A stretch of 64,000 nucleotides of DNA from Planctomycetota bacterium. GTDB lineage: Bacteria > Planctomycetota > UBA1135. Shown piece by piece: positions 1 through 64,000 of this stretch; within the stretch, counting starts at the first letter, position 1, and the number at the start of each line of letters is the position of its first letter. The notes beneath the pieces are model-generated. The model saw only the letters and a list, made by a program, of their open reading frames with translations. It was not told the DNA's origin and made no database searches. The translations under genes and the position numbers were made by a program. The stretch lies in contig QQUA01000004.1 of assembly GCA_008501825.1 (NCBI GenBank), positions 248,001 through 312,000 on the forward strand, in the 5' to 3' direction.

Positions 1-1382
1 TCCAATCGGTAGCGAGCCAAATTCACGACAGCAGCCTCGCCGTCGGCCAGGAAGTAGGGCAACAACGTGCGCAAAGCATCGCGGCTTCCTCCACCATTGC
101 CGCGCAGGTCGATGACCAAGCCATCTGTGGTTCTGAATTCTCTCATCCGTCGATCCAAATCGGCCAAAAACTCCCGCTTGCTCGACATGCTTGGAATGCG
201 CAAATAACCAATTTCTTCCTTCAAGATTTGCGATTCCATCTCCGGCCAAGATCCGAAGATGGGCTTTTGTTCGACCACTGGAACGATGAGTTGCTTGTGC
301 TCCTTGCTGTTTAGCGACCTCAACATCAGCTTAATCCGACGTTTGGCTGGCAATCCCAGTTCCGTTCGCAAATAGACAATGTCTCGCAATCCACGAGCAA
401 TTCGCTCCTTGGCGAATTGAGGGGAAGAGTCGCAAATCACTCGGTCACTCGCTTCCAGCCACTTCTCCAGCGGCAGGCCGTCGATGCCCTCCAACACCGG
501 AAAAGCCTCGTCCAGAAGGCCGGAACGGTCGGCCCGGAATGCAAGCAGTTTTCCACCGATCCAGTGGGTCAAAAAAGGTGCATAGCCACGGAGGACCCAG
601 CGACTGCGAACGCGGGAATGGCCGTCTCCGAATAAAGCCAAAACTTTTTGAATTTGGGCGGCAAAGGCAGGAACGGTAGGCCTTTCGGGAATGCTGACCC
701 GAACCGCATCTAGCGCCCCCCGGTAGTCAATCTGCAATAAATCACGGTAGGCAAAGCGCTCCTGAATCAGCCATTCCAACTGACCCAAATCCTGTCGGAT
801 TTGCTCCGCCGAAAGTTCCGGTCCATTCAAGTTCGGCCATCTTGCCAGTACGGCAAACTCCGCTTTCATGACCAGCCTATGGCTCCGCTCGATGCGTTTG
901 GTCGAATCCATTGGAGTTCCAGATTCCACGACGAAGCGGTAGGCCTTGCGGTGACTTGCATCTCGTATCGCATCGCGCTGAGCTCGGGTCATCACCACAT
1001 CTTCCATCAAAATCACCTCACCTGTTGCAAGATCGATTAACTCCAGGTCGACGGTGCGCTCCAGCTTGATTCCCTTCAAATCCAAAGCCTCAACCAGATC
1101 TTCCTCAATTCTTTTGATGCCCTTATCTGGCCAAGTCTTTTCACAAAACTGAACCAGTTCAACCGAATCGATCCCGGCAACGGATTTCCATCCATACCAA
1201 GCATCCCCGATCTTGACTTCAGCACGTGGCCCCGGCCAACGGATGCCATCGAATGGCGATAACTTTTCGTACTCTTGGATTGTAAAAGCGAGTCGAGTTG
1301 GAGCCGTCATGGGGGCGGCTTGAGAAACCGAGGCGGCGGTAGAAAGCCAAACCGCCAGCCAAAGAAGCATGCAAGTTCTCAT
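1..1382 (-). CDS. Secreted S41 family peptidase, 3' end cut by window edge
   Basis: At least 460 residues are visible, read from an ATG at 1382 leftwards; the C-terminus lies outside the window. Residues 1-23 form a signal peptide ending near SQA-AP. A domain at about 40-150 starts with SPFDGIRW (42-49) and WYG (62-64). Near the visible end, around residues 395-450, are the segments GYLRIPSM and TDGLVIDLRGNGGGS, typical of the S41 (tail-specific protease/IRBP) core, where a strand and the DxRxNxGG loop precede the catalytic Ser. The Ser-Lys dyad itself should fall beyond base 1, so catalysis cannot be confirmed. It is divergent from the kinase gene with 58 bp between starts, and the kinase C-terminal domain resembles its 40-150 region. 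Probably a periplasmic or surface endopeptidase; the substrate is unknown. Confidence 0.82.
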   Translation of the reverse strand, partial: MRTCMLLWLAVWLSTAASVSQAAPMTAPTRLAFTIQEYEKLSPFDGIRWPGPRAEVKIGDAWYGWKSVAGIDSVELVQFCEKTWPDKGIKRIEEDLVEALDLKGIKLERTVDLELIDLATGEVILMEDVVMTRAQRDAIRDASHRKAYRFVVESGTPMDSTKRIERSHRLVMKAEFAVLARWPNLNGPELSAEQIRQDLGQLEWLIQERFAYRDLLQIDYRGALDAVRVSIPERPTVPAFAAQIQKVLALFGDGHSRVRSRWVLRGYAPFLTHWIGGKLLAFRADRSGLLDEAFPVLEGIDGLPLEKWLEASDRVICDSSPQFAKERIARGLRDIVYLRTELGLPAKRRIKLMLRSLNSKEHKQLIVPVVEQKPIFGSWPEMESQILKEEIGYLRIPSMSSKREFLADLDRRMREFRTTDGLVIDLRGNGGGSRDALRTLLPYFLADGEAAVVNLARYRL

Positions 1383-1440
1383 CTAATAAAAGACTGAGAA
1401 AAGCACGATTCGACGGATAAAAATTCGGTATTTTTTCTCA

Positions 1441-3231
1441 ATGGGCAGAAATCGCCTTTCGGACCCGGAACTTTGGAGCATGGTGGATCGCCAGGCACCG
1501 GAGTTAGCGGACCATCTCCGGGCCCACCCGGAAGACAAGGATCGGGTAGCCGGGCTTCAAAGGGTCGTGGCGAACTTGTCTAATGCGGCGCCCAGTCCAC
1601 CCTGGAAAGCCCCGAAACGCATCGGTCCGTTCCGGGTACTGCGTACCTTGGGTGAAGGCGGAATGGGAGTTGTGTTTGAAGCCGAACAACAACACCCGAA
1701 CCGCAACGTGGCTCTTAAGGTGCTGCGCCCTGGATTTGCTGAGCACTACATTGAGCGCGAGGTTCAGGCGTTGGCACGCCTGGAACACCCGCATATCGCC
1801 CGAATCTATGACGCCGGCAAAGATGATACGGGCTTGGCCTGGTGCTCTATGGAAATTGTCCGCGGCTTGCCATTAGTTCAACATGCCCAAACCCTGAAGC
1901 TGAATCAACAAGATCGAATCCGCTTGTTTCTAAAAGTATGTGAAGGCGTTCAGCATGCCCATGAAAAGGGTGTGATTCATCGAGATTTAAAACCCAGCAA
2001 TATCCTGATGGACCCTGCTTCCGGCCCGAAGATATTGGATTTCGGCCTGGCGATGAGCGAAAGCGGCAATTTATCCCTTTCCGCGGCCACCGGCAATTTA
2101 GCAGGAACGCTAACTTATATGAGCCCTGAACAATTTGCCGGCGAAGTGGACCAAATTGACGAGAAAAGCGATCTTTATTCTTTGGGTGTAGTTCTCTTCG
2201 AATTGATTTGTGATCAGCTGCCTTTTAATCCTGAAGCGATGTCATTGCGCGACTATGCGCGAATCGCAGAATCTAGCGCCCCTCCCTTGGCAGGCATGGT
2301 TCACAAGCCTGCAGCCGGTGATTTGCAACAAGTCATTGCCAAAGCCATGCATCCTGACCGAAGCCAGCGCTATGCGACGGTCAATCAACTTAGAATGGAT
2401 TTAGAAAATTTTTTAACTGGCAAGCCGGTTTCGGCAATGGGAGTTCGTCCGGCTTATTGGTTTCGCCGCTTTCTTCACCGCCGGCGCGCCGGCCTGCTAT
2501 TGGCATTCTTCATCCTTCTTCTGAGCACGGCAGTCCTTTGGGTTTCTATATTTCCGGTTTCCTTTTTCAATTCGTTTCTTCCGGGGTGGTGGTCAACGAA
2601 AAGTCCCTTCGAGGGTTTGCGGTGGAACGGTGACGAGGCGGAAGTCCAAGTGGACGGCCAGTGGTATGGATTGGAATCCACGGACCGACTTTCTACCGAT
2701 TTTCTCATTGGCCGCTGCAAGCAATTTGCTGGTCCGTACCAGTGGAGGAAACGATTCTCGGAAGACTTTCAGCAAGTCTTGAATCGGTCCGGCTCTTTGG
2801 CCATTTGGAAGGTGGATTTAGTCCTGAGGGACTTGAAATCAGAGAATCTCATCTTGAAAGAAAATGTTCCCTTACTTTCAGGAAACCGTAGGCGTATTTA
2901 CGACAATCGCCATGCCATTCCCTTTGGGATTCTAGGTAAGGAGAAGAAAACATTCATCGTCTGGTTTGAAAGCTCGGCATGGGAACTTATTTCGGTGGAA
3001 AGCGCAGGCTATGAGGAAATGAACCGCACTTGGGCCCGGCTGGATCGCAAGAAGCGCCTTGGCGCGATTTCCAGCTATGACTTTCTAGTAGAGGTTTTGG
3101 GATACTCACCGCCGAAAAAATTGGATTTTGTTTTGCATCATCCGGAAGACGGAACCATCCGAAAATTCGTTGACCTGGATCGACTCTCCTACGCCCAAAC
3201 CTCAAGCACGACCATCCTTCCCTTTCAATGA
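1441..3231 (+). CDS. Membrane-anchored Ser/Thr protein kinase with extracytoplasmic sensor-like domain
   Basis: This is a 596-residue Hanks-type (PknB-like) kinase. The cytoplasmic domain spans about 62-330: glycine loop GEGGMG at 71-76, ATP-binding Lys93 in ALKV, catalytic HRDLKPSN at 180-187, DFG at 200-202 and a TYMSPEQ activation-segment end. One transmembrane helix lies at about 350-376. The outer domain (about 385-596) begins SPFEGLRW (388-395) and continues with AEV...WYG, the same pattern as the N-terminal domain of the divergently encoded S41 protease. No Shine-Dalgarno is obvious before the ATG. The ECF sigma gene begins 12 bp after its stop, so the two are likely cotranscribed. Inference: it senses an envelope signal and phosphorylates cytoplasmic targets, possibly acting with the sigma factor. 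Confidence 0.9.
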   Translation: MGRNRLSDPELWSMVDRQAPELADHLRAHPEDKDRVAGLQRVVANLSNAAPSPPWKAPKRIGPFRVLRTLGEGGMGVVFEAEQQHPNRNVALKVLRPGFAEHYIEREVQALARLEHPHIARIYDAGKDDTGLAWCSMEIVRGLPLVQHAQTLKLNQQDRIRLFLKVCEGVQHAHEKGVIHRDLKPSNILMDPASGPKILDFGLAMSESGNLSLSAATGNLAGTLTYMSPEQFAGEVDQIDEKSDLYSLGVVLFELICDQLPFNPEAMSLRDYARIAESSAPPLAGMVHKPAAGDLQQVIAKAMHPDRSQRYATVNQLRMDLENFLTGKPVSAMGVRPAYWFRRFLHRRRAGLLLAFFILLLSTAVLWVSIFPVSFFNSFLPGWWSTKSPFEGLRWNGDEAEVQVDGQWYGLESTDRLSTDFLIGRCKQFAGPYQWRKRFSEDFQQVLNRSGSLAIWKVDLVLRDLKSENLILKENVPLLSGNRRRIYDNRHAIPFGILGKEKKTFIVWFESSAWELISVESAGYEEMNRTWARLDRKKRLGAISSYDFLVEVLGYSPPKKLDFVLHHPEDGTIRKFVDLDRLSYAQTSSTTILPFQ

Positions 3232-3243
3232 CCCCAACGCGTC

Positions 3244-3765
3244 ATGGACGAGCAAGCCTTTCAACAACTCATTCAAACAGGTAGTCAAAAAGCTGCCGAA
3301 TTTTTGAATACCACCTATGGATCGGCCCTGGAGCGCTACTGCAGCAGTTTCTTAAGAGATCCGAGCTCGGCTGAGGATGTTGTGCAGGAGACGTTTCTGA
3401 AGTTGCTCGCCCAGGAGGAAGCCCCTCGCAACTTGCGCAGTTGGCTATTTTGGGTTGCCAGGAATGCATGCCTCTCTCGTTTGAATGAAGCTGGCAGAAG
3501 AAAGGCCGCTCCTCAGGCCATCGATGAGCTTGAACTCGTGGCAAGTGTGACCGGACAACTCACCAAACTTGTGCGAGCGGAGCAAAGGCGCGAACTTCAT
3601 CGCCAGCTCGCCAGGCTCAGCGAGGAACAGATTGAAGTGTTGCACCTGCGTTACAGCGAAGGCCTCAGCCGCCAAGAAGTAGCCGATGTCCTTGGGATTC
3701 CAGAGTCGGTGGTGAAGTCGAGGGCATACGAGGGAACCAAGAAACTCCGTGACGCCTTGAAGTAG
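3244..3765 (+). CDS. ECF-type RNA polymerase sigma factor
   Basis: A 173-residue sigma-70 family protein of normal ECF size. Region 2 is at about 18-90, with DPSSAEDVVQETFLKLL (the DxxxAEDxxQExF core) and the RSWLFWVARNACLSR segment. Region 4 is at about 115-170 (LSEEQIEVLHLRYSEGLS, then the helix-turn-helix EVADVLGIPESVVKSRAYEG). No anti-sigma gene follows. Instead it sits 12 bp behind a membrane Ser/Thr kinase gene and ahead of a large exported protein, an arrangement common in Planctomycetota, where kinases may control sigma factors directly. The DNA target is unknown; autoregulation of this locus is plausible but not shown by any visible promoter motif. Confidence 0.92.
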   Translation: MDEQAFQQLIQTGSQKAAEFLNTTYGSALERYCSSFLRDPSSAEDVVQETFLKLLAQEEAPRNLRSWLFWVARNACLSRLNEAGRRKAAPQAIDELELVASVTGQLTKLVRAEQRRELHRQLARLSEEQIEVLHLRYSEGLSRQEVADVLGIPESVVKSRAYEGTKKLRDALK

Positions 3766-3833
3766 GTTCCAACGATTGGCCTGTCCCCAAATACGGATCT
3801 ACCGGCCTTCCTTCATCATGGTGTAGGATCAAG

Positions 3834-6188
3834 ATGTCCATGCAGCGGTGGACTGTCCTGTTTCTCGCCTTCCTGGCGATCTTGTGCGGTTGGATCGTCT
3901 GGGAAGAACCCACCCGAGCGGAAGGCCGAAGTTCGGTTGCCGCCGGCGGTTCGGACACCGCCTTCGATCAAACCGAACCCGAGGAGGAAGGCCGGGTGGC
4001 CGCTCCCCCGCCGCCAGGCTTTGCCGAGGGCCGCAGCCTTCTCGAGTCGGAAAGCGCCTCATCCCAGGCCAAAGCCACGACGAGCTGGGATCCAGCCAAG
4101 GCTTGCACCGTGCAAATCTGGTTGGGATCCGCCACCGAAGGGCTTCCGATCGCCGACGCGCCGATCGCCTTGCGCTTCAGTCTGGCGGAAGAAGGCAGCA
4201 AGGGAGTCTGGCAGGAAGCGGCGGGTCGCACCGGAGCCGGCGGCGGATGGCAGGTTGAGGTGCCGTTCGATTGCAAGAGCTTGATTATGGAAGCCGGGCC
4301 GGCGGCGGGTTTCGCCCGAACCCTTCACTTCGCCGATTTGGAAAAGCAGCCGTTGACCGCGGGAGGCTTTCAAGAATTCCGTTTAAAGGCTTGGGAAGGC
4401 TGGACTCTCGCCGGCCAAGTGGTGCAAGCCGACGGCCAACCGGTCACCGGCATGCACCTGAAAGTCAACCACGGAAGCCGTTCCCGGGTACCGGGCCCCG
4501 GAGCCATGCTTCCCGATTATCAGAACAAGGCCGAAACCGACGCCCAAGGGGCTTTTGAAATCACCGGCATGCCGCGAAGATTTCGGTTGACTATGGATTC
4601 AGAAGAATTCGGCGAGTTCCAACTCGATGCTTCCTTTCACGACTTGCCCAAGGAAGTGCACGATGTCCGCCTGGAATTATTCAGCATGAAAAAGGCTCAA
4701 CTGAGAATTGTCAGCGGCGGCAAGCCGGTGGCCGGAGCCACGGTCACCGGATACAGTTGGGCCAAACGCAGCCGCTTGGACATGCCCGGACTGCCACCGG
4801 AAGTCTTGCGGGTTCACCGTTTTCGCAGTTCTTCTCTGCCGGCAAAACAGAGCAATGCTCTGGGAGAAGTCACGGTGTTGTATGCCGGCGATAAAGGCTT
4901 GCGCCTGCATGTTCAACACCCGGATTATCTGAAGTGGTATGGCCGGTTTCAGGACGGGCAAGGCCAGATGGAAATCGAGCTGAAACCCCCTTTCCGGGTT
5001 TTGGGCCAAATTCGAGATTCTTTGGGAAGGCCGGTGGCCGGCGCCGAACTGCGCTTGCACCTGCCAGAGAAAAATCGCGGCCGCTTCCAGGAAAGCAAAG
5101 TGGCGACGGCGACCAGCGGCGCCGACGGTGCCTTTTCGATTCCTATCGAAGAAAAACTCCCCTTAGGGTCGGCGGTACTCTGCGCCCGAGCCGAGCACAT
5201 GGCGCCTTTGGTGATTTCGCCGCTGGCGATTCAAGAGGGCATGATTCCGCTGGCCCTGCAAATGGAGCCGGAACTCCAGATCGCCGGGAAAGTTCTCGAC
5301 CGGGAAGGCCAGCCTGTTGCAGGATTGCAGATCCGAGTCAGCGGCACAGAAGCTCTGGCCAAGCCCCCCTTTAAAAGCTTCGTCAATTTGGAACGCCTGG
5401 CCGGCCATCCGGCCAAGGCGGAAAGCGATGAACAGGGCAACTTCGCCGTGGGTCAATTGCTGCCCGGTTTGTACAAGGTAGAAGTTCGCCAGCCGGGCGA
5501 TCCTTCCCCCCTGGCGGAAATAGAACTTCGCGCCGGAGTCCAGGATGCCCAAATCGTATTGGGCCAAGGATTGGAAGACGATTTGAGCTTGCGGTTGCAG
5601 GTTCTCGATGGCGAGAGCCAGGAAGCCATGGATCGAATCGTGGTGGAAATTTGGCAAAGTCGAGGCCGGCGGATTTGGCGCCGCAGCCTTCATGGAAACG
5701 AAGGACGGTTTGAACTTCGCGGTTTGCCGATACCTTCCGGCCAAGCCTTCCTCCGGGTGGAATCGCCAGGCTACGGCGCTTGGCTCAGCCCGTCCAAACT
5801 CTGGTCTCCGGGAATCTTCGAATTCCAACTCTCCTTATTTCCCGGACGCCATCAAAATTTGCGGTTGATGGATGAAAAAGGCCGTGCGTTTCGGATCGTT
5901 GAGGTGGAAATCTTGAATTCCGAAGGCCAGAAAATCCCGTATGTGACTTCGGCCGGAGGGCGATCGCAAAACCCGACCATGAGCAGCAGTAGCCGTCTCG
6001 ACGCCAATGGCTGGCTTCGGCTCCGAAACTTGCCGGCGGAAACTTTGCAATTGCACTTCCTCAACCCTTATCGCAAGAAAAAAGGCGGTAGCGAAAAGTA
6101 CGGACCGAAGGAGTACCACCAGTCCTTGGATCTCGGATTTTCAACCGGCAAAAACCTGACCGTCACTTTGCCTTGGAAGGCCCGCTGA
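3834..6188 (+). CDS. Large exported protein with carboxypeptidase-regulatory-like domains
   Basis: 784 residues. The N-terminus (MQRWTVLFLAFLAILCGWIVW, about 3-23) is a signal peptide or membrane anchor, followed by a low-complexity Glu/Pro/Ala stretch. At least three CarboxypepD_reg-type beta-sandwich units are visible, each with a G-x-V-x-D-x-x-G-x-P-V-x-G start and a later D-x-x-G-x-F strand: around residues 192-255, 380-440 and 480-560. No catalytic motif was found, so the role is probably structural, adhesive or ligand binding at the cell envelope. The ATG at 3834 has an AGGA about 6 nt upstream; a second ATG at 3840 is possible. It follows the ECF sigma gene by 68 bp and may be in its regulon. 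Its end is 11 bp from the convergent RND permease gene. Confidence 0.78.
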   Translation: MSMQRWTVLFLAFLAILCGWIVWEEPTRAEGRSSVAAGGSDTAFDQTEPEEEGRVAAPPPPGFAEGRSLLESESASSQAKATTSWDPAKACTVQIWLGSATEGLPIADAPIALRFSLAEEGSKGVWQEAAGRTGAGGGWQVEVPFDCKSLIMEAGPAAGFARTLHFADLEKQPLTAGGFQEFRLKAWEGWTLAGQVVQADGQPVTGMHLKVNHGSRSRVPGPGAMLPDYQNKAETDAQGAFEITGMPRRFRLTMDSEEFGEFQLDASFHDLPKEVHDVRLELFSMKKAQLRIVSGGKPVAGATVTGYSWAKRSRLDMPGLPPEVLRVHRFRSSSLPAKQSNALGEVTVLYAGDKGLRLHVQHPDYLKWYGRFQDGQGQMEIELKPPFRVLGQIRDSLGRPVAGAELRLHLPEKNRGRFQESKVATATSGADGAFSIPIEEKLPLGSAVLCARAEHMAPLVISPLAIQEGMIPLALQMEPELQIAGKVLDREGQPVAGLQIRVSGTEALAKPPFKSFVNLERLAGHPAKAESDEQGNFAVGQLLPGLYKVEVRQPGDPSPLAEIELRAGVQDAQIVLGQGLEDDLSLRLQVLDGESQEAMDRIVVEIWQSRGRRIWRRSLHGNEGRFELRGLPIPSGQAFLRVESPGYGAWLSPSKLWSPGIFEFQLSLFPGRHQNLRLMDEKGRAFRIVEVEILNSEGQKIPYVTSAGGRSQNPTMSSSSRLDANGWLRLRNLPAETLQLHFLNPYRKKKGGSEKYGPKEYHQSLDLGFSTGKNLTVTLPWKAR

Positions 6189-6199
6189 CCGGTCGCGGT

Positions 6200-9100
6200 T
6201 CAAGCCGGGAATCGCTTGCGGTTCAACAAGTAAAACAGGGCCGGAACCACGATCAAGCTGAACAAGGTCGAGGCCAGCAATCCGAAAATCAAGGACCACG
6301 CCAGTCCTGAAAAAATCGGATCCAAGGTAATCGGCCAGGCGCCCAAGGCGGTGGTTCCCGCGGTCAACAGAATCGGTCGCATGCGCACCGCCCCGCTTTG
6401 CAGGATGGCTTCCCGCAAACCAAGGCCGCGCTGCAGTCCACTGGTAATGAATTCCAACAGGACCAAGGAATTGCGCACCACGATGCCGCCCAAGGCGATC
6501 ATGCCGATCATGGCGGTGGCGGTGAAAAACACCGAATCGGTATAGCCGCCGACTTCACCGGCGAAAAAGTGGTTCAACAACCAAAAGCCCGGAAGAATGC
6601 CGATGGCGGTCAAGGGAATCGCCATCATGACCAAGAGCGGCAAGGCCAGGGATTTGGTTTCTACGGTTAACAACAAATAAATGAACACCAGGGCAGCCCC
6701 GAAAGCCAAACCGAGGTCGCGGAACACGCGGATGGTGATTTCCCACTCCCCCTCCCCGGCCCAATCGACTTCGATTGCCGGAGGCATGGGCTTTTCCCGA
6801 AGAGAAGCTTGCAGGGAAAGAATGGCTTCGGCGGGAGCTCGCCCCGCCATTTCGCCGGTCACGTAAACCACCGGCCTCAAATTCTTGTGGTAATAAACCG
6901 TATCCATCGCCTCCGATTCAAACTCCCCGACTTCCTGCAAAGCCATCAAGCGGCCGTCGGAAGTTCTAGCAGCGAGCAGAGCCAGTTGTTCGGCGCCGGT
7001 TCGTTGCCCCCGGGGCAAGCGAATGCGGACAGGCAACGGCTGCCTTTCGTTGGGAAGTCTCAAGTGCAGTGGAGTGGCAGCCGGCACTTCCCCCAAGGCC
7101 AAACCCAAGATTCCGGCGACTTGGCTTTCATCCACGCCGTGTAAAGCGGCTTGACGGCGATCCAGGCGAAAGTGCAACCGCTGCTGGGGAGCCGCCGCCA
7201 TCACGTCCAAATCGGTCAAGCCGGGTTCTTCCGCCATCCGTTCCTTCAACGCGAAGCCGGCGTCGACCAAAGCTTGGTACGGCGTATCCTCCGCACCGCG
7301 CACTTCGGCGACTACGGTGGACAATACCGGAGGACCCGGAGGAACTTCGACGATTTGCAATACCGCCCCGTTCTCTTCCGCCAGGGCTTCTAGATCCCGG
7401 CGCATGGCCAAAGCCAAGGCGTGACTTTGCTGAGAGCGTTGTTCCTTCGGTAACAGCTTGATCCGGATGTCGGCCAGATGCGGCGCCTGCCGGAGATAGG
7501 AATGGCGCACAAGGCCGTTGAAATCCATCGGCGAAGCCAAGCCGACATAGCTTTGACAACTGAGCACTTCCGGCCGTGCCGCAAGAAAGCGCTCGAAATT
7601 CCGCACTACCGCGTCGCTTTGCTCCAGAGTATTGCCTTCCGGTAAATCCAGCACCAATTGCAATTCGTCCTTATTGTCGAAAGGCAACATTTTCAGCGGC
7701 ACCTTGCCAAGCAGCACCAAGGAGCCGGAAGCCAAAAACATGACCAAAACAGTAAACAAGAGCAACCAGGCTCTTTTGCCGGAAGCGATCCAGGGGCCGG
7801 CTAACCAACGATAGATGCGGCCGAATCCTTTCGGTGCCTGAGGTTCGCTCAAGGCGTCTTCAAGAACTTCCTCGGTTTCGACTTCCGAACCAGGCTTCTT
7901 CTTCGGCTTCAAAAGTACGAAGGCCAACCACGGAACCACGGAAAGGGCCGCCAAGGTGGAGGCGGAAACCGCCAGCGGCACGTTGGCCGCCATCGGCGCC
8001 ATATAAGGCCCCATCATGCCGGTGATGAAGAACATCGGCAGGAAGGAAACGATGATGGTCAAAGTACTCATAATCACCGGCGGCAAGACTTCTCGGACCG
8101 CATCCAAGACTGCCCTCCGGGGTCGCCCGGGTTTGCTGCGAATGTGCCTTTGAATGTTGTCGACGTTGGCAATGGGATCGTCGACCACCAAGCCCAACGA
8201 CAAGATCAACGCGAAAAGGGTGACTCGGTTGATGGTATAGCCGAACATCCAATTCACGAATAAGGCCAGCGAAAAGGAAACCGGAACCGCCACCGCCACC
8301 ACCAAGGCTTCCCGCCAGCCCAAGGTGAACAAAAGGAGGATCACTACGCTGATCAAAGCGAAGCCGATGGAAGACAACAAATCATCCACCTTGCGATCCG
8401 CCGTGGCGCCGTAATTGCGGGTAACTTCCATTTCCACGCCGTGGGGAAGCACTTCTTCTTGCAAACGCCGGGCTTCGCTCAAAACTCGTTCCGCCACTCG
8501 AGTGGCATCCGAACCTTTTTGCTTGGAAATGGCCAGGGTGACGGCGGGCAAACTGTGGCCGGCACGCTCCGAGGCTCCCCCCCAAGTCATCCGGGTATAA
8601 CTTTCCAATTCCGCCGGTCCGTCTTGAATCTCCGCGATTTCCCGCAAGTGAACCGGCAAATCATCCCGGGTGGCCACCACCAATTCCCGCAATTCATCCA
8701 AACTGCGAAAACCGGAACCGGTCGCCACTTCCACCTGCTCATTCAACCGCTGAAACGACCCGAGCGCCGCTTGCACCTTGGAAGCGGTCAAGGCTTGTTG
8801 CACTTCCCAAAGGGTCAAGTCTCGGCCTTGCATCCGTTCCCGATCCAGCTCGATGCGGATTTCTCTCGGAGCGCCGCCATAGATCCCGGTGCGACTCAAC
8901 TCCGGCAAGGAGTCGAGTCTGGCTTTCATTTCTTCCGCCACCCGGCGAAGGTCGTATTGGTCATATTCCGGACCGTATAAGGTCAAAGTAACGATCGGCA
9001 CGTCGTCGATTTCAATCGGCCGCACCAGCCACCCCTGGACGATACTGGGGACTTGATCGAGATGGGATTCGATCCGGTTGCGCAGTTTGATGATCGAGTC

Positions 9101-9439
9101 TTCCCGATCCTGGCCGACGAAAAAGCGCACCGTGACGATGGCGCGGTCGCGGCTGGACATGGAATAGACGTATTCGACGCCGTCCAACTGCCAAAGGAGG
9201 CGCTCCAAGGGAGTGGCCACCAAGCGCTCCACTTCTTTGGCCGAGTAGCCGGGGACTTCGACGAATACATCGGCCAAAGGAACCACGATTTGCGGCTCTT
9301 CTTCTCTTGGAGTACCGAGCACCGCGGCGACGCCGAGCACCAAGGCCAACAAGAGAAGCAAAAGGGCGTTGCGGCCTTCCAAAAACCGGGCCACCACTCC
9401 AGCCAGAAATCCCCCGGCTTGTTTGCGTGTCTCTTCCAT
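6200..9439 (-). CDS. RND efflux transporter permease (AcrB/HAE-like)
   Basis: 1,079 residues, full length for a trimeric inner-membrane RND pump. TM1 is at about 25-42, followed by a porter domain (EVPGYSAKEVERLVATPLER). A second membrane block at about 355-505 includes TM4 with the paired aspartates of the proton relay at 420-421 (LGLVVDD), followed by PIANVDNIQRH where most relatives have DDAIVVVENI. The second half repeats the porter-TM plan. Together with the adaptor encoded upstream it would drive proton-coupled export through the periplasm; no outer-membrane TolC-like gene is present in the window. It starts 21 bp after the adaptor stop in the same transcription unit as the ArsR repressor. 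The substrate cannot be deduced from the sequence. Confidence 0.93.
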   Translation of the reverse strand: MEETRKQAGGFLAGVVARFLEGRNALLLLLLALVLGVAAVLGTPREEEPQIVVPLADVFVEVPGYSAKEVERLVATPLERLLWQLDGVEYVYSMSSRDRAIVTVRFFVGQDREDSIIKLRNRIESHLDQVPSIVQGWLVRPIEIDDVPIVTLTLYGPEYDQYDLRRVAEEMKARLDSLPELSRTGIYGGAPREIRIELDRERMQGRDLTLWEVQQALTASKVQAALGSFQRLNEQVEVATGSGFRSLDELRELVVATRDDLPVHLREIAEIQDGPAELESYTRMTWGGASERAGHSLPAVTLAISKQKGSDATRVAERVLSEARRLQEEVLPHGVEMEVTRNYGATADRKVDDLLSSIGFALISVVILLLFTLGWREALVVAVAVPVSFSLALFVNWMFGYTINRVTLFALILSLGLVVDDPIANVDNIQRHIRSKPGRPRRAVLDAVREVLPPVIMSTLTIIVSFLPMFFITGMMGPYMAPMAANVPLAVSASTLAALSVVPWLAFVLLKPKKKPGSEVETEEVLEDALSEPQAPKGFGRIYRWLAGPWIASGKRAWLLLFTVLVMFLASGSLVLLGKVPLKMLPFDNKDELQLVLDLPEGNTLEQSDAVVRNFERFLAARPEVLSCQSYVGLASPMDFNGLVRHSYLRQAPHLADIRIKLLPKEQRSQQSHALALAMRRDLEALAEENGAVLQIVEVPPGPPVLSTVVAEVRGAEDTPYQALVDAGFALKERMAEEPGLTDLDVMAAAPQQRLHFRLDRRQAALHGVDESQVAGILGLALGEVPAATPLHLRLPNERQPLPVRIRLPRGQRTGAEQLALLAARTSDGRLMALQEVGEFESEAMDTVYYHKNLRPVVYVTGEMAGRAPAEAILSLQASLREKPMPPAIEVDWAGEGEWEITIRVFRDLGLAFGAALVFIYLLLTVETKSLALPLLVMMAIPLTAIGILPGFWLLNHFFAGEVGGYTDSVFFTATAMIGMIALGGIVVRNSLVLLEFITSGLQRGLGLREAILQSGAVRMRPILLTAGTTALGAWPITLDPIFSGLAWSLIFGLLASTLFSLIVVPALFYLLNRKRFPA

Positions 9440-9460
9440 CCCAACTCGTTGGCTAAAACG

Positions 9461-10483
9461 CTAAGGCAAACCTACGGTTTCCCGACCCTGCAGACCGGAA
9501 AGGATTTCTATGCGCTCCCCGGCGGCCGGCCCGGCTCGTACCGCCCGGCGCTGCCAGCGACCGTCTCGCTCGACCAGCACCATCTCCACCTGACCGACGC
9601 GGAACAAGGCGGCTTTGGGAACGCTGATTCTTTCCCGCTCCCCGACCGGATACTGCAAGATGCCGAAGGTGCCGGGCGCCGGTTCTTCTCCGGAGACTTT
9701 CAAGTCCACCGGAAGGGGCACCCGAATGCGAATGGTTCGACTTCGAGGATCGCTGCTAGGGGCCACTTCCTGCACCTGGGCTTGCCCTTGGCCGGCTCCC
9801 AATTTCCAAATCAACTCCGCACCCAAAGCGGCGTGGTCTCGATCCCCGACTGGAATGTGGGCTTCCAGACTCAAACGCATCGGATCGTAAAGGGAATAAA
9901 GAGGAGTCCCGGGAACCGCCAGATCGCCGGGCCCGACCAATCGCTCTTCCACCACCCCGTCCACGGGAGCTTCGACTTTGGCGTAGGAAAGATTGGTTTC
10001 CGCCACCGCCAGTATGGCCTTGGCTTGTTTCAGCGCCGTCTGGGCCGCATCTCGCTCGCTGGCCGGAGCCACTTTTTGTTGAAACAGCCGCTCCACCCGA
10101 TCGGCCTCGGCCTGAGCCAACTCCACCGCCGCCAATGCAGCGTCCCGATTGGTCCTCAATACTGCGGAGTTCAATTCAGCCAAGAGTTGGCCGCGGTGCA
10201 CTCGGTCTCCGACCTCGGCATGCACTTGCAACACCCGACCGGTCACTTCCGAGGCCACTTGGATGTGGTCCAGGGATCGAACCGTGGCGGTGACCTCTCG
10301 GAAGATGGCCACCCGTTCCCGCAAGGCGGAAGCCTGAGAGGCCGGTGCCGGGACTTCGGCAATGGAAGCCAGCTCGACCCCGTCGGCGGGATTTTGTGAA
10401 ACCGGCCCGCAACTTGCACCTGCTGCCAGGCCCAAGAAAAGAAGAAGCGATCTTTTCAAAGCTAACCAGGTATTCCTTGGCAA
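9461..10483 (-). CDS. RND efflux periplasmic adaptor (membrane fusion protein)
   Basis: 340 residues. After an N-terminal hydrophobic segment ending GLAAGASC, a possible but non-canonical lipobox, come a barrel-sandwich half (SLDHIQVASEVTGRVLQVHAEVGDRVHRGQLLAEL), a helical hairpin rich in Ala/Glu/Gln, the second half (VEAPVDGVVEERLVGPGDLAVPGTPLY) and beta-barrel and membrane-proximal domains. This is the HlyD/AcrA family plan. The frame opens with TTG at 10483, overlapping the arsR end by 22 bp. A second TTG at 10459 would give MKRSLLLFLGLAAGASC, a cleaner signal sequence, 2 nt after the arsR stop; the true start is uncertain. It partners the permease encoded 21 bp downstream and bridges it to an outer-membrane channel encoded elsewhere. 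Confidence 0.9.
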   Translation of the reverse strand: MPRNTWLALKRSLLLFLGLAAGASCGPVSQNPADGVELASIAEVPAPASQASALRERVAIFREVTATVRSLDHIQVASEVTGRVLQVHAEVGDRVHRGQLLAELNSAVLRTNRDAALAAVELAQAEADRVERLFQQKVAPASERDAAQTALKQAKAILAVAETNLSYAKVEAPVDGVVEERLVGPGDLAVPGTPLYSLYDPMRLSLEAHIPVGDRDHAALGAELIWKLGAGQGQAQVQEVAPSSDPRSRTIRIRVPLPVDLKVSGEEPAPGTFGILQYPVGERERISVPKAALFRVGQVEMVLVERDGRWQRRAVRAGPAAGERIEILSGLQGRETVGLP

Positions 10484-10770
10484 TGCTCGCGGATGCAGCC
10501 AATCAAGCGAACCAGGGCCTTGATTTGCAAGCGATAGATCATCCGCTGGCCATCCCGGTGGGCGGTCAAAATGCCATGCTCACGCATGACTGCCAAATGT
10601 TGGCTGGCCACCGGCTGGCTGCAACCGACGATCTCCGCGATCTCGCCTACGGAGCACTCGGTCTTGCTCAGAAGATCGATGATCCTCAAACGAATTGGGT
10701 GAGCAGCGACTCGAATGATCGGAGCTGCTTGGGTCAATTCGTCCATGCTCAGAAGATCGGCCGTAGACAT
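10462..10770 (-). CDS. ArsR/SmtB family transcriptional repressor
   Basis: 102 residues with the winged-helix fold of ArsR repressors: HPIRLRIIDLLSKTECSVGEIAEIVG, then the recognition helix CSQPVASQHLAVMREHGIL and the wing HRDGQRMIYRL. Cysteines are at 39, 50, 92 and 97. The classic CVCDL metal site is not intact (ECSVGEI here), but Cys39/Cys50 plus the C-terminal pair IGCIREHC could serve a metal or thiol/persulfide switch as in other family members; this is inference. It is the first gene of the adaptor-permease unit and overlaps the adaptor frame, so it probably represses its own operon. An imperfect dyad lies just upstream. Confidence 0.9.
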   Translation of the reverse strand: MSTADLLSMDELTQAAPIIRVAAHPIRLRIIDLLSKTECSVGEIAEIVGCSQPVASQHLAVMREHGILTAHRDGQRMIYRLQIKALVRLIGCIREHCQGIPG

Positions 10771-10778
10771 CTTGACTT

Positions 10779-10807
10779 TTGAATATACCCTGTGCCATAT
10801 GTTTCAA
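10779..10807. promoter_or_regulatory. Candidate ArsR operator upstream of the efflux operon
   Basis: The AT-rich gap between the MMPL gene and arsR contains TTGAA and TTCAA arms facing each other 19 bp apart, flanking ATAT-type half-sites. It ends 8 bp before the arsR ATG (10770), where a self-repressing ArsR protein would bind. The dyad is imperfect and no clear -35/-10 pair with 17-bp spacing was found. Confidence 0.3.
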
Positions 10808-10833
10808 GGTCTATTTTTCCAGAAATCCAAATT

Positions 10834-13038
10834 TCACGAGGATTGAGCGGGAGCCGGACGGGCACGGCTCCGTGGCTTTAACCACTGACTCACACTAAAG
10901 ATCGGCCAACCAGGATGAGTGAAGGCCGGCAATACGAAGAGGTTGGCGATCATGGCGGAAAAGGCACCCAGAGCAGTCAAGGCGCCGAACCGAGCCGTCG
11001 GCGGGAACCCGGACAGGGCCAATACGGTGAATCCCAGCGACAAAGAAATCGAAGACACCACGGCAGCTTCCCCAACCCGCTCGAAAGCCTGGAAGCTGGC
11101 CCGGACACCGCTGCGACCCAAAGCGGCATGAAGGATGTGGAAGGTGTTGTCCACCGCCAAGCCGAGGACCACGGCGGCCACCATCACCGTGGCGGCATCC
11201 AGCCGGAATCCGAATAGCCAAGTGGCGGCCAGAGCCACGGCAACCGGGAATAAGTTGGTCACCAAGACGGCCAGGAATTGGCGAACCGTGCGAACCACCA
11301 ACAAAAACAGCAAGGTGGTGGCCACCACGGTTAGGGCCAGCGAACTGAACAAGGTGCTGACCAGTCGATCCTGCATGTCCAACAACAGAGGCAGGCTGCC
11401 CCCCAGGAGCACCTCGGCATCATTTTCCGCCGCCCAGGCGTCTCCGGCGGCTTGCACCGAGTCAATCATCTCGTGGGTCAAATACGAACCGGCGGTCAGC
11501 AAGCGAGCGGTCCAACGAGCCCACTCCCCTTCGACGTCCACCCGGCCGGCCTCACGAAGCAGGCGGTCGGCCACCACGCCGGCCCCGATCGGCACCACTG
11601 ATTCCAAATCGCGGTGGACCTCCACCGGCCCCAAGATCCCGGTGACGTGCTCCAACCGCAGGAGCCGCTGATTCAAATCGGTGCGCCGCAGCTCGCTGGC
11701 CCGCCAAGGCCGGCCGTCTTTGTGTCGAGCCATGACTTCCAACGTGGTCAAGCCACCGCCCTCGGCTTCGATCTCCAGGAACTGTTGCCGAACCGGATTG
11801 TGGGCCGGGAAATAATCGAGATTGCTGGCGTCTTGATGCAATCGGAAAGGAGCCATGCCTCCCAATACGAAAATCAAGACCGTGGCCGCTTGGACCGGAT
11901 AGCGCCAACGAAGGGAAAAGCGAACCGGCGCCCGCCAATTGCGGCCCGGTTTGGCGTTGGCCACCGGCATCTTCATCGGCAAACGCGCCAACAATTCCGG
12001 CAGACCGAGCAGCATCAACGGAGCGAAAATCACCATGATGCCGGCCACCGACAAACCCAAACGACGGACCGGTTCTACGTCGCTTAAGGCAAAGACCGAA
12101 AATCCAACCGCGGTCGTCACCGCCGCCAACAAGCCCGCCGGTAGTTTGTGTTTTCGGGCCAGTGCGGCGGCTTGTTCCTGAGTCGCTCCCTTCGCCAAAT
12201 GCTGGCGAAACGTCGCAACCAAATGCAAAGTGGAAGCCAGCATCAAAACGAAGGCGAGCGGGCCTCCGGTAACTAGAATCAAATTCGAAGGCCAGCCGAG
12301 AAAGCGGGATCCCGATCGAATGGCGCATAGGGCTGCAGCCGCCGGCAAGATGGCCAAAACGCCGAGAGATACGGAACGAAGCGCCAAAATCAAACCCATG
12401 AGGGCCACCACTCCGAGCAACGGAGCAAAAATATTTTCCACCTTGGCGGCTTCTTGATCCAAAGCTGCAGAAAGCATCGGATGGCCGGTAGCCCGCATGC
12501 GCAAACCGTGTTCCTCCGCTTCCGCCTCCAATTCGAACACCACGGCGGCCAAACGATTGCGGTCAATCTGGCCGGCGTCGGCGGAAAGGCGCAAAAAGAA
12601 ATCCGCCCGGGCAGGTTTCAGTTGAACCTGATTCAAACTTTGGGCCAGCGGGCGCTTTAAGGCTCGCTTGAAAATGTCTCGCGGATCTCCGCCGGGGTCC
12701 AATTGCAAGCGGAACGGGTCCAACAAAAAATCGGTTCCGGGAATCGCCAGCAAGCGAGGCCCCAAAGCGTGGAGCCACTGCATTTGCTCTTCGTCGTCGG
12801 GATCGAAACGATCCGCCCGAATCACCAGGCCTTCGTCCCCGCCGAAACGCTTGCGCAAGGTACGAAAACCGTCATCCACCGAATCTTGGCTGAGCCATAT
12901 GTCCAAGCGGTTGTCCGATGGCCATCCCGCAGCATAAACCGCCAAGCCGACGCAAGCTGCAAGCACCAAGGCCAGAAGCCCATAGCCAGGCAGTCGCTTG
13001 CGGGTCTCGGTGGTGAAGGTGGGAAGTCGGGAACGCAA
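10834..13038 (-). CDS. MMPL/RND-superfamily exporter (HAE3/HpnN-like)
   Basis: 734 residues in two repeated halves: TM1 at about 18-36, a periplasmic loop, a five-helix block at about 205-350 (sterol-sensing-domain-like), then TM7 near 385, a second loop and a second five-helix block near 555-715 containing VMVAAVVLGLAVDNTFHILHAA, the usual Asp-containing TM helix. This matches MMPL/Patched-type exporters, which often carry lipids or hydrophobic compounds; the substrate is not evident. Only a TTG start is available before TM1 and no ribosome-binding site is clear. Its stop is 63 bp upstream of arsR on the same strand, so read-through into the efflux operon is possible. Its own upstream region is a structured leader. 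Confidence 0.87.
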   Translation of the reverse strand: MRSRLPTFTTETRKRLPGYGLLALVLAACVGLAVYAAGWPSDNRLDIWLSQDSVDDGFRTLRKRFGGDEGLVIRADRFDPDDEEQMQWLHALGPRLLAIPGTDFLLDPFRLQLDPGGDPRDIFKRALKRPLAQSLNQVQLKPARADFFLRLSADAGQIDRNRLAAVVFELEAEAEEHGLRMRATGHPMLSAALDQEAAKVENIFAPLLGVVALMGLILALRSVSLGVLAILPAAAALCAIRSGSRFLGWPSNLILVTGGPLAFVLMLASTLHLVATFRQHLAKGATQEQAAALARKHKLPAGLLAAVTTAVGFSVFALSDVEPVRRLGLSVAGIMVIFAPLMLLGLPELLARLPMKMPVANAKPGRNWRAPVRFSLRWRYPVQAATVLIFVLGGMAPFRLHQDASNLDYFPAHNPVRQQFLEIEAEGGGLTTLEVMARHKDGRPWRASELRRTDLNQRLLRLEHVTGILGPVEVHRDLESVVPIGAGVVADRLLREAGRVDVEGEWARWTARLLTAGSYLTHEMIDSVQAAGDAWAAENDAEVLLGGSLPLLLDMQDRLVSTLFSSLALTVVATTLLFLLVVRTVRQFLAVLVTNLFPVAVALAATWLFGFRLDAATVMVAAVVLGLAVDNTFHILHAALGRSGVRASFQAFERVGEAAVVSSISLSLGFTVLALSGFPPTARFGALTALGAFSAMIANLFVLPAFTHPGWPIFSVSQWLKPRSRARPAPAQSS

Positions 13039-13056
13039 CTCAGCCGTGAAAGTCGC

Positions 13057-13215
13057 TTAGGCGGAATGCCGCCGGGCCAGGGGAACCTTTGGTGGGATTT
13101 TTGGGTCCGCCCTTGCGGCCGGGGACCACCCCAGGCCCCAAAACAGCATACGGATGCCCACTCCAATCAGCAGGCGCCGAGGCAAAAGAATGCCAGGCTT
13201 TGCCGGCGGATTCAT
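13057..13215 (-). CDS. Possible 52-residue membrane or secreted peptide ahead of the MMPL gene
   Basis: An ATG at 13215 opens 52 codons with a basic N-terminus, a hydrophobic stretch (RRLLIGVGIRMLFWGLGW) and an AARA-D possible signal cleavage site, ending in TAA at 13057-13059. It is in the same frame as the MMPL gene and ends only 18 bp before it. Its ATG overlaps the TGA of another short frame. No ribosome-binding site is evident and chance frames of this size are common in GC-rich DNA, so this is a candidate only. Confidence 0.22.
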   Translation of the reverse strand: MNPPAKPGILLPRRLLIGVGIRMLFWGLGWSPAARADPKIPPKVPLARRHSA

Positions 13216-13334
13216 CCGAATACAAAACCAGCTGCAAGACCGAAGTCCTGCAGCTGATTTCCTTTTCCCCTTTGCAACCTAGCCTGCGATTGCCATCCCC
13301 CTGCAATCAACAGGCCATAAAGAAGAGAACCCAT
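13212..13334 (-). CDS. Possible 40-codon leader peptide reading through a stable hairpin
   Basis: ATG at 13334 opens 40 codons (start MGSLLYGLLIAGGWQSQA) ending in a TGA at 13212-13214 that overlaps the next short ATG. The frame runs across the UUCG-loop hairpin at 13229-13256, the geometry expected if translation controlled an attenuator. There is no homology evidence and no convincing ribosome-binding site. It is listed because it accounts for part of an otherwise gene-free 414-bp gap. Confidence 0.15.
   Translation of the reverse strand: MGSLLYGLLIAGGWQSQARLQRGKGNQLQDFGLAAGFVFG
13221..13256 (-). terminator. Terminator-like hairpin with UUCG tetraloop in the MMPL leader
   Basis: Arms at 13229-13240 and 13245-13256 pair over 12 bp (11 Watson-Crick plus one G-U on the minus strand) around a C(UUCG)G tetraloop, followed on the minus strand by GTTTTGT. 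It is about 190 nt upstream of the MMPL start and is distinct from the prmA terminator. It could end a short upstream transcript or act as an attenuator. Confidence 0.5.
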
Positions 13335-13431
13335 GCGCAGCAATCCTTCGTCGGATCGCCAGCCCGAACTCCTTGAGCATTTCCTGAAGGAATTTTTCTG
13401 AAAATTTGAAATTTCTCAGAAGCTGGGGCAA

Positions 13432-13453
13432 AAACAGGCATTTACGCCTGTTT
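13432..13453 (-). terminator. Intrinsic terminator of prmA
   Basis: AAACAGGC (13432-13439) and GCCTGTTT (13446-13453) form a perfect 8-bp stem with a 6-nt loop. On the minus strand the stem ends in TTTTTG. It begins at the last base of the prmA stop codon. Confidence 0.7.
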
Positions 13454-14373
13454 CATTGCTTAACTAGGGCTCCGGCTACCCACCTTCCGCGGCTGCTGGT
13501 CCACTCCAGGCGCAAATCGCTCCGCTTCAAGCCGAGAAAAGTGCCTTCCGCCTTGCGATCCAGAATGCCTCCCACGAACAACCGACCTCCGGGCGCCAGC
13601 AAGCGATGGAAATCGGCGGCGTGGTCCCGGACCAGATCGGAATGCAGGTTGGCCATCACCGCCTGCCAGCGACCACCGGCGGATTCCAGGGTTCCTCGCC
13701 AGAAGCGGCAGCGCTGAGCCACTCGATTCAAAGCCGCCGTTTCCTGGGCTTGGGCCGGGCTTTGGGGATCGGGATCCATGCCGGCAACCTTGGGTACTCC
13801 CAAAACCGCGGCGGCCACCGCCAGGATTCCGGAACCGGTCCCCAAATCGATCAAATCGGCCGGTGGCCGGTTGCGACACCAACGCTGCAAGACTTTCAAG
13901 GCCAGTCTGGTAGAAGCGTGGCCACCGGTGCCGAAGGCCGATCCAGCCTTCAAACACAAGGGCTGATCCCGGTCTCGAGTCGGAAAATTTCGGGGATCGT
14001 GAAACTCGGCATGAACCACCAGATTTCCGCAACGGAAAGCCTTCCAACGCTTGCGCCAAAGAGCTTCCCAGTCTTGCTCCTGCCGCCGTTCCACTTGGAT
14101 TCGCCAACTTCCCTGCGGCCATTCGAAGGCCTTCGCCACCGTTTCCGTCAAGGCTCGCAATCGAGAAACCTCCTGCTCTTCGGTCACGACCACGATTTCA
14201 GGATCCGCCCCCACCTGACCGCCCTCTCCTTCCAAGAGGCCGGCCGGAAAGGTTTGCTCGGCAACGGCGGCCTCGAAACCGGCTTCCCGAAAGTGCCACA
14301 ACAAGCTTTCTTCCCAGCCGGGAGGGTGGGTAAGGGTGACGCGCCAAAGAGGTTTCAGGGGTTTCGCATCCAT
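13453..14373 (-). CDS. prmA: Ribosomal protein L11 methyltransferase
   Basis: 306 residues, the usual PrmA length. The N-terminal domain (about 1-95) recognises L11; a linker leads to a class I SAM-dependent methyltransferase domain with the PrmA hallmark AFGTGGH (146-152) followed by ASTRLAL, the SAM loop DLGTGSG (176-182), GMDPDPQS after strand 2 and VMANLHSD at motif IV. It trimethylates amino groups of ribosomal protein L11 in the cytoplasm. It is divergent from nth with 27 bp between ATG codons and ends in its own hairpin terminator. FGTGGH replaces the more common FGTGTH, a mild variation. Confidence 0.9.
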   Translation of the reverse strand: MDAKPLKPLWRVTLTHPPGWEESLLWHFREAGFEAAVAEQTFPAGLLEGEGGQVGADPEIVVVTEEQEVSRLRALTETVAKAFEWPQGSWRIQVERRQEQDWEALWRKRWKAFRCGNLVVHAEFHDPRNFPTRDRDQPLCLKAGSAFGTGGHASTRLALKVLQRWCRNRPPADLIDLGTGSGILAVAAAVLGVPKVAGMDPDPQSPAQAQETAALNRVAQRCRFWRGTLESAGGRWQAVMANLHSDLVRDHAADFHRLLAPGGRLFVGGILDRKAEGTFLGLKRSDLRLEWTSSRGRWVAGALVKQ

Positions 14374-14400
14374 GGTGGCGCCCCTTAGGATGCCTTGGCC

Positions 14401-15066
14401 ATGGCGCGAAAGGTCTCAAAACGAGAATCCAAAGAAAACCGGCGCAAGCGTGCCCAAAAAATCCTGAGGCGCTTGCGACGCCATTTCCCCGAGGCGGCAA
14501 CCGCCTTGGACCATCACGATCCGTGGCAACTGCTGGTAGCCACCATTCTTTCCGCTCAGTGCACCGACGAGCGGGTCAATCAAGTGACGCCGGCTCTGTT
14601 TCGCCACTATCCGCGAATCCAAGATTTCGCCGAAAGCCCGAACGGTGAGTTGGAACAACTCATCCGCTCCACCGGATTCTTCAACAACAAAGCCAAAAAC
14701 ATCCGAGGGGCGGCCCGCCGAGTACTGGAAGTCCATCAGGGCCAGGTTCCCGATGAAATGGAGGCTTTATTGGCTCTTCCCGGGGTAGCTCGGAAAACCG
14801 CCAATTGCGTCTTGGGGACCGCTTTCGGCAAAAATGTCGGCGTGGTGGTCGACACTCACGTAGGCCGATTGGCCCGGCGCTTCGGCTTCACTGCGGAGAA
14901 GAATCCGGTGAAAGTGGAAAGAGACTTGATGGAGCTCTTTCCCCAAAAAAGTTGGACCTATTTGTCCCACGCACTGATCTTGCACGGTCGAGCCACCTGC
15001 AAGGCTCGCAAAGCAGATTGCGAATCCTGTAAATTCGCCGACCTCTGCCCGCAAATCGAAGTCTAG
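14401..15066 (+). CDS. nth: Endonuclease III (DNA glycosylase/AP lyase)
   Basis: About 221 residues from the ATG at 14401; a TTG two codons upstream (14395) is an alternative. An AGGA lies at 14387-14390. The helix-hairpin-helix LPGVARKTANCVLG carries the catalytic Lys, and VVVDTHVGRL supplies the catalytic Asp. The C-terminal cluster ligands follow C-x6-C-x2-C-x5-C (CKARKADCESCKFADLC), the 4Fe-4S site of EndoIII. It removes oxidised pyrimidines in base excision repair. A basic N-terminal extension (RKVSKRESKENRRKRAQK) is longer than in E. coli. It is divergent from prmA. Confidence 0.95.
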   Translation: MARKVSKRESKENRRKRAQKILRRLRRHFPEAATALDHHDPWQLLVATILSAQCTDERVNQVTPALFRHYPRIQDFAESPNGELEQLIRSTGFFNNKAKNIRGAARRVLEVHQGQVPDEMEALLALPGVARKTANCVLGTAFGKNVGVVVDTHVGRLARRFGFTAEKNPVKVERDLMELFPQKSWTYLSHALILHGRATCKARKADCESCKFADLCPQIEV

Positions 15067-15143
15067 CTTTTTCTGTTCGGTTTTCGCTTTCGCCCCGTTC
15101 TTGCTAAAAAAGGCCGATACCCGGTCCAGCAGCGAGAACACCC

Positions 15144-16673
15144 ATGTTGTTAAGAATCTTACTGTTCGGTGGCTTCCTTCTCGGATCCGCCGCCACTGTA
15201 GAAGCGCAGGCGACCCTTCACCGTTTCCCAGGCACTTCGCCTTTGGAACAAAGCGGTTTACGACTGTCCATGTTGGGTGATTTGGACGGTGACCAAGTCG
15301 CCGATTTCCTGGTCGCCACCCCCTTGGCCGAAGTTGGCGGCGTGGTGGAAGCCGGTCGAGCGGAAATCTATTCCGGAGCCACCCGCACCCTCATCAGGAC
15401 CCACGCCGGTACGAATACCGGCCAACATTTGGGTTGGGCCTCCGATGATGTCGGCGACTTGGATTTCGACGGCCTGGATGATTATTTGTTGGCCAGTCCG
15501 GGATGGGACGGCGGCCGGGTCCAACTTTTATCCGGTGCCGACGGCTCCCTGATCCACGAAAAAAGCGGTCAAGCGAGTTATGACGATTTCGGCACCGCGG
15601 TCGCCGGCGGTGGAGACGTCAACGGCGACGGTCTGCCTGACTTTGCCATCACCTCGGTCTACTTTGGCGATTTGAACGTCTACAGCGGTTTTGATTTCTC
15701 GTTGATCCATCAAATCGAAGCTTGCTGCTCCTGGGGAGGATCCCTCAGTCTGTTTCAAGATCTGGACCAGGACGGTTTCGACGAAGTCGCATGGGGAAGT
15801 TTCTGGGATGATGAGGTGGCTGTATATTCCGGCCAAACCGGAGCCTTGCTCCATTTCTTTTCCGGCCCTTCGCATTCAGATTTCGGACGTTCCATTGCCG
15901 CGATTCCGGACATCAACGGCGACGGCATCGAAGAAATTGCCATTGGCTCGCCTTTGGATTCCACCCAAGGTCAAAACGCCGGCCGGGTAGTTGTGTACTC
16001 AGGTTCCGATGGCGCCTTCCTGCAGGAATTCTTCGGGCAATCCCAAGAACAATTCGGCTATGCCATAAGCGGCGGAGACTTCGATCAGGATGGCTTCGGA
16101 GATTTGGCCGTGGGTGCCTATCTTAGTGACGAAAACGGTTCCAACGCCGGGAGTTGTCGCATCATCGACGGTGCATCCTGGCAATTCCGCTTCACCTTGA
16201 CCGGGGAAGCGGCCAACGATCATTTCGGAAAGAGTCTCTCGCAGCGAGCCGCCGACGTAGATGACGACGGTTTTCCCGATTTCTTGGTCGGCGCCCCGGA
16301 TGCCGACCCGAACGGTATCTTCGGAGCCGGAGAAACTTTTTTGATTTCCGGCCATTCCGGCATGGCGGTGCAGGCTGTAGAACCGGGAATTGCCGGCCAA
16401 AACAACACCGTAATCGTCGATCGCTGCACTCCAGGAGAAGGGGTTTATTTAACCTACAGTCTCCAGCGGGGAAGCCATGCGGTTCCGGGCTGCAACGGTC
16501 TTTTCCTGGATTTGGATCAACCGAGTTTGGCAGGAATTCAAACAGCTTCAGGCATCGGCCGTGCCACTTTTACCGGTCCGGTACCGGCGAGTTTGCAAGG
16601 CAGACGCCTTCACTTACAAGCGCTGGAGCCGAGGCTTTGCCGCAAGAGCCAAGTTCGTCCGCAAGATTTTTGA
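15144..16673 (+). CDS. Secreted FG-GAP/VCBS repeat protein with shared C-terminal module
   Basis: 509 residues. The signal peptide (MLLRILLFGGFLLGSAATVEAQA) is followed by seven FG-GAP-type repeats with calcium-loop motifs (GDLDGDQVADF, GDLDFDGLDDY, GDVNGDGLPDF, QDLDQDGFDEV, PDINGDGIEEI, GDFDQDGFGDL, ADVDDDGFPDF), so a seven-bladed integrin-alpha-like propeller is predicted. The last about 95 residues (CTPGEGVYLTYSLQRGSH...LHLQALEP) form a module also found at the ends of the proteins at 57760-59400 and 59713-62736. No enzyme motif was seen; a surface adhesion or binding role is inferred. It is separated from nth by 77 bp. A small CGAGAT/ATCTCG hairpin (16682-16697) follows the stop. Confidence 0.85.
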   Translation: MLLRILLFGGFLLGSAATVEAQATLHRFPGTSPLEQSGLRLSMLGDLDGDQVADFLVATPLAEVGGVVEAGRAEIYSGATRTLIRTHAGTNTGQHLGWASDDVGDLDFDGLDDYLLASPGWDGGRVQLLSGADGSLIHEKSGQASYDDFGTAVAGGGDVNGDGLPDFAITSVYFGDLNVYSGFDFSLIHQIEACCSWGGSLSLFQDLDQDGFDEVAWGSFWDDEVAVYSGQTGALLHFFSGPSHSDFGRSIAAIPDINGDGIEEIAIGSPLDSTQGQNAGRVVVYSGSDGAFLQEFFGQSQEQFGYAISGGDFDQDGFGDLAVGAYLSDENGSNAGSCRIIDGASWQFRFTLTGEAANDHFGKSLSQRAADVDDDGFPDFLVGAPDADPNGIFGAGETFLISGHSGMAVQAVEPGIAGQNNTVIVDRCTPGEGVYLTYSLQRGSHAVPGCNGLFLDLDQPSLAGIQTASGIGRATFTGPVPASLQGRRLHLQALEPRLCRKSQVRPQDF

Positions 16674-16748
16674 CCCAAGGGCGAGATCCGCATCTCGTTG
16701 TGGTTTAGAATCGGCCTGGATTCCCATTCTCAAGAGGAAATCCAGGCC

Positions 16749-17300
16749 GTGACTTTCCGCCCCACCGTTTTGCAAACTGACCGCCTTGTGTTGCGCACGC
16801 CGCAACGGGATGACGTGGATGGCCTGCTCACCATGTTGGGTGATCCCGAGGCCATGAAATACGTCGGTCAAGGCAAAACCATGAACCGCCAACAAGTCGA
16901 AGCCGATGTCGATCGCTGGATCGCCCTGGAACAAGAATGCGGTTTATGCCTTTGGACCGTCCGAAAGCAAATGGCTCAAGGTCGGGAACAAGTCATCGGC
17001 CATTGTGGTTTGATCTACATGCGGCGGTCAGGAAGCCAAACCCGCGGGCCGGAAGTGGAATTGGCCTATGGCTTCGCCCGGTCGTTTTGGGGCCAAGGAT
17101 TTGCCACCGAGGCCGGCCGCGCCGCCTTGGAATATGGCTTTTCCAACTTGGATCTGGATTCCATTCTGGCCATCACCTATCCGGAGAACTTAGCTTCGCA
17201 GAAGGTGCTGCTTAAACTCGACTTCGAACCCTTGGGAAGAACCGAGAAGTATTACGACATTGAAGCCGAGTTTTTCCGTCGATTGCGGCAGCCTTCTTAG
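16749..17300 (+). CDS. GNAT family N-acetyltransferase (RimJ/RimL-like)
   Basis: 183 residues from a GTG at 16749 preceded by AAGAGGA. The open frame extends to a TTG at 16698, but the GTG places the canonical QTDRLVLRTPQRDD near the N-terminus as in the family. The later segment ELAYGFARSFWGQGFATEAGRAALEYGF holds the acetyl-CoA-binding Q/RxxGxG/A loop as WGQGFATEA, followed by ITYPENLASQKVLLKLDFE. This is the Acetyltransf_3 type that modifies protein or small-molecule amino groups; the substrate is unknown. Its stop overlaps the convergent MATE gene by 4 bp. Confidence 0.86.
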   Translation: MTFRPTVLQTDRLVLRTPQRDDVDGLLTMLGDPEAMKYVGQGKTMNRQQVEADVDRWIALEQECGLCLWTVRKQMAQGREQVIGHCGLIYMRRSGSQTRGPEVELAYGFARSFWGQGFATEAGRAALEYGFSNLDLDSILAITYPENLASQKVLLKLDFEPLGRTEKYYDIEAEFFRRLRQPS

Positions 17301-18652
17301 CCTTCGTGGCTGCCCAGGCCATCGGCATCACGCCAGGGACTTCTGCCGATTCCTGGCCAAATCCGGAGCATGCCGAACAAGGCCCGGAGAAATATCCAGG
17401 CGCCGGTAACCGCCCATACCCAAGCATATGCCTGGGGATGGCCGGTGGGAATCAGAAGCAACAACCCTATCCCACAAATCGTGGCCAACGTCATGACTTT
17501 GCGCAGATAGGCGAAGTCTCGAGTTCCCCAATGAATGCCGTCGGTAACGAAACTCAATGAATTCAACGGCTGACTCAAGGCGGCCCAAACCCAAGCTCCA
17601 TGGAACCAAGGTCGGGCTTCTTCCGGTACAAACCAAGGCAAGAATAAGGGTTCTCCCAGCAGCATGACGGCAGTCAAGACAAAACCGGTGGCCAAACTCC
17701 AGCGGCAAGCCAAAGCGGCTACCTGCTTCGCTACTGCAAAGCGGTTTGCGCCCAAGAAATACCCGACCAGGCTTTGAGCGCTGGCGGCAAAGGCGTCCAA
17801 TACCAAAGCGGTGAAGAACCAAACCTGGCGTATGCTTTGGTGGGCGGCGCCCGCTCCAGGGTCTATTTGATTGGCCACTCGGGTTGCGAATAAAAGGAAC
17901 AAGCTCAATAAACCGGTGCGGAGAAACAAATCCCCTCCCACCCGCAACAAAGCCGGAGCCCCGCGAAAGCGCAGCATCGGTGCCCCAAGCTGTCGACCGA
18001 CCGCCCAGAAACTCAAGCCGGCTCCAAACCATTGGCTAAAGGTGGAGGCCCAGGCGGCACCTGCGATGCCGAAAGCTGGAACCGGCCCCCAACCGAAGAT
18101 CAACAAGCGATCCAACAATATGTTCAACAAGTTCAGGGCCACGGCAATGACCAATGGGATCTGCATGCATTGCAATCCGCGCAAGGTGCCGAAGCCGGCC
18201 ATGATCATTAAAACCGCCGGCGCTCCCATCAAGCGGATGCCCATGTACTCCCGGGCAGCTTGCAGGACTTCGCCTTCCGCCCCCAAGGCCCTGGCTGCAG
18301 GAGTCAAGACGAAAAAAGCCGCCAGGCAAAGAACCACGCCGAAAGCGGCGGCCAGGAAAAAGGCTAAATAGCTCCTTTCACGAGCTTGATCCTTGCGTCC
18401 AGCTCCGTACGCCAAGGCAACTTCGGTTTGCGTTCCGATGCCGAGGAAATTGAAAATCCAAAATATCGAGGAAAGGGCAATGGTGCCCACTCCAAGCCCG
18501 GCCAAAGGCACGGTACCCAGGGAGGCCACAAAAGCCGTGTCCACCATCCCGGTTACCGGTTCGGCAATAAGGGAAAGAAGCACCGGGACGGCAAGGGCCA
18601 ACAAAGTCCTGCGCGGCCTTTGCTCGAACGGATGGGGACGGGCGGAGCTCAT
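17297..18652 (-). CDS. MATE family efflux transporter
   Basis: 451 residues with 12 predicted membrane helices. The N-terminal segment LALAVPVLLSLIAEPVTGMVDTAFVASLGTVPLAGLGVG is the typical MatE start (P in TM1, D-x-A-x-V). GTQTEVALAYGAGRKDQA matches the first cytoplasmic loop, and the second half repeats the fold (RQVWFFTALVLDAFAASAQSLVGYFLGAN). It resembles the DinF branch, which exports cationic drugs or metabolites by Na+ or H+ antiport. It is monocistronic by position, divergent from the DUF1592 gene and overlapping the GNAT gene end by 4 bp. Confidence 0.93.
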   Translation of the reverse strand: MSSARPHPFEQRPRRTLLALAVPVLLSLIAEPVTGMVDTAFVASLGTVPLAGLGVGTIALSSIFWIFNFLGIGTQTEVALAYGAGRKDQARERSYLAFFLAAAFGVVLCLAAFFVLTPAARALGAEGEVLQAAREYMGIRLMGAPAVLMIMAGFGTLRGLQCMQIPLVIAVALNLLNILLDRLLIFGWGPVPAFGIAGAAWASTFSQWFGAGLSFWAVGRQLGAPMLRFRGAPALLRVGGDLFLRTGLLSLFLLFATRVANQIDPGAGAAHQSIRQVWFFTALVLDAFAASAQSLVGYFLGANRFAVAKQVAALACRWSLATGFVLTAVMLLGEPLFLPWFVPEEARPWFHGAWVWAALSQPLNSLSFVTDGIHWGTRDFAYLRKVMTLATICGIGLLLLIPTGHPQAYAWVWAVTGAWIFLRALFGMLRIWPGIGRSPWRDADGLGSHEG

Positions 18653-18753
18653 GCTCGGTGCCTTCGGAGGCGGTAAGCCAGAAGACTCTATCCCGATTCG
18701 ACGCCGGCGGGTCGAACCGGGGACGATGCCGCGGCATGTTAGATTAGTTGAGC

Positions 18754-21030
18754 ATGTCCGGCTCCCTTCAAGCCGCCTTGTTTTGGGCCTTCCTCCTGCT
18801 GTCGAGTTCGAATTTCACCGTCGAGGCAGCTAGTCAGCAAGGGGAACCAAGCTCGAAAGCGCCGTCCCAAGATCCGATCCTGAATCGGTACTGTTTGGAA
18901 TGCCATTCCGGGGACAAGCCGAAAGCCGGCCTGGATCTTTCCCAAGGCATTCCCAACGCCGCTCCGGATTCAGAATTTGCCGAGATCTGGCGGGAACGAA
19001 TCGGTTTAAGAGAGATGCCGCCTGCCGCTTATGCTCAGCCCACCGAGGCGGAGCGGCAAACTCTACTGGCCTGGTTTAGCCATGCTGACAAAAATGCCGA
19101 ACTTGCCGATCCCGGCCCTCCGGTGCTACGGCGATTGAACAATGCGGAGTATCGCAACGCGGTCCGGGACATATTTCGAGTCGACTTTCCGGCCCATGAA
19201 TTTTTTCCTCCGGATGCAGTCGGTTTTGGATTCGACACCGTAGCGGAAAGCCAAAGTCTTTCCGATTTGGCCTTGGAAAGATACTTGGAAGCGGCCGAAC
19301 AAATCGTTGCCACCGCCTTCGTATTGGAAGATCCGAACCGCCCTGCGGTCCGCTCCTTTGAGCCGGAAGACTTTAGCGGTAGTGGACAAATCCGCCGTTT
19401 CGGACTTCATTTCACTACCCGGGGAAGCGCCCACCTGAAGTACGAATTTCCAAGAGCCGGAGATTACCTTTTTCGGGTTCAGGCTTCCGGAGATCAAGCT
19501 GGCCCGGATCCATGTTTCATGGACCTTCATTTGGACGGCCAAAGACTGCATCGATTCGAAGTACGCCAAAATCGAGATCAACCGGAGTGGTTTAGCCTGC
19601 GTCAAAAAGTTGAGGGCGGCCGACGCCGCCTCAGTCTTTCTTTCGTCAACGACTACTACCATCCCGATCATCCGGATCGAAGTCAGCGAGATCGCAACCT
19701 ATGGATTCAAAGGGTGGAAATCGTCGGCCCCATCGACCCAATTCCCCAAACTTCTTTCCAAACCCAACTCTTCCAGACTTTCGGGCCCGAACTCAAAGGA
19801 AAGCGCAAGCGAGCGATTCTTCGTCATTTGGCAGAAAGAGCTTGGCGCCGGCCGGTAACCACTCCAGAAGTTGCCCGCCTTGAACAATTGGCACCGAGAG
19901 ATGTCGATTTCACCAACAGCATCGCCCTGGCCTGCCAGGCTATCTTGATCTCTCCGCATTTTCTGTTTCGATTGGAGTCGGACCCGGTGGATTCCGAAGA
20001 GATTCGGCAATTAAACGGCTATGAAATGGCCTCTCGCCTGTCCTTTTTCCTTTGGTCAACCACGCCTGACCCACAACTTCATCAAGCCGCGGCTGCTGGG
20101 GAACTACAAACCGAAGCCGGCCTCCGAAAGCAAGTGCAACGCATGCTGCTCCATCCGAAGTCACGGGAGTTGGCCCGCAACTTCGGGTCCCAGTGGTTGC
20201 AACTTCGAAGCCTGGAGCACAAAGAGGTCGACCCAGATCTCTTTCCGGAGTTTGACCAAACCTTGCGCCAGGCGATGGTGGAGGAAAGCTTGACCTTGTT
20301 CGAAGTCATCATCCGATCCAGACGAAACGTATATGAGTTGCTTGATGCGGATTACACTTATGTCAACGAAGCCCTGGCTTCTTTATATGGAATGCCCGAA
20401 GTCAAGGGAACACAAATGCGAAGGGTCAGCTTGAAAGATCAACCTCGCCGCGGCCTTTTGACCCACGCGGGAATTTTGACTTTGACTTCTCAGCCAAATC
20501 GCACCTCACCGGTGAAGAGAGGTCTATGGGTGCTGGATAACTTGCTGGGCACCCCTCCTCCCCCTCCGCCGCCGAATACGCCGGCTTTGGATGAGGGAGA
20601 TAGCGTGATCCAGGCGGCTTCTTTGCGGGAAAGACTTGCCCAACATCGACAGGATCCGGCCTGCGCCGCATGTCACGACAGCATGGATCCGCTCGGTTTG
20701 GGATTGGAAAACTTCGATCCGCTTGGGCGCTGGCGCGATCAAGATGGATCTCACCCAATCGACGCTTCCGGCGAACTCCCGGATGGCCGCCGCTTCCAAG
20801 GTCCTTTGGATTTGATCGCTATATTGCAACGGGATCCTGCCTTTTTACATTGCTTGACCGAAAAGCTGTACGTCTATGCCCTGGGCCGGGGAGTACAAGC
20901 CAGTGACGGGCCGATCTTGGATCAAATCCTGGCCGGACTGAATCCCCAAAAACCGACTTTTGCGGATATGGTGGAAGGAATCATTCTGTCCCCGGCCTTT
21001 CGCTTCCGCCGGGTGGAGCAAAGACCATGA
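18754..21030 (+). CDS. Secreted DUF1592-family protein with two CXXCH haem motifs
   Basis: 758 residues from the ATG at 18754 (the frame also opens with TTG at 18748). After a signal peptide comes a cytochrome-like CLECH at 47-51, then in family order a DUF1587 block (LRRLNNAEYRNAVRDIF), DUF1595 (LRHLAERAWRRPVTTPE), DUF1592 (LNGYEMASRLSFFLWST), DUF1588 with GLLTHAGILTLTSQPNRTSPVKRG and a second CAACH, and DUF1585 at the end. Such proteins are plentiful in Planctomycetota and are thought to be periplasmic; their reaction is not established. Two c-type haems are likely. The stop overlaps the DUF1552 start (ATGA), which fits the usual cotranscribed pair. Confidence 0.9.
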   Translation: MSGSLQAALFWAFLLLSSSNFTVEAASQQGEPSSKAPSQDPILNRYCLECHSGDKPKAGLDLSQGIPNAAPDSEFAEIWRERIGLREMPPAAYAQPTEAERQTLLAWFSHADKNAELADPGPPVLRRLNNAEYRNAVRDIFRVDFPAHEFFPPDAVGFGFDTVAESQSLSDLALERYLEAAEQIVATAFVLEDPNRPAVRSFEPEDFSGSGQIRRFGLHFTTRGSAHLKYEFPRAGDYLFRVQASGDQAGPDPCFMDLHLDGQRLHRFEVRQNRDQPEWFSLRQKVEGGRRRLSLSFVNDYYHPDHPDRSQRDRNLWIQRVEIVGPIDPIPQTSFQTQLFQTFGPELKGKRKRAILRHLAERAWRRPVTTPEVARLEQLAPRDVDFTNSIALACQAILISPHFLFRLESDPVDSEEIRQLNGYEMASRLSFFLWSTTPDPQLHQAAAAGELQTEAGLRKQVQRMLLHPKSRELARNFGSQWLQLRSLEHKEVDPDLFPEFDQTLRQAMVEESLTLFEVIIRSRRNVYELLDADYTYVNEALASLYGMPEVKGTQMRRVSLKDQPRRGLLTHAGILTLTSQPNRTSPVKRGLWVLDNLLGTPPPPPPPNTPALDEGDSVIQAASLRERLAQHRQDPACAACHDSMDPLGLGLENFDPLGRWRDQDGSHPIDASGELPDGRRFQGPLDLIAILQRDPAFLHCLTEKLYVYALGRGVQASDGPILDQILAGLNPQKPTFADMVEGIILSPAFRFRRVEQRP

Positions 21031-22382
21031 AGCCGAAAGTCCTGAGCCGTCGCACTGTTCTTCGAGGTTTCGGAACCGCCTTGGCTTTGCCGTTTTTGGA
21101 CGCCATGTTGCCTGCGGCCGGGAGTATGCGGCCTGCGGCAAAAACCCGCCGCTTACTTTATCTCTACGTCCCAAATGGCATTCACATGCCGGCTTGGACT
21201 CCGTCGGAGCTGGGTTCTTCCTTTGCTTTGCCCCCTCTGCTGCAACCGCTTTCTCCCTTCCGCAACAAGTTTTCCGTACTCAGCGGTTTGACTCACGACA
21301 AAGCGCGGGCCAACGGCGACGGCCCCGGAGACCACGCCCGGGCAGCTGCCGTGTTTTTGACCGGCATTCAACCTTTAAAAACCGAGGGCAAGGTCCGCCT
21401 CGGCCGTTCCGCCGACCAAGTTGTAGCCGTCCAAATCGGCGATCGCACCCGCTTCCGCTCCTTGCAATTGGGCTGCGAACCTGGAATTTTGGCTGGACAA
21501 TGCGATTCCGGTTATGCCTGTGCCTACTCCGGGCACATTTCCTGGTTTTCCGAAACCACTCCGGCCAGTAAAGAAACCCATCCCCGTAAAATCTTCGATC
21601 GCCTGTTTCGCGGCGGCCAAGATGCGGAAGCTTGGGCGGCTCAAGCAGAGCGCCGTCAGCGGAGAAGAAGCCTGCTGGATTATGTCCACGAAGAAGCCGG
21701 CCGCTTGCGCCGGCAACTCGGCCACGAAGATCGCCGCAAAATGGAAGAGTATTTGGAAGGGGTCCGCGAATTGGAACGGCGGATGGATTTCGCCGATCGC
21801 GAACTCGCCGAAGCCGTGGGAGAAGAACACCGGCCCTCGGGGATTCCGGTTAAGTTCGGCGATTATCTGGAAACGATGGCCGATTTATTGGTTTTGGCCT
21901 TGCGCAGTGACGCTACCCGGGTAGCCACTTGGATGTTCGCCAACGAAGGAAGCAATCGAACCTATCCTGAACTCGACATTCGAGACGGCCATCACAGCCT
22001 CAGCCATCACGGAAAAGACAAAGAAAAGCAGGCCAAGATCCAGCGTATCAACCAACTTCACTTGGAAAAATTCGCCTACTTCCTCGCCGCGATGGAAGCG
22101 GCAAAGGATTCCCAAGGAAGTCTGCTGGATCAAAGCATGATCGTATTCGGTAGCGCCATTGCCGATGGAAACCGCCATAACCACGATAATCTTCCGGTTT
22201 TGTTGGCCGGCGGTGGCTGCGGTTCGTTTCAGCACGGCCGTCACCTGCGTTTTCCGAAGGAAACGCCGTTGAATAATTTGCACATGAGTTTGCTGGAGGC
22301 TATGGGGGTTCCTCAGGAGGAGTTTGGAGATGGGAAGGGCCCCCTCCTGAAACTGGCACAAAGCATTGGAGGTAATTTTTAA
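21027..22382 (+). CDS. Tat-exported DUF1552 protein, last codons supplied by an insertion sequence
   Basis: 451 residues. The N-terminus carries a twin-arginine signal (SRRTVLRGFGTALALPFLDAM). The rest is DUF1552-like: LYLYVPNGIHMPAWTP, LSGLTHDKARANGDGPGDHARA, QLGCEP, and near the end PLNNLHMSLLEAMGVPQEEFGDG. These proteins are encoded with DUF1592 proteins and share the unexplained alkaline-phosphatase-like or DUF1501-like setting. The reading frame crosses into the left inverted repeat of the IS at 22349, so roughly the last 11 residues (ending KLAQSIGGNF) and the TAA come from the element. Relatives normally end shortly after the FGDxxG motif, so the protein probably still folds. ATGA overlap with the DUF1592 gene. 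Confidence 0.88.
   Translation: MKPKVLSRRTVLRGFGTALALPFLDAMLPAAGSMRPAAKTRRLLYLYVPNGIHMPAWTPSELGSSFALPPLLQPLSPFRNKFSVLSGLTHDKARANGDGPGDHARAAAVFLTGIQPLKTEGKVRLGRSADQVVAVQIGDRTRFRSLQLGCEPGILAGQCDSGYACAYSGHISWFSETTPASKETHPRKIFDRLFRGGQDAEAWAAQAERRQRRRSLLDYVHEEAGRLRRQLGHEDRRKMEEYLEGVRELERRMDFADRELAEAVGEEHRPSGIPVKFGDYLETMADLLVLALRSDATRVATWMFANEGSNRTYPELDIRDGHHSLSHHGKDKEKQAKIQRINQLHLEKFAYFLAAMEAAKDSQGSLLDQSMIVFGSAIADGNRHNHDNLPVLLAGGGCGSFQHGRHLRFPKETPLNNLHMSLLEAMGVPQEEFGDGKGPLLKLAQSIGGNF
22349..22374. repeat. Left terminal inverted repeat of the IS
   Basis: Begins GAAACTGGCACAAA and ends ATTGGAGGTA. It is read as coding DNA by the DUF1552 frame. It pairs with 23462-23487 except for two central bases. 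Confidence 0.88.
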
Positions 22383-22453
22383 GCCTCCGGCGTAACCAAA
22401 GCCGCCTCAAGCCGTCTGCCTAGCCGAACCCTTTTCTTTCGGAGGCACCGGCG

Positions 22454-23473
22454 ATGCCGCGTTTTCAACCCCCGCACTGCCCCTGGGACGCCTGTCCCAG
22501 CCGCACCGATTCCGTCCCCTTCCGCTTTCAAAAACGAGGCTTCTACAGCGGCCGCCAGCAACGCAGAATCCAGCGCTTTTGGTGCCACGGCTGCCGCCGT
22601 TCCTTCTCGTCGCAAAGCTTCAAGTTCCACTATCGCCTGAAGTACGGCCGGCTCCATCTCGACTTCTGGCCGCTGGTGGTGAGCAAAGTCACCCTGCGAC
22701 AAAGCGCTCGCATGCTGGGAGTGGATCGCCGCACCTTGGCCGACCGCCTGTTGCGCATGGGCGAACACGCTCGCCGCTTCCATCGCTTGCGATTACAGGA
22801 GGTGGCCGCTCGAGGCGGGCTGCCGGGAGTGTTTCAACTGGATGAGTTGGAAACCTTCGAAACCGACCGCAGACTGCAGCCGGTGACCGTTCCGGTGCTG
22901 ATCCACCGTGCCAAGTATTTCGTCGTTCACCTGACCGCCGGCACCTTGCCCTGCCGGGGATCGCTCCCTCCACGGTTACAAAAGAAGAAGGAGGAACGGG
23001 AGAAACTGTTCGGCAAGAGACGCTCGCAGTCGCGGCAAGGAGTGGAAGCATGCTTGCAGGCTTTGAAGGAGGTCTTGCCTCCAAGGCAGCCGGCGGTACT
23101 ACAAAGCGATCGCAAGAAGATCTATCCCAGCGTCTTGAAATCGGTGTTTGGAGCGGCAGGTTTCCAGCACCTGCAGGAGTGCTCCAAGCGCAAGCGGGAT
23201 CGAGGCAACCCGCTGTTTCCGATCAACCACACCCTGGCCCAGATGCGGGACAACCTCTCCCGGCTGGTGCGTCGCAACTGGGGCCACTCCAAGAAGCGGA
23301 GTTGGCTGCGGCTGCACATGTGGCTGTGGCTTTTGTGGCGCAACTACGTGCGGCCGATCACCGCCGAGGGCGAGCCCCCGACTCCGGGGATGTTGCTGGG
23401 GGTGACCTCTCGGCGTTGGACCGCCAGGGAACTGTTTCGGTGGAGGATCTTTTCTTCCTCCTACCTCCAATAG
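22454..23473 (+). CDS. IS transposase with zinc ribbon and DDE-like core
   Basis: 339 residues. The N-terminal zinc ribbon has CPWDAC (9-14) and CHGC about 30 residues later; a helix-turn-helix follows (VTLRQSARMLGVDRRTLADRLLRMG). The catalytic-type region has FQLDELETFE, matching the first Asp of IS1-like transposases, and LQSDRKKIYPSVLKSVFG with a second Asp. A C-terminal stretch INHTLAQMRDNLSRLVRRNWGHSKK precedes an aromatic helix. GGAGG lies 8 nt before the ATG. The stop is inside the right inverted repeat. The frame is intact, so the element may be active. The third catalytic residue was not assigned with certainty. Confidence 0.8.
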   Translation: MPRFQPPHCPWDACPSRTDSVPFRFQKRGFYSGRQQRRIQRFWCHGCRRSFSSQSFKFHYRLKYGRLHLDFWPLVVSKVTLRQSARMLGVDRRTLADRLLRMGEHARRFHRLRLQEVAARGGLPGVFQLDELETFETDRRLQPVTVPVLIHRAKYFVVHLTAGTLPCRGSLPPRLQKKKEEREKLFGKRRSQSRQGVEACLQALKEVLPPRQPAVLQSDRKKIYPSVLKSVFGAAGFQHLQECSKRKRDRGNPLFPINHTLAQMRDNLSRLVRRNWGHSKKRSWLRLHMWLWLLWRNYVRPITAEGEPPTPGMLLGVTSRRWTARELFRWRIFSSSYLQ

Positions 23474-23487
23474 TTTGTGCCAGTTTC
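23462..23487. repeat. Right terminal inverted repeat of the IS
   Basis: Begins TACCTCCAAT and ends TTTGTGCCAGTTTC, the reverse complement of the left repeat with two differences. The transposase stop codon TAG is at 23471-23473 inside it. Confidence 0.88.
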
Positions 23488-23575
23488 GGGGAAATCGCTA
23501 TTGTTAGCGAATTCTGCGCCTTCCCACCCCCATTGAGGAAGGGCACCCAAGTTTTTCCCCGCCGCCGCAGCCGTC

Positions 23576-25258
23576 ATGCCCAAGCTCATCGAGTGTGTTC
23601 CCAATTTCAGCGAAGGTCGAGACCTTGCGGTCATCCGGCAGATTACCGATCAGATCGAGACCGTCGACGGAGTCAAGTTACTGGACGTAGACCCCGGGGC
23701 AGCGACCAACCGAACGGTGGTCACCTTCGTCGGTGAACCGGAGGCGGTGATCGAAGCCGCAGTCCGGGCCGGACGGAAGGCGGCGGACCTTATCGACATG
23801 AGCAAGCATCAGGGCGAGCATCCGCGGTTTGGTGCCATGGATGTTTGCCCGCTGGTGCCCATTGCCGGGATCACCATGGAAGAAACCGTTCAATATGCCC
23901 ATCAGTTGGCCAAACGCTTGGGAGAAGAGGTCGGTTTGACCATTTTCTGTTACGAGTTTGCTGCAACCAAACCGGAACGGAGCAACTTGGCCACGGTTCG
24001 GGCCGGTGAATACGAGGCCTTGCCGGACCGCTTGAAGGACCCCCAGTGGCAGCCGGACTTTGGACCGGCGGAGTTTCAAGCCAGGACCGGGGCTACGGCA
24101 GTCGGAGCCCGAAACTTTTTGGTGGCCTTCAACATAAACCTGAACACCACTTCCACCCGGCGAGCCAACGCGGTGGCGTTCGACGTCCGGGAACGTGGCC
24201 GCATCAAGCGCGAAGGCCACCCCTTGCTTGGTCCCAAGGTCACCGATGAAAACGGCAAGACGGTTTGGATACCAGGCTCTTTGAAGTGCGTGAAAGGCAT
24301 CGGCTGGTTCATCGAAGAATATGGCATTTGCCAAGTCTCCATGAACCTGACCGACATCAGCGTGACTTCGGTCCACGAAGCCTTTGATGAAACGAGTCGA
24401 AAAGCGGAAGCCCGAGGCATTCGGGTGACCGGTTCCGAGCTGGTGGGCCTGATTCCACTGCAAGCCATGTTGGACGCCGGCCGGTATTTCCTCCGCAAAC
24501 AAAAACGCTCTACCGGTGTTTCCGATCACGAACTCATCAAGATTGCGATCCGCTCCATGGGTTTGGACGAATTGAAGCCGTTCAAGCCGGAGGAAAAAAT
24601 TATTGAGTACATGATCGACGAAACCGCCGGCCGCCGGCTGGTGGACTTTTCCATTCGCGGCTTCGTGGAAGAAACCGCCTCGGAATCCAAAGCCCCTGGA
24701 GGCGGCTCGGTCGCCGCGACCTTAGGAGCCTTGGGCGCCGCCTTGGCCGCCATGGTGGCCAACCTTTCCAGCCACAAACGGGGCTGGGACGAGCGTTGGG
24801 AAGGTTACAGCGATTGGGCAGAGAAGGGAAAGGCCTGCTACCAAACTTTGCTGCGATTGGTAGACGAAGACACGGCCGCGTTCAACGCCATCGTCGATTC
24901 TTGGAAGCTACCTGACGCCACCGAGGCGGAAAAAGCTGCGAAAGAGGCCACCGTGCAAGCCGCAGTCCAGCGGGCTATCGAGGTCCCCTTCGAGGTCATG
25001 CAAGTCGCCTTGGAAAGTATGGAGGTGGCGGAAGCCATGGCGGAAACCGGCTTGGAGGCTTCCGTCTCCGATGCTGGAGTAGCCGCCCTGTGCGCCCGCA
25101 GTGCAGTCATGGGAGCTTACTTGAACGTTCGCATCAACGCCGGCGACTTGCAGGATGAAACGCTGCGAAACCAATTCTTGCAGCAGGGAGCCGACCTCCA
25201 GGCACAAGCTCAAGAACGGGAACAACGCATCCTGTCCTTGGTCGAAGGCAAGCTTTAA
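23576..25258 (+). CDS. ftcD: Glutamate formimidoyltransferase / formimidoyl-THF cyclodeaminase, bifunctional
   Basis: 560 residues, both enzyme halves fused as in animal FTCD. The transferase part (about 1-325) has VPNFSEGR (8-15), GEHPRFGAMDVCPL with the catalytic His82, and FNINLNT. The cyclodeaminase part (about 340-560) has SESKAPGGGSVAAT, the four-helix segment with LVDEDTAAF (acidic catalytic residue near 430-432) and SVSDAGVAALCARSA. It moves the formimino group from N-formiminoglutamate to tetrahydrofolate and releases ammonia to give methenyl-THF, closing histidine degradation. No hut genes lie next to it. It begins 88 bp after the IS right end, so its promoter region is partly IS-adjacent. 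Confidence 0.95.
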   Translation: MPKLIECVPNFSEGRDLAVIRQITDQIETVDGVKLLDVDPGAATNRTVVTFVGEPEAVIEAAVRAGRKAADLIDMSKHQGEHPRFGAMDVCPLVPIAGITMEETVQYAHQLAKRLGEEVGLTIFCYEFAATKPERSNLATVRAGEYEALPDRLKDPQWQPDFGPAEFQARTGATAVGARNFLVAFNINLNTTSTRRANAVAFDVRERGRIKREGHPLLGPKVTDENGKTVWIPGSLKCVKGIGWFIEEYGICQVSMNLTDISVTSVHEAFDETSRKAEARGIRVTGSELVGLIPLQAMLDAGRYFLRKQKRSTGVSDHELIKIAIRSMGLDELKPFKPEEKIIEYMIDETAGRRLVDFSIRGFVEETASESKAPGGGSVAATLGALGAALAAMVANLSSHKRGWDERWEGYSDWAEKGKACYQTLLRLVDEDTAAFNAIVDSWKLPDATEAEKAAKEATVQAAVQRAIEVPFEVMQVALESMEVAEAMAETGLEASVSDAGVAALCARSAVMGAYLNVRINAGDLQDETLRNQFLQQGADLQAQAQEREQRILSLVEGKL

Positions 25259-25295
25259 GTTCTGGCTCAGCTTCCCACCTGGCTTTGGATCGCTC

Positions 25296-26090
25296 CTAGA
25301 AACCGATCTGAAATCGGGTAGCCAAAAAATGCACTAGCCCGGGGGAGTGTTTGCCGACGAAGGCGCCAAAGCGCCCGTGTTTGGTAAATACGTACTCGCG
25401 CTTTCGCCGGTCAATGGCCTTGACCATCACCTTGGCGGCTCGATCGGCCGGCCACATCAATTTTTGCGGACGTCGATCCGGGAAATCGGGGTGATATACC
25501 CCTTGATTATCCACTTGCCCGATTTCGCTTTCCACGAATCCAGGATGGATCAAGGTACAACTGGTACCGGTACCGTGCAGTTCTTGAGCCAGGCATAAAC
25601 CGAAGGCTCGCACTGCCGCTTTAGAACTGCAATAAGGTGCATTGCCTCCGCCACTGAGAAAGGCCGCCACCGAAGCGATCAAAGCCAATCGCCCTTGGCG
25701 GACTTCCAGCAAAGGCAAGGCCAGGCGAACGGTGGTGATTAAACCAAAAAAGTTAACCTCGAATTGGCGCCGCCATTCTGCTTCGGAAAGTTTGGAAAAG
25801 GCGCCTCCGATCCCAATGCCAGCGTTGGCGATCGCCACGTCCAAACCACCGAATTGTTCCGCGATCCGATCCCGCGCCGACTCCATGCTAGGTAGAGAAG
25901 TGACGTCGGCGGGAAGGCACAGGGCCGTTCCTCCGGCAGCCTCCACCTCTTCTCCGACTTGCTCCAGCCGTTCGACCCGACGGCCGCTCAATGCGACCGA
26001 AGCACCGCGACGCCCGTATTCCAGTGCCAATGCTCGTCCGAGGCCACTTCCGGCGCCGGTAATCCAAATGAGGGGAGAAGAATTGCTCAT
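25296..26090 (-). CDS. Short-chain dehydrogenase/reductase (SDR)
   Basis: 264 residues from the ATG at 26090; the frame opens earlier with a TTG at 26099. Classical SDR motifs: nucleotide-binding GAGSGLG, the NAG strand end (IANAGIG), catalytic Ser in IASVAAF and YCSSK with Tyr and Lys, then HPGFVESEIG. GRRVERLEQ after strand 2 favours NADP(H). The substrate is unknown. It is divergent from the sulfatase gene (92 bp between starts) and convergent with ftcD. Confidence 0.92.
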   Translation of the reverse strand: MSNSSPLIWITGAGSGLGRALALEYGRRGASVALSGRRVERLEQVGEEVEAAGGTALCLPADVTSLPSMESARDRIAEQFGGLDVAIANAGIGIGGAFSKLSEAEWRRQFEVNFFGLITTVRLALPLLEVRQGRLALIASVAAFLSGGGNAPYCSSKAAVRAFGLCLAQELHGTGTSCTLIHPGFVESEIGQVDNQGVYHPDFPDRRPQKLMWPADRAAKVMVKAIDRRKREYVFTKHGRFGAFVGKHSPGLVHFLATRFQIGF

Positions 26091-26181
26091 GGTAGCCAAG
26101 GGGCCCTTCGGAAATCCTGCAACGCAAGCCGGAGGGGAAACCGGCGGTCGTCAGGACTTCCCGTGGGGATTAAGGTACTGC

Positions 26182-27654
26182 ATGCGCCAGGCTCTCCTCC
26201 CCCTCCTCCTTGCGGCGCTGTCCCTTTCCGCCTGCCAGAGTCCTTCCACGAAGGCAGAACGTCCCCCCAACATCATCTTGATCTTGGCGGACGATCTCGG
26301 CTATGGCGAACTCGGAAGTTACGGTCAAAGCAAAATCCGGACCCCGCATTTGGATCGGCTGGCCGCCGAAGGGATGCGCCTTCGCCAGCACTATTCGGGA
26401 AGCCCGGTCTGCGCGCCGTCACGTTGCACCTTGTTGACCGGGTTGCATACCGGCCACGCTTTCATTCGTGACAACGATGAAATGGGTCATCGAGGCGACG
26501 TTTGGCGGGATCCGGCCCTGGAAGGGCAGAGACCATTACCTCCGGGAACCCAGACCTTGGGCCATGCCTTGCAGGCCGCCGGCTACCGCACCGCGGCAGT
26601 AGGCAAGTGGGGTTTGGGTTGGGTCGGCTCCAGCGGCGAACCCAGCCGGCAGGGCTTCGATTTGTTCTTCGGCTATAACTGCCAGCGCCAGGCTCATAAC
26701 TACTATCCCACGCATTTGTGGAAGAACGCCGAGAAAGTCCCCCTCGGGAATCCTGTTTTTTTCCCACATCAAAAATTCCCGGAGGAGGAATCGGCCGCGG
26801 ACCCGGCAGCCTACCAGCGTTATCAAGGATCGGATTACGCCCCCGATCACATGATTGAAGAGGCCTTGCAGTTCATTCGCGAGAACCGCGACCAACCCTT
26901 TTTCCTGTATTACCCTTCCCCCATTCCGCACTTGGCTTTGCAAATTCCACCTTCGGAACTGCAAGCGTATCTAGGGGAGTTTGAAGAGGAGCCCTATTTA
27001 GGTGACAAGGGCTACCTTCCTCATCCGGCCCCTCGGGCGGCTTATGCCGCCATGATTTCTCGCCTGGACGCCGAAGTCGGACGCATGCTCGCCTTGTTGG
27101 ATCAACTGGAGTTGGAAAACGACACTCTCGTGGTGTTTACCAGCGACAATGGGCCGTCTTGGGTGGGAGGCGTGGATCGCGAGTTCTTTCAAAGTTCGGG
27201 AGGTTTGCGCGGCCGCAAAGGCCAGTTATTTGAAGGCGGCATTCGAGTGCCTTGCATTGTCCGCTGGCCCGGCAAAGTCGAAGCGGGAAGTCAAAGCGAC
27301 CACCTTTCCGCCTTTTGGGATTTCTTCCCCACGCTGGCGGAAGTCGCCGGCGCCGAAACACCGAAGAAGTTGGACGGCATTTCCATGCTGCCCACTTGGC
27401 TGGGAAACCCGGAGCGGCAACAGCAGCACGAGTACCTTTATTGGGAATATGCCCGCCGCTTCCAAGCCATGCGCATGGGGAATTGGAAGGCTTATCGCCC
27501 CCGACCTTCGGCGGATTTGCAGCTTTACGACCTTGAAGCGGATCCAAACGAAAGTCACGACTTGGCCGCCGAACACCCGGAACGGGTGGAAAGATTCACT
27601 CAATTGATGGAGACCGCTCGAAGCCGCTCCGAGCACTTCCCGCTGAAGCCCTGA
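26182..27654 (+). CDS. Lipoprotein arylsulfatase-type sulfatase
   Basis: 490 residues from the ATG at 26182; the open frame runs upstream to 25642, but that part is antisense to the SDR gene. The lipobox LSAC gives lipidation at Cys18. Sulfatase features: [16 protein letters not shown] (metal-binding Asp pair 37-38), [11 protein letters not shown] with Cys77 predicted to become formylglycine, KWGLGW, and [10 protein letters not shown] near the end. This is the S1 family that hydrolyses sulfate esters, acting at the cell envelope, probably on sulfated polysaccharides. A formylglycine-generating enzyme is not in the window. The cysteine-synthase-like gene starts 14 bp after its stop, so the two may be cotranscribed; sulfate release and cysteine synthesis are both sulfur metabolism, though a link is inference. 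Confidence 0.94.
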
Positions 27655-27668
27655 TTTCCCGAAGCCCC

Positions 27669-28811
27669 ATGAACCCGATCCAAGAATCCACCGACCGAGA
27701 AAGCCGCGTCCGCGGCCTAAAAAGTCTCATCGGCAATACCCCGCTGTTGCAAATCCGTTTCCGCTATCGTGGCCGGGAAAGAGTGCTGTTCGCCAAAGCC
27801 GAGCACCTCAACATGACCGGAAGCATCAAGGACCGGATGGCCTTGCACATCGTGCAACAGGGCTACGCCGGAGGAGCCTTGCGGGCAGGCGACCGCATCA
27901 TCGAAGCCACCAGCGGCAACACAGGGATCTCTTTCTCCGCCATCGGCCGGGCCTTGGGGCACCCAGTGACTATTTTCATGCCCAACTGGATGAGTACCGA
28001 ACGGATCAACTTGATCCGGAGTCTGGGCGCCGGCATCAATTTGGTCAGCCCCGAGCAAGGAGGCTTTCTTGGCAGCATCCGCATGGCGGAGGAACTTGCC
28101 GAAAGAGAGCAAGCCAGCTTCTTGCCGCGGCAATTTTCCAATGAGGACAACAGCTTGGCCCACTATCAAACCACCGGACCGGAGATCTGGTGGCAGCTCC
28201 GTTTTCGAAATCTGCTTCCGGACGCCTTCGTCGCCGGAGTGGGCACCGGCGGAACCGTGATGGGCACCGGGCGTTTCCTGAAGGAGAATCATCCAGAAAT
28301 CAAAGTCCATCCCTTGGAGCCGGCCAATTCTCCTACCTTGCGCACTGGACATTGCGTCGGAAAACACCGGATTCAAGGCATTTCCGACGAGTTCATCCCG
28401 CCGATCGTGGATTTGGATTTCACCGACGAAATTGTCGACGTCGCCGACGGCGATGCCATCTTGATGGCACAAAAACTGGCGACTCAACTGGGTTTGGGCG
28501 TCGGGATTTCATCCGGAGCCAATTTCCTCGGCGCCTTGCAGTTATTGGAACAACGAGGTGGAAACGCTGTGATCGTTACAGTGTTTCCGGATGACAACAA
28601 GAAATATTTAAGCACCGATCTGTTAAGGGAAGAGCCGATTCAAGACGGGTTCATGGCCCCGGAAGTTGAACTCATAGAATTCACCGGATTGAAACGGGTA
28701 TGCCACACTTGTTGTGATCCAGCGGAGTGCAATGAAGCGCTTCCGGGATCTTTGCCCCACCCGACTGAATTGGAACTGCCGCCCTGCCCGCGCCGGCCGA
28801 CGGACTCCTAG
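27669..28811 (+). CDS. Cysteine synthase-like PLP enzyme with Cys-rich C-terminal tail
   Basis: 380 residues. The fold-type II PLP core has the Schiff-base Lys54 in TGSIKDRMA, the substrate loop TSGNTG (81-86) and the phosphate loop GVGTGGT, then GISSGANF. It would make cysteine from O-acetyl- or O-phosphoserine, or act as a cystathionine-type beta-synthase. The core ends near residue 330; the last about 50 residues form a tail containing [10 protein letters not shown] and a final CPRRP, absent from ordinary CysK/CysM. The tail could bind metal or deliver sulfur. The gene starts 14 bp after the sulfatase stop. Confidence 0.88.
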
Positions 28812-28817
28812 TCCGAT

Positions 28818-28850
28818 CCGCCGGGCCCGACCAAAGAGCGGACCCGGCGG
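28818..28850. terminator. GC-rich hairpin between convergent genes
   Basis: CCGCCGGG (28818-28825) and CCCGGCGG (28843-28850) pair perfectly with a 17-nt loop in the 49-bp gap between two convergent stops. No T-run follows on either strand, so termination is only suggested. Confidence 0.4.
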
Positions 28851-28860
28851 GAAATTAAGT

Positions 28861-30033
28861 TCAGGATCCGCTCTTTTCTTCGGCGGCTTTATGCCGCTCG
28901 TGGAAAGCAGCCAGCACCTTCTTTTCCTTGTCCGGGCGAATTCCAGTTCGATTGAAGGGACGATCGCCCCGCTCGTTTTTCGCCCACGCCAAAGTATCGC
29001 GGATGGTGTCGGCAATCGGGCGGAACTTCAAACCCTGCTCGATGGCCCGGCGATTGTTTACATAGGTATTGCCTTCTTCCGGCAACCACATCGGCATTTC
29101 CATCCACGGCCCCACTCCCTGCTCCTTCAGGAAGGCTTCATCCGCCCAGGTGAATTGAACCGGAGTGGAAGTCCCACACTTGCAACCGTGGAGAAACTCT
29201 TCCATGGAAAGTTCGCCGTCGAAACCGCAAGCGTTATAAAAACCGGTGACTTGGTTTTCGATGCAATGGACCACCCATTCACCCAGATCACGAACGTCGA
29301 TCGGCTGAACCAAGGCATTCGGGTCACCCGGTGCCAGCACTTCGCCGCCCCGGTCCACTCGTACCGGCCACCAAGTGAATCGATCGGAACGATCCATCGG
29401 ACCGACGATTAAACCGGGCCGAATGTTGGCCACCCGGCCGGGCATGGTCTTTTCCGCGGCTTGTTCGCACAGGGCTTTCATCGCCCCATAGTGGGGAAAA
29501 GACTCTCGAATCAATTTGACCGAATCGATGACTTCCTGGGAGACCGTCAACAACTCGGCGTCTTCATCGATGGTTCCCTGAACGTTGCTGAAGTCTTTGT
29601 AAACCGAAATGGAGGAAATAAAGGTGTAGTGCTCGGCTACGTCGGCGAAGATCTTGGCTGTGGCTTCGACGTGACCGGGAACGTAGCCGGATGTATCGAC
29701 GATGGCGTCGAACTTTTCCCCCCGAAGGGCATCCAACTCGCCTTTGTCTCGATCGCCTTTGAATTTCTTCAACTCGGGATAAAGCCCGGGATTGGATTTG
29801 CCGCGGTTAAACAGAGCGACTTCATGGCCCCGTCTCAATGCGGCATCCACCACCGCTGGCCCGAGGAAGACCGTTCCGCCCAAAACCAAAATCCGTTTGG
29901 CCTTGCCCGGGCGAGTGCCGCCGGCCCAGGCAGCTTTAGGAAGCAGCGGCGCCGCCATCCCGGCACCGAGAGCGGATCCGAGAAAGGAACGGCGGCTGGG
30001 ACGCCCGGGATGCGGATTTGAGTGGGGATTCAT
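28861..30033 (-). CDS. Tat-exported NAD-dependent epimerase/dehydratase-like protein
   Basis: 390 residues. The N-terminus has a twin-arginine signal (SRRSFLGSALGAGMAAPLLP). The Rossmann domain follows: ILVLGGTVFLGPAV, SSISVYKD for the catalytic Ser position and YGAMKALCE for the Tyr-x3-Lys pair, then RPGLIVGPMD. This is the extended SDR (NAD(P)-epimerase) fold; export of such an enzyme through Tat is compatible with a tightly bound cofactor. Substrate unknown. It starts 12 bp after the GNAT stop on the same strand and is probably the last gene of a five-gene transcription unit. Confidence 0.9.
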   Translation of the reverse strand: MNPHSNPHPGRPSRRSFLGSALGAGMAAPLLPKAAWAGGTRPGKAKRILVLGGTVFLGPAVVDAALRRGHEVALFNRGKSNPGLYPELKKFKGDRDKGELDALRGEKFDAIVDTSGYVPGHVEATAKIFADVAEHYTFISSISVYKDFSNVQGTIDEDAELLTVSQEVIDSVKLIRESFPHYGAMKALCEQAAEKTMPGRVANIRPGLIVGPMDRSDRFTWWPVRVDRGGEVLAPGDPNALVQPIDVRDLGEWVVHCIENQVTGFYNACGFDGELSMEEFLHGCKCGTSTPVQFTWADEAFLKEQGVGPWMEMPMWLPEEGNTYVNNRRAIEQGLKFRPIADTIRDTLAWAKNERGDRPFNRTGIRPDKEKKVLAAFHERHKAAEEKSGS

Positions 30034-30045
30034 GAAGGCAGTCCT

Positions 30046-30624
30046 TTAGGAACAAGTTGAGTCCAAACGGAGACGCAGGACCGCACGGTCCCCTACCTCT
30101 TTGAGCTTTTCGAATCCAAGCTCCAGGAACAGGGAGAGTGGGCCATTCCAAAGATCCTCTTCGGCCAAGTCGGCGCTTTGTTTGGGAAATGCTTCCACGA
30201 AGGCAACGCCGCGCCGGCGCAAATCGGCCAGCACTCCCTTCAATAAAACACGAGCCAGTCCGCGACCGCGTTGCGCCGGAGGAATGAGGAAACATCCCAA
30301 AGCCCAACCGCCCGGCTCCTCCTGCAATTCGAATTGCCGCATCAACTTCGGCCAACTTCCCCGGGGCGCGACTTGGCACCAAGCCACCGGTTCGCCGTTC
30401 TCGATCCAGAAGTAGCCGTCGAAAATCCCTTCCGCGAACAAGGACTGCCGCAGGCTGCGGTTTTGATCCGCGCTCCGCTCGCCCCAACCGGTCCAATCCG
30501 GAACCCACCAGGCCACGCAATAACACCAGTCGGCGCAAGCCAATTGCTGATGAAAACGAAAGAAGAGCGCTTCGTGCTCGGCGCTCAAAGGCAACAAACC
30601 GTCCGGCAAAGACTGGGCTTTCAT
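30046..30624 (-). CDS. GNAT family acetyltransferase
   Basis: 192 residues from the ATG at 30624, whose ATGA overlaps the stop of the DUF123 gene; the longer frame to 30783 lies inside that gene. The acetyl-CoA loop is PPAQRGRGLARVLLKG (R/QxxGxG/A pattern), preceded by WALGCFLIPP and followed by GVAFVEAFPK and LFLELGFEKL. Residues 25-50 are rich in Trp and Cys (CADWCYCVAWWVPDWTGWG), which is unusual. Substrate unknown. Gap to the downstream epimerase is 12 bp. Confidence 0.86.
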   Translation of the reverse strand: MKAQSLPDGLLPLSAEHEALFFRFHQQLACADWCYCVAWWVPDWTGWGERSADQNRSLRQSLFAEGIFDGYFWIENGEPVAWCQVAPRGSWPKLMRQFELQEEPGGWALGCFLIPPAQRGRGLARVLLKGVLADLRRRGVAFVEAFPKQSADLAEEDLWNGPLSLFLELGFEKLKEVGDRAVLRLRLDSTCS

Positions 30625-31151
30625 CGTGGAATCCTGTGCAGTTTCAAGGCTCTTGAAACGCTTCCGACCTCGGACAACAAGGCCCGCAATCGAGTCCGCA
30701 TGCCGGCAAAGGACGGCTCCGCTTCGAAATAAAGAAAATGACTGGGACAAGCGCAATCCGACGCCCCGAAACCGGGAATCCAATGGCTACCGCCGAGGCG
30801 CAACCCGGCTTCCATCCATAGATGCTCGTGAACCGCCGGATCCTGGCACCACCAAGCTCCTGCCGGGATTTCCACTCGCCGCAAAAAATCGACGTGCCAG
30901 TGACAGCGGTGGCCGCCGAGAAGGTGGCGTCCCAAACGGGCTCGCAACCCTCCGGGGCCGCGAGCGGAGCCGGCGTAGCCATACCAACCCGGCAGAAACT
31001 CCCGGGAACCCAGAGCGCCAACTTTCAGCTTCAGCCTTCGTTGCAGCGCAAAGTTCAACCAATAACTCCCTGGAGCAGGAGGAAGCCGCGCCACCGCTTC
31101 CTCGAAAATAGGACCCCCATGACTGGGTCGCCGAAGGCTTTTAGCCACCAT
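30621..31151 (-). CDS. DUF123 (GIY-YIG-like) protein
   Basis: 176 residues. DUF123 features in order: PGSYWLNFALQRRLKLKVG, LPGWYGYAGSARGPGGLRARLGRHL, HWHVDFL and GFGASDCACPSHFLYF. This family is related to GIY-YIG nucleases and is found alone in bacteria and fused to endonuclease III-like proteins in archaea; activity is not established. The gene overlaps the DUF4177 gene by 11 bp upstream and the GNAT by 4 bp downstream, so translational coupling is likely. An nth gene is in the same window but 16 kb away. Confidence 0.85.
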   Translation of the reverse strand: MVAKSLRRPSHGGPIFEEAVARLPPAPGSYWLNFALQRRLKLKVGALGSREFLPGWYGYAGSARGPGGLRARLGRHLLGGHRCHWHVDFLRRVEIPAGAWWCQDPAVHEHLWMEAGLRLGGSHWIPGFGASDCACPSHFLYFEAEPSFAGMRTRLRALLSEVGSVSRALKLHRIPR

Positions 31152-31350
31152 AGCGCGAGCGCTTGAACAGCAAAATTATGTGTCGGGTCGCCCCCTGGCC
31201 CTGATTGGTGTCGAAGGCGGCCACCAGCTCCCAACCGCGCTCCCCCATGCGATTCATGGAATCGTCCAATTCCTGTTGATTGACCTTGCCGCCCAGGAAT
31301 CCACCTGGATCCAGGCGCAGGCTTTGGTACTCCCACTTTTGCTGACTCAT
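31141..31350 (-). CDS. DUF4177 small protein
   Basis: 69 residues from the ATG at 31350, which is preceded by GGGG and overlaps the upstream stop (ATGA). The frame extends further upstream, but that part is within the neighbouring gene. The pattern KWEYQSLRL, then NRMGERGWELVAAF and a closing hydrophobic strand ILLFKRS is DUF4177, a compact alpha/beta fold of unknown role. Third-from-last residues are basic. It is the second gene of the unit. Confidence 0.8.
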   Translation of the reverse strand: MSQQKWEYQSLRLDPGGFLGGKVNQQELDDSMNRMGERGWELVAAFDTNQGQGATRHIILLFKRSRYGG

Positions 31351-31628
31351 GTTTTCCCCATGGTTTCGAAGGTCGGAGGTTGGCGACCGGCGTGCCGTCC
31401 CGCCCGCTTGCCGGCCCACTGGCCGAGGAAAAAGGCGGACACCAAAATCGGATAGCTAAACCACTGAAACCCCAAGCCGGAGAGCAGGCGCAGAGCGACC
31501 ACCAAGGGAATCGGAGCGTGGATCGCCACCATCCAAAGGAAGCTGAATTTGCGTAGGCCGGCGCGCCACCACCCGAAAGGCAGGTTCACCAGGAACACGG
31601 CGAAGGCCACCAGCAGCAAGGTCTCCAT
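31347..31628 (-). CDS. Small integral membrane protein
   Basis: 93 residues from the ATG at 31628; the longer open frame up to 31811 is antisense to the MerR gene. Three hydrophobic segments at about 3-17, 30-48 and 54-70 suggest a three-helix membrane protein with a basic His/Arg-rich C-terminal tail (GKRAGRHAGRQ). No family was recognised. It heads the minus-strand unit (membrane protein, DUF4177, DUF123, GNAT, epimerase) and is divergent from merR with 112 bp between starts, which must hold both promoters. Confidence 0.65.
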   Translation of the reverse strand: METLLLVAFAVFLVNLPFGWWRAGLRKFSFLWMVAIHAPIPLVVALRLLSGLGFQWFSYPILVSAFFLGQWAGKRAGRHAGRQPPTFETMGKT

Positions 31629-31740
31629 GGCCGCCCCAGGATAGCCGTCACCGGCGATCCGGCTGGAATCGTTCTCGAGCCTCGAGTCCAAGGCCTTGGC
31701 CACAGTTGACGCAAACTGGCAGAACAGCCAAAATGGCCGG

Positions 31741-32151
31741 ATGTCCGGCTCGGAATCGGCTTTCGACATTGCCGAATTGGCCCAGCGAGCCCAAGTCTCC
31801 AGTCGCACCATCCGCTACTACGGAGAGTTGGGTTTGCTTCCCCATTGCGGCCGCGGCCCCGGCGGCCGCCGGCTCTACGGCCAGGACGCCCTCGAGCGCT
31901 TGGGCTTCATCCAACGCTTGAAGGGTTTGGGACTCACCCTGGAAGAAATCGGCCAACTCAACCAGGCCTTTGCCCGCGGTCGAACCGAAGGCATGCTGGA
32001 TGAGTTGGAAGCTCTCCTCCTGCATCATTTGGAAAGCGTTCACCTGCGCATCGAAGATCTTCGCCGGCTCCACGAGCAGCTCGGCCAGTACTTGGATCAC
32101 ATCCGACGCCGTCGCAGCGCCAAAGCAGCCAAGGATCCCCTTTCGTCATGA
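31741..32151 (+). CDS. MerR family transcriptional regulator
   Basis: 136 residues from the ATG at 31741; a TTG at 31696 opens the frame. The winged helix [27 protein letters not shown] and the following [29 protein letters not shown] are canonical MerR. A coiled-coil dimer helix covers about residues 80-120. There are no conserved effector cysteines, so it is not a metal sensor of the MerR/CueR type. The stop overlaps the icmF start (ATGA), so it very likely governs that gene and itself, comparable to MerR-type LiuR regulators of branched-chain amino acid catabolism in proteobacteria. Confidence 0.9.
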
Positions 32152-35100
32152 CGCCTCCCACCAGCACCTCCGCCACCCAAAGCAGCGAGACTCAATTCCA
32201 GACCAAGAACAAGGTCCGGGTAGTCACCGCCGCTTCCCTGTTCGACGGACACGACGCCGCCATCAACGTCATGCGACGGCTGTTGCAAAGCCACGGCGCC
32301 GAGGTCATTCACCTTGGCCACAACTGTTCGGTGGAGAACATCGTCGAGGCGGCCATTCAAGAGGACGCCCAGGCCATTGCCGTGTCTTCCTATCAGGGTG
32401 GACATTTGGAATTCTTCCAATACATGGTGGATCTGTTGCGGGAAAAGGGCTGCGGCCACATTCGAGTTTTCGGCGGCGGCGGCGGCACCATCACCGAAGA
32501 CGAAATCGCCACCCTCCACGCTGCCGGGGTCGAGCGGATCTATTCGGTCCAAGATGGCCGCACCATGGGCTTGGAGGGCATGATCCAAGATCTCTTGCAA
32601 CGGGCCGATTTCAATACCGTGGAGGCCTTGTCGGAAATTCCCGAAGAACACTATGCCCGGCGGCCGGGAAAAGTGGCTCAAACCTTGAGCCTGATCGAGG
32701 ATCGCCACCAACGCAGCGAAGAAGTCGAAGAGCTGCGCACCGCTTTGCAACAAAAACTGGCCAGCAAGCCGGCTCCGATTCTGGGCATTACCGGAACCGG
32801 CGGCTCCGGCAAGTCCTCGCTGGTGGACGAACTGATTCGTCGTTTTCTGGACCGCTTTCCCGATCGCAGCGTGGCCATTTTGGCGGTCGATCCCAGCCGA
32901 CGCCGGACCGGTGGTGCCCTGTTGGGAGATCGGATTCGCATGAATGCGGTCCACGGCCCCCGGGTGTACATGCGTTCCATGGCCACCCGCCGCGCCCATT
33001 TGGCGGTGGCTCAATCGGTTCGCGATGAACTGTTGGCTTTGCAGGCGGCCGGTTTCGATTTGGTGATTTTGGAAACTGCCGGCATCGGCCAAAGCGATAG
33101 CGAAGTGGTCGATCTTTGCCATTTGTCTCTTTACGTCATGACTCCGGAATACGGTGCGCCCAGCCAACTCGAGAAAATCGACATGCTGGACTTCGCCGAC
33201 TTCGTGGCGATCAACAAAGCCGACAAACGCGGTGCCAAAGATTCGCTCCGGGACGTTCGCAAACAAGTGATGCGCAACCGGGAGCGTTTCCACGACGATC
33301 CGGAAACCATGCCGGTGTATTTGACCGCCGCCAGCCGCTTTGCCGACGACGGCGTCGAAGCTTTGTTTCAGGGCCTTTGTCGCCGGCTGGGAGAAGTCGA
33401 CGGCCGCCAGTGGGACAGCGGTCCGGCACCGCAGAAACACAAAGAAATCGCCACGGTGGTGCCTCCCGACCGGGAGCGGTATCTGGCTGAAATCGCCTCC
33501 ACCTGCCGGAGTTATCGGAGCAAGGTGGAATCCCAAGCTGAACTGGCCTCCCGGGCCGACGGTCTTTACCGCACCTTGATCGAGTTCGAAGACTCGGTTC
33601 CGGCGATTGGCGAAGACTATCCGCAGCAGGATTTGCTGGATCCCTCCACCGATCCGGTGGTTCGGGTATTGCGCCAGCGGTATCACGAAGTCCTGTCCGA
33701 AATGCAGCCCAAGATGCGCGAGGCTTTAGCTGGATTTTCCGCCTTGCAGCAAAAGTACCGGGATCCTCAATTCCGTTATCAAGTGCGGAATCGGGAAATC
33801 GAAGTCCCCAACTTCGTCACCAGCCTTTCTGGAACCCAAATCCCGAAGGTATGCCTGCCGGCGACCGCAGATTGGGGCGACATCGTGCGCTGGTTGGGTA
33901 CCGAAAACGTGCCCGGAGCTTTTCCCTTTGCCGCCGGGGTGTTTCCTTTTAAGCGGACCGCCGAAGATCCGACCCGCATGTTTGCCGGCGAAGGGACGCC
34001 GGAACGGACCAACCGGCGCTTTCACTTCGTCAGCCGGGGACAACCGGCGGTGCGGCTTTCCACCGCCTTTGATTCCGTCACCCTCTACGGCGAAGACCCC
34101 GCTCGGCGCCCGGACATCTACGGCAAAATCGGCAATTCCGGCGTCAGCGTTTGCACCTTGGACGATGCCAAACGGCTCTATTCCGGCTTCGATTTGAGCT
34201 CGCCGAAAACTTCGGTTTCGATGACCATCAACGGGCCGGCCCCCATGATGCTGGCCATGTTCTTGAACACGGCGATCGATCAAGCGGTGGAACGGCGGCT
34301 GAAAGAAAGCGACCGCTGGCCTCAAGCTCAAGCCAAGATTCGGGAACTCTGCGGCGGTGAGGTGCCGGAATATCGAGGCCAATTGCCCGACAATCATGAC
34401 GGCAGTGGACTCGGTCTGCTTGGAGTCAGCGGCGATCAGTTGCTTCCGGCGGAAGAATACGCGCAAATCAAAGCGGAAGTCTTGCAGCAGGTTCGAGGCA
34501 CGGTTCAAGCCGACATTCTGAAAGAGGACCAAGCGCAAAACACTTGCATCTTCTCCACCGAATTCGCCTTGAAGGTCATGGGCGACATTCAAGAATACTT
34601 CGTTGGGGAATCGGTTCGAAACTTCTACAGCGTTTCCATCAGCGGCTATCACATCGCCGAAGCCGGCGCCAATCCGATTACCCAGCTTGCCCTGACTTTG
34701 GCCAACGGGTTCACCTACGTCGAGTATTACCGCTCCCGCGGCATGGACGTGGATGCTTTCGCGCCCAATCTTTCCTACTTTTTCAGCAACGGTTTGGATG
34801 CCGAATACTCGGTCATCGGCCGCGTCGCCCGGCGAATTTGGTCGGTAGCCATGCGCGATCTTTACGGAGCCGGAGATCGTTCCCAAAAACTCAAGTATCA
34901 CATTCAAACTTCCGGCCGCTCGCTGCACGCCCAGGAAGTGGACTTCAACGACATCCGCACCACCCTTCAGGCACTGTACGCCATATACGACAACTGCCAG
35001 AGCTTGCACACCAACGCCTACGACGAGGCCATCACCACCCCCACCGAGGAATCGGTTCGCCGAGCTCTCGCCATCCAGATGATCATCAATCGTGAATTGG

Positions 35101-35597
35101 GCGAGGCCAAGAACGAGAATCCTTTGCAAGGATCCTTCTTCATCGAGGAACTAACCGACTTGGTGGAGGAAGCGGTGTTGCAAGAGTTCGAACGCATCAG
35201 CGAACGAGGAGGCGTTCTTGGAGCCATGGAGCGGATGTACCAGCGCGGCAAGATCCAAGAAGAGAGCCTCTATTACGAGAAATTGAAGCACAGCGGCGAA
35301 CTTCCCATCGTCGGCGTCAACACCTTCTTGAACCCGGGCAAGCAGGGACAAGCCGACGTGGTTCCGGAATTGATTCGGTCTTCCGAAACCGAAAAGGAAG
35401 ATCAAGTCCAGCAGATTCAAGACTTCCAAAAACGGCACCGAGCCGAAAGCGAAGCCGCTCTGATGAAACTTCGCCGGGTGGCTTTGGAAGGAGAAAATAT
35501 CTTCGCCGAGCTGATGGAAACGGTGAAGCGTTGCTCCCTCGGCCAAATCAGCCATGCGCTTTACGAAGTCGGAGGCCAATACCGCCGCAATATGTAA
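32148..35597 (+). CDS. icmF: Fused isobutyryl-CoA mutase (B12 domain, G-protein chaperone, mutase)
   Basis: 1,149 residues. The order is B12-binding domain (about 22-155, FDGHDAAIN with the cobalt-ligand His35), G-domain of the MeaB type (Walker A GTGGSGKS at 216-223, NKAD at 356-359) and a mutase TIM barrel (about 560 to the end). Where methylmalonyl-CoA mutases have Arg in VRNT, this protein has AQNTCIFS, and where they have the Tyr-containing AFRPW segment it has AGVFPF; both are IcmF features, so isobutyryl-CoA to butyryl-CoA is the likely reaction. It is self-chaperoned by its G-domain and uses adenosylcobalamin. Overlaps merR by 4 bp. Confidence 0.93.
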
Positions 35598-35601
35598 AGT
35601 C

Positions 35602-35675
35602 GCCCGAGCCGGAAACCCGGCCCGGGCTGTGGACTGAGAACCTGAGGCGCCCTTGGGGCCGATTCGAGCCCCAAG
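35602..35675. terminator. Two hairpins between convergent genes
   Basis: The first stem is 35602-35612 with 35617-35627 (11 positions, one mismatch, AAAC loop). The second is CTTGGGGC/GCCCCAAG at 35652-35659 and 35668-35675 (perfect, 8-nt loop). They fill the 102-bp gap between icmF and the convergent gene. No T-run follows, so Rho-independent function is uncertain. Confidence 0.4.
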
Positions 35676-35699
35676 CCTGCCTTAGGGTTTGGGCGGCCC

Positions 35700-36128
35700 T
35701 TAAGGTTTGGGAGGTAGGTGCGAAGCGGAAAGGTAGGCCCCCAAAGCGATCACGATCAAGGCCAGCAGCAGATTGATCCGCATCAAGGTCCAAGGCTTGG
35801 CCTGCAAGGAGGCCAGGGGCGGATAGGGCAAGCTGAGGGCCAGGCTGATCGCAATCACCACCAAGGCCAGCAAGATCTTGGCCACCAACAGGCCGGCGTG
35901 TTCGCCGTGCATCACCCCGGTGCTGAACAACAGGTGCGCGCCGCTGGCCACCAGCAGGACCAAACCGATCCAGATGATGTTTCGGAAACCGCGGCGCAGC
36001 CCTTTCAAAGCTTCTTCCGACCCGCCGCCTTTCTTGGACCAAGGCAAGGCCACTACCGCCAAGAAGTGAACACCTCCGACCACGGTGATGACCGCCAGGA
36101 GGTGAAAAAAGAGCATGATCGCGTTCAT
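35700..36128 (-). CDS. Four-helix membrane protein, CopD-like
   Basis: 142 residues with four hydrophobic helices at about 4-27, 49-67, 80-100 and 115-135, and His residues at 9, 21, 60 and 74 near membrane faces. The overall shape (MLFFHLLAVITVVGGVHFLAVVALP, later LLVASGAHLLF) recalls CopD/DUF2269-type integral membrane proteins, which are linked to copper or haem, but the match is by eye only. It begins 14 bp after the stop of the secreted toroid protein and is probably cotranscribed with it. Confidence 0.65.
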   Translation of the reverse strand: MNAIMLFFHLLAVITVVGGVHFLAVVALPWSKKGGGSEEALKGLRRGFRNIIWIGLVLLVASGAHLLFSTGVMHGEHAGLLVAKILLALVVIAISLALSLPYPPLASLQAKPWTLMRINLLLALIVIALGAYLSASHLPPKP

Positions 36129-36142
36129 GAGGATTCCGGAGC

Positions 36143-38554
36143 TTACTTGACTCGTTGAAGTTCGATTTCGCTGAAGCCGACCGCGTCTCGACCTAAGGTT
36201 CTATTTCTAGAATCCAAAACCACCACCTTCAACAAGCGAATGCCTTTGGCTTTTTCCAGGCGAACCTCAGTTTTTCGATGAGGGTCGGGGTCCACGTCAA
36301 AATCGCCGATCTTTTCCCGATTGATCCACAACTGAAATTTGGCCGGCTGCGGGTCGTGCTGCCGGTTCAACATAGGATAAGCATGACTCAGCAATATCCG
36401 GTTGGCCCGAACCGGCTTACGGAAGTTCAATTGCAGCCACGGTTGGCGATCGTCCACCGCCGAATGCCAGCGGGTGCTGAAGCGGCCGTCGGCGATGCGG
36501 GCCGGCGCTTGGTGGTCGCCGTGAAAGCTGGAAGCGGACGCCTTCCAAATCCCGGCTTGGATGAGGTTGCGCTGCGCATCTTCGCCATAAGCCAAACGCT
36601 CCGGCTCCAAAACCTGCTCCACCTGAACCCGTAGAGGGGGCGATTCCACCACCCGCAGGCCGGAGGCGCCGGCATCCGGCGGCGGAAGGAAATGGAGCCT
36701 GGCAATGACCCGCCAAGTCCCCGGCCGGCGGAAGCGGTGCTGAACCGCAAGGCGATCGTCCTTCGACCAGGGTTCATCCGGATTCCGCACTTGACTCACC
36801 AAAAGCTCCGGAGCTCCCTGGCGGTTTTCGAACCAAGCCAAATACTCCAAGCGCGCCAGGTGGACTCCGCCCCCTTCTTCTTCCGGCCAAGCCATGCTTT
36901 GGATCACGGAAGGAGCCAATCCAGCGATCCACAGCACCATCGGCGTATCGCCGTCGGCGCGCAACCGAATGTTCGCTCCCTCTTCCCCGGCCAGGGTGTA
37001 ATGCTTTTTCGGTGGAGCCTTGATTTCCCCGGTGGAAGCAGCGGTAGCCCGCTTCAGGAACAGGAGAGCCAACAAGGTTTCCTGATCCCAAGTACCGAGG
37101 TCCCAAGAACCGACCGGCTTTTGTTGCGAAAGCAGATATTCGGCACCGTCGGCATACCAGCGCCGGCCGCCCACGATCGGAGCCTGCATCAAGCTTCCGA
37201 TCCGTTCGATGCCGTAAAGGAAATAGAAATGATGACCACCGGAACCGGGATTGGAAGTCCAACTCATGTTTTCTTCCACCCATCGCAACCCACTTTCGAT
37301 GGCCGCCTGCACCGGCCCGCGAAGATCTTTGGGCATGGCGGAGCCCAGACTTTGTTGCGCCAGCAAACAAATGCCGACCCCGGCGGTGGTCATGGATCCA
37401 GTCGCCCCTTGACCGATCCGATAACTGAAACCAACAGCCGCCTTTTCTCCGGTCAATCCTTTGCCTTTCGGTGGCAACACCCGGCATAAAAGGCTGCCCC
37501 GAACCAGAGAAACCCAATTGCGGAACGGCACTTTCAAACCGACTTGTTCGGCCGAATGAAAAGCCAGGGCGGCAAACACGGTGTTGGAAAGGTCCAATTC
37601 CAAAGAACCGTGATCGGGATGGCGAGGGTATCCGTACAAACCCTTACGATCTTGGATCTCCAACAGGTTCTTTAAAGCTTCCTGCAACCATTCCTTTTCC
37701 CCGTCGCCCAAGGCGGACAAAGCCAGGACCAAGCAGGCGGCGGAATAGGTGTAGGGCGGTAACGGTTGCCGGCGCAGCCATCGGAGAGCCATCTCTACCG
37801 CCGGGTGTTCCCGGGAAAGGCCACATTTCAACAAGGTATACAGGACGAAAGCGGTATAGCCGGAGTCATACACTTCATAGGGAGCCCAGGAACCGTCCAG
37901 CAATTGTTCCCGCAACATAAAATCCAAACCGCGATCGATGGCTTTTTGAATGGGAACCGGATCTACCGGTTTCCAGGCCTGCATCTGAAAAGACCATTGA
38001 CCTCCTTCATTGACCACTTTGACCAAAAGGTGATTGACCCCTTTCACCGCCGGCAAAACCAAGCTGTGGTCCTTCAAGTTCAAGGCCCGAGCAGCGCTTT
38101 TTCTCAACTGCAACTTTCCGTTCCACCACAATTCCACTGCATCATCGCTGCCTAAATAAAAAGTCAGCGAAGTCTCCTGCTTGCTGTGAAACTGGCGGTA
38201 GAGATAGACCGCCGCTTGGTTGATCCACGCCGGGTCCTCGGGCGGTCCGGTCAAATGATCTTGGAAATTGATCCGGCCGACGTCCAAGGCGACCGAGTTG
38301 GCCATCCCTCCGGCCAAGTCCCGCCACTGGATTTTGGCTTTGCCTTTGCCCTGGTGGTCGGCTTCGAAGTCGGGCCCTCCCGCCCGTCCGGCCAATAAAT
38401 AGCGCAATTCCTTTTCTGGAGAATGGGGCAACTCCACCTGCTTGGCTCCAGGCGGGTGGTGAAAAGGCCCGAGGACCTTCCAAGGGCTCCATTCCTGGGC
38501 GCATAGGGAGGATGTCAAGACGGCGGGAATGAACGCGCAAAGGACGGATTTCAT
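36143..38554 (-). CDS. Secreted alpha/alpha-toroid (prenyltransferase/squalene-cyclase-like) protein with discoidin-like end
   Basis: 803 residues. A signal peptide (MKSVLCAFIPAVLTSSLCAQ) leads to a jelly-roll/PA14-like domain (about 100-195, FYLGSDDAVELWWNGK), then prenyltransferase/squalene-oxidase-type repeats (about 200-520: GLDFMLREQLLDGSW, MALRWLRRQPLPPYTYSAACLVLAL, GLRWVEENMSW, GAEYLLSQQKPVGSW). No DDTAE cyclase or DxDD motif was seen, so the toroid is probably a binding or peptidase-inhibitor-like fold. The C-terminal about 130 residues (ASSFHGDHQAPARIADGRFSTRWHS) look like an F5/8 type C carbohydrate-binding domain. Role unknown; surface or periplasmic. Confidence 0.75.
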   Translation of the reverse strand: MKSVLCAFIPAVLTSSLCAQEWSPWKVLGPFHHPPGAKQVELPHSPEKELRYLLAGRAGGPDFEADHQGKGKAKIQWRDLAGGMANSVALDVGRINFQDHLTGPPEDPAWINQAAVYLYRQFHSKQETSLTFYLGSDDAVELWWNGKLQLRKSAARALNLKDHSLVLPAVKGVNHLLVKVVNEGGQWSFQMQAWKPVDPVPIQKAIDRGLDFMLREQLLDGSWAPYEVYDSGYTAFVLYTLLKCGLSREHPAVEMALRWLRRQPLPPYTYSAACLVLALSALGDGEKEWLQEALKNLLEIQDRKGLYGYPRHPDHGSLELDLSNTVFAALAFHSAEQVGLKVPFRNWVSLVRGSLLCRVLPPKGKGLTGEKAAVGFSYRIGQGATGSMTTAGVGICLLAQQSLGSAMPKDLRGPVQAAIESGLRWVEENMSWTSNPGSGGHHFYFLYGIERIGSLMQAPIVGGRRWYADGAEYLLSQQKPVGSWDLGTWDQETLLALLFLKRATAASTGEIKAPPKKHYTLAGEEGANIRLRADGDTPMVLWIAGLAPSVIQSMAWPEEEGGGVHLARLEYLAWFENRQGAPELLVSQVRNPDEPWSKDDRLAVQHRFRRPGTWRVIARLHFLPPPDAGASGLRVVESPPLRVQVEQVLEPERLAYGEDAQRNLIQAGIWKASASSFHGDHQAPARIADGRFSTRWHSAVDDRQPWLQLNFRKPVRANRILLSHAYPMLNRQHDPQPAKFQLWINREKIGDFDVDPDPHRKTEVRLEKAKGIRLLKVVVLDSRNRTLGRDAVGFSEIELQRVK

Positions 38555-38620
38555 GGCGTTAAGTCGGTTCGATTCCGATCCTAACGGCGAATCCGCCGTT
38601 GCAAAGGGGGAAGCCGCGAA

Positions 38621-39367
38621 TTACAGGTCGGCCAAGATTTGTTCCGCCGGCCCGGTCAAGGCAAGATTCACCCGCGAGGTGGCCGGAGTGGTTTCGGCGT
38701 TGATTTCCACCGTATAGGCGCCGTGAGTCGCGGCGGCATCGACCAAGGAGGCCGCCGGATACACCTGGGAAGCCGTGCCGATCACCACCATCAGGTCGCA
38801 AAGCACCGCCTGTTGCGCCGCTTGGAGAGCCGCCGAGGGAATGGCTTCTCCGAACCAGACCACCCCGGGCCGCAACAGGCCCCGGCAATAAGGACAGCGA
38901 GGCGGCATTTCCGGTAGAGGTTCGCGCCGGTCTTCCCAACTGGAGGGCGCGTCCCGACAAGCCTCCGCGCATTGCATCTCCCAAAGAGAACCATGGAAGC
39001 GAACCACGTTGCGGGTGCCGGCGGCTTCATGCAAACCGTCGACGTTCTGGGTGATGCAAGTGAATTCCGGCTGCCTTCGACTCCAGGCCGCTACCGCGAG
39101 GTGAGCCGGGTTCGGGTGACACTGGGAAACCAGCTCCCGCCTCCAGGCATAGAACTCCCACACCAGTTGGGGATCCTGCCGGAAGGCTTCCGGAGTCGCC
39201 AAGTCGGTGGCTCGATATTGGCGCCACAAGCCGCCTTCTCCCCGGAAAGTTGGAACCCCCGAAGCAGCGGATATGCCGGCACCGGTAACGACCGTCAGCT
39301 TTCGAGAACGAGCGAGCCGGGACTTCAGCTCGCCCACCGCTTCCTGCCAAGGGGGATTGGGGGTCAT
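38621..39367 (-). CDS. cobB: Sir2 family NAD-dependent protein deacylase
   Basis: 248 residues from the ATG at 39367; a TTG at 39379 is also in frame. Motifs: GAGISAASGVPTFRG (29-43), TQNVDGLH (106-113), catalytic His125 in RFHGS, and four zinc-type cysteines at 133, 137, 158 and 161. Tyr73 and Arg76 in YAWRR match the YxxR signature of class III sirtuins (CobB/SIRT5), which also remove succinyl and related acyl groups. It acts in the cytoplasm on acyl-lysine. The next gene downstream starts 66 bp after its stop; an upstream hairpin may cover its ribosome-binding site. Confidence 0.93.
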   Translation of the reverse strand: MTPNPPWQEAVGELKSRLARSRKLTVVTGAGISAASGVPTFRGEGGLWRQYRATDLATPEAFRQDPQLVWEFYAWRRELVSQCHPNPAHLAVAAWSRRQPEFTCITQNVDGLHEAAGTRNVVRFHGSLWEMQCAEACRDAPSSWEDRREPLPEMPPRCPYCRGLLRPGVVWFGEAIPSAALQAAQQAVLCDLMVVIGTASQVYPAASLVDAAATHGAYTVEINAETTPATSRVNLALTGPAEQILADL

Positions 39368-39370
39368 GGA

Positions 39371-39414
39371 CTCCGACAATTATCGGAGATCCCCCTGCCT
39401 TGTTTTCAAGGCAG
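39371..39414 (-). promoter_or_regulatory. Two hairpins in the cobB leader, one over the putative ribosome-binding site
   Basis: On the minus strand CTGCCTTG/CAAGGCAG (39395-39402 with 39407-39414, AAAA loop) is followed by CTCCGA/TCGGAG (39371-39376 with 39383-39388). The latter contains GGAG 3 nt before the cobB ATG. The first hairpin may end the upstream lipoprotein message; the second could limit translation. Confidence 0.35.
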
Positions 39415-39431
39415 TCGAAGAATCCTGCCCT

Positions 39432-42400
39432 TTACCAGACGAAAGGCAGCTTCATGTAGTCCAGAGTCGGCCGCGGACTGTTCAAACTCAAGCCACCTTC
39501 ATCGGCATTGATTTCGAAACCGACCCGGTAACGAATGAAGCGCTTGCCCAGCAATTGGCTGAGGTCGGAAGTCCATTGCGAAGGCCCGGGCACCGGGGTT
39601 CCCGGTTCGTTACTACCCGGAGCCGATTCATCGGCACCCTGAAACTCGAAAGTCACCTCGGTGCTGGACGGGAGATAATCCTTCAAGCCGCTGGTATCCA
39701 AGCGGAAGAACTTGGCCGCAACCGACCATTGCGGGTGGTTCCCGTTCAACGCGGAAATCAAGGGACCGTCGCTGGCGGCCGTAGTCAGCGTCAACACGTC
39801 CGTTCCCCGGTTGTAAACCGCATCCACAATTTGGAAGCCGGTTTCGTTCGGAGAGTCATCGGGCAACAAGTCGTAACCGTTCAACAGCTCGGGACGGCGC
39901 AAGAAGGCGGGAGCGAAGTAACTGGATGCCCCTGCCAAGGTCATTTGGTTGCTCTGCCAATCGGCCACTGCGGTGGAGCCTGCGGCGACGGCAGTTTGCC
40001 GGTCGACTTGGAAGTTGGTGGTTTCCACCAATCCGGTGCCATCGACGCCCAAGAACTGAACTAAAGCTGCGTTGGCGTAATCGGGATAGTTGTCGTTGCC
40101 GTTATCCGGATCCAGGCGCTGATACGCCAATCCGGAATCGATCCAACGGCTCTGCAACTGAGAACCGGAAGCAAAGAAGGGCACCAACAGATAGGGCTTG
40201 GGAGAAGCGAAGATGGACAACACTTCTTCCATGCGGTCGGCGTCCATGACTCCTCCGCTGTCGACGTATTGATCCACCAACTGATCGAAGTCGTTGGTGG
40301 TACTGAACAACAGGTCGGTGGCAGGATTCGGAACGTGAATTTGCAAGACCCCGGAAGCTCCCGCTCCCCCACGGCCGATCATGAAGTCGCCGTTGCCGTC
40401 CAATTTGATGCCGTCGGAAGCCCGAGAAAGGCGACTGGCGCACCAACCGCGGCGGCCGCCAATGCCACGAATCAAGTCCAAATGAGTGGTTTGATCCTGA
40501 ATGGTGTTTACCAACTCGGCGAAGTTGGTCACCCCGTCGACGGTCACCCGGCTTAAGTCCAGGGCGGTGGCACTGTGCAGAACCACGTGCCCTCCGGAGC
40601 CCCCGCCGGAGCCGGAAATTTGCCAATAAGTGAAGCTCACCGACTCGCCGCCGTAACCGACGCCGCCGTTGGCTCGGATCATGGCATTGGGTCCGATGGA
40701 AATGGTCCCGATCGCCATGATCAGCAGTTGTCCGCCACCGCCGGCACCGGGAGCGCCTTTGCGGTAGTACTGGGTATAGGTTTGGAACGGACGGTCGGGA
40801 TAAAAGTCGTTGATCGGATCGATGCCGGCAAAGCCGTCGATGTCCTGCCGGGTGATGATCTGAGAATCGCCTCCAGCTCCGCCACCGGCACCGGCCCAGG
40901 GAGCCAGCAATTCCCCAACCAGGAATTCACCGGTAGCCGGGTTGAAGCGGCTTCCCCAGAAATCGTTGGCGGTCAAACCATCGCCGGAAAAGATCGACGG
41001 CCCGGCGGCACCACCGTCAGGACCGTTGGTCGGATGCCCCTCGTCCCAATCGGGACAACCGGGAGCATCGCAGGGCGGATCGATGCGGGGAAAGTCCCCG
41101 CCCAAATTGCGGTCACCGTCCCAAGCCACCGTGTCCACGGTCATGTCTTCCATGCCGTAGGCACCGTGGGGATCGGAATAAGTCTCGCCGTTTTCCAGGA
41201 AGAAATTGGACTCGAAAGAACTACCGCGCAAGCCGGCTTCCGCGCCGAGGATGCCGCTGGCCGGATTGAAAGGATGTTCGGTGGCATCGTGGTCCGGCCC
41301 TTCATCGTCGAGACCGTCGGGAACTTCCGGCGTGGTCTTGTCCCACTTGGTCCAAACCACCGAGTCGTTGGCCACCAAAGCAAAGTTGCCGCCGCCGCCA
41401 CCGCCGGCGACCATGCGGATACATTCCAAATCGCCGGAGCCGCCGTTGTTCGCTTGCTGATAGCAACCCTCGCCACCTTGACCGCCGGCGGCTTCCAATT
41501 GGAAGGCACCGTATCCGGTTTGCCCTCGAGGCGTCTCCCGATCGGTAATCCAGGAAGAAGTTCCGCCGTCACCGCCGCCGCATTCTCCCAAAGAACCGCC
41601 TTCGGGAAACTGCGGTGAATTCAAAGAAGTCGGCCAATGAGAATGGTTGCCGCTGACGTCCAACTCGCCGTCCAAAGTGACGTCGCCGGTGGCGTAAATC
41701 ACTAAAGGATTGCGACCGCGACCGCGCAGCGTGGAACCTTCGGCCAAGTGAAACTCATCGACGTAGAGGACGCCGTTGTTGACCACGAACACTCGTCCGT
41801 TGGAATCGGAAAAAAGAGTTTGGCCGTCGGTAAAAATTTCGGTGTAAGGAAGGTCCAGATAGAAATCGGCTTCCGGAGGTACGAACTGACCGGGGAAATC
41901 GAAACTGGCAAAGGCCCGGCCGTCTTTGATTTCGGCCGGCGGAAGCGAAAGGCCGGCGTCGGCGTCCACGTAGGTTGCATTGAGAAATTCATCGCGGAAC
42001 TCATCCACCGTCGGATCGCTTTCCTGCCAACTCGGGTCTTGATACAACTCGGCCAAAGTTGGGGTCCGGTGATCGGACCAAATACTGTCCACCAAATTGC
42101 GCTGACCGACGATATCGGTGAATTGACTCCGCATGACCAAGCGCAAATAGCGGTCCGGCGGCAAAATCCCGGCAACCTGGAATAAAACCTTGGCTCCGGT
42201 TTCAGTACAGTTTTCCGCCAAGACCAAAGTTCCCGGTACCAAGTTCGTGTCCGGGAAATCGGAAGGCTGAGGATTGGGTCCGATGTTGGTCGCGGTATCT
42301 CCGGAATAAAGCAGAAAGACGTTGCTGTTATTGAGATTCAACGCCCGGCCGTCGATGGCTTGATCAAAGAAGATTTCGATGGCCCCCTCGCCATCGGTAA

Positions 42401-42989
42401 AGAGATTCAGACCATCAGGATAAATAACGTCGGAAATGGCCGGAGGCTGATTGCTGGAATCCAAGAACAGGATTTCCGACGGAGGAATGGGAGTCCGGAA
42501 TTGAACCGTAGTTCCTTCCGCCAAGGCATGTCCGGAAGTATCCCGCAAAACGGTGGCGCCAAAAGTTTCGGTAGTCGGCAAACTGATCTCGTATTGGTAC
42601 CCCCCAGGAGCCAATCCGCCGTTGTCGTTTTCTTCATTGGTGGGACAAGCCGGCCGGAACAGCAATACCGTGTTCCCGCTTCCCACTTCGAATTGGAAAG
42701 ATCCGGTCACCGGCCGCCCGATGATTCGACTGTCCACCGGACGAATCAAAACCGAACCGAAAGAAACGGAGTTCGGATCCACCGGATGGTTGAACACCAT
42801 GCGGATGCTGCGGTTCAACTCCCAAACCGCTCCTTCGGTCAAGTTCAGGCTCAACAACTCGAATCGGCCGGCGGTTTTGGCTTCCGATTGACTGAGACTT
42901 CCGCCTCCGCCGAAGCAGCCGGGAAGGACTAGACCTAGGGCCACGAGAATGGTGGGAGTGAATCGGCGCGGATTCATGCGTGTGACCAT
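39432..42989 (-). CDS. Giant lipoprotein A with Ig-like domains and glycine-rich core (tandem paralogue)
   Basis: About 1,185 residues from the ATG at 42989; an ATG four codons on (42977) is an alternative. The lipobox LVLPGC is followed by GGGG. Near the N-terminus is a bacterial Ig-like (Big_5-type) region (VWELNRSIRMVFNHPVDPNSVS) and a second one around residue 200. The centre (about 430-780) alternates short strands with Gly-rich runs (GECGGGDGGTSS, AGGGGGGNFALV), then beta-rich domains up to the final LPFVW. No enzyme motif was found. It is a close paralogue of the gene at 43299-46838: the block around DVSGNHSHWPTSLNSPQFPE is nearly the same in both. Likely an outer-surface structural or adhesive protein. 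Confidence 0.72.
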   Translation of the reverse strand: MVTRMNPRRFTPTILVALGLVLPGCFGGGGSLSQSEAKTAGRFELLSLNLTEGAVWELNRSIRMVFNHPVDPNSVSFGSVLIRPVDSRIIGRPVTGSFQFEVGSGNTVLLFRPACPTNEENDNGGLAPGGYQYEISLPTTETFGATVLRDTSGHALAEGTTVQFRTPIPPSEILFLDSSNQPPAISDVIYPDGLNLFTDGEGAIEIFFDQAIDGRALNLNNSNVFLLYSGDTATNIGPNPQPSDFPDTNLVPGTLVLAENCTETGAKVLFQVAGILPPDRYLRLVMRSQFTDIVGQRNLVDSIWSDHRTPTLAELYQDPSWQESDPTVDEFRDEFLNATYVDADAGLSLPPAEIKDGRAFASFDFPGQFVPPEADFYLDLPYTEIFTDGQTLFSDSNGRVFVVNNGVLYVDEFHLAEGSTLRGRGRNPLVIYATGDVTLDGELDVSGNHSHWPTSLNSPQFPEGGSLGECGGGDGGTSSWITDRETPRGQTGYGAFQLEAAGGQGGEGCYQQANNGGSGDLECIRMVAGGGGGGNFALVANDSVVWTKWDKTTPEVPDGLDDEGPDHDATEHPFNPASGILGAEAGLRGSSFESNFFLENGETYSDPHGAYGMEDMTVDTVAWDGDRNLGGDFPRIDPPCDAPGCPDWDEGHPTNGPDGGAAGPSIFSGDGLTANDFWGSRFNPATGEFLVGELLAPWAGAGGGAGGDSQIITRQDIDGFAGIDPINDFYPDRPFQTYTQYYRKGAPGAGGGGQLLIMAIGTISIGPNAMIRANGGVGYGGESVSFTYWQISGSGGGSGGHVVLHSATALDLSRVTVDGVTNFAELVNTIQDQTTHLDLIRGIGGRRGWCASRLSRASDGIKLDGNGDFMIGRGGAGASGVLQIHVPNPATDLLFSTTNDFDQLVDQYVDSGGVMDADRMEEVLSIFASPKPYLLVPFFASGSQLQSRWIDSGLAYQRLDPDNGNDNYPDYANAALVQFLGVDGTGLVETTNFQVDRQTAVAAGSTAVADWQSNQMTLAGASSYFAPAFLRRPELLNGYDLLPDDSPNETGFQIVDAVYNRGTDVLTLTTAASDGPLISALNGNHPQWSVAAKFFRLDTSGLKDYLPSSTEVTFEFQGADESAPGSNEPGTPVPGPSQWTSDLSQLLGKRFIRYRVGFEINADEGGLSLNSPRPTLDYMKLPFVW

Positions 42990-43240
42990 GACAGGAGGCC
43001 GCAGGGGGGCTGCGGCGAAGAGGGACCAGACCGGCCAAGGAGGCCGGCATGCGGAATGGGGCAATTCCTGTACCAGGCAGGATACCCGAGATCTCCAACT
43101 CTTTGGGGCTGTTGCGCTCTGACAGTTCGAAATCGCACAGTCAGTTTCTGGCCAATTTTCCGTCACTAGAGACCCTTGCGTTTCCCAATTCCCCGATCTC
43201 CAGCTCTGGTCTGCCCTGAATGAAAAACCCTGCGGCGGCA

Positions 43241-43278
43241 AAAGCAGACGCCGCCGAATCGCTGGACTCGGCGGCGTC
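43241..43278 (-). terminator. Intrinsic terminator of lipoprotein B gene
   Basis: On the minus strand GACGCCGCCGA/TCGGCGGCGTC (43268-43278 with 43247-43257) is a perfect 11-bp stem with a 10-nt loop, followed by TGCTTTTG. It lies 21 bp after the stop. The rest of the 309-bp gap (42990-43298) shows no gene; it should hold the promoter of lipoprotein A. Confidence 0.65.
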
Positions 43279-43298
43279 GGACCGGAAAGAAAGCCGGC

Positions 43299-46200
43299 TT
43301 ACCAGACGAAAGGCAGCTTGAAGTAATCCAGAACCGGTCGCGGGCTGTTCAAAGTGAGCCCGGAACGATTGGCATCGATGTCGAAGCTGAGGCGGTAGCG
43401 AATGAAGCGCTTGCCTTGCAACTGGCTCAAGTCGGAAGTCCACGAGTAAGTTCCGGGCAGGATGGTCCCAGGTTCATTCGAACCGGGGAAGGATTCATCG
43501 GCACCCTGGAACTCCACCTGAATCGAAGAGGTGTTCGGCAGCCCGTCTTTAATCCCGGAAGTATTGACCCGCATGAACTTCGGCCGAATCGCCCAGGTCG
43601 GGTTACCGGGGTTGGTCACCATGGCGCCGTCGATGGCGCTGCTTTGCAACACCATGAGATCGGAAGTCCGGCTGTAGCTGGCTTCGACGATTTCAAAACC
43701 GGTGAGCTGATCTTCATCCGGGAAGATGTCGTAGCCGAGCAACAATTCCGGATGCCGCAAGAACGAAGCCGGGAACAAAGCCGAAGCACTGGGAATGCTC
43801 AGTTCAAAACCGGCGAAGGAAGCCTGGCTCAAATCGGCGCTGACCAGCGGCGCCAATTTGGTCATCCGCTGTTGCGTAGTGCCGACCAAACCAGTGCCGG
43901 TATCGATGCCGTCGAACATGACCATGCCAGCATCGGCGAAGTCCGGGTAGTTGTCGTTCAAGTTATCCGGATCCAGACGCAGATAAGCCAGACCGGTATC
44001 GATCCATTTGCTTTGGAACTGGGAACCGGCGGAGAAGAACGGCACCAAGACGTAAGGTTCCGGCGAGCAGTACAAACCCATCACCGCTTCCAAACGATCC
44101 AAGTTCAGCGGGCCGCCGCCGGGCTGGATGAAGGAAGCAATGGTGTTCTTGTAGTTGTTGTGGAACTTGATGTTGTCTTCCGGGCTCGGCACGTGGAATT
44201 GAATCACGCCGTTGCCGCCGGCACCGCCCCGGCCGATCATCAGGTCAGGGTTGCCGTCCTTGTTGTTGTTCGACCGAGTCCCGTCGCTCAAGCACCAACC
44301 GCGGCGACCGCCGAAGGCCTGGAACATATCCTTGTGATCTTCCGGACGATCTTGGATCAGTTCCAAAAGTTCTTGCACCGACGGATTGGACGGAAGGTCG
44401 AGGAAAATCGGCGACAGGTCGATTTCGGTCGCACTGTGAATCACGACGTGGCCACCGGAACCGCCACCGGAACCGGAAGTCTGGTGGTAGGTGTAGATGA
44501 TCGACTCGCCGCCGTGGCCGATCCCGCCTTTGGATTTCACTTCCGCGTTATTGCCGAACTTGATCTTGCCGATGGCCATGATCAGCAACTGACCGCCGCC
44601 GGCGCCACCGGGGGCACCCTTGTAGTACCAAGCCGTGTTGGTCAAGAAAGGACGGTCCGGGAAGAAGTTCACCAGCGGGTCCACACCGCCAATGCCGTCC
44701 AAATCCAAGCGGGTAATGCGCTGGGTATCGCCGCTACCGCCGCCGCCGGAACCGGCCCAGGGAGTCAACAACTCGCCGATGGTGAATTCGCCGCTGGAGG
44801 GATCGAATCGGCGGCCCCAGAAATCGTTTTCCGTGGTGCCGTCGGCGGAGAAGATCGAAGGTCCGGCGGCGCCGCCGTCAGGACCGTCGGTCGGGTGGCC
44901 CGGTTCCCAGTCGGGACAACCCGGCGCATCGCAGGGCGGGTCCAATTGGGCGGTCGGGTTGCCGGTGTTGGAGCCGTCGTTGGCCACCGTGTCCACCGAC
45001 TGGTCTTCCATGCCGAACACCCCTTGCTGGTTTTGCCCGGTCCCCGGAGGCACGAAGTTGGCCGATTCGAAGGAGCTGCCGCGCAGGCCGGCCTCACCGC
45101 CGGGAATGTCTTCCGGCAGATAGAAGGGATGGCGCACCGGATCGTGGTCCGGACCGGCGTTTTCAAAGCCGTCCGGGTTTTCCTCGCCCACCCACTTGGT
45201 CCAGACAATGGCTTCCGGAGGGGTCTTGGCGAAAGTTCCGCCGCCACCGCCGCCGGCGGCGAGACGCATGCCTTGGAGCAAGTACGAACCGCTGTGGCCG
45301 TTGGACTGCTGGAAGCCGCCTTCTCCGCCCTGGCCGCCGGTCCCGACGCCGAAAGCGCCGACCCCGGATTCAGCCCGCAAAGTTTCTTTCAGGCCTTCCT
45401 GGGAGGAGGTTCCGCCGTCACCGCCGCCACATTCCCCGATCGCTCCGCCTTCCGGGAATTGAGGCGAATTCAATGAAGTCGGCCAGTGAGAGTTGTTGCC
45501 GCTGACATCCAACTCGCCGTTGATGGTGACCGTTCCGGTGGCGTAGATGATGAGCGGGTTGCGGCCGCGGCCACGCAAGGTGGAGTTGTTATCGATGGTG
45601 AAGTCATCGCAATACAACACGCCGTTGCTGACCACGAAGGTCCGGTTGTTGGTATCGGAAAAAATGGTCTGACCGTCGGTGAAGATCTCGGCGTAGGAAT
45701 CGGCGAAATACAAATCAGACTCCGGCGACACGAATTGGCCGGGGAAATCGAAACTGGCGGTCATGGCGCCATCGCTCATCGTTGCCTGGGGCAACGGCAA
45801 TTCGGCGTCAGGATCGATCCACTGAGTGTTGTCAAAAGAGTCGCGGAACTCGTCCACCGTCTCATCGCCTGCACTCCAACTGGGATCGTTGTAGAGATCG
45901 GCCAAGGTCGGAGTGACGTAATCGGGCCATTCCACCCGAGCCAAGTTGGTCTGACCGACGATGTCCCGGAAGGTGTTTTGCATCACCAAGCGCAGATAGC
46001 GATCCGGGGGCAACAAGCCGGCCACTTGGAAGTAGACCGTGGCTCCGGTCTCGGTGCAGTTCTCCACCAGCAATAACTCGCCGGGCAGGCGATTGGTTTC
46101 CGGGAAGTCGGAGGGCTGGGGATTCGGGCCGATGTTGGCCGCGGTGTCGCTGGAGAACAGGATGTATAGGTTGGTGTTGTTCAGGTTCAGGGACCGGCCG

Positions 46201-46838
46201 TCGATGGCCTGGTCGAATTGAATTTCCACGGTGCCGTCCGGAGTGGAGAAGAAGTTCAACCCTGTGGGATAGTCCACTGAAACGATCTCGGGTGCGGTCG
46301 GCCGGGTATCCAAAAACAGCGTTTCCGCCGGATAGATCGGGGTGCGGAATTTCACCGAGGTGCCTTTGGACAAGGCGTGACCGGAGGTATCGCGCAGCAC
46401 CGTGGCGCCGAATTGATCCGTGGTCGGCAGAGTGATCTCGTACCAGAAGCCTCCCGGATACAAACCGCCGTTGTCGTTATCCTCGTTGGTAGGGCAAGCC
46501 GGGCGGAAAACCACCGTCTGGCCGTTGCTGCCGGGCAGCACGCTAAAGCTGCCGGTCACCGGGCGCCCCAAAATCTCCGGATCCAAGGGTTTGAACTGGA
46601 TCGAGGAGAAGTTGATCGAAGTCGGATCAACCGGGTGGTTGAAGTACAGATGGAAGGCACGGTTCAACTCCCAAGTAGCTCCCTCATCAACATTTACGGA
46701 GAGCAACTGGAAGTTTCCTGCGGTCTGGGCTTCCTTGTTGGACAAGCTGCCGCCGCCGCCGAAGCAACCGGGCACGAAACTGAGCGCCAACAGTCCGAGG
46801 ACTTTGGCGGAAAAAGTGGATTTGGGGAACATCCTCAT
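43299..46838 (-). CDS. Giant lipoprotein B with Ig-like domains and glycine-rich core (tandem paralogue)
   Basis: About 1,179 residues from the ATG at 46838; an in-frame GTG at 46847 would match the MVTRM start of the neighbour (here VTRM). The lipobox is SFVPGC with GGGG after it. The domain order is the same as in lipoprotein A: two Big_5-like Ig domains (WELNRAFHLYFNHPVDPTSI), the FTDGQTIFSDTNNRTFVV strand region, a Gly-rich core and a closing LPFVW. The two genes are a tandem duplication that has since diverged, with substitutions spread along the whole length. It has its own terminator, so the genes can be expressed separately. Confidence 0.72.
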   Translation of the reverse strand: MRMFPKSTFSAKVLGLLALSFVPGCFGGGGSLSNKEAQTAGNFQLLSVNVDEGATWELNRAFHLYFNHPVDPTSINFSSIQFKPLDPEILGRPVTGSFSVLPGSNGQTVVFRPACPTNEDNDNGGLYPGGFWYEITLPTTDQFGATVLRDTSGHALSKGTSVKFRTPIYPAETLFLDTRPTAPEIVSVDYPTGLNFFSTPDGTVEIQFDQAIDGRSLNLNNTNLYILFSSDTAANIGPNPQPSDFPETNRLPGELLLVENCTETGATVYFQVAGLLPPDRYLRLVMQNTFRDIVGQTNLARVEWPDYVTPTLADLYNDPSWSAGDETVDEFRDSFDNTQWIDPDAELPLPQATMSDGAMTASFDFPGQFVSPESDLYFADSYAEIFTDGQTIFSDTNNRTFVVSNGVLYCDDFTIDNNSTLRGRGRNPLIIYATGTVTINGELDVSGNNSHWPTSLNSPQFPEGGAIGECGGGDGGTSSQEGLKETLRAESGVGAFGVGTGGQGGEGGFQQSNGHSGSYLLQGMRLAAGGGGGGTFAKTPPEAIVWTKWVGEENPDGFENAGPDHDPVRHPFYLPEDIPGGEAGLRGSSFESANFVPPGTGQNQQGVFGMEDQSVDTVANDGSNTGNPTAQLDPPCDAPGCPDWEPGHPTDGPDGGAAGPSIFSADGTTENDFWGRRFDPSSGEFTIGELLTPWAGSGGGGSGDTQRITRLDLDGIGGVDPLVNFFPDRPFLTNTAWYYKGAPGGAGGGQLLIMAIGKIKFGNNAEVKSKGGIGHGGESIIYTYHQTSGSGGGSGGHVVIHSATEIDLSPIFLDLPSNPSVQELLELIQDRPEDHKDMFQAFGGRRGWCLSDGTRSNNNKDGNPDLMIGRGGAGGNGVIQFHVPSPEDNIKFHNNYKNTIASFIQPGGGPLNLDRLEAVMGLYCSPEPYVLVPFFSAGSQFQSKWIDTGLAYLRLDPDNLNDNYPDFADAGMVMFDGIDTGTGLVGTTQQRMTKLAPLVSADLSQASFAGFELSIPSASALFPASFLRHPELLLGYDIFPDEDQLTGFEIVEASYSRTSDLMVLQSSAIDGAMVTNPGNPTWAIRPKFMRVNTSGIKDGLPNTSSIQVEFQGADESFPGSNEPGTILPGTYSWTSDLSQLQGKRFIRYRLSFDIDANRSGLTLNSPRPVLDYFKLPFVW

Positions 46839-47020
46839 CCGGGTCACGCTTACCGAGGAGGAACGATGAACAACCGTCCGGCGGGCAGGACGCGGTGGTC
46901 TTGCCTGAACCATACGTTACCCGGCAACTGCCGTACCAGAAAGGTTGAAGAGAAAAGCAAAGAACTGGGAGCGAGAGCGCGCTGCCTGTTCGATCTCGCA
47001 CAAGTCCAGATACCGAAGGC

Positions 47021-47062
47021 AAAAAAAAAACCCTCGCCTCCCGTGGTGAGCAGGAGACGAGG
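47021..47062 (-). terminator. Strong intrinsic terminator
   Basis: CCTCGTCTCC pairs with GGAGGCGAGG (47053-47062 with 47032-47041, one G-U) and is followed on the minus strand by ten T (47030-47021). It lies 37 bp after the stop of the membrane protein at 47100 and separates the sigma operon from the lipoprotein genes. Confidence 0.9.
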
Positions 47063-47099
47063 ACTTAAGTTCCCCAAAACGCCCTGGGGGATCGGACGT

Positions 47100-47822
47100 T
47101 TAGGGCTGATAGGTCACGACCACGGTGCTCAGAGTGACGTCAAAGTCGATCTGAAGCGTTCCGAGGTCCAAGTTCTGAGGGTTAGGAGTCAAGATGACGG
47201 AAGCCCCGGTACCTTCGGCCTGCAAGGCCACCTCCGCCAAAGGCAAAGGCAGGTATTGGGTGACAATCGGGTATTCGGTGGTTCCCTGGGCTCCGACGTA
47301 AGTGAGCTGCCCGCCCAGGAAAACATCCGGTACCCATTGCCAAAGGGCCACATCATCAAGATTTGCACACGCGGTGCGATCAAGGATTACGTCCCCACCT
47401 TGAACCATGCCGAAGCAGGTCCAACCGGAACCTTCATTGATCCGCCCGAAGGGATTCCCATTGGCATCCAGCAGGACGCCGTCCAGCTCGTTCTGGCCGA
47501 TGAATCCGAGCGTCGCTATCGGGTTTTGGATCAAATTCTGATTCTGGGGCACGCCACCCAAGGGGAGCCAGAACATGATGTCCAAATCGGTCGGCTCCAC
47601 CATGCAGGGGAGACTTCCCACCAAGGGGTCGTCGCCGCGATCTTCTTCGCTGGCCTTATCGCCGGCGGTCAACAATGGCAGGAGCAGGGCGCCGAAACAA
47701 AGCGCCACGAAGAGCATGCCCCATAGGGCACGACCGGACTTAGCTTCACCAGTTTGGCCCGCAAGATCGGCAAGGCCCGCCTTGGTACTGCGGCGAGTGA
47801 ATTGGAAGGAAGGCAAATTCAT
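47100..47822 (-). CDS. Single-span membrane protein overlapping an atypical sigma factor gene
   Basis: 240 residues. A 33-residue basic cytoplasmic start is followed by one helix (ALWGMLFVALCFGALLLPLL, about 33-52) and an extracytoplasmic part with no recognised domain but several Trp/Cys (PCMVEPTDLDIMFWLP, WTCFGMVQ, VALWQWVPD). The start ATG overlaps the sigma stop (ATGA), so the two are coupled. It could be an anti-sigma-type partner, though the cytoplasmic part is short, or a sigma-dependent exported protein. A strong terminator follows. Confidence 0.6.
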   Translation of the reverse strand: MNLPSFQFTRRSTKAGLADLAGQTGEAKSGRALWGMLFVALCFGALLLPLLTAGDKASEEDRGDDPLVGSLPCMVEPTDLDIMFWLPLGGVPQNQNLIQNPIATLGFIGQNELDGVLLDANGNPFGRINEGSGWTCFGMVQGGDVILDRTACANLDDVALWQWVPDVFLGGQLTYVGAQGTTEYPIVTQYLPLPLAEVALQAEGTGASVILTPNPQNLDLGTLQIDFDVTLSTVVVTYQP

Positions 47823-48868
47823 TCGGGACCTCCCGGACCCGCGGCATCCCGGGTCTCAGGTTCGTCTTGGGGCATTCCGCGATTCAGGTTTTCCACCTGT
47901 TGGACGGCGCCCGCTAGTTTTCGTTTCATGATTCCGAAAACCTTTCGTCGAGAGCGGAAAATGGTGCGTTTGACCGCTTCCACCCCCAAACCGGCTTCGG
48001 AGGAGATGTCTTTGTAAGACTTGGCCTCAACCTCGACCAGGTACAGAACCCGCTTTTCTCGAGGTGTCAAAAGGCGATAGGCGTGAAGATAAGCCTGGAG
48101 GTAAAGCAGCCAACTCTGGGCCATTTCCTCCGGGGGAATGCCTACTTCTTGCCCATGCAAGCCATCCAGCGGCTCCGATTCGGTCTGAGAGGTCCGAGAA
48201 AAACCAGGGGCCAGAGGGTCGGATTCCACCGGGCGGCTTTGGGCACGCTGGTGGGAGCGTTCGATTTCCTGGCGCAAATCCTGCAAACCCGGAATCTCGC
48301 GCTCGACCTTGTCTTGACCTGAAAAGGTTCGAACCGAAGCCTCAAAATCGGCCAAAGAACCCTTGGGGGCGTCGAAACCGGAACGGGAGTCGGCATCTCG
48401 GTGCGAGAATCCCGCCCGCTGGCTTTGTTGCCTCCGGCGATGGCGCAACACCATGTTGCGCACCGAAGCATGGGTCCATTGCCTGAACCCCTTCGGACCC
48501 TGAACCAGGGCCTTCTGAGGTTCGTAAAACAGACTGGCGAAAACATCTTCCAAAATCGACCGGGCATCCAGACCCTGTTCCGATTTGTGGAGATGGTGGT
48601 AGATCAGACGCAGGACTTCGTCCTGGAGCAACTCGCAGAACAAGGAGAAAGCGACTTTCTCCCTGCTTTCTGCAAACACCTGAAGCAGAGCAACCTGAAG
48701 GGGAGCATAAGAAAGGCTCTGGCGCTCGACGGGGGCTTGCCGAAAGCGCTCCACGATGCCCAGGAATTCCTCTTCCCCAGGCCGCTGGCCTGAGACGCCC
48801 TGCGCGAAGGCTTCCAGACGCTTGAAGAAGCCTTTCGGGGGGGTCAGTCGGTGAGAGGTGGAGAGCAT
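47819..48868 (-). CDS. Sigma-70 family factor with long inter-domain linker
   Basis: 349 residues, twice the usual ECF size. A region-2-like part at about 65-150 (LLQDEVLRLIYHHLHKS, ILEDVFASLFYEPQKAL, FRQWTHASVRNMVLRHRRRQQ) is followed by about 110 residues of polar, Ser/Glu/Pro-rich linker and a clear region 4 at about 265-325 (LLTPREKRVLYLVEVEAKSYKDISSEAGLGVEAVKRTIFRSRRK). The N-terminal 60 residues have no match. The gene overlaps the membrane protein downstream. The linker may bind a partner or be processed; this is inference. Confidence 0.75.
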   Translation of the reverse strand: MLSTSHRLTPPKGFFKRLEAFAQGVSGQRPGEEEFLGIVERFRQAPVERQSLSYAPLQVALLQVFAESREKVAFSLFCELLQDEVLRLIYHHLHKSEQGLDARSILEDVFASLFYEPQKALVQGPKGFRQWTHASVRNMVLRHRRRQQSQRAGFSHRDADSRSGFDAPKGSLADFEASVRTFSGQDKVEREIPGLQDLRQEIERSHQRAQSRPVESDPLAPGFSRTSQTESEPLDGLHGQEVGIPPEEMAQSWLLYLQAYLHAYRLLTPREKRVLYLVEVEAKSYKDISSEAGLGVEAVKRTIFRSRRKVFGIMKRKLAGAVQQVENLNRGMPQDEPETRDAAGPGGPE

Positions 48869-49034
48869 GGGGCAGGAACCATGTTAGAGGCGGGTTTCGG
48901 AACGCAAGGAAGAAAATGTCAAAAAATCGTGTTGCCGACAGAATCGAATTATCTAAGGCGGCACGTCTCCAGCATAGCCCGGTTTGCAACCATTGGGCAA
49001 TCCAATATCTAAAGGTTTTATTTTTCCTAAGTTG

Positions 49035-50645
49035 TTAGGAATCCTGATTTTCGGCCGCGGCTCGGAGCCAGGGAACGACCCAGAAAATCGCCGCCATCAG
49101 GCCGTAACCCCAGAACCACGGCCAGGCCGGCCCAAGGGCGATCACGGTATCCCCGCCGGCCCAGCGATAGCCGTGAATCAAGCCGCTGAGACTCAATCCG
49201 GCGGCCACCGCGCACCAGGCCGCCGCCACTCGGAATCGGCCCTCGATCACGGCCACGGCGCAGGCGGCCAGAATCATGGAGGTGAAGATGAAGCCTTGCT
49301 CCAGAGCGAAGGCGCCGTGGACCCAAAGGTCGAGCTGATGGAAGGCCGGCAGGATTTGGCTGTCGAAATCCAAGCTGGCCAACTTTTCCCGAGCTTGATC
49401 CGGCCCGGCACTGAGTTGCACTCCGGTTCGAAAGCCGCTTTTCAACAGCAAAACCCCCCAAGCGGCCACTCCCGGCAACAGCCCCATGGCCGCCGCCGGC
49501 GCATGATGCCGGGGAGTGGCTTGGAAAGCTTGGGCGGTGATGATGACCGCAATCCAAATCAATATGGCCGCGCCGGCGTCCACCGGAACCGCCCAGACCA
49601 GATAAGAAACGGTGCCGGTCAAGCACACCAGGGTCATGAATACGCCGTTTAAAACCGAATAGCCCGCTCGGGCACCCATGCCTTTCCAACCGGGGTGACC
49701 GATATAGATGGTGGTCGGAAAGCAGGAGCCGAACAAGGCGGCGGCCATGGTGCCGAGACCGTTGATCAACAAAGATGGGCGGGTCGGAAAGGGATCGCCG
49801 GCGGCCTCGGCCGACTCGATGTTCTGCAAGGAGCCGACCACGTTGGCCACCCCCATTGGCAGGATCACGGAAAGGTAGCGCAACCATTCCCCGCTCCAGA
49901 TCACTTCGCCCAGGTCGGCCAATACCGGCACCGGCGGACAGAAACCGGCGGGACTCGGGCTTTCCCCCACCGGGGCGTAACCGAGCATCCAAGCCAGACC
50001 GGCTCCCAGAATGACGGCCACCAATCCGCCGGGCAGGCGCCAGCCCCCAAGGGCCGAGGGCAACCGCAACGACGCCTTACCGAAGTACACCGCCATCACG
50101 ATGGCGAGGGTGGCGAAGCCGACGATCGGCCGTTCGAACACCCGGAACACGAAGCCGAGGGAAATGAAACCGAGGGCGATGCCGGACAAGGTCGCCAGCA
50201 AGGCGGCCCGCGGGGTGGCTTTGCGGATGCGATCGGCGACCAAGGCGCCGCCGCACTCAATCAGGCCGGAACCGACGCAAGCCAACAAGCCGGCTCGCCA
50301 AGCCACCATCGCCGGATCGGGATGTCCTGCCGCCTCCGCCGCCAACTTGGCCGGAAGCATCACCAGAAACACGTGGCCGATCAGGGAAACGGTGTTGATG
50401 CCATAGGGCAGGGCGCAGACGTCGCTGCGGCCGCTTTGCCGAGCCAGCTTCATCGCCTGCCGGGCATAGAACAAATTGCCCACCAACAGCGAGACCGCCA
50501 CTCCCGGCAACACCCGGCCGTAGACCAATTCGGCCGGAAAGCCGAGCACCAGGCGGCAAAAACTATCGATCAGCAGCAACTGGACCAGATTGTCCAGAGC
50601 CAAGCCGAAGAAACCGTCGACGTCTCCTCGTACAAACCAGCGCAT
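49035..50645 (-). CDS. NCS2-like nucleobase/xanthine-uracil permease
   Basis: 536 residues from the ATG at 50645, preceded by AGAGGAG; an in-frame TTG at 50672 is less likely. About 12-14 membrane helices. Features of the nucleobase:cation symporter-2/AzgA group include ALPYGINTVSLIGHVFLVMLP in the first repeat and VVGSLQNIESAEAAGDPFPT in the second. The ion-coupled substrate is not predictable; putative permeases of this branch are often annotated as xanthine/uracil/vitamin C carriers. A 6-bp hairpin straddles its stop. It is not obviously linked to purine genes here. Confidence 0.84.
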   Translation of the reverse strand: MRWFVRGDVDGFFGLALDNLVQLLLIDSFCRLVLGFPAELVYGRVLPGVAVSLLVGNLFYARQAMKLARQSGRSDVCALPYGINTVSLIGHVFLVMLPAKLAAEAAGHPDPAMVAWRAGLLACVGSGLIECGGALVADRIRKATPRAALLATLSGIALGFISLGFVFRVFERPIVGFATLAIVMAVYFGKASLRLPSALGGWRLPGGLVAVILGAGLAWMLGYAPVGESPSPAGFCPPVPVLADLGEVIWSGEWLRYLSVILPMGVANVVGSLQNIESAEAAGDPFPTRPSLLINGLGTMAAALFGSCFPTTIYIGHPGWKGMGARAGYSVLNGVFMTLVCLTGTVSYLVWAVPVDAGAAILIWIAVIITAQAFQATPRHHAPAAAMGLLPGVAAWGVLLLKSGFRTGVQLSAGPDQAREKLASLDFDSQILPAFHQLDLWVHGAFALEQGFIFTSMILAACAVAVIEGRFRVAAAWCAVAAGLSLSGLIHGYRWAGGDTVIALGPAWPWFWGYGLMAAIFWVVPWLRAAAENQDS

Positions 50646-50744
50646 GGGCTCCTCTCCCGGGACTGCGGGCAAGATCCCGCCGCCGCCGACCAGGATCCTA
50701 AGCTTCCCGGCCGGCGGCCTCCGGTTTTTCCGCGAACGCAGGCT

Positions 50745-53700
50745 CTAAGGAGTCACCACTACCCCCACCGGGGCTCCGGCGAAGGCATAGCTGCCGCTTC
50801 CGGGCGGGTCCTGCACTAAGCCGGCGAAGTAGAGGGTGCGTCCCACCCAAGAGGCGGGAATGGTCCCGGGACCGGGTTGGTACACCGCCGCCAGGCTGCG
50901 ACCGCTGAAGTCCAAGGTGCCGAGGAAGTTGGTGTAAGGCAGTTGGTTGAAGTTGGCCTGGATGTCGGTGGTCAAGGCGTCGAAGTTCAAGTCGACGTGA
51001 AGGCTGCCGCCACCGGTGGCCGGCACATCGGTTCCCGGGACGGTGCCGCTGGCCGAAGCCAACAAAACGTATTCCTTACCGGCGAAGCCGTAGCCGCAGT
51101 ACAGGCCGAAGAACACGTTGCCGCCCAAGCTCTGGGAAATGCTGGTGGCACTGGCTTCGGTTTCCTGAGCCCAGTAAATCCGATCTTCCGCCACCGCCGA
51201 ATCATGGCCGAGGGCATCGCGGAATTGGGCGTAGACGGTGTGCAATTCACTGGCACCGCCGCTACCGCCGAAAGCCAGCAGGTCCCAGCCGCTGTAAGTG
51301 GTGGCAAAGGGTTGCCAAACATCCCAAGTCAGACCGTCGTTACTGAACCGCATCTCCGAAACCCCGGAAAGGGCATCGGAAGCATCCAAATTCAAATCCA
51401 CCACCGCGTCCAAGGTGTAAGGCAGGCCGTTTTCCACCAACACGCTGGGATTGATCGGCGGGCTGGTGTCGATTTGAATCGGGCCGAAGCTGGCGGCTTC
51501 GCCGTCCCAATTGCCGGCTTGATCCAAACTGCGGATGTTGAAGTACCAACTGCCTTCGGTCAGAACGAGGTCGTAGATTTCCACCGCTCCGAGATCTTCC
51601 ACCGCATCGGGCAAGGACGGCGTGGCTTTCACCGAAACGCTGTAGCCCTGAATTCCGGAAAAGGCATCCGTCGCCGCTTGCCAAACCATCTGGACGTCGA
51701 CGGCTTGGTTCCAAACCCCGGCCTGATGGCTGGTGCTGTCCAACAAGGTGACGGCTTCTGGTTCGGTAGTATCGACTTGAATCGGACCGTAGGAAATGAA
51801 GTCGCTGTCCCAATTGCCGGCGACGTCGGCGGAGCGGAGGTTCAAGTACCAACTGCCTTCGCCGGGCTGGGCACTGAATCCGGTGATGGCACCGATGTTC
51901 TGAGTCGCCGTGGGTAAGGTCGGCGTCGCCTGGAACTCAGCCGAGTAACCGCTGAGTCCGCTTAAAGCATCGCTGGCTTCATCCCAATTGAATTGCACCG
52001 TGGCTTGATTCGACCAAACTCCAACGGCGTGACTGGAGGAACTCAAATTGGTCGCCGCCAAGGGTTCGCTCAGGTCGATCAATATCGGCCCGTAATTGCG
52101 ATGGGCCGGAGACCAATTGCCGGCGTTGTCGGTGGAACGCAAGTGGAAGTACCACAAACCTTCGGCCAAAGTAGTTTGGTAGGTCGTGACTTCCTCGATG
52201 ACTTTGTTGGTGCCCGGTTGAGTCGTGGCTTGGTCGTCCAACACCAGGCTGTAACCGTCCAAGCCGGAATCGGCGTCACCGGCGGCATTCCAACTGAGAT
52301 CGACCGTAGCCAAATTGGTCCAAACTCCGGCGGCATGGCTGCTGGAGGTCAAACCGCTAACCGCACCGGGGGGAACCGTGTCAATTTGAAACGGCCCGAG
52401 GGTGGCGAAATCAGCGTCCCAGTTACCGGCAAAGTCTTGGCTTCGAATGTTGAAGTACCACTGGCCGTCAACCAAGGTCGCGCTGTACCCGAGATCCGGC
52501 CCGATTTCAGCGGCTTCATCCGGAATTAAACTGCTGTCTTTGATGGAAAGGCTGTAAGCCCCGACTCCGGACAAATTGTCGCTGGCTGCGTTCCATTGCA
52601 GATCCAATTGAGTTTGATTGCTCCAAACTCCGGGCGTGTGACTGCTGCTTACGAGTTGGGTCACGACATCGGGTTCGGTCAAGTCAATAAGTACCGGACC
52701 GACCGAGGCACCGGTGGATTCCCAATTATCGGCTTTGTCGCCGGCGCGAATGTTGAAGTACCAACTGCCTTCAGCCAGGGTTTCGGTGACCTTGATGAGA
52801 TCGCCGATTTCCTGCACCGCATCGGGCAAGCCGGGAGCGGCCGCCACTTCATAGGAGTAACCCAGCAAACCGGAAGGAGCATCGGTGGCGGCGGTCCAAC
52901 CGAATTGCACTTCCGGATCGTTGCTCCATTGTCCGAGAGTATGCGTCACCAAACCAAGATTGGTCACCGGGCTGGGATCGGTGAGATCGACCCAGAACGG
53001 TCCCAACAACTTGTATTCCCCACTCCAGTTGCCGACGTTGTCCACGGCTCGAATGCTGAGGAAGGAATTCCCCTCCGGCAAAGTGGCTTGCAAACTAACT
53101 ACTTCTTCAATGTCTTTGATGGTGTCGGGAATGCCGCTGCTTTGGCTGTCGATGTCGTAGCTGTAACCGTCGATGCCGGAACCGGCGTCCACCGCCGCAT
53201 CCCAGGAGAAATCGGCTTGGTCGTAATTGACCCAGGTCGCCAAGGGGTGACTGGAACTGGTCAAATTGGAGACTCGGCCAGGCGCCAGGGTGTCGATCCA
53301 ATATGGTCCGACGAAAGCATAGTCATCGTCCCAGTTGCCGGCCAGATCCATGCTGCGAATGGAGAAGTACCATTCGCCGTCGGTAACGGTGACCGAAGTG
53401 GAGGAAGCATTGCCGATGTCGGGAAAATCGAACGGCAAGGTCGGCGCGTTTTGCATCGAGATGCCGTAGCCGCCGATGCCGGAAAGATTGTCGGTCGCCG
53501 GGATCCAGGAGAAGTCCAGAGTATTGCTGCTATCCCACTGGCTGATGGTGTGACTGGTGCTACTTAAACCGGTCACGGTATCCGGCTGGGTCAAATCGAT
53601 TTGAAAGGGACCGAGGTTTTCGTATTCAGCATCCCAATTGCCGGCGATATCCAAAGACCGGATGTTGAAGTACCAAGTTCCATCGGTCAGCGCCAAGTTC

Positions 53701-56700
53701 ACCGCACCGACGTTGCCCAAGTTCTTCACTTCCGGAGGCAAAGTTGGATTGGCGGTGGTAGTTACCGAATAGCCGTCCAATCCGGAACGATCGTCACTGG
53801 CCCCGGTCCACAGGAAACGGACCGTATCCAAACGGCTCCATTGCCCGATGGTGTGGGTGTTGCTGCGCAAATCGGTTACCGCTTCGGGATCGGTGAGATC
53901 GACCCAAATCGGCCCGAATTCCCGGAAACCTGAATTCCACAAACCGCTGTTGTCCACGCTGCGGATGGAAAAGAAACTGGTGCCTTCGCCCAAAGTCACC
54001 GAATGGCTCAAAACTTCTTCGATGTCTTTGACCTGATCCGGATTGACCCCCGATTGAGCCGAGACTTCGATGCTATAGCCATCCATGCCGGAACCGTCTT
54101 CCACCGGCTCGGTCCACTGCAGATCCAATTGCGCCACGTTCGACCAGACGAAGGGCTGGTGCGAGGTGGAATCCAAATTGTTGACTAAACCCGGCGGGGT
54201 ATTGTCGGCTTGAATCGGACCGTAACTAACGAAATCGGAATCCCAATTACCGGCCTTGTCCAAGGTCCGGATGTTGAAATACCAACTGCCGTCAGCCACC
54301 GTTTGATTGCGATAATCCACGTCCTCCAAGTCCTTGACTTCGTCAGGAAGGGAAGGTGAAGGGCTGAATGAAAAGCTGTATCCACTAACCCCGGACGCAT
54401 CGTCGGTGGCCAAATCCCAATTCATTTTGACGAAATTGTCGTGAATCCAGGATCCGACCGGATGGGTGCTGCTGCTTAAATTGCTCGCCGCTCCCGGTTC
54501 GGTCATGTCAATTTGAATGGGACCGAAAAACTCGAAGGAATCGGCCCAATTGCCGGCTGCGTCTTGGGGCCGGATTTTAAACCACCAGCGCCCTTCTCCC
54601 ACCGTGGTCGAGTATTGGCTGACCGCACCCAACTCGGCGATGGTGTCCGGCAAGGCTTGGGGATCTTCATCCACCAATATGCTGTAACCCGAAACCCCGG
54701 CGTGAAGATCGGCCGAAGGGGTCCAGGTGTAATCCAAATCGGGAAGGTTCGACCAAGCCTGGGCTTGGTGGCTGGTGGAATCGAGATCGGTCGGTAAATC
54801 GGGCGGCACCGTATCGACTCGCACCGGTCCGTAGTTGGCGTAATCGTCGGACCAATTCCCGGCCCGGTCTTGGGCTCGAATGTTGAAATACCACTCACCG
54901 TCGGCCAAGTTTTCGGTGGTCGTGACCACCGCATCCAAATCCCGAATCGGCGCCGGCAAGGTGGGCGTCGAAGTGGTTTCGGTGGCATAGCCATGAATGC
55001 CGGCGCGATCGTCGAAGGCTTCCTGCCAAGTCAGGATTACGTCCGATTGATTGACCCAAACGCCAGAAGGATGGGTCGGGGAATCCAACAAAGTTACGGC
55101 GCCAGGTTTGACCCCGTCGACGAACACTTCCACGGTTTCGCTATCGCTGTGACCGGTCAAACCGGGACCGTTGTCGTTGTTGCTGCGAAACACCACCGGA
55201 TAGGTACCTTCCACTCCGCCTTGGAAGCTGAATTCCACCGCCCTGGCGGTGCTGCCGCGAATCGCCCCCATCGGCACCGCCCGTTTCCCGGGACCGTAAT
55301 CGGCAACGGTGCCGTCCAACATCGTGACTCGGGTGTTCACCAAGTCCAAGCCGGCCGGCAAGTCGATCAAATTCAACATGGTCGACAAAGCCACGTGACT
55401 GGGAGCGTGAACTTCGGTTCGAATCACCGCCGTTCCGCCCGGCGCCATTCCCGGAGGATCGGCCACGATTTGTAAATCCGCCGCCGGCCGGACATCGTCG
55501 AAATCCAAGATTCGAGCGACGCTGAAATACAAATCGTCGGCTAGACCGTCTTCATCGATGTCGGTGTCCCGCGGCCAAAACTTGATTACGTGATTTCCTG
55601 CCGGCGGATTGTCGATGACGAAGTATTGATAGTTGCCGTCGCCGTTGGAAAGCAGATCGCCGGTGTTGCCGCCGACTTGATCGCCGTCCCAATCCAACCA
55701 CATGTCGATGTGACCCTGCACCGGAGAAGCGCCGCCGATGGTAGAAGGCGGAGGTTCATCCCAGCAAAGCACCAAGATCAAACGGCTGGCTCCGGCGGGA
55801 ACGGTCAAATTCCATTGGCCCCAAATCCCGCTTTCATTGACGAAAGAAAACGGAATCCAGGTTCCTTCCCACATGCCGGTGTAACTGAAGTGCATGCGGT
55901 CGGCATTGGCCACCCCAAAGCCGTAGGTATTGTCCACCGGGTGATCGCCACCTTTTTTCAAAGCAGTGGCCATGGTCCAAGCCCGCAACAGCTTGGGATT
56001 GTTTTCAAACAAAAAGGCGTAATGTTCCAAAACGCTGGCCAGCATGCCACTGACGTGAGCCGAAGCGGAGGACGTCCCTTGGCGAACTTCATAACCGGCG
56101 GCCTGGTTGGCATCCACCGAAGTTACCCAGGATCCTGGCGCAGTGACTTCCGGCTTTAAACGGCCGTCGCCGGCAGGTCCGGCGGAAGAAGTCGGGCTGA
56201 TGTCGCCGAGATCGTCCTGAGATTGAATCGATTCAAAATCGGTGATGGAGCCGACGGCCAACACGTTCTTCGCCACTCCCGGCATGGCGACGCCTTGCAA
56301 AGCGGCGTTGCCGGCGGCGAATACATAAGCTTGTTGGTGATCCCAAACCACCTGATCGACGTCGATGCATTCTTGCTCGGTTCCCGTCCAAGCCGAAACC
56401 GTGGGTTCGATCCCCCAAGAGCAATTCACCAACAACGGCGGATCGGTAGTGCGATTGGAAGCGTCGGTATAAGGCTGGGCAAAATCCTGGTAGAGATCGG
56501 CGACGTCGCCGACCACTTGCCCGAAATCATCCAAGAAGCGGCCGATGTAAACCCGGTCGAAAGGCCCAATGCCCAAACCGGGAGCCATGCCACGATGCCG
56601 GGCCATGGCGCTACCGTTGCCCAAGACCGTGCCGGCGACGTGACTGCCATGTCCAGTGCCGTCATTGAACGCTCCTAGACCGGTCAAATCGAAACCGGCC

Positions 56701-57617
56701 ACCCAGGAAGTCAGATCTGGATGACCCAAGGCATAACCGCTGTCGATAATGCCGACGCCGACGCCGTTGCCGGCATAAGTAGCCCTGGCCCAATCTTGGC
56801 TGACCATGACTGAAGAATGATCGTGAAAGGCTTCCGGATCGAAACGGGGCGCCAAAAAATGAACCCAAGATTCCTGCAACAACTCGGCCAGTTGAACCGC
56901 CGGTCCGGTCACAGCAAAGGTTCGCGTTCCGCTTCGATAAAGCTGCACTTCGAAACCGCGCCGTTCCAATTCAGTTTGGAAACGCCCGCCGCTTAGGCCG
57001 TTTTCATCCATTTGGCCGCCGCCGACTTCTTGTCCCATCAGCGCCACCCAGGCGGAAAGAAAATCACCGGGACCGGCTTGCTTCAATTCCGCTTCCAAAT
57101 TCGGATGCAGTTTGAATTTCGGCGGCGCCTGCCCGGCCCATCGCAACCAAGATTTGGCCGCCAAAGCCGGCAAACTTTGCCTCGGTACCCAAGCTTGAAT
57201 GGCCTGGTGAGGAAACACCGCCCAAGTGCGGATTCCCAAAGCCTCCAATTCCTGGAAATGCAGGCGACTGAGCTTGCCCCGGACTTGGACGTAAGCGAAC
57301 ACGCCTTTGCCGGCGCCGGCACTCAGGGCCAACTGGGGATCCAATCCCTCCGGGGCGACCCAAGTGCCTCCGGCGAAAGCTAGATCTCCCGGATCGGCGG
57401 CTACGCCGTGGCCACTGGCGGTTTCCAAACCGGGAAAGTTCGGTGTGCCGATGAGGGCGGGAGAAGGTCCGGTATCCGGAAGGAAGGGCATCGGCTGAAC
57501 CACACCGCTGTGGATGGGGACAGCTTCACCTAGGCGACTGGGGAGGTCGCCTTCCTGGGTTTGTGCCAAGCTTCCTTGCAGAAACGGCAGGACAAGCAAG
57601 GGGGCAAGAAAGTCCAT
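50745..57617 (-). CDS. Giant secreted subtilisin-like protease with twelve C-terminal repeats
   Basis: 2,290 residues from the ATG at 57617 (a GTG nine codons earlier is also in frame). Signal peptide MDFLAPLLVLPFLQGSLAQ; a propeptide-like region to about 270; peptidase S8 domain with Asp in GIIDSGYALGHPDL (about 290), His in GHGSHVAGT (about 327) and Ser in GTSSASAHVSG (about 515). Beta-rich domains follow, then twelve repeats of about 101 residues (about 836-2055), a partial thirteenth, and a C-terminal domain ending GVVVTP. It is likely a cell-surface or released protease with a stalk made of repeats. It is divergent from the FG-GAP gene at 57760 by 142 bp. Confidence 0.9.
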   Translation of the reverse strand: MDFLAPLLVLPFLQGSLAQTQEGDLPSRLGEAVPIHSGVVQPMPFLPDTGPSPALIGTPNFPGLETASGHGVAADPGDLAFAGGTWVAPEGLDPQLALSAGAGKGVFAYVQVRGKLSRLHFQELEALGIRTWAVFPHQAIQAWVPRQSLPALAAKSWLRWAGQAPPKFKLHPNLEAELKQAGPGDFLSAWVALMGQEVGGGQMDENGLSGGRFQTELERRGFEVQLYRSGTRTFAVTGPAVQLAELLQESWVHFLAPRFDPEAFHDHSSVMVSQDWARATYAGNGVGVGIIDSGYALGHPDLTSWVAGFDLTGLGAFNDGTGHGSHVAGTVLGNGSAMARHRGMAPGLGIGPFDRVYIGRFLDDFGQVVGDVADLYQDFAQPYTDASNRTTDPPLLVNCSWGIEPTVSAWTGTEQECIDVDQVVWDHQQAYVFAAGNAALQGVAMPGVAKNVLAVGSITDFESIQSQDDLGDISPTSSAGPAGDGRLKPEVTAPGSWVTSVDANQAAGYEVRQGTSSASAHVSGMLASVLEHYAFLFENNPKLLRAWTMATALKKGGDHPVDNTYGFGVANADRMHFSYTGMWEGTWIPFSFVNESGIWGQWNLTVPAGASRLILVLCWDEPPPSTIGGASPVQGHIDMWLDWDGDQVGGNTGDLLSNGDGNYQYFVIDNPPAGNHVIKFWPRDTDIDEDGLADDLYFSVARILDFDDVRPAADLQIVADPPGMAPGGTAVIRTEVHAPSHVALSTMLNLIDLPAGLDLVNTRVTMLDGTVADYGPGKRAVPMGAIRGSTARAVEFSFQGGVEGTYPVVFRSNNDNGPGLTGHSDSETVEVFVDGVKPGAVTLLDSPTHPSGVWVNQSDVILTWQEAFDDRAGIHGYATETTSTPTLPAPIRDLDAVVTTTENLADGEWYFNIRAQDRAGNWSDDYANYGPVRVDTVPPDLPTDLDSTSHQAQAWSNLPDLDYTWTPSADLHAGVSGYSILVDEDPQALPDTIAELGAVSQYSTTVGEGRWWFKIRPQDAAGNWADSFEFFGPIQIDMTEPGAASNLSSSTHPVGSWIHDNFVKMNWDLATDDASGVSGYSFSFSPSPSLPDEVKDLEDVDYRNQTVADGSWYFNIRTLDKAGNWDSDFVSYGPIQADNTPPGLVNNLDSTSHQPFVWSNVAQLDLQWTEPVEDGSGMDGYSIEVSAQSGVNPDQVKDIEEVLSHSVTLGEGTSFFSIRSVDNSGLWNSGFREFGPIWVDLTDPEAVTDLRSNTHTIGQWSRLDTVRFLWTGASDDRSGLDGYSVTTTANPTLPPEVKNLGNVGAVNLALTDGTWYFNIRSLDIAGNWDAEYENLGPFQIDLTQPDTVTGLSSTSHTISQWDSSNTLDFSWIPATDNLSGIGGYGISMQNAPTLPFDFPDIGNASSTSVTVTDGEWYFSIRSMDLAGNWDDDYAFVGPYWIDTLAPGRVSNLTSSSHPLATWVNYDQADFSWDAAVDAGSGIDGYSYDIDSQSSGIPDTIKDIEEVVSLQATLPEGNSFLSIRAVDNVGNWSGEYKLLGPFWVDLTDPSPVTNLGLVTHTLGQWSNDPEVQFGWTAATDAPSGLLGYSYEVAAAPGLPDAVQEIGDLIKVTETLAEGSWYFNIRAGDKADNWESTGASVGPVLIDLTEPDVVTQLVSSSHTPGVWSNQTQLDLQWNAASDNLSGVGAYSLSIKDSSLIPDEAAEIGPDLGYSATLVDGQWYFNIRSQDFAGNWDADFATLGPFQIDTVPPGAVSGLTSSSHAAGVWTNLATVDLSWNAAGDADSGLDGYSLVLDDQATTQPGTNKVIEEVTTYQTTLAEGLWYFHLRSTDNAGNWSPAHRNYGPILIDLSEPLAATNLSSSSHAVGVWSNQATVQFNWDEASDALSGLSGYSAEFQATPTLPTATQNIGAITGFSAQPGEGSWYLNLRSADVAGNWDSDFISYGPIQVDTTEPEAVTLLDSTSHQAGVWNQAVDVQMVWQAATDAFSGIQGYSVSVKATPSLPDAVEDLGAVEIYDLVLTEGSWYFNIRSLDQAGNWDGEAASFGPIQIDTSPPINPSVLVENGLPYTLDAVVDLNLDASDALSGVSEMRFSNDGLTWDVWQPFATTYSGWDLLAFGGSGGASELHTVYAQFRDALGHDSAVAEDRIYWAQETEASATSISQSLGGNVFFGLYCGYGFAGKEYVLLASASGTVPGTDVPATGGGSLHVDLNFDALTTDIQANFNQLPYTNFLGTLDFSGRSLAAVYQPGPGTIPASWVGRTLYFAGLVQDPPGSGSYAFAGAPVGVVVTP
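51450..55110 (-). repeat. Twelve tandem ~303-bp coding repeats in the subtilase gene
   Basis: Each unit encodes an Ig/FnIII-like domain: a start such as NLSSSSHAVGVWSN, a W strand, DxxSGxxGYS, a WYFNIRxxDxAGNW core and a GPxxID end. Units are about 101 codons and differ at many positions, so the DNA repeats are diverged and should be fairly stable to recombination. Confidence 0.85.
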
Positions 57618-57759
57618 GATTCCGATTCGCGAGGGGAGTTCCACGGCCTCCGGATGTCCTCCGGCGACCCCTAGCTACTTTATCCACAAATTCCCCCGAG
57701 AGATGCTTGCCGGGGCTCGGGATTCCGTCCTCTATACTCGCCTGCCCCCCTTTGTCGCC

Positions 57760-59400
57760 ATGTCAACGCCTTCCCCTCCCCGTTCTACCCACTCCCGCTT
57801 TCGCCGATTTTCTTGTTGGCCGGTCGCCCTGGCCCTGCTGTTGGCAGGCGAAATCGGTGCCCAGGAACTGCACTGGGACATCTTCGGACTGGCTTCCGGC
57901 GATAATTTCGGCCAATCGGTCGCCGGCATCGGCGATGTCAACCTCGACGGCATTCCCGACTTTGCCATCGGCTCCCCCGGCGACGACACCATGGCCGATC
58001 GAGGCGGTGCGGTCACGGTTTACTCCGGCGCAGACAGCTCGGTGCTCTATCAGGTGTTCGGCACGGAATACCACAACGGCCTGGGCCACCGCCTGGCTGC
58101 TGCCGGCGACCTCAACGCCGACGGCCGGCCGGATTTCTTGGTGAGTTCGGAGCACGACAACCCCAACCAGTTCCCCAGCGGCTTCGTCCAAGCCCGGTCC
58201 GGACCGGACGGCAGCCTGCTGCAGCAATGGGATGGTTGGACCGATTGGGACCACTTCGGCCACGCCATCGCCGGCGCCGGAGACGTCAACGGCGACGGCT
58301 TCGACGACGTCATCATCGGTGCCCCGCAAAACAGTTGGCACGGAGTCGGCTCAGGCTCGGCTTTCGTGTTTTCCGGCAGTGATGGCAGTCAGTTGCACAT
58401 GTTCCATGGCGGATCGCCGTGGGAGCTGCTCGGCCAGTCGGTCACCGGAGCCGGCGACGTCAACGGCGACGGATTCGCCGACTTCGGCATCGGCGCCCGT
58501 CTCTATGACGCCGGCCAGCGCACCGACGCCGGCGGCGCCTGGGTGCACTCCGGAGTCGACGGCACCGTGTTGGTCAGTTACACCGGCCGTAAGAAAAAAG
58601 ACCACTTCGGCGTGTCCATGGCCGGGCTGGGCGATTTGAACCAGGACGGGGTCCCGGATCTGGTGGTCGGCGGTATGAACGACCACACCAATTTGGAACG
58701 GCCGGGATTCATTCGCGCCCTGTCCAACGCCGACGGCGAGGTGCTGTACACCATCAATTACGACCAGATCGGCGAAGGTTTCGGGGCGGTGGTCGCCAGT
58801 GCCGGCGACGTCGACGGCGACGGCGTTCAAGACATCATGGTCGGCGCCCCCTGGGGCGGCACCTACAACGGCTCGGGGCTGGGCTCCGGCGCCCTTCGCA
58901 TCTACTCCGGCTTCACCGGTTACCGCTTGGTGTACCTGGAAGGCCCCAGCGCCGGAGTCGCCCTCGGCACCGCCTTGGGCGGTCTCGGCGACATCACCGG
59001 CGACCATCTGGACGATTGGATCGTCGGCGTGCCCAATTCCGGAACTACCGGCCGCGCCCAGCTTTACCGCAGTCCGACCGAGCCCTGGCTGCGGGCGGAA
59101 AACTTCGTCTCCGGCCAAGTGACCACTTTGATCGCGGAAAACTGCGTTCCCGGCGCCCCGGTCACTTTCTACTACAGCCTGAGCGGCCTCGGTCAGACCG
59201 TGCTTCCCGGCACCGTGCTCGACCTGGCCCCGCCGGTCACCGAGGCCGGCAACGCCTCCGCGGACGTTTCCGGGGTGGCGCAATTTAGTTCGCCCCTCCC
59301 TCCCGGCACTTCCGGCCTGAAGGTTTACCTCCAGGCCTACCAGAAGCCGCCGCAAGCCAACTGGCAAGGCAGCACGGTGGTGCACGCCGAGATCCAGTGA
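57760..59400 (+). CDS. Secreted seven-bladed FG-GAP protein with shared C-terminal module
   Basis: 546 residues from the ATG at 57760; the open frame extends to 57514 but that part overlaps the divergent subtilase gene. The signal peptide (RRFSCWPVALALLLAGEIGAQ) precedes seven FG-GAP loops (GDVNLDGIPDF, GDLNADGRPDF, GDVNGDGFDDV, GDVNGDGFADF, GDLNQDGVPDL, GDVDGDGVQDI, GDITGDHLDDW), predicted to fold as a calcium-binding propeller. The last about 100 residues (ENCVPGAPVTFYYSLSGLGQT...LKVYLQAYQK) repeat the module of two other window proteins. Binding or adhesion role inferred. Confidence 0.86.
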   Translation: MSTPSPPRSTHSRFRRFSCWPVALALLLAGEIGAQELHWDIFGLASGDNFGQSVAGIGDVNLDGIPDFAIGSPGDDTMADRGGAVTVYSGADSSVLYQVFGTEYHNGLGHRLAAAGDLNADGRPDFLVSSEHDNPNQFPSGFVQARSGPDGSLLQQWDGWTDWDHFGHAIAGAGDVNGDGFDDVIIGAPQNSWHGVGSGSAFVFSGSDGSQLHMFHGGSPWELLGQSVTGAGDVNGDGFADFGIGARLYDAGQRTDAGGAWVHSGVDGTVLVSYTGRKKKDHFGVSMAGLGDLNQDGVPDLVVGGMNDHTNLERPGFIRALSNADGEVLYTINYDQIGEGFGAVVASAGDVDGDGVQDIMVGAPWGGTYNGSGLGSGALRIYSGFTGYRLVYLEGPSAGVALGTALGGLGDITGDHLDDWIVGVPNSGTTGRAQLYRSPTEPWLRAENFVSGQVTTLIAENCVPGAPVTFYYSLSGLGQTVLPGTVLDLAPPVTEAGNASADVSGVAQFSSPLPPGTSGLKVYLQAYQKPPQANWQGSTVVHAEIQ

Positions 59401-59712
59401 AGTTCCCCCGGCCCCTCCATAAATGCAACATGGAAAGATTGTTGCGTAAATTCGGTGCAAAACCGGTTATGGAGAGCTGGCGGAACTTCTAGTTCCCCCC
59501 AAAGAAAACTCGAACCTTGGCCCCTTTTCCTGCCTCATAATTCATGCAGGAGCTTGAGGACCGCATTCAAGTCCCGCTCAAGCCTCCCCGAACCTGGCTA
59601 GGCGAACAGGGTCTCGTTCGGATTTCCCCTCACCCTCTTCTCCTTTCCAAGATCCAAGGAAAGGGCCTGCACTTTCCCTCCTTCAATCCCTAAACATCGA
59701 CCTAGGAAACAG
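59401..59712. other. Gene-free 312-bp leader region
   Basis: No gene-like frame was found between the FG-GAP gene and the 1,007-residue protein. An inverted pair TGCAAC/GTTGCG lies near 59424-59446. The next gene's GTG has an AGGA about 6 nt upstream. The region probably holds a promoter and a long 5' leader; no -35/-10 pair with good spacing could be named. Confidence 0.35.
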
Positions 59713-62700
59713 GTGAATCACCCGAAACTCCATGCCCTCGGAGCTGGAATCCTGTTGACCGCGACGGCTGGCCTTATGGCTCAGTCCACACCGGCGCAAC
59801 AAAGCTCCGATCAACCTCTCCCCGAACATCGAGTTGTTGAAACTCGAGTCAACACTTTTACCCATTCCACCCAGTGGAATCAGTCTCTGGACATCGACGG
59901 CCAGGGCAGGATTCTGGTGGCTTGGGGCAGCAAGCGGCAAGAACACGGCAACTTCGGCGTATTTGGCCAGTTGTTGGACCCCCTCGGACGGCCGCTCGGC
60001 ACCGAACTTCACATCAATGAGTTCATGCCCGGCAACCAGATCGAACCGGCGGTCGCTTTCGCCGACAACGGCGTAGCCTGGGTCGCCTGGTGCTCGCTGG
60101 CCGGTCAAGACCAAAGCCAAGGAGGGGTTTACCTGCGCCGCCTGGCCGATCAGTCGGTGGAAACGGAAGACGGCAAAAAGGCCTTCTTCGGCCCCACCGG
60201 CGGTGAAATCCAAGTCAACCAAACCACCGACGGCGACCAACTCGATCCCGCCGTGGCCGTGCACGCCAACGGCACCGTGATGGTTTCTTGGGTTTCCCAC
60301 CACAGCGGCCAGCCCACTGCCTACGGCCGGCTGTTCAACGCTCAGGGCGAAGCCTTGACCGCTGAATTCGCCCTCAGTGGCGCCAAGGACGGCCGCGAGA
60401 GCCTGCCCACCCTGGCCACCCTTGACCACGGCCGCTTCGTCGCCGTTTGGGCTCGGGCCGAGATGGATGGCATGCCCGAAGGCGTGTACGGCCGCATTTT
60501 CGATCGCGAAGGCCAAGCCACCGGCGACGTCTTCCCGATCCATGAAGCCGGCACCGGCCGTCATCTGGAGCCTTCCTTGGATTCCAACGGCGCCAACGCC
60601 TTTGCCGTGGCCTGGATGCGGACCGAAAACAACAGCGATTACCAAGTGCTCGCCCGCCGCTTCGATGGCGAAGGCCGGGCCCAAGGGGAAACCCAGGTAT
60701 TGCCGGAAACCACCGATGGCTACGCCAATGGCGCCACCTTGACCATGAAGGCGGACGGCCGCTTCTTGGTGGCTTGGACCGCCCACCTGGACAAGAGCTC
60801 CGAGGAAGTCGGCCAGTTCATGGAGCGTCAGGCCGACATCCGCGGTCAGATGTTCGCCGCCGACGGCCAAGCCCTGAGCGGCGTCCGTCGTCTGAACTTG
60901 GAACATGATGGCAAGCAAAGCCTGCAAGTCGGCCTGAACAGCCGCCATGCCGTTTGGTCCGACCTGGATCAACTGGCCTTGGTGTGGAGCGGTCGCATCA
61001 GCGGCGACGGCAGCGGCATCGGCCTCACCTTGATGGCTCCGGAAAGCCTGAACCCGGTGGCCCCGCCGGCGATCGAGCCGGTGGCCGCTCTGGACGGCGT
61101 CGCCAGGCAGATGCTGCATGAGCAGATCGAAGCCATGCCGGAATGGGATCCGAACTGGGTCAGTGACGCACATTTGCCGAATCCGCCGCCGGCCGGCGCC
61201 GACTTCGGCTTCACCCCCTTCACCTCCACCGGCTGGAACCCGCCTGACCCCGACTTGGCCGTCGGCCCCAACCACATCGTGGCGGTGGTCAACGTCGACA
61301 TGCGATTCTTCGACAAGTCCGGTAACCAGCAGTTCAACACCGGCTTGGAATCCTTCTTCGGCACTTCCGGCTTCGTGTTCGACCCGGTCGCCCTGTACGA
61401 CCCGCACGACGATCGCTACGTGATCGCCTGCGCCGAGCACGCCGGCAGCACCGATTACTTCACCTTCGCCGTCTCCGACGACAACGACCCGAACGGCACC
61501 TGGCACAAGTACCGGGTCAACATCAATTCCTTGTGCAGCTTCGTCGACTTCGAAAACCTCGGCGTCAGCGAAAACGCTTACTACGTGGTGGCGGACTGCT
61601 TCGGTAACGGCCGCAACTACATCCACGTCATTGACAAGGCTTCGGTGTTGAGCGGCGGTTCGATCAGCGTCACCCACCGTTTGAGCGTTTCCGGCATCAT
61701 CTCCATGGGTGCCACCAAGAACTACGACACCGGTTCGGAAGGCTACTTCGCCAGCTCTTACAGCCCCGGCTCGCCCAACATCGGCATTCGTGCGATTACC
61801 GATCCCGCCGGTTCGGCCACCTTGCACACCTACAACTTGAACGTCGGCAGCTTCTCCAACCCGCCCGACGCCGAGCAATTGGGAACCAGCAACCGGGCCG
61901 ACACCATTGATCACCGGATCAAGAACGGTGTTGTACGGGACGGCATCATGTACATCTGCCACAACGTCAACGGTGGCGACGGCGCCGCCAAGGTGCGTTG
62001 GTACAAGATCGACTTGCGCGGCTGGCCGACTTCGGGCAACAACCCGACTCTGCTGGACAGCGGCGACGTAGATCCCGGCAACAACGTGGACACCTGGTTC
62101 GGCGACATCAACGTGGATGCCAACGGCACCATGGCGATCGCTTACAACCAGTCTTCGCCTAACGAGTACATCGGCGTTTACCGCACCTACCGGACCACCA
62201 GCGACGCCGCTGGAACCCTTCGCCCGGGTGTGGAAATGCAAACCAGCACCTCGCCGGAAACCGGCTCCCGCTGGGGCGACTACGCCGGCTTGGAAGAAGA
62301 TCCGTCCGCTCCGGGCACCTTCTGGAACCACCACGAGTACCGCACTTCGAGCTGGCGCACCTGGTGCGGCTCCTTCACCCCGGATACCGGCGGTGGCAGC
62401 TTGCAGTTGAGCCAAAGCCAGTTGTTCCGTGGCGCTACCGCGGTGTTCACTTGCGACAACGCCAACAACGGCGAGACCGTGTACTTCCTGTACAGCCTTG
62501 CCGGTCAAGGCGTCGGTCCCTGCCCGGGTAGCCTCGGCGGCATGTGCTTGGACATCCTGGCTCCGGTCACCATTACCGGTACCGCCACCGCCAACGCCGG
62601 CGGCACCGCTCAGTTGACCATCACCGTTCCCTCCACGGCGCCCTTGGTTCCGGTCTACTCCCAGGCCGTGGTCCAGCGTGGCGTCGGTGGCGTGGATTCG

Positions 62701-62736
62701 GACAAGTCCAACGTCACGGTGGAAACCATCCAGTAA
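59713..62736 (+). CDS. Large secreted beta-rich protein with shared C-terminal module, likely well expressed
   Basis: 1,007 residues starting at GTG with AGGA upstream. The signal peptide is MNHPKLHALGAGILLTATAGLMAQ. Residues about 45-460 contain diverged repeats of the type GVYGRIFDREGQ...FVAVW, suggesting a propeller; residues about 500-880 (DPDLAVGPNHIVAVVNVDMRFFDK) form a second beta-rich half; the final about 110 residues carry the shared module (NGETVYFLYSLAGQG, CLDILAPV). Codons end in C far more than in neighbouring genes (AAC, TTC, GAC), a sign of high expression. Two terminators follow. The antisense open frame of 941 codons is a by-product of this bias. Confidence 0.82.
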   Translation: MNHPKLHALGAGILLTATAGLMAQSTPAQQSSDQPLPEHRVVETRVNTFTHSTQWNQSLDIDGQGRILVAWGSKRQEHGNFGVFGQLLDPLGRPLGTELHINEFMPGNQIEPAVAFADNGVAWVAWCSLAGQDQSQGGVYLRRLADQSVETEDGKKAFFGPTGGEIQVNQTTDGDQLDPAVAVHANGTVMVSWVSHHSGQPTAYGRLFNAQGEALTAEFALSGAKDGRESLPTLATLDHGRFVAVWARAEMDGMPEGVYGRIFDREGQATGDVFPIHEAGTGRHLEPSLDSNGANAFAVAWMRTENNSDYQVLARRFDGEGRAQGETQVLPETTDGYANGATLTMKADGRFLVAWTAHLDKSSEEVGQFMERQADIRGQMFAADGQALSGVRRLNLEHDGKQSLQVGLNSRHAVWSDLDQLALVWSGRISGDGSGIGLTLMAPESLNPVAPPAIEPVAALDGVARQMLHEQIEAMPEWDPNWVSDAHLPNPPPAGADFGFTPFTSTGWNPPDPDLAVGPNHIVAVVNVDMRFFDKSGNQQFNTGLESFFGTSGFVFDPVALYDPHDDRYVIACAEHAGSTDYFTFAVSDDNDPNGTWHKYRVNINSLCSFVDFENLGVSENAYYVVADCFGNGRNYIHVIDKASVLSGGSISVTHRLSVSGIISMGATKNYDTGSEGYFASSYSPGSPNIGIRAITDPAGSATLHTYNLNVGSFSNPPDAEQLGTSNRADTIDHRIKNGVVRDGIMYICHNVNGGDGAAKVRWYKIDLRGWPTSGNNPTLLDSGDVDPGNNVDTWFGDINVDANGTMAIAYNQSSPNEYIGVYRTYRTTSDAAGTLRPGVEMQTSTSPETGSRWGDYAGLEEDPSAPGTFWNHHEYRTSSWRTWCGSFTPDTGGGSLQLSQSQLFRGATAVFTCDNANNGETVYFLYSLAGQGVGPCPGSLGGMCLDILAPVTITGTATANAGGTAQLTITVPSTAPLVPVYSQAVVQRGVGGVDSDKSNVTVETIQ

Positions 62737-62773
62737 GTTCGCTGGATCCTTCGGGCCTATCGCCCGAGACGAG

Positions 62774-62805
62774 CGCCCCGGTTTCGGCCGGGGCGTTCTT
62801 TTTTT
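62774..62805 (+). terminator. Strong intrinsic terminator
   Basis: CGCCCCGG/CCGGGGCG (62774-62781 with 62788-62795) is a perfect 8-bp stem with a 6-nt loop and is followed by TTCTTTTTTT. It ends the 1,007-residue protein message 37 bp after the stop. Confidence 0.93.
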
Positions 62806-62833
62806 GTTTCAGCATGCACCAGCCTTCATCATG

Positions 62834-62869
62834 AAAAACAGCCCGACCGATGGATCGGCCGGGCTTTTT
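62834..62869. terminator. Bidirectional intrinsic terminator
   Basis: AGCCCGACCGAT (62840-62851) pairs with ATCGGCCGGGCT (62854-62865), one mismatch, flanked by five A on the left and five T on the right. It can serve both the plus-strand gene and the minus-strand hydrolase that ends at 62889. Confidence 0.88.
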
Positions 62870-62888
62870 GCTTGCGAATGGGTGGGTT

Positions 62889-64000
62889 CTACTGAGGGAA
62901 GGCTTGGCTGGGAAGCACGGCAATTCGATATTCGGTGACCGAGTCGATGAATTGATTTTCCAGGCGGACTTCCGAACCGTTCCAGCTCCATTCCGCAGGG
63001 GAAAGTCGTTGCCCATCTCGCCAAACTCCCAGTTGCGACCAGCGACTGAAATCCCCACGCAACACCAGGGACGGCGTTAAGACCTCACCCGGATCCGGCA
63101 CCAGGGCGGGATCGAAAGTCGGCTCGACCAAAGGCTGCACTTGCAAGGACAAGGGCCGGTTGGCCCGTAACTCCAAACCGGCGACGCCCAGATCGAAGGC
63201 AATTTCCGCCACCCGAACCAATTCCGCCTCCAGCCGGTTCCGGGCGTTGACACGACTGACTCGAACCGCTCCGGGTTTGTTCAACCAAGGCGTCGAGATG
63301 TCCATTTCCACCCAAAACGCCCGGGTGTGCTCATCGGTGTAGCTCTTGTACACCACCGTTTCCGGATTGTGCTGCAAGCTGCGGCGGTCGAAGAACTCGA
63401 ACATGCCGATCAAATTTCCCGGGTTCTGCGGATCTTCTACACCGAGATCGGTGCCGTTGATCGGAGTTCCATGCAACCACTTCGGATCGGTGGAATGGCC
63501 AACGGGCGTAAACATAAAGGCCCAGTCATAGCCTTCCGGATGTCTTCCGTGCAACTCTTCCAGTACCGGAGTGTGGCCGAAACAAAGAGCGGGCGAATGA
63601 CAAGCACTCCAAGAAGCGTCCTCGGTAATGTGCCAGCCGTGCAAGAAAGGTGCATTGGCGGGAGTGTTGTTGGCAGTCGTATCCAGCAATCCGTGGCCGT
63701 GGAACACCGGCAAATTGAAAGCGTTTTCAATCAGGAAACGTCCGCTGGTAATGGAATACATGGTGTCGACAAAGGGGCTGTCTCCCGGTTCTCCTCCGAC
63801 CATGCCTTCCTTGCAAGCCCGGGGTTCGGGCCGCCGAATATAGACTTCAAACATGTCGATCGCCGGACCTAGGGGAGCGATCGCAGCGAACAGATCCGGA
63901 TTTTTCAAACCGATGATGTACGACCCGCGGCCGCCCATGGAGAATCCGGTGAGATAAACCCGATCCAAATCGATGGGAAAGTTGAGAGCCGCCCAATCGA
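62889..64000 (-). CDS. Alpha/beta hydrolase (esterase/prolyl-oligopeptidase-like), 5' end cut by window edge
   Basis: The frame is open through base 64000; about 370 residues are visible. DRVYLTGFSMGGRGSY contains the GxSxG nucleophile elbow, preceded by DWAALNFPIDL. HGHGLLDTTANNTPA gives the Asp-loop region and TPVGHSTDP a candidate catalytic His. The C-terminal about 170 residues are beta-rich (FDRRSLQHNPETVVYKS...YRIAVLP), an extra domain beyond the hydrolase. The N-terminus, including any signal peptide, is missing. Possibly a secreted esterase or peptidase; substrate unknown. It ends 20 bp from a bidirectional terminator. Confidence 0.8.
   Translation of the reverse strand, partial: DWAALNFPIDLDRVYLTGFSMGGRGSYIIGLKNPDLFAAIAPLGPAIDMFEVYIRRPEPRACKEGMVGGEPGDSPFVDTMYSITSGRFLIENAFNLPVFHGHGLLDTTANNTPANAPFLHGWHITEDASWSACHSPALCFGHTPVLEELHGRHPEGYDWAFMFTPVGHSTDPKWLHGTPINGTDLGVEDPQNPGNLIGMFEFFDRRSLQHNPETVVYKSYTDEHTRAFWVEMDISTPWLNKPGAVRVSRVNARNRLEAELVRVAEIAFDLGVAGLELRANRPLSLQVQPLVEPTFDPALVPDPGEVLTPSLVLRGDFSRWSQLGVWRDGQRLSPAEWSWNGSEVRLENQFIDSVTEYRIAVLPSQAFPQ

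Follow-up and report, generated by a model that had tools for sequence, protein, structure and literature searches.

The insertion sequence (IS) found at positions 22,349 to 23,487 of the window (the whole stretch of 64,000 nucleotides that was analysed) is probably one copy of a distinct, IS1-related IS family that is carried by Planctomycetota and takes the 3' ends of genes as its insertion sites. The initial annotation had proposed that an IS captured the 3' end of a DUF1552 gene in this region and supplied its stop codon. A real, multicopy IS does end the DUF1552 frame, but the event is no one-off: most copies of the family are found at a terminator, inside a stop codon or no more than 4 bp away from one, and thus the capture in the window represents the normal target choice of the family.

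The window copy lies on the plus strand, spans 1139 bp, and belongs to a set of 18 full-length elements that share 96-98% identity. Its 26-bp terminal inverted repeats include: (i) the left repeat (22,349 to 22,374, plus strand; GAAACTGGCACAAAGCATTGGAGGTA), which begins with GA, and (ii) the right repeat (23,462 to 23,487, minus strand), the reverse complement of GAAACTGGCACAAACTATTGGAGGTA, which is identical to the left repeat at 24 of 26 positions. These positions and this degree of match are as first annotated. The element carries a single uninterrupted ORF (22,454 to 23,473, plus strand) for a transposase of 339 amino acids, which has a zinc/HTH N-terminus and a predicted RNase-H-fold catalytic domain and whose stop codon falls within the right terminal repeat. 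The host part of the DUF1552 (HXXSHH) gene (21,027 to 22,348, plus strand; Pfam PF07586) abuts the left end. On the other side, a spacer of 88 bp (23,488 to 23,575) leads to the downstream neighbour ftcD (glutamate formimidoyltransferase/cyclodeaminase; 23,576 to 25,258, plus strand), the start of which maps to 23,576, at the distance originally given.

The DUF1552 ORF (21,027 to 22,382; PF07586, E = 6e-98) crosses into the element, and the reading frame at the boundary is CT|G AAA CTG GCA CAA AGC ATT GGA GGT AAT TTT TAA. The element-encoded end of the frame (22,349 to 22,382, plus strand) consists of the third base of a Leu codon, the ten residues KLAQSIGGNF and a TAA at 22,380 to 22,382, in keeping with the ~11 residues and stop codon that the initial annotation had assigned to the IS. 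The junction sits directly past the conserved FGDxxxPL motif, and homologues stop 1-6 codons further on, which bears out the suggestion that the insertion fell just past the conserved end of the family. Among the DUF1552 homologues in related genomes, the C-termini read LGDGTAPLSGL, FGDATGLLQLQG, FGDSTGRLPELG, LGDGRAPLF and FGDASTPLLKLRQT; the KLAQSIGGNF ending is absent from every homologue listed, so the IS reading survives this comparison. Copies L004 and L015 give the identical KLAQSIGGNF tail, followed by a stop, to two unrelated genes, and therefore the tail belongs to the element and did not arise by chance. Judging from the homologues, the DUF1552 gene probably used to end about 1-6 codons from the junction, and the insertion thus appears to have struck the natural end of the gene. 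When the window flanks are joined without the element, the next stop is met 49 bp on. Orthologues in the relatives searched are at most 62% identical, and none of those genomes is from the same genus.

The host genome (G000) is a 5.7-Mb metagenome assembly that is 84% complete. A search for further copies, which the initial annotation had called for, found about a dozen partial copies besides the 18 full-length elements. Three relatives (L091-L093) have 68-72% amino-acid identity, and a second subfamily at 57-59% includes 12 full-length copies (L094-L105) plus the truncated L106. The family has at least 33 copies in G000. Terminal inverted repeats, one transposase and several copies at different sites are all present, as in an autonomous IS, and the near-identical copies at different sites suggest that the element is mobile. 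Partial copies are often found at contig ends. As many G000 contig ends (e.g., those of C3, C5, C7, C9, C10, C11, C15, C16, C21, C22, C25 and C26) lie inside IS copies, the true copy number is probably higher.

For each flank of every copy, ORF and codon scores were used to identify the gene that points at the element, and the end of its stop codon was then measured from the element boundary. The gene calls are the authors' own ORF scoring on a metagenome assembly and not curated annotation. The stop range, defined as stop codon ends at -4 to +2 of the boundary (7 bp), was fixed on G000 before other species were considered. It is occupied in 35 of the 54 G000 flanks with a scoreable gene; 25 of 33 G000 copies have at least one flank in the range and 8 are outside it. 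Only three G000 flanks lie outside the range yet within 12 bp (at -12, -9 and +8). For many copies that separate convergent genes, both stops fall at the boundary, as exemplified by L003, L007, L008, L009, L091, L102, L103 and L105.

The element termini begin with GA, or with AG or AA in relatives, and thus an insertion that splits a stop codon restores one (T|GA, TA|G). A host T joined to the element GA forms the stop in nine flanks, as well as in both flanks of L091, while in further flanks a host TA is completed by an element G or A. The original stops were deduced from joined flanks and protein ends. The joined flanks of L007 and L091 each form an overlapping convergent CT^AG stop in which each TAG is split, and both genes regain a stop as TGA; these two joined sites are natural with no duplication involved. 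Such overlapping convergent stops, which have no spacer at all, are hit repeatedly (L007 and L091, and also L005 and L010). At L002, L006, L014 and L016, joining the flanks restores no natural stop: the frame continues over a further 49 to 155 codons, although each protein seems complete where it meets the element. Here the insertion probably had a different partner flank at first, and some flanks have probably been rearranged.

Copies in other genomes were found by profile search and are mostly from Planctomycetota. The stop range is occupied in 27 of the 36 other-species copies with a scoreable gene. These copies include those of the isolate genome Pla86 (L183, +2/+2; L191, -1/+2) and of Pla163 (L187), where the termini start with AG and the stop is of the form T|AG. 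Few copies are found outside Planctomycetota; those in the stop range include the more distant L197 of Acidobacteria and L228 of an unclassified bacterium, the latter with a stop completed by the element (TA|A).

Controls place these counts against several backgrounds. When junctions were moved 20-300 bp outward, 6.2% of flanks and 9.4% of copies were in the stop range. Across 400 kb of G000, the stop range accounts for 4.6% of non-coding positions, for 15.1% of those up to 100 bp past a stop and for 18.5% of those in convergent spacers, and the count in the host genome has a P of ~1e-12 or less under each of these three nulls. In E. coli MG1655, none of 20 IS copies (IS1, IS2, IS3, IS4, IS5, IS30 and IS186, taken from annotated regions; 11 flanks with a scoreable gene) is in the stop range. 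A second multicopy IS family that could serve as an internal control was not found in G000 with PF01609 (one match), PF00665 (one match), PF02371 or PF01797 (zero each). The control and null outcomes make random insertion with ordinary selection unlikely. This explanation, in which elements insert anywhere and purifying selection leaves the harmless copies at gene ends, is considered improbable: it fits a dense genome (90% coding) and the lack of any clear gene-interior disruption among the 33 G000 copies, but non-coding DNA and long spacers are far bigger targets than a 7-bp stop range, the spacerless convergent stops were struck more than once, and the E. coli elements, which are likewise under selection, have no copy in the range. 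A single accident, in which an ordinary IS fell at the end of DUF1552 and happened to give it a stop, agrees with the local anatomy and is nevertheless scarcely credible, as most of the other copies, both in G000 and in further species, have the same outcome.

A further explanation is that the transposase targets a short palindromic motif, with a YTAR core and C-rich and G-rich arms, and that selection keeps the harmless insertions, which happen to be at stop codons. On either side, the flanks of the window subfamily do have G at -11/-10 and C from -9 to -6, which amounts to about 3 bits per half-site, and YTAR is within 8 bp of 17 of the 33 joined sites compared to 4.7% at random. Against this explanation, the motif as a PWM does not account for the whole pattern, as its best 50-2000 positions (in 400 kb) are in stop ranges at the background rate of 0.5%. 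Similarly, a mere 4.8% of YTARs are in contact with a stop. Of the YTAR centres that would be non-disruptive, 21% fall in the stop range, compared to 25 of the 33 IS copies (P = 8e-12 for p = 0.2). The motif-based explanation is therefore regarded as unlikely, although less so than random insertion. Because the motif fails to predict gene ends, something beyond this local sequence marks them.

Copies that are away from stop codons provide a hint of what this mark may be. Four of them (L098, L100, L104 and L156) adjoin strong hairpins typical of intrinsic terminators. The hairpins end 6 and 7 nt before the boundary on the two sides of L104, 7 nt before the left boundary of L100, 7 nt (left) and 1 nt (right) before the boundaries of L098, and 4 and 7 nt before those of L156, which is the same copy as L110 and is from another genus (G001). 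Hairpins of this type are absent at some other far-from-stop flanks (L015 right, L164 and L186). The shared feature, based on these few sites, may be the end of the transcription unit. No target duplication of 2-20 bp was detected in the 18 copies, as paired flanks are no more alike than mixed pairs; the lone flank similarity is at L003, with an 8/9 match.

The most far-reaching reading, given roughly even chances, is that a one-gene transposon actively finds gene ends by way of the termination machinery or the DNA state, inserts without duplication, and has termini that rebuild stops, such that the host is spared independently of any one target sequence. In the preferred explanation, the transposase or its complex would be led to gene ends by a feature linked to the termination of translation or transcription, with the terminating complex, the transcript 3' end and the DNA state between convergent genes as candidate guides; GGCCCC-N5|N5-GGGGCC would be weakly preferred in addition. 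An element that enters a stop codon behind its T or TA makes a new stop with its own terminus. If it lands a few codons early, the gene ends after a short tail at a stop inside the terminal repeat. The window copy would have landed slightly too early in this way, with the stop of its left repeat as the rescue. Because the tips often rebuild the stop signal, the element could spread without breaking genes. Selection may sharpen the stop-codon pattern, and genomes alone separate active targeting, which the distribution of copies suggests, from strong selection incompletely.

The transposase is a single ORF of 333-342 amino acids in the other complete copies of G000. An alignment of 20 members reveals invariant D130 (within DE-E--E), D219 and N258, and a nearly invariant D266. 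By position and fold, D130 (codon 22,841 to 22,843, plus strand) and D219 (codon 23,108 to 23,110, plus strand) are candidates for the first and second catalytic Asp residues. The predicted model (pLDDT 85) has low TM-scores to Mos1 and the retroviral integrases and suggests an RNase-H/DDE fold for the catalytic domain. No Pfam transposase family matches the window protein at E 0.001, and across the 20 members the matches at this threshold, among 25 of 29 families listed, are to small HTH models alone. Solved structures searched by sequence include no useful relative. The NCBIfam model transpos_IS1 matches 19 of 20 members weakly, with a best E of 3.6e-10 that is below the curated cut-off. The N-terminal zinc/HTH part aligns to E. 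coli InsA (hhalign probability 94, E = 1e-7); the catalytic part has no profile match to E. coli InsB. The zinc domain shared by IS1 and IS1595 is present in 6 of 20 members, and the IS1595-type DDE domain (PF12762) is found in none of the 20 at E 0.1, among 25 of 29 families listed. The DDE_Tnp_1 domain (PF01609) of IS5/IS870 has no match in the window protein, nor in the members among 25 of 29 families listed.

Several known systems resemble this family in part. Tn7 also uses a safe site just past the 3' end of a gene, attTn7, where a dedicated protein recognises one gene, glmS, and insertion generates a 5-bp duplication. By contrast, the present IS is found at many unrelated genes and encodes one protein. 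Group IIC introns and the IS elements that target REP/BIME sequences prefer terminators or palindromic repeats and thus share the use of gene-terminal landmarks; a minority of the copies described here adjoin terminator hairpins, whereas most are set by the stop codon, within about 7 bp. IS870 of the IS5 family, in work attributed to Fournier et al. in 1993 and cited in PMC6471742, reportedly needs a CTAG target to provide the stop codon of its own ORF. Similarly, target and element jointly form a stop in the present family, and YTAR/CTAG-like targets are frequent. The roles are reversed, however, as the target completes the element's own gene in IS870 and the element completes host genes here, and the CTAG duplication of IS5/IS870 has no counterpart in the 18 copies analysed.

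The closest likeness is to IS1, a short element with terminal inverted repeats whose InsA protein has a zinc-finger and HTH N-terminus, each of which has a counterpart in the present IS. IS1 is 768 bp, compared to 1139 bp for the window copy, and produces InsA and InsAB' from the insA/insB pair through -1 frameshifting, whereas the present element has one 339-residue ORF. IS1 generates an 8-9 bp target duplication (PMC12428005), which is not evident in the 18 copies analysed here, and gene-end targeting further sets the present IS apart. Thus, as frameshifting and target duplication were both looked for and neither was found, the transposase is termed IS1-related and not a member of IS1.

The literature searched, which represents part of the published papers, held no description of an IS that targets stop codons. 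To our knowledge, the gene-sparing transposons described to date depend on recognition of one given gene, of a tRNA, of a repeat or of a guide RNA. If the reading is correct, a small IS directed to stop codons, whatever the gene, would give selfish elements a new route to avoid harm. It would raise the directly testable question of how a transposase senses where a gene ends, and in practice the enzyme could serve to insert DNA downstream of genes while leaving them intact. Automatic annotation will mis-end host genes beside these elements.

A number of structural variants are noted within the family. L106 and L107 (G000:C22) are internally deleted to about 0.95 kb with intact ends and are possible non-autonomous forms. 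In L013, L016, L094, L095, L097, L101, L102, L105 and L106, one of the two terminal repeats, never both, has another base in place of its outermost G; strand-transfer chemistry or a circular intermediate may have left this trace. A recoded stop was considered for the second subfamily on the basis of an apparent internal TAA and was dismissed, as the frame ends normally ~30 bp short of the right end, and it was the match that had overrun the stop. Distant relatives (L220-L229, 27-30% identity) occur in assemblies of Oligoflexaceae, Melainabacteria/Cyanobacteria, Lacunisphaera and Bdellovibrionales. In L108, L116, L118, L119, L120, L125 and L126, the transposase ORF meets no stop within the element and exits via the right repeat into the flank. 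Readthrough relatives of the L108 type are from G001, G002, G011, G013, G015 and G021, and the transposase of L108 itself ends at the first host codon, a TAG.
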